Of a stretch of 5,098 bases of DNA, positions 1 through 5,098 are shown piece by piece. The stretch is from Actinomycetes bacterium. Lineage in GTDB: Bacteria > Actinomycetota > Acidimicrobiia > Acidimicrobiales > RAAP-2. Position 1 is the first letter of the stretch; each line of letters opens with the position of its first letter. Where the stretch lies: contig JAJXXB010000046.1 of NCBI GenBank assembly GCA_021781315.1, forward strand, positions 1-5,098. The letters run 5' to 3'. A model generated the notes under the pieces. It had not been told where the DNA came from. It ran no database searches and saw nothing but the letters and a program-made list of their open reading frames with translations. The position numbers and the translations under genes were made by a program.

Positions 1-49
1 CGCCGTAGGTGCCGAGCAACTCGGGATAGAGCAGAGCGATCGTCAGCAC
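1..49 (-). CDS. gatD: GatD, glutamine amidotransferase subunit of lipid II isoglutaminyl synthase (N-terminal fragment, cut by window edge)
   Basis: Only the first 16 codons are inside the window. Read from a GTG at 49-47 they give MLTIALLYPELLGTYG. This matches the conserved GatD N-terminus (a hydrophobic strand, then LYP-x-LL-x-x-YG-D-x-GN). GatD is a class I glutaminase-like subunit that releases ammonia from glutamine and passes it to MurT, which amidates the alpha-carboxyl of D-Glu at position 2 of the lipid II stem peptide on the cytoplasmic side of the membrane. The start overlaps the murT stop codon (TGA at 45-43) by 7 nt, and a strong ribosome site lies 8 nt upstream, so the two subunits are probably translationally coupled. 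The catalytic Cys and His lie outside the window. The identification rests on this short N-terminus plus the adjacent murT, which is its usual partner. Confidence 0.85.
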   Translation of the reverse strand, partial: MLTIALLYPELLGTYG

Positions 50-1251
50 GGCGTCGACTCCTCCAGGGCGTCGGCGAAGGCGGTGTAGTTGGCGAGCAGG
101 TAGAGAGTGTCGTCGATCGGCTCGACTACGCCGTCGTCGAGACGCCACTCGACGCCGGCGTAGTCGAGACGGGTCGCCAGATCGAGCTGGCGATCTCCAA
201 AGCAGCGCACGCGGTGCCCGCGCAGTCGCTCGAAGGGCACGTCGTAGAGCCACGACGGGTCGCGCCCGTCGGCGACGCGCGCGTTGATCGCGACCCAGAC
301 CTCGGCCGGCGAGGAAGGAATCTCCTCGAGCAGCGCCGAGAAGCCGGCCGGGTTCTTCGCGAGCAGCAGGCGCACGTTCTGGCCGCGGTAGGTCCGTCGC
401 GAGAAGCGGCCAGCAACGGAGGTCACTTCGCGCATTCTCGCGGCGGCCTCGGGAGGCGCAACGCCGACCTCGAGGAGCGCGGTCAGGGCCATCGCGGCGT
501 TGGCCCGGTTGAAGTCGCCCAGCAACGACAACGTGAGATCGACCGACGCGCCGTCGATGACGAGCTCGTCACCGGTAAGGCGCGTGGCGATCGTCGTCGG
601 TCGAGAGAATCCGCAGAGGCAGTGCCAAGTGGAGTGCTCGGGCGCGAGAGGACGGGTGCAGTGCGGACAGGACTGCGCGTCGCCCAGCCAGCCCGTGGGA
701 ACGTCGCACCAGCGCACCCGCGAGGCCGTTTCGGCCGCGAAGACGACGAGGGGGTCGTTCACGTTGGCCACGACGAGCGTGGCCGTGCGTGAGAGCGCAC
801 TGCGCCACTTGCCGGCCAGCACGCGCACCTCGCTCGCACGATCAAGTTGGTCGCGCGAGAGGTTAAGAAGCACCACCACGCGCGGCGTGCAGCGGCGGAT
901 GACCTCGGGGAGCCAGGCCTCGTCCACCTCGAGAACGACGCGCGTGGCGCGTGTCGTGGCGAGCGCCGCGACGTGTCCGGCCGGCATGTTGGCGCCGGTG
1001 GCGTTAGTGGCCACCCTTTCGCCCCAGCCGGCGGCGATCAAGGCGGTCGTGGTCGTCTTACCGTTCGTGCCCGAGACGCAGACGATCTGGCGGCTCGCGG
1101 ACAGTTGTTCAAGCAGATCAGGGCAGATACGCAGTCCCACCCGTCCGCCGGCGACGGTGCCGGCGCCGCGGCCGGTCACGCGCGAGAGCCAGTTGACCCC
1201 GCGCAGCGCCACCACGGCGACCCGAGCACGAGCCGAAAGCCGAAAGGTCAC
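43..1251 (-). CDS. murT: MurT, Mur-ligase-like subunit of lipid II isoglutaminyl synthase
   Basis: The 402-residue protein has a normal length for MurT. It uses ATP to activate the D-Glu carboxyl of lipid II, which is then amidated with ammonia from GatD. Visible features are a short N-terminal segment, then the P-loop GTNGKTTTT (61-69), TNATGANMPAG (82-92), the Mur-ligase-like NLSRDQLDR (130-138), a Cys-rich insertion (C195, C198, C211, C213) typical of the MurT zinc ribbon, GDFNRANAAMA (245-255), and the C-terminal DUF1727 region with AKNPAGFSALLE (298-309) and ADGRDPSWLYD (326-336). Family knowledge says an Asp in the last region completes the GatD catalytic triad; D331 or D336 is the candidate. 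The second zinc knuckle is C-x-C rather than the usual C-x-x-C. The start is a GTG at 1251-1249; an in-frame stop four codons upstream (1263-1261) limits alternatives, and the N-terminus aligns with the family. No clear ribosome site precedes it, and a -10-like box lies 6 nt upstream, which suggests a leaderless mRNA. gatD follows with a 7-nt overlap. Confidence 0.93.
   Translation of the reverse strand: MTFRLSARARVAVVALRGVNWLSRVTGRGAGTVAGGRVGLRICPDLLEQLSASRQIVCVSGTNGKTTTTALIAAGWGERVATNATGANMPAGHVAALATTRATRVVLEVDEAWLPEVIRRCTPRVVVLLNLSRDQLDRASEVRVLAGKWRSALSRTATLVVANVNDPLVVFAAETASRVRWCDVPTGWLGDAQSCPHCTRPLAPEHSTWHCLCGFSRPTTIATRLTGDELVIDGASVDLTLSLLGDFNRANAAMALTALLEVGVAPPEAAARMREVTSVAGRFSRRTYRGQNVRLLLAKNPAGFSALLEEIPSSPAEVWVAINARVADGRDPSWLYDVPFERLRGHRVRCFGDRQLDLATRLDYAGVEWRLDDGVVEPIDDTLYLLANYTAFADALEESTPC
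58..64 (-). promoter_or_regulatory. Shine-Dalgarno site of gatD inside the murT 3' end
   Basis: The minus strand reads GGAGGAG, then 8 nt, then the GTG start of gatD. This near-ideal ribosome site lies inside the last codons of murT and decides the gatD start. It contrasts with murT, lysR and the M20 peptidase gene, whose starts lack a clear Shine-Dalgarno sequence. Confidence 0.75.
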
Positions 1252-1257
1252 CCACTC

Positions 1258-1263
1258 ACGCTA
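1258..1263 (-). promoter_or_regulatory. Putative -10 box for a leaderless murT transcript
   Basis: The minus strand reads TAGCGT, then 6 nt, then the murT GTG. This fits the TANNNT form of actinobacterial -10 elements, with transcription starting at the G of the start codon. No good -35 is visible: the expected zone is the U-rich tail of the upstream small RNA terminator. The box lies downstream of that terminator, so it could give murT-gatD its own transcription. The call rests on the motif and its spacing only. Confidence 0.45.
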
Positions 1264-1273
1264 ATCAACCCGG

Positions 1274-1315
1274 AAAACACAAAAGGACCAACCAGGGGGG
1301 ATGGTTGGTCCTTTT
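1274..1315 (-). terminator. Intrinsic terminator at the 3' end of the 6C RNA
   Basis: A perfect 13-bp inverted repeat (1315-1303 with 1293-1281; a C-G pair at 1316/1280 extends it) closes a 9-nt loop. On the minus strand the stem runs into TTTTGTGTTTT, a U-rich tract ending near 1274. In the plus direction only four T residues follow the stem, and no plus-strand gene ends here, so the minus direction is the functional one. It separates the small RNA from murT, which begins 22 nt after the tract. Confidence 0.8.
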
Positions 1316-1361
1316 GCAAAACCTTGGCTTCCCCGAAGGGGGGGTTTCGGTGAAGCAGGCT
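1274..1361 (-). ncRNA. 6C: 6C small RNA (two hairpins with C-rich loops)
   Basis: Read on the minus strand, two consecutive hairpins carry long cytosine runs in their loops. Hairpin 1 (1359 to 1322) has stem GCUUC/GAAGC and CCGAA/UUCGG, separated by an A-G mismatch, extended by CCU/AGG across a two-base bulge, and a loop ACCCCCCC. Hairpin 2 (1315 to 1281) is a perfect 13-bp stem, AAAAGGACCAACC with GGTTGGTCCTTTT, and a loop ATCCCCCCT; it is followed by a U-rich tail. Two stem-loops each with six or more loop cytosines define the actinobacterial 6C RNA class, a trans-acting small RNA. In mycobacteria it is reported to act on mRNAs through these loops, and in Corynebacterium it is linked to the SOS response. 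A promoter with 17-nt spacing predicts a start at A1361, giving an RNA of about 88 nt. Both ends are inferred. It sits between lysR and murT and is transcribed towards murT, so an alternative view is that it is a structured murT leader; both roles are possible if some transcripts read through. Confidence 0.85.
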
Positions 1362-1367
1362 GAAACC

Positions 1368-1396
1368 AGTATGACGAATTTCGGCGTATCAATCAA
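1368..1396 (-). promoter_or_regulatory. Sigma70-like promoter of the 6C RNA
   Basis: The minus strand shows a -35 element TTGATT (1396-1391), exactly 17 nt of spacer, and a -10 element CATACT (1373-1368). Each hexamer matches consensus at four of six positions. Transcription would start about 7 nt downstream, at A1361, just before hairpin 1. The match of promoter spacing to the hairpin start supports an independent small RNA gene. A LysR-type operator-like dyad overlaps the -35. Confidence 0.65.
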
Positions 1397-1403
1397 GTCG
1401 ATA
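1387..1403. promoter_or_regulatory. Candidate LysR-type regulator binding box (T-N11-A)
   Basis: The sequence TATC-AATCAAGTC-GATA is a perfect 4-bp dyad with a 9-nt spacer. It contains ATC-N9-GAT and so the T-N11-A core known for LysR-family operators. It lies in the divergent region between a lysR gene and its upstream neighbour, the classical place for such a site. It overlaps the 6C RNA -35 and is centred about 41 nt before the predicted lysR transcription start. A second TCGATA copy (1407-1412) repeats the right half (1398-1403) at a 9-nt step, and GTATC/GATAC (1386-1390, 1409-1413) form a wider dyad. Binding is inferred from sequence only. Confidence 0.5.
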
Positions 1404-1423
1404 AACTCGATACCTCTCATCTC

Positions 1424-1429
1424 TATACT
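1424..1429 (+). promoter_or_regulatory. -10 box for a leaderless lysR transcript
   Basis: TATACT matches the -10 consensus at five of six positions and is followed by exactly 6 nt and the GTG start codon, so transcription would begin at or next to the G of the start codon. No Shine-Dalgarno sequence is present upstream of the GTG, which agrees with a leaderless mRNA. The -35 zone (about 1400-1406, ATAAAC) is weak and overlaps the candidate LysR operator. Confidence 0.65.
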
Positions 1430-1435
1430 AGATAC

Positions 1436-2365
1436 GTGGACCTCCGCCAACTCGAAGCCCTCATCGCGATCGACGAGCACGGATCGTTCTCGCGCGCGGC
1501 CGACGCCCTGGGAACCGTGCAGTCGAACATCTCGAGCCGGATCGCCCGCTTAGAGGGCGAACTCGGCACCGAACTCGTGAATCGCTCCAGTGGTGTGCTG
1601 AGCGAGTCGGGCACCGTCGTCGTGCACCGCGCCCGGCGAGTGCTCGGCGAGATGAGCGCCATCGTCGCCGACGTGGCCGAGCTGACGGCCGACGTGCGCG
1701 GTCCCGTCAGTCTCGGGGTGATCGGCACGGCGGGACGCTGGATCGTTCCCCTGCTACTCGAGGCCCAGCGCGTGGCCTATCCGCACATCGGGCTGCGCAT
1801 CGTGGAGGGATCGAACTCGACCCTCGAGCCCCAGGTCGTCAACGGCCAGCTCGATATGGCCGTTCTGGCCTGGCCGGTCGAGGCGCCCGAGCTCTCCAAG
1901 GCCGACCTCTTCAGCGAGGACCTCGTCTTGATCGTCGCCCGCGACCACCCCCTGGCCCGCGTCGGATCATCGGTCACCTTCGCCGCTCTCGCCGACTACG
2001 AACTCCTGTTGCCATTGCAGGGTACGGCGCTACGCCACGAGCTCGAGGTGGCGAGCCGCATCCAGGGCGTCCAGTTGCGCCCCCTCATCGAACTCGACGG
2101 GCTGCGCACCATCGCCTCGCTGACCTTTGACGGCCACGGGCCCTCGATCCTGCCCGCGACCGCCCTGTCGGCCCACCTGGCCGACAAGTTCGTCGCCGTG
2201 CACGTCGAGGGCCTCGCCAAGCGGCGTGTCAGCCTCGTGTCGCGGCGCTTCGGCTTCCCCTCGGCCCCGGTGCGTGCGATCAACGCCCTGCTGCGCGAGA
2301 CGATCGCCGACGCTCGCGTCGTGCCCGAGGGGATCTACATCCCCACCCGCTCGACGCCCTTGTAG
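1436..2365 (+). CDS. LysR-family transcriptional regulator
   Basis: The 309-residue length is typical of the family. The N-terminal winged helix-turn-helix spans about residues 2-60: LRQLEALIAIDEHGSFSRAA leads into ALGTVQSNISSRIARLEGEL, followed by the wing LGTELVNR. A linker helix covers about 61-86. The C-terminal half (about 90-295) has the periplasmic-binding-protein-like effector domain, opening with GPVSLGVIGTAG and including LDMAVLAWPV (139-148), the LVLIVARDHPLA strand (163-174) and LTFDGHGPSILPA (229-241). The effector ligand cannot be read from the sequence. The GTG start is chosen because the HTH begins at once, as is normal in LysR proteins, and a -10 box sits 6 nt upstream. The gene is divergent from the 6C RNA and murT, and a LysR-type dyad lies between them, which suggests autoregulation and control of the small RNA. 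The glycosylase gene follows after 18 nt, so the regulator may head a three-gene operon. Confidence 0.95.
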   Translation: MDLRQLEALIAIDEHGSFSRAADALGTVQSNISSRIARLEGELGTELVNRSSGVLSESGTVVVHRARRVLGEMSAIVADVAELTADVRGPVSLGVIGTAGRWIVPLLLEAQRVAYPHIGLRIVEGSNSTLEPQVVNGQLDMAVLAWPVEAPELSKADLFSEDLVLIVARDHPLARVGSSVTFAALADYELLLPLQGTALRHELEVASRIQGVQLRPLIELDGLRTIASLTFDGHGPSILPATALSAHLADKFVAVHVEGLAKRRVSLVSRRFGFPSAPVRAINALLRETIADARVVPEGIYIPTRSTPL

Positions 2366-2383
2366 TTCTGGCAGGATTGTCCG

Positions 2384-3007
2384 ATGGCACTGCGCCGCCA
2401 CGAGATCGCCGACTACATCGTGGCGCGCGACGCCGCCTTCGCGCCCGTCGTGGCGGCAATCGGCCCGCCCCCGGCGCGACCGCGCGTTCTCGTCGACGAT
2501 CGGTTCTCGCACCTCGTGCGTTCGATCACCCACCAGCTGTTGGCCATCAAGGCCGCGATGACGATCCACGGCCGGGTCATCGAACTGGTCGGCGGTGAGG
2601 TCACGACCGCCAACGTGCTCTCGCTCTCGGTCGCGGACCTGCGCGCGGCGGGACTCTCGCGCACGAAGGCCGAGGCGATGATCGAACTTGCCGACTTCGT
2701 CGACGGCGGACGCGTACGGATCGCCCGTCACGGCTACATGGACGACGCCGACGTGGTCGCTGACGTGACCCAGGTGCGCGGCATCGGGCCCTGGACCGCG
2801 CACATGTACCTCATGTTCACCCTGGCCCGTCGCGACGTCTGGCCGACCGGCGACTTCGGCGTGCGCCACGGTTGGTCGGTCATCCACGGCCTCGACGAGA
2901 ACGTCAGCGAGGCCGAGCTCGCCCGTCTCGGCGAGCCCTTCGTGGGGGTGCGCTCGGCGGTGGCGGACTACTGTTGGGCCGCCGTTGACGAGGTGAGTTG
3001 GCAGTAG
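2384..3007 (+). CDS. HhH-GPD family DNA glycosylase (DNA-3-methyladenine glycosylase II / AlkA class)
   Basis: The 207-residue protein is a compact helix-hairpin-helix glycosylase that would remove alkylated purines in base excision repair. The sequence shows a SITHQLLAIKAA helix (48-59; compare the usual QQ-(L/I)-S-x-(K/A)-AA), AAGLSRTKAEAMIELA (88-103), the hairpin VRGIGPWTAHMYLMF (131-145), and PTGDFGVRHGW (154-164), in which D157 fits the catalytic Asp. The position that holds the Schiff-base Lys in bifunctional members (such as Nth or Ogg) is W137, so the enzyme should be monofunctional. No Cys cluster for an iron-sulfur centre is present. It is shorter than E. coli AlkA and lacks its N-terminal domain, as is common for this subgroup. 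The ATG is preceded by AGGA (2374-2377) at 6-nt spacing. It lies 18 nt after lysR and 9 nt before the peptidase gene. Exact substrate preference is not determinable. Confidence 0.9.
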   Translation: MALRRHEIADYIVARDAAFAPVVAAIGPPPARPRVLVDDRFSHLVRSITHQLLAIKAAMTIHGRVIELVGGEVTTANVLSLSVADLRAAGLSRTKAEAMIELADFVDGGRVRIARHGYMDDADVVADVTQVRGIGPWTAHMYLMFTLARRDVWPTGDFGVRHGWSVIHGLDENVSEAELARLGEPFVGVRSAVADYCWAAVDEVSWQ

Positions 3008-3010
3008 CCT
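3005..3010 (+). promoter_or_regulatory. Possible internal -10 box for a leaderless M20 peptidase transcript
   Basis: TAGCCT overlaps the stop codon of the glycosylase gene and is followed by 6 nt and the ATG of the peptidase gene, the same geometry as seen before lysR and murT. TTGACG (2985-2990) resembles a -35 but is only 14 nt away, shorter than the usual 16-18. With no visible Shine-Dalgarno site in the 9-nt gap, an internal promoter is plausible but not proven. Confidence 0.35.
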
Positions 3011-3016
3011 CGAGCC

Positions 3017-4420
3017 ATGCTCACCCTCGCTGACTTCGAACGTGACGCCCTGGCGACCCTGCTCGCCTACGGCGAGATCCCCTGCCTGTCGCCGATGTAC
3101 GACACCGCCTGGCGCGAGAACGGCCACGTCGAGGCGGCCGTGGAGCTCCTGGCCGACTGGGCGCGCCAGCGACGGCTCGCGAACTTCGAGGTCGCGGTGC
3201 ACCGACTCGACGGCCGCACTCCGCTTCTCGCCGTGACCGTCGAGGCGACGGGGGCCGGCGCCGGCACCGCGGTCCTCTACGGACACCTCGACAAGCAGCC
3301 GCCCCTGGGCGACTGGTCCGAGGGGCTGGCCCCCTTTTCGCCCACGCGGGTGGGCGACCGGCTCTACGCGCGCGGCCTGGCCGATGACGGCTACTCCACC
3401 TTCTCGGCGCTGCTCGCCCTCGAGACCCTCGAGGCCGCCGGCACACCGCACAGTCGCGTCGTGGTGTTGATCGAGGCCAGCGAGGAGAGCGGCAGCCCCG
3501 ACCTCGACGCCTACCTCGAAGAGCTGCGCGAGCACTTGGGCGACGTGCGCTTCATGGTCTGTCTCGACTCGGGGGCGCTCACCTACGACCGCCTCTGGGT
3601 GACGACGTCGCTGCGCGGCATCGTCAACGTCGCGGTCACCGTCGGAGTGCTCTCGCGCGGCCAGCACAGCGGCGCCGTGAGCGGCGTCGCGCCGTCGTCC
3701 TTTCGCCTGCTGCGCCAACTGCTCGATCGCGTCGAGGACTCGCGCACCGGCGACATTCTGGTCGATGAGCTCCTGGCCGAGATCCCCGACGCCCACGTCG
3801 AGGCGGCCCGTGCGACGGCCGAGGAGTTCGGAGACGTGACGGTGGCCGACCTGCCGCTGCTCGACGGCGTCGCACCGATGGGCGCGAACGCGGCCGAGCG
3901 GATCCTTCGCTCGACGTGGTATCCCACGCTCTCGGTGGTGGGCATGGGCGGGGTGCCCGAGCCCGAGATCGCCGGCAACGTCCTGCGCCCCTTCACCACC
4001 GCGGTGCTGTCGTTCCGCCTGCCCCCGACGACCGACTCCGAGGACGCCGCGCGCGCCATCGTCTCGGCCCTCTCCTTCGACGCGCCCGAGGGCGCCGCGG
4101 TCGAGGTCGAGATGATCCAGGCCGCCGACGGCTGGATGGCCCCACCGCTCGAGCCCTGGCTCGACGACGCCCTCAGCGACGCCAGCCGCCTCGCCTTCGG
4201 CCGCGAGGCGGGATTCACCGGCGAGGGCGGGTCGATTCCCTTCCTCGCCTCACTGGCCCGGCGCTTCCCCGAGGCCGCCTTCGTGGCGACCGGCGTGCTC
4301 GGCCCCGACTCGAACGCCCACGGCATCGACGAGATGCTCGACCTGCCCACCACGGTGGCCGTCACCAACGCGGTGAGCCACCTGCTCGCGTCCTTCGCCG
4401 CGGCCGACGAGGCGCGTTAG
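3017..4420 (+). CDS. M20-family metallopeptidase (carnosinase-like dipeptidase)
   Basis: This 467-residue cytoplasmic protein (no signal peptide visible) belongs to the dinuclear-zinc M20 peptidases. All metal positions can be placed: H90 in YGHLDKQP, with D92 as its usual partner; bridging D123 in ARGLADDG; E156 (general base) and E157 (ligand) in EASEESGS; D184 in CLDSG; and H435 in SNAHGIDE. The lid/dimerisation domain lies at about 200-315 and includes LRGIVNVAVTV and GQHSGAVSG, whose H217 matches the lid His that reaches the partner's active site in carnosinases. R334 in SFRLPP fits the conserved substrate-carboxylate Arg. The LDKQP, DWSEGLAPF and LRG motifs resemble the carnosinase / cytosolic non-specific dipeptidase group (M20F) more than DapE or ArgE, so hydrolysis of dipeptides is the best guess. 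The start ATG is 9 nt after the glycosylase stop and has no clear ribosome site. Its stop codon overlaps that of the convergent dehydrogenase gene. Confidence 0.92.
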   Translation: MLTLADFERDALATLLAYGEIPCLSPMYDTAWRENGHVEAAVELLADWARQRRLANFEVAVHRLDGRTPLLAVTVEATGAGAGTAVLYGHLDKQPPLGDWSEGLAPFSPTRVGDRLYARGLADDGYSTFSALLALETLEAAGTPHSRVVVLIEASEESGSPDLDAYLEELREHLGDVRFMVCLDSGALTYDRLWVTTSLRGIVNVAVTVGVLSRGQHSGAVSGVAPSSFRLLRQLLDRVEDSRTGDILVDELLAEIPDAHVEAARATAEEFGDVTVADLPLLDGVAPMGANAAERILRSTWYPTLSVVGMGGVPEPEIAGNVLRPFTTAVLSFRLPPTTDSEDAARAIVSALSFDAPEGAAVEVEMIQAADGWMAPPLEPWLDDALSDASRLAFGREAGFTGEGGSIPFLASLARRFPEAAFVATGVLGPDSNAHGIDEMLDLPTTVAVTNAVSHLLASFAAADEAR

Positions 4421-5098
4421 CTCCTCGGCACGTCCTTCCAGGCCACGTTCTTGTCCGAGCGCGGCTCGCCGGGCAGACCCAGGACCCGCTCGCCGATGAT
4501 GTTGCGCATCACCTCGCTGGTGCCGCCTTCGATCGAGTTCGCGCGCATGCGCAAGAAGGCCTTTCGCATGTCGCCGCTCGCGAGCGCCGTCTCCGTGGGA
4601 CGGATCAGCGGGTAGTTCGAGCCATACAGCATGCCGGCCGCCCCCATCAGGTTCACGCAGAGCTCGCTGGTGCGCTGGTTCTCCTCGGCGAAGGCGAGCT
4701 TGGCGACCGAACCTTCGGGACCCGGCGTGCCGGCCTTGCGCAGGTCGCTCGCGCGCCAGTTGGTGAGTCGGGCCACCTCGTTGCGCACCCAGGCGCTCAC
4801 CAGCTCGGCGCGCACCGCGTGGGCGTAGGCGTCCTCGCGCCCGCTCCAGCGTTCACGCCAGATCTTGACGGCCTCTCCGATCAGCCCGCTGCCGCGCGGG
4901 GGCACGGTGCCGCCGATGGAGACTCGCTCGTTCATCAACGTCGTGATCGAGACGTTCCAGCCCTCGCCCACGCCGCCCAGGCGCCGCGAGTCGGGCACGC
5001 GCACGTCTTGAAAGAAGCACTCGTTGAACTCGGCCTCGCCGGTCACCTGGTAGAGAGGGCGCACGTCGACACCGGGATCGTGCATGCCGACGATGAAG
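4417..5098 (-). CDS. Acyl-CoA dehydrogenase (FadE type), C-terminal part, 5' end beyond the window
   Basis: The frame stays open to the window edge and gives 226 residues, roughly the C-terminal 55-60% of a usual 380-400-residue flavoprotein. The edge codons FIVG run into MHDPGVDVRP, so the internal Met is not a start. Visible are the end of the middle beta domain (VRPLYQVTGEAEFNECFFQDVRVP), then GEGWNVSITTLMNERV and the C-terminal helical domain with NLMGAAGMLYG, and the ending ANSIEGGTSEVMRNIIGERVLGLPGEP. The family oxidises acyl-CoA thioesters to trans-2-enoyl-CoA with FAD, passing electrons to ETF. Counting the 222 residues from that internal Met as 1, E186 lies in IEGGTSE. In medium-chain enzymes the catalytic Glu is in YEGTS, directly before GTS, whereas here a Gly occupies that place and the Glu is one residue earlier. 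The TAA stop (4419-4417) overlaps the TAG of the convergent peptidase gene. The substrate (fatty acid, branched-chain or sterol side chain) cannot be assigned. Confidence 0.93.
   Translation of the reverse strand, partial: FIVGMHDPGVDVRPLYQVTGEAEFNECFFQDVRVPDSRRLGGVGEGWNVSITTLMNERVSIGGTVPPRGSGLIGEAVKIWRERWSGREDAYAHAVRAELVSAWVRNEVARLTNWRASDLRKAGTPGPEGSVAKLAFAEENQRTSELCVNLMGAAGMLYGSNYPLIRPTETALASGDMRKAFLRMRANSIEGGTSEVMRNIIGERVLGLPGEPRSDKNVAWKDVPRS

Follow-up and report, generated by a model that had tools for sequence, protein, structure and literature searches.

Across the class Acidimicrobiia, a small C-loop RNA is tied to a divergent gene for a LysR-type regulator, a linkage that is new here. 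The informative neighbour of the RNA is this divergent lysR gene, not murT, the gene that follows the RNA in the window (the whole stretch of DNA analysed, 5,098 nt from an uncultured Acidimicrobiia bacterium, positions 1 to 5,098 of contig JAJXXB010000046.1 in assembly GCA_021781315.1). The RNA, predicted on the minus strand at 1361-1274, is probably a diverged 6C-type sRNA homologous to 6C (Rfam RF01066). Taken as a whole, the reading preferred here, that of a stand-alone 6C-type sRNA that would be activated by LysR and whose C-loops would block trans-encoded mRNAs, with murT having a promoter of its own, is probable.

Gene Arrangement and Predicted RNA

The initial annotation, made from the sequence of the window, had described two adjacent minus-strand hairpins with C-rich loops between lysR and murT. 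This observation is real. Both reading and folding confirm the paired hairpins, with a C7 loop (1344-1338) and a C6 loop (1300-1295). The features of the region are as follows.

1274..1361, minus strand: putative gene for a 6C-type small RNA, with a transcript predicted at about 88 nt; fold z -6.7; conserved in 23 loci
1321..1360, minus strand: hairpin 1, C7 loop at 1338-1344
1279..1317, minus strand: hairpin 2, C6 loop at 1295-1300 on a stem of 15-16 bp; resembles a terminator, with a U-rich tail at 1278-1274
1368..1373, minus strand: predicted RNA promoter, -10 CATACT, from sequence; similar element in relatives
1391..1396, minus strand: predicted RNA promoter, -35 TTGATT, spacer 17 nt, from sequence; TTG recurrent in relatives
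1419..1433, no strand: candidate LysR site IR1, ATC-N9-GAT; centred near -65 relative to the predicted RNA start
1397..1411, no strand: candidate LysR site IR2, with ATC as left half and an imperfect right half; centre about -43
1388..1402, no strand: candidate LysR site IR3, ATC-N9-GAT; centre about -34, overlapping the RNA -35
1436..2365, plus strand: lysR-type regulator gene, divergent; Pfam LysR_substrate and HTH_1; GTG start
1424-1429, plus strand: lysR -10 TATACT, covered by candidate site IR1
1258..1263, minus strand: promoter-like -10 TAGCGT just before the murT start; TTAGCGT in 24 of 24 sequences
43..1251, minus strand: murT (lipid II isoglutaminyl synthase subunit); Pfam MurT_C and Mur_ligase_M

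Window positions 2384-5098 carry genes for an HhH-GPD DNA glycosylase, an M20 peptidase and the C-terminal part of an acyl-CoA dehydrogenase.

The folding energy of the 88-nt stretch 1361-1274 is -42.9 kcal/mol, whereas shuffled versions average -22.9 (z -6.7, with none of 200 shuffles as stable). Hairpin 1 folded alone gives a weaker signal (z -2.6, 4 of 200 shuffles as stable), and the two arms of hairpin 2 form an almost perfect inverted repeat, with A and T tracts on either side. The promoter with a 17-nt spacer that had been claimed is present as TTGATT (1396-1391) and CATACT (1373-1368), with a predicted start at about 1361, and the predicted transcript of about 88 nt (1361-1274) agrees with the 85-90 nt expected earlier. 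A consensus promoter scan of the window did not list this promoter because it has 8 of 12 consensus matches and the threshold was 9. Among relatives, TTGnnn-16/18-nAnnnT with at least eight matches occurs in 66 of 126 lysR-RNA regions against 8.2 when shuffled. The strong hairpin-2 stem followed by UUUUGUGUUUU makes the proposed intrinsic terminator plausible, but the label is without independent confirmation because a terminator scan of the window found none. We infer that the RNA is transcribed and that its transcription terminates.

Structural Conservation and Covariation

A search with MurT as query gave 43 loci, the closest of which (86-87% identity) come from two MAGs, one of them assigned to Acidimicrobiaceae and the other to an 'Actinomycetes bacterium', indicating an actinobacterial host. 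The double C-loop element lies just upstream of murT in 23 of the 43. All 23 loci with at least 55% MurT identity and upstream sequence keep the C-loops and the stem pairing, in line with the conservation in close relatives that the initial annotation had called for, and none of the 17 loci with at most 50% identity and upstream sequence shows such an RNA upstream of murT; L017, L020 and L034 begin at or inside murT and have no upstream sequence to judge. When both strands of the 43 loci and the window were scanned for two neighbouring C-loop hairpins, with detection thresholds set by hand, matches fell at this site alone, in the window and in 22 of the loci, with a further overlapping call in L016. 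L007, missed by the scan, was recovered by the covariance model R1.

The loops are the constant part of the element. Both keep runs of at least C5 in 24 of 24 sequences (the 23 MurT loci and the window) while the hairpin-1 stems vary widely, and yet the arms of each hairpin match each other. In these 24 sequences, own-arm pairing of hairpin 1 averages -12.2 kcal/mol against -6.6 for swapped arms, and that of hairpin 2 -26.2 against -23.2, with 0 of 10000 permutations as good in either case. The arm test was extended to a further 60 loci independently of the covariance models; the 13 genomes used for the models were left out, and L170 (the RNA of L061), at least, is in the alignment of model R2. 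Own arms again surpass swapped arms for the first C-run (-11.2 against -5.8) and for the last C-run (-20.7 against -9.6), each with 0 of 10000 permutations as good; related loci are counted separately in such tests and are not phylogenetically independent. RNAalifold on the MAFFT alignment A1 predicts hairpin 2 alone, and the loss of hairpin 1 is read as a misalignment of its arms. Therefore, a hand-set structure on a second alignment, A2 (12 sequences), and the arm-swap tests were used. In A2, two-sided changes occur in 12 of 26 pairs (0 of 500 shuffles), and 94.9% of cells are paired, dropping to 31-51% in slid registers. Hairpin 1 contributes 8 of 11 pairs with two-sided changes and 87.9% of cells paired, and hairpin 2 contributes 4 of 15 pairs and 100%. 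Of five covariation measures, four lie above every one of the 500 shuffles, and the exception is the measure of further pair types (192 of 500).

Strong conservation in the 24 sequences, in which hairpin 1 varies freely, also extends to the linker GGUUUUGC (window 1310-1325, minus strand) and to the A-tract on the 5' side of hairpin 2; UUUUGCAAAA is self-complementary.

It is very improbable that the site is no more than an inverted repeat in the DNA, or a terminator for lysR or murT, in which the C-runs are incidental. The near-perfect repeat of hairpin 2 between its A and T tracts is what such an element would look like, but its position in front of both genes, the retention of both C-loops in all 24 sequences while the stems change, and the scarcity of C-loops on the other strand (6 of 130 LysR loci) all argue against it.

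Relationship to 6C RNA

The initial annotation had assigned the RNA to the 6C type and proposed a search with the Rfam model as a check. The expected alignment of both loops was obtained over the full length of the model (1-75), but the score of 24.1 bits misses the gathering score of 47 bits, and the RNA is therefore not a formal member of RF01066. Taken as the sole test, the gathering threshold would have rejected the RNA. Among 4227 Rfam families, 6C is the best-scoring at the site, with an E-value of 0.25 over all 4227 families or, by division, about 6e-5 for a single prior hypothesis. The sub-threshold matches to ftsZ-DE, MIR4227, snoR9 and PhotoRC-I have fewer bits and lie far below their own cut-offs. 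The RNA has two stem-loops in tandem and about six C per loop (C7 and C6), as RF01066 does. This conserved two-C-loop architecture, together with the rank of 6C among the Rfam families, supports the assignment to the 6C type, in a diverged form that scores below the cut-off.

RF01066 has no match over its cut-off in 12 related loci, nor in 20 related genomes, for which part of the first-look candidates was scored. Among 14 control genomes, Corynebacterium glutamicum, whose 6C RNA is known, alone gave a signal, likewise below the cut-off. An intermediate is provided by L058, which scores 40.9 bits with RF01066. The alphaproteobacterial sRNAs ar7 and ar14 also match L058 (1437-1582) below their cut-offs, at 42.2 and 40.0 bits, perhaps because C-rich loops are shared.

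Across the phylum, RF01066 marks 22 places in 21 of 296 genomes, 12 over the cut-off and 10 not, and all 22, including the 10 below it, were used in the comparisons. Model R2 was built from the window and 37 relatives, 38 sequences in all. Its matches coincide with the RNA at 19 of these 22 places, among them 11 of the 12 above the cut-off; L069, L078 and L080 are missed, and no further match with E up to 1 turns up in 67 kb. Both models score C-runs, so the loops that they have in common account for some of this agreement. Of the 22 places, 17 (including 11 of the 12 that pass the cut-off) have a HAD gene in the fetched flank, in each case divergent from the RNA. None of the 22 has this LysR within the 1.5-kb flank, indicating that LysR control is not a general trait of 6C.

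Linkage to a Divergent LysR-Type Regulator

Model R1, trained on the window and relatives, was used to search 296 genomes of the class Acidimicrobiia. It matches the window at 1272-1361 with 105.8 bits, the window itself being in the training set, and finds the RNA in 20 of the 296 genomes, three of which (G001, G005 and G006) also supplied training sequences. L060, one of 21 R1 places, lacks C-loops and was dropped. At 16 of the 20 places a divergent relative of the window LysR lies within the 1.5-kb flank; at L055, L062, L063 and L064 the RNA has no LysR relative in that flank. L062 and L064 are two C-loop RNAs about 2.3 kb apart on one contig of G018, with a gene between them that is murA-like by eye. 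The C-loop RNA of L063 (5-82) lies at a contig end, and its upstream neighbour is by eye IMPDH-like, not LysR.

The linkage is also seen from the side of the regulator. Relatives of the window LysR at 1e-40 occur in 140 of the 296 genomes, and 130 were examined; G035, G056, G060, G072, G135, G161, G165, G234, G196 and G297 were left out, the RNAs of the last two being L058 and L059. With a hairpin defined by a loop of C5 or longer, on the divergent strand and at most 350 nt from LysR, at least one C-loop hairpin accompanies 106 of the 130 relatives, at least two accompany 48 and at least three accompany 15, against 6, 0 and 0 on the other strand. By this definition, 24 of the 130 have none and 82 have fewer than two. 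Grouped by LysR score, the loci with at least one hairpin are 7/7 at 400 bits or more, 24/26 at 240-400, 43/55 at 190-240 and 32/42 below 190; for at least two hairpins the corresponding figures are 5/7, 15/26, 27/55 and 1/42. When C-runs alone are counted, two or more are present in 28 of the 30 best LysR loci. For comparison, 30 loci of LysR-type genes were taken from 12 hand-chosen genomes among the same ones. Seven of them proved to hold the LysR under study, 6 of these with C-loops; the 23 others served as control, and among them at least one hairpin occurs in 1 and at least two in 0.

The RNA thus stays with the LysR subfamily class-wide, and the linkage persists down to about 40% LysR identity while the downstream genes turn over. 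The group below 190 bits adjoins a divergent whiB in 42 of 42 loci, against 0 of 88 in the other groups, within the stretches fetched (for most LysR loci about 500 nt upstream, more distant genes being outside view). In 32 of these 42 a C-loop hairpin, mostly a single one, lies in between. Three neighbouring C-loop hairpins are found in 14 loci (L111, L114, L117, L120, L128, L135, L136, L137, L142, L145, L160, L162, L167 and L168). L129 and L133 keep LysR and, by eye, the start of the operator-like pattern described below, but they lack the C-loop RNA and have a HAD-like frame immediately afterwards.

Operator-Like Pattern and the LysR Protein

The regions between lysR and the RNA share a conserved promoter pattern, ATC-N9-GAT-N7-ATC-N18-GAT. 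Of 149 regions taken (the window, 23 MurT loci and 125 LysR loci after removal of 5 duplicate genomes), 23 were set aside for want of an early C-run, and counts refer to the remaining 126 stretches from lysR to the first C-run, the whiB subgroup included. GAT-N7-ATC is present in 120 of 126 regions against 2.9 in shuffles, which preserve single-base composition only; ATC-N18-GAT, which holds parts of IR2 and IR3, in 99 against 2.3; and ATC-N9-GAT, of the LysR-box kind T-N11-A, in 85 against 2.8. By LysR group, the pattern of IR1 gives 29/33, 49/55 and 42/42 against 1.2-1.4 shuffled, and GAT-N7-ATC-N18-GAT gives 25/33, 27/55 and, for the whiB group, 39/42 against at most 0.05; the latter pattern also stands before 1 of 23 other LysR-type genes.

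A trans-acting C-loop sRNA with a promoter outside LysR control, next to a self-regulating LysR whose neighbourhood is a product of slow rearrangement, is quite unlikely. It would fit the four RNAs without LysR (L055, L062, L063 and L064) and the RF01066 places, none of which has one. Against it, the pattern reaches the RNA -35 at a fixed spacing (99 of 126), which would be superfluous for self-control alone, and the linkage is maintained to low LysR identity despite the turnover of downstream genes. Binding of LysR at the RNA promoter with an activating sign, as the preferred reading has it, would be consistent with this arrangement. On the other side of the region, lysR may be leaderless because its GTG start lies about 7 nt after its -10, and the position of IR1 over that -10 (1424-1429) fits self-repression by LysR.

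The window LysR has no cysteine in its 309 residues and hence no thiol switch, which rules out redox sensing of the kind found in OxyR proper. Its best NCBIfam matches are CynR and then OxyR, both far below cut-off.

Genes Downstream of the RNA

The initial annotation had raised the question of read-through into murT. The promoter-like element TTAGCGT lies between the RNA and the murT start in 24 of 24 sequences, so that read-through is not needed; a leader role or read-through for murT is judged unlikely in view of this element, and murT is probably independent of the RNA transcript, as the sequence comparison suggests. The LysR linkage persists when the downstream gene is a different one. 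In L056-L059 the RNA is followed by a co-directional HAD gene, for which Pfam gives HAD together with Acyltransferase in L056 and L058. The order in L057 is lysR / RNA / HAD / murT, which may be the older arrangement from which murT came to adjoin the RNA.

HAD, murT and whiB all share the direction of the RNA, and Rfam labels 6C as 'Cis-reg'. Both facts would suit a cis-acting leader of murT, HAD or whiB, in which attenuation takes place, LysR controls the operon concerned and there is no free sRNA. The whiB group would suit it too: all 42 of these weaker LysR relatives adjoin whiB, 32 with an intervening C-loop hairpin, and no separate whiB promoter is obvious by eye. The TTAGCGT element in all 24 sequences and the terminator-like hairpin 2 speak against it, as do downstream genes that change or, by eye, are convergent (L055 and L062). 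Moreover, the available text of PMC4046766 describes 6C of Corynebacterium glutamicum as an sRNA that northern blots show at about 100 nt. A cis-acting leader is thus an unlikely explanation.

Proposed Mechanism

According to the preferred reading, the minus strand at 1361-1274 would carry a free-standing gene for a 6C-type small RNA. The divergent LysR would bind the intergenic region, repress its own, possibly leaderless, gene and, on sensing a ligand, activate the RNA promoter much as OxyR switches on OxyS. The RNA would fold into two hairpins displaying C6-C7 loops, which would pair with G-rich stretches near the ribosome binding sites of trans-encoded mRNAs and so block translation. Hairpin 2 would end the transcript, and murT would start from its own promoter just downstream.

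The pairing step is proposed by analogy with the mycobacterial B11/6C RNA. In Mycobacterium abscessus, as far as the available text of PMC10470900 goes, the loops of B11 repress eccB4 via its G-tract, either loop suffices, and compensatory mutations restore repression. In 13 genomes, G6-N4-10-ATG occurs 553 times and C6-N4-10-ATG 473 times, against 312 (G6) and 333 (C6) in backward-read controls of the same genomes; runs longer than six were counted more than once in these sums, and the test is crude and too weak to count.

A broader and more tentative idea, possible but somewhat doubtful, is that the Acidimicrobiia LysR subfamily with its portable C-loop RNA unit is a ligand-gated global translational regulator. 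One hairpin before whiB, two (the 6C type) before murT or HAD, and the three-hairpin versions would then represent loop numbers that tune capacity, with the LysR signal setting the dose.

Comparison with Known Systems

LysR-type regulators divergent from their sRNA (OxyR-OxyS and GcvA-GcvB) are already known, as is 6C itself. A literature search, with subscription journals mostly outside its range, gave no paper joining 6C RNA with LysR or with Acidimicrobiia, and the combination of LysR with a 6C-type RNA and the three-loop forms appear to be new on the literature searched. With the present comparison, 6C-type RNA is also described from genomes in which the Rfam model has no hit at its cut-off, and forms with three loops are added. 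The signal controlling 6C is poorly known. The available text of PMC4046766 and PMC6789036 mentions a link to GlxR, a doubling in Corynebacterium upon DNA damage, and unchanged levels under the stresses of another study. Control of the present RNA by PafBC/SOS was considered, and the available part of PMC6789036 offers no reason for preferring it. A cognate, linked regulator would provide a handle, since the ligand of LysR would point to the condition in which a C-loop RNA is needed.

In layout the region resembles OxyR-OxyS of E. coli, where a LysR-type regulator is likewise divergent from a small RNA and three 15-bp repeats lie at similar positions. In the window (1388-1433), the three repeats have their centres at 1426, 1404 and 1395, which is -65, -43 and -34 from the predicted (not measured) start, against -66, -44 and -35 for the OxyR repeats at oxyS in a footprinting-by-comparison analysis (PMC5002191, from the available text). 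Unlike OxyR, the window LysR is without cysteine. OxyS and the window RNA are presumably unrelated. GcvA-GcvB of E. coli and Yersinia is similar in that a LysR-type activator is divergent from the sRNA that it controls, according to the available text of PMC1557403. Both the regulator and the RNA are different there. GcvB is not known to have C-loops of this kind.

Compared with 6C of RF01066, the window RNA has another linker and other stems, its relatives include three-hairpin forms, and the divergent gene is lysR here and HAD there, with murT downstream here. The two are alike in their tandem hairpins with C-run loops, their length of 75-100 nt and their occurrence in Actinomycetota. The models of each recognise the other, and a HAD gene recurs in the flank of both, in 17 of the 22 RF01066 places and in L056-L059 here.
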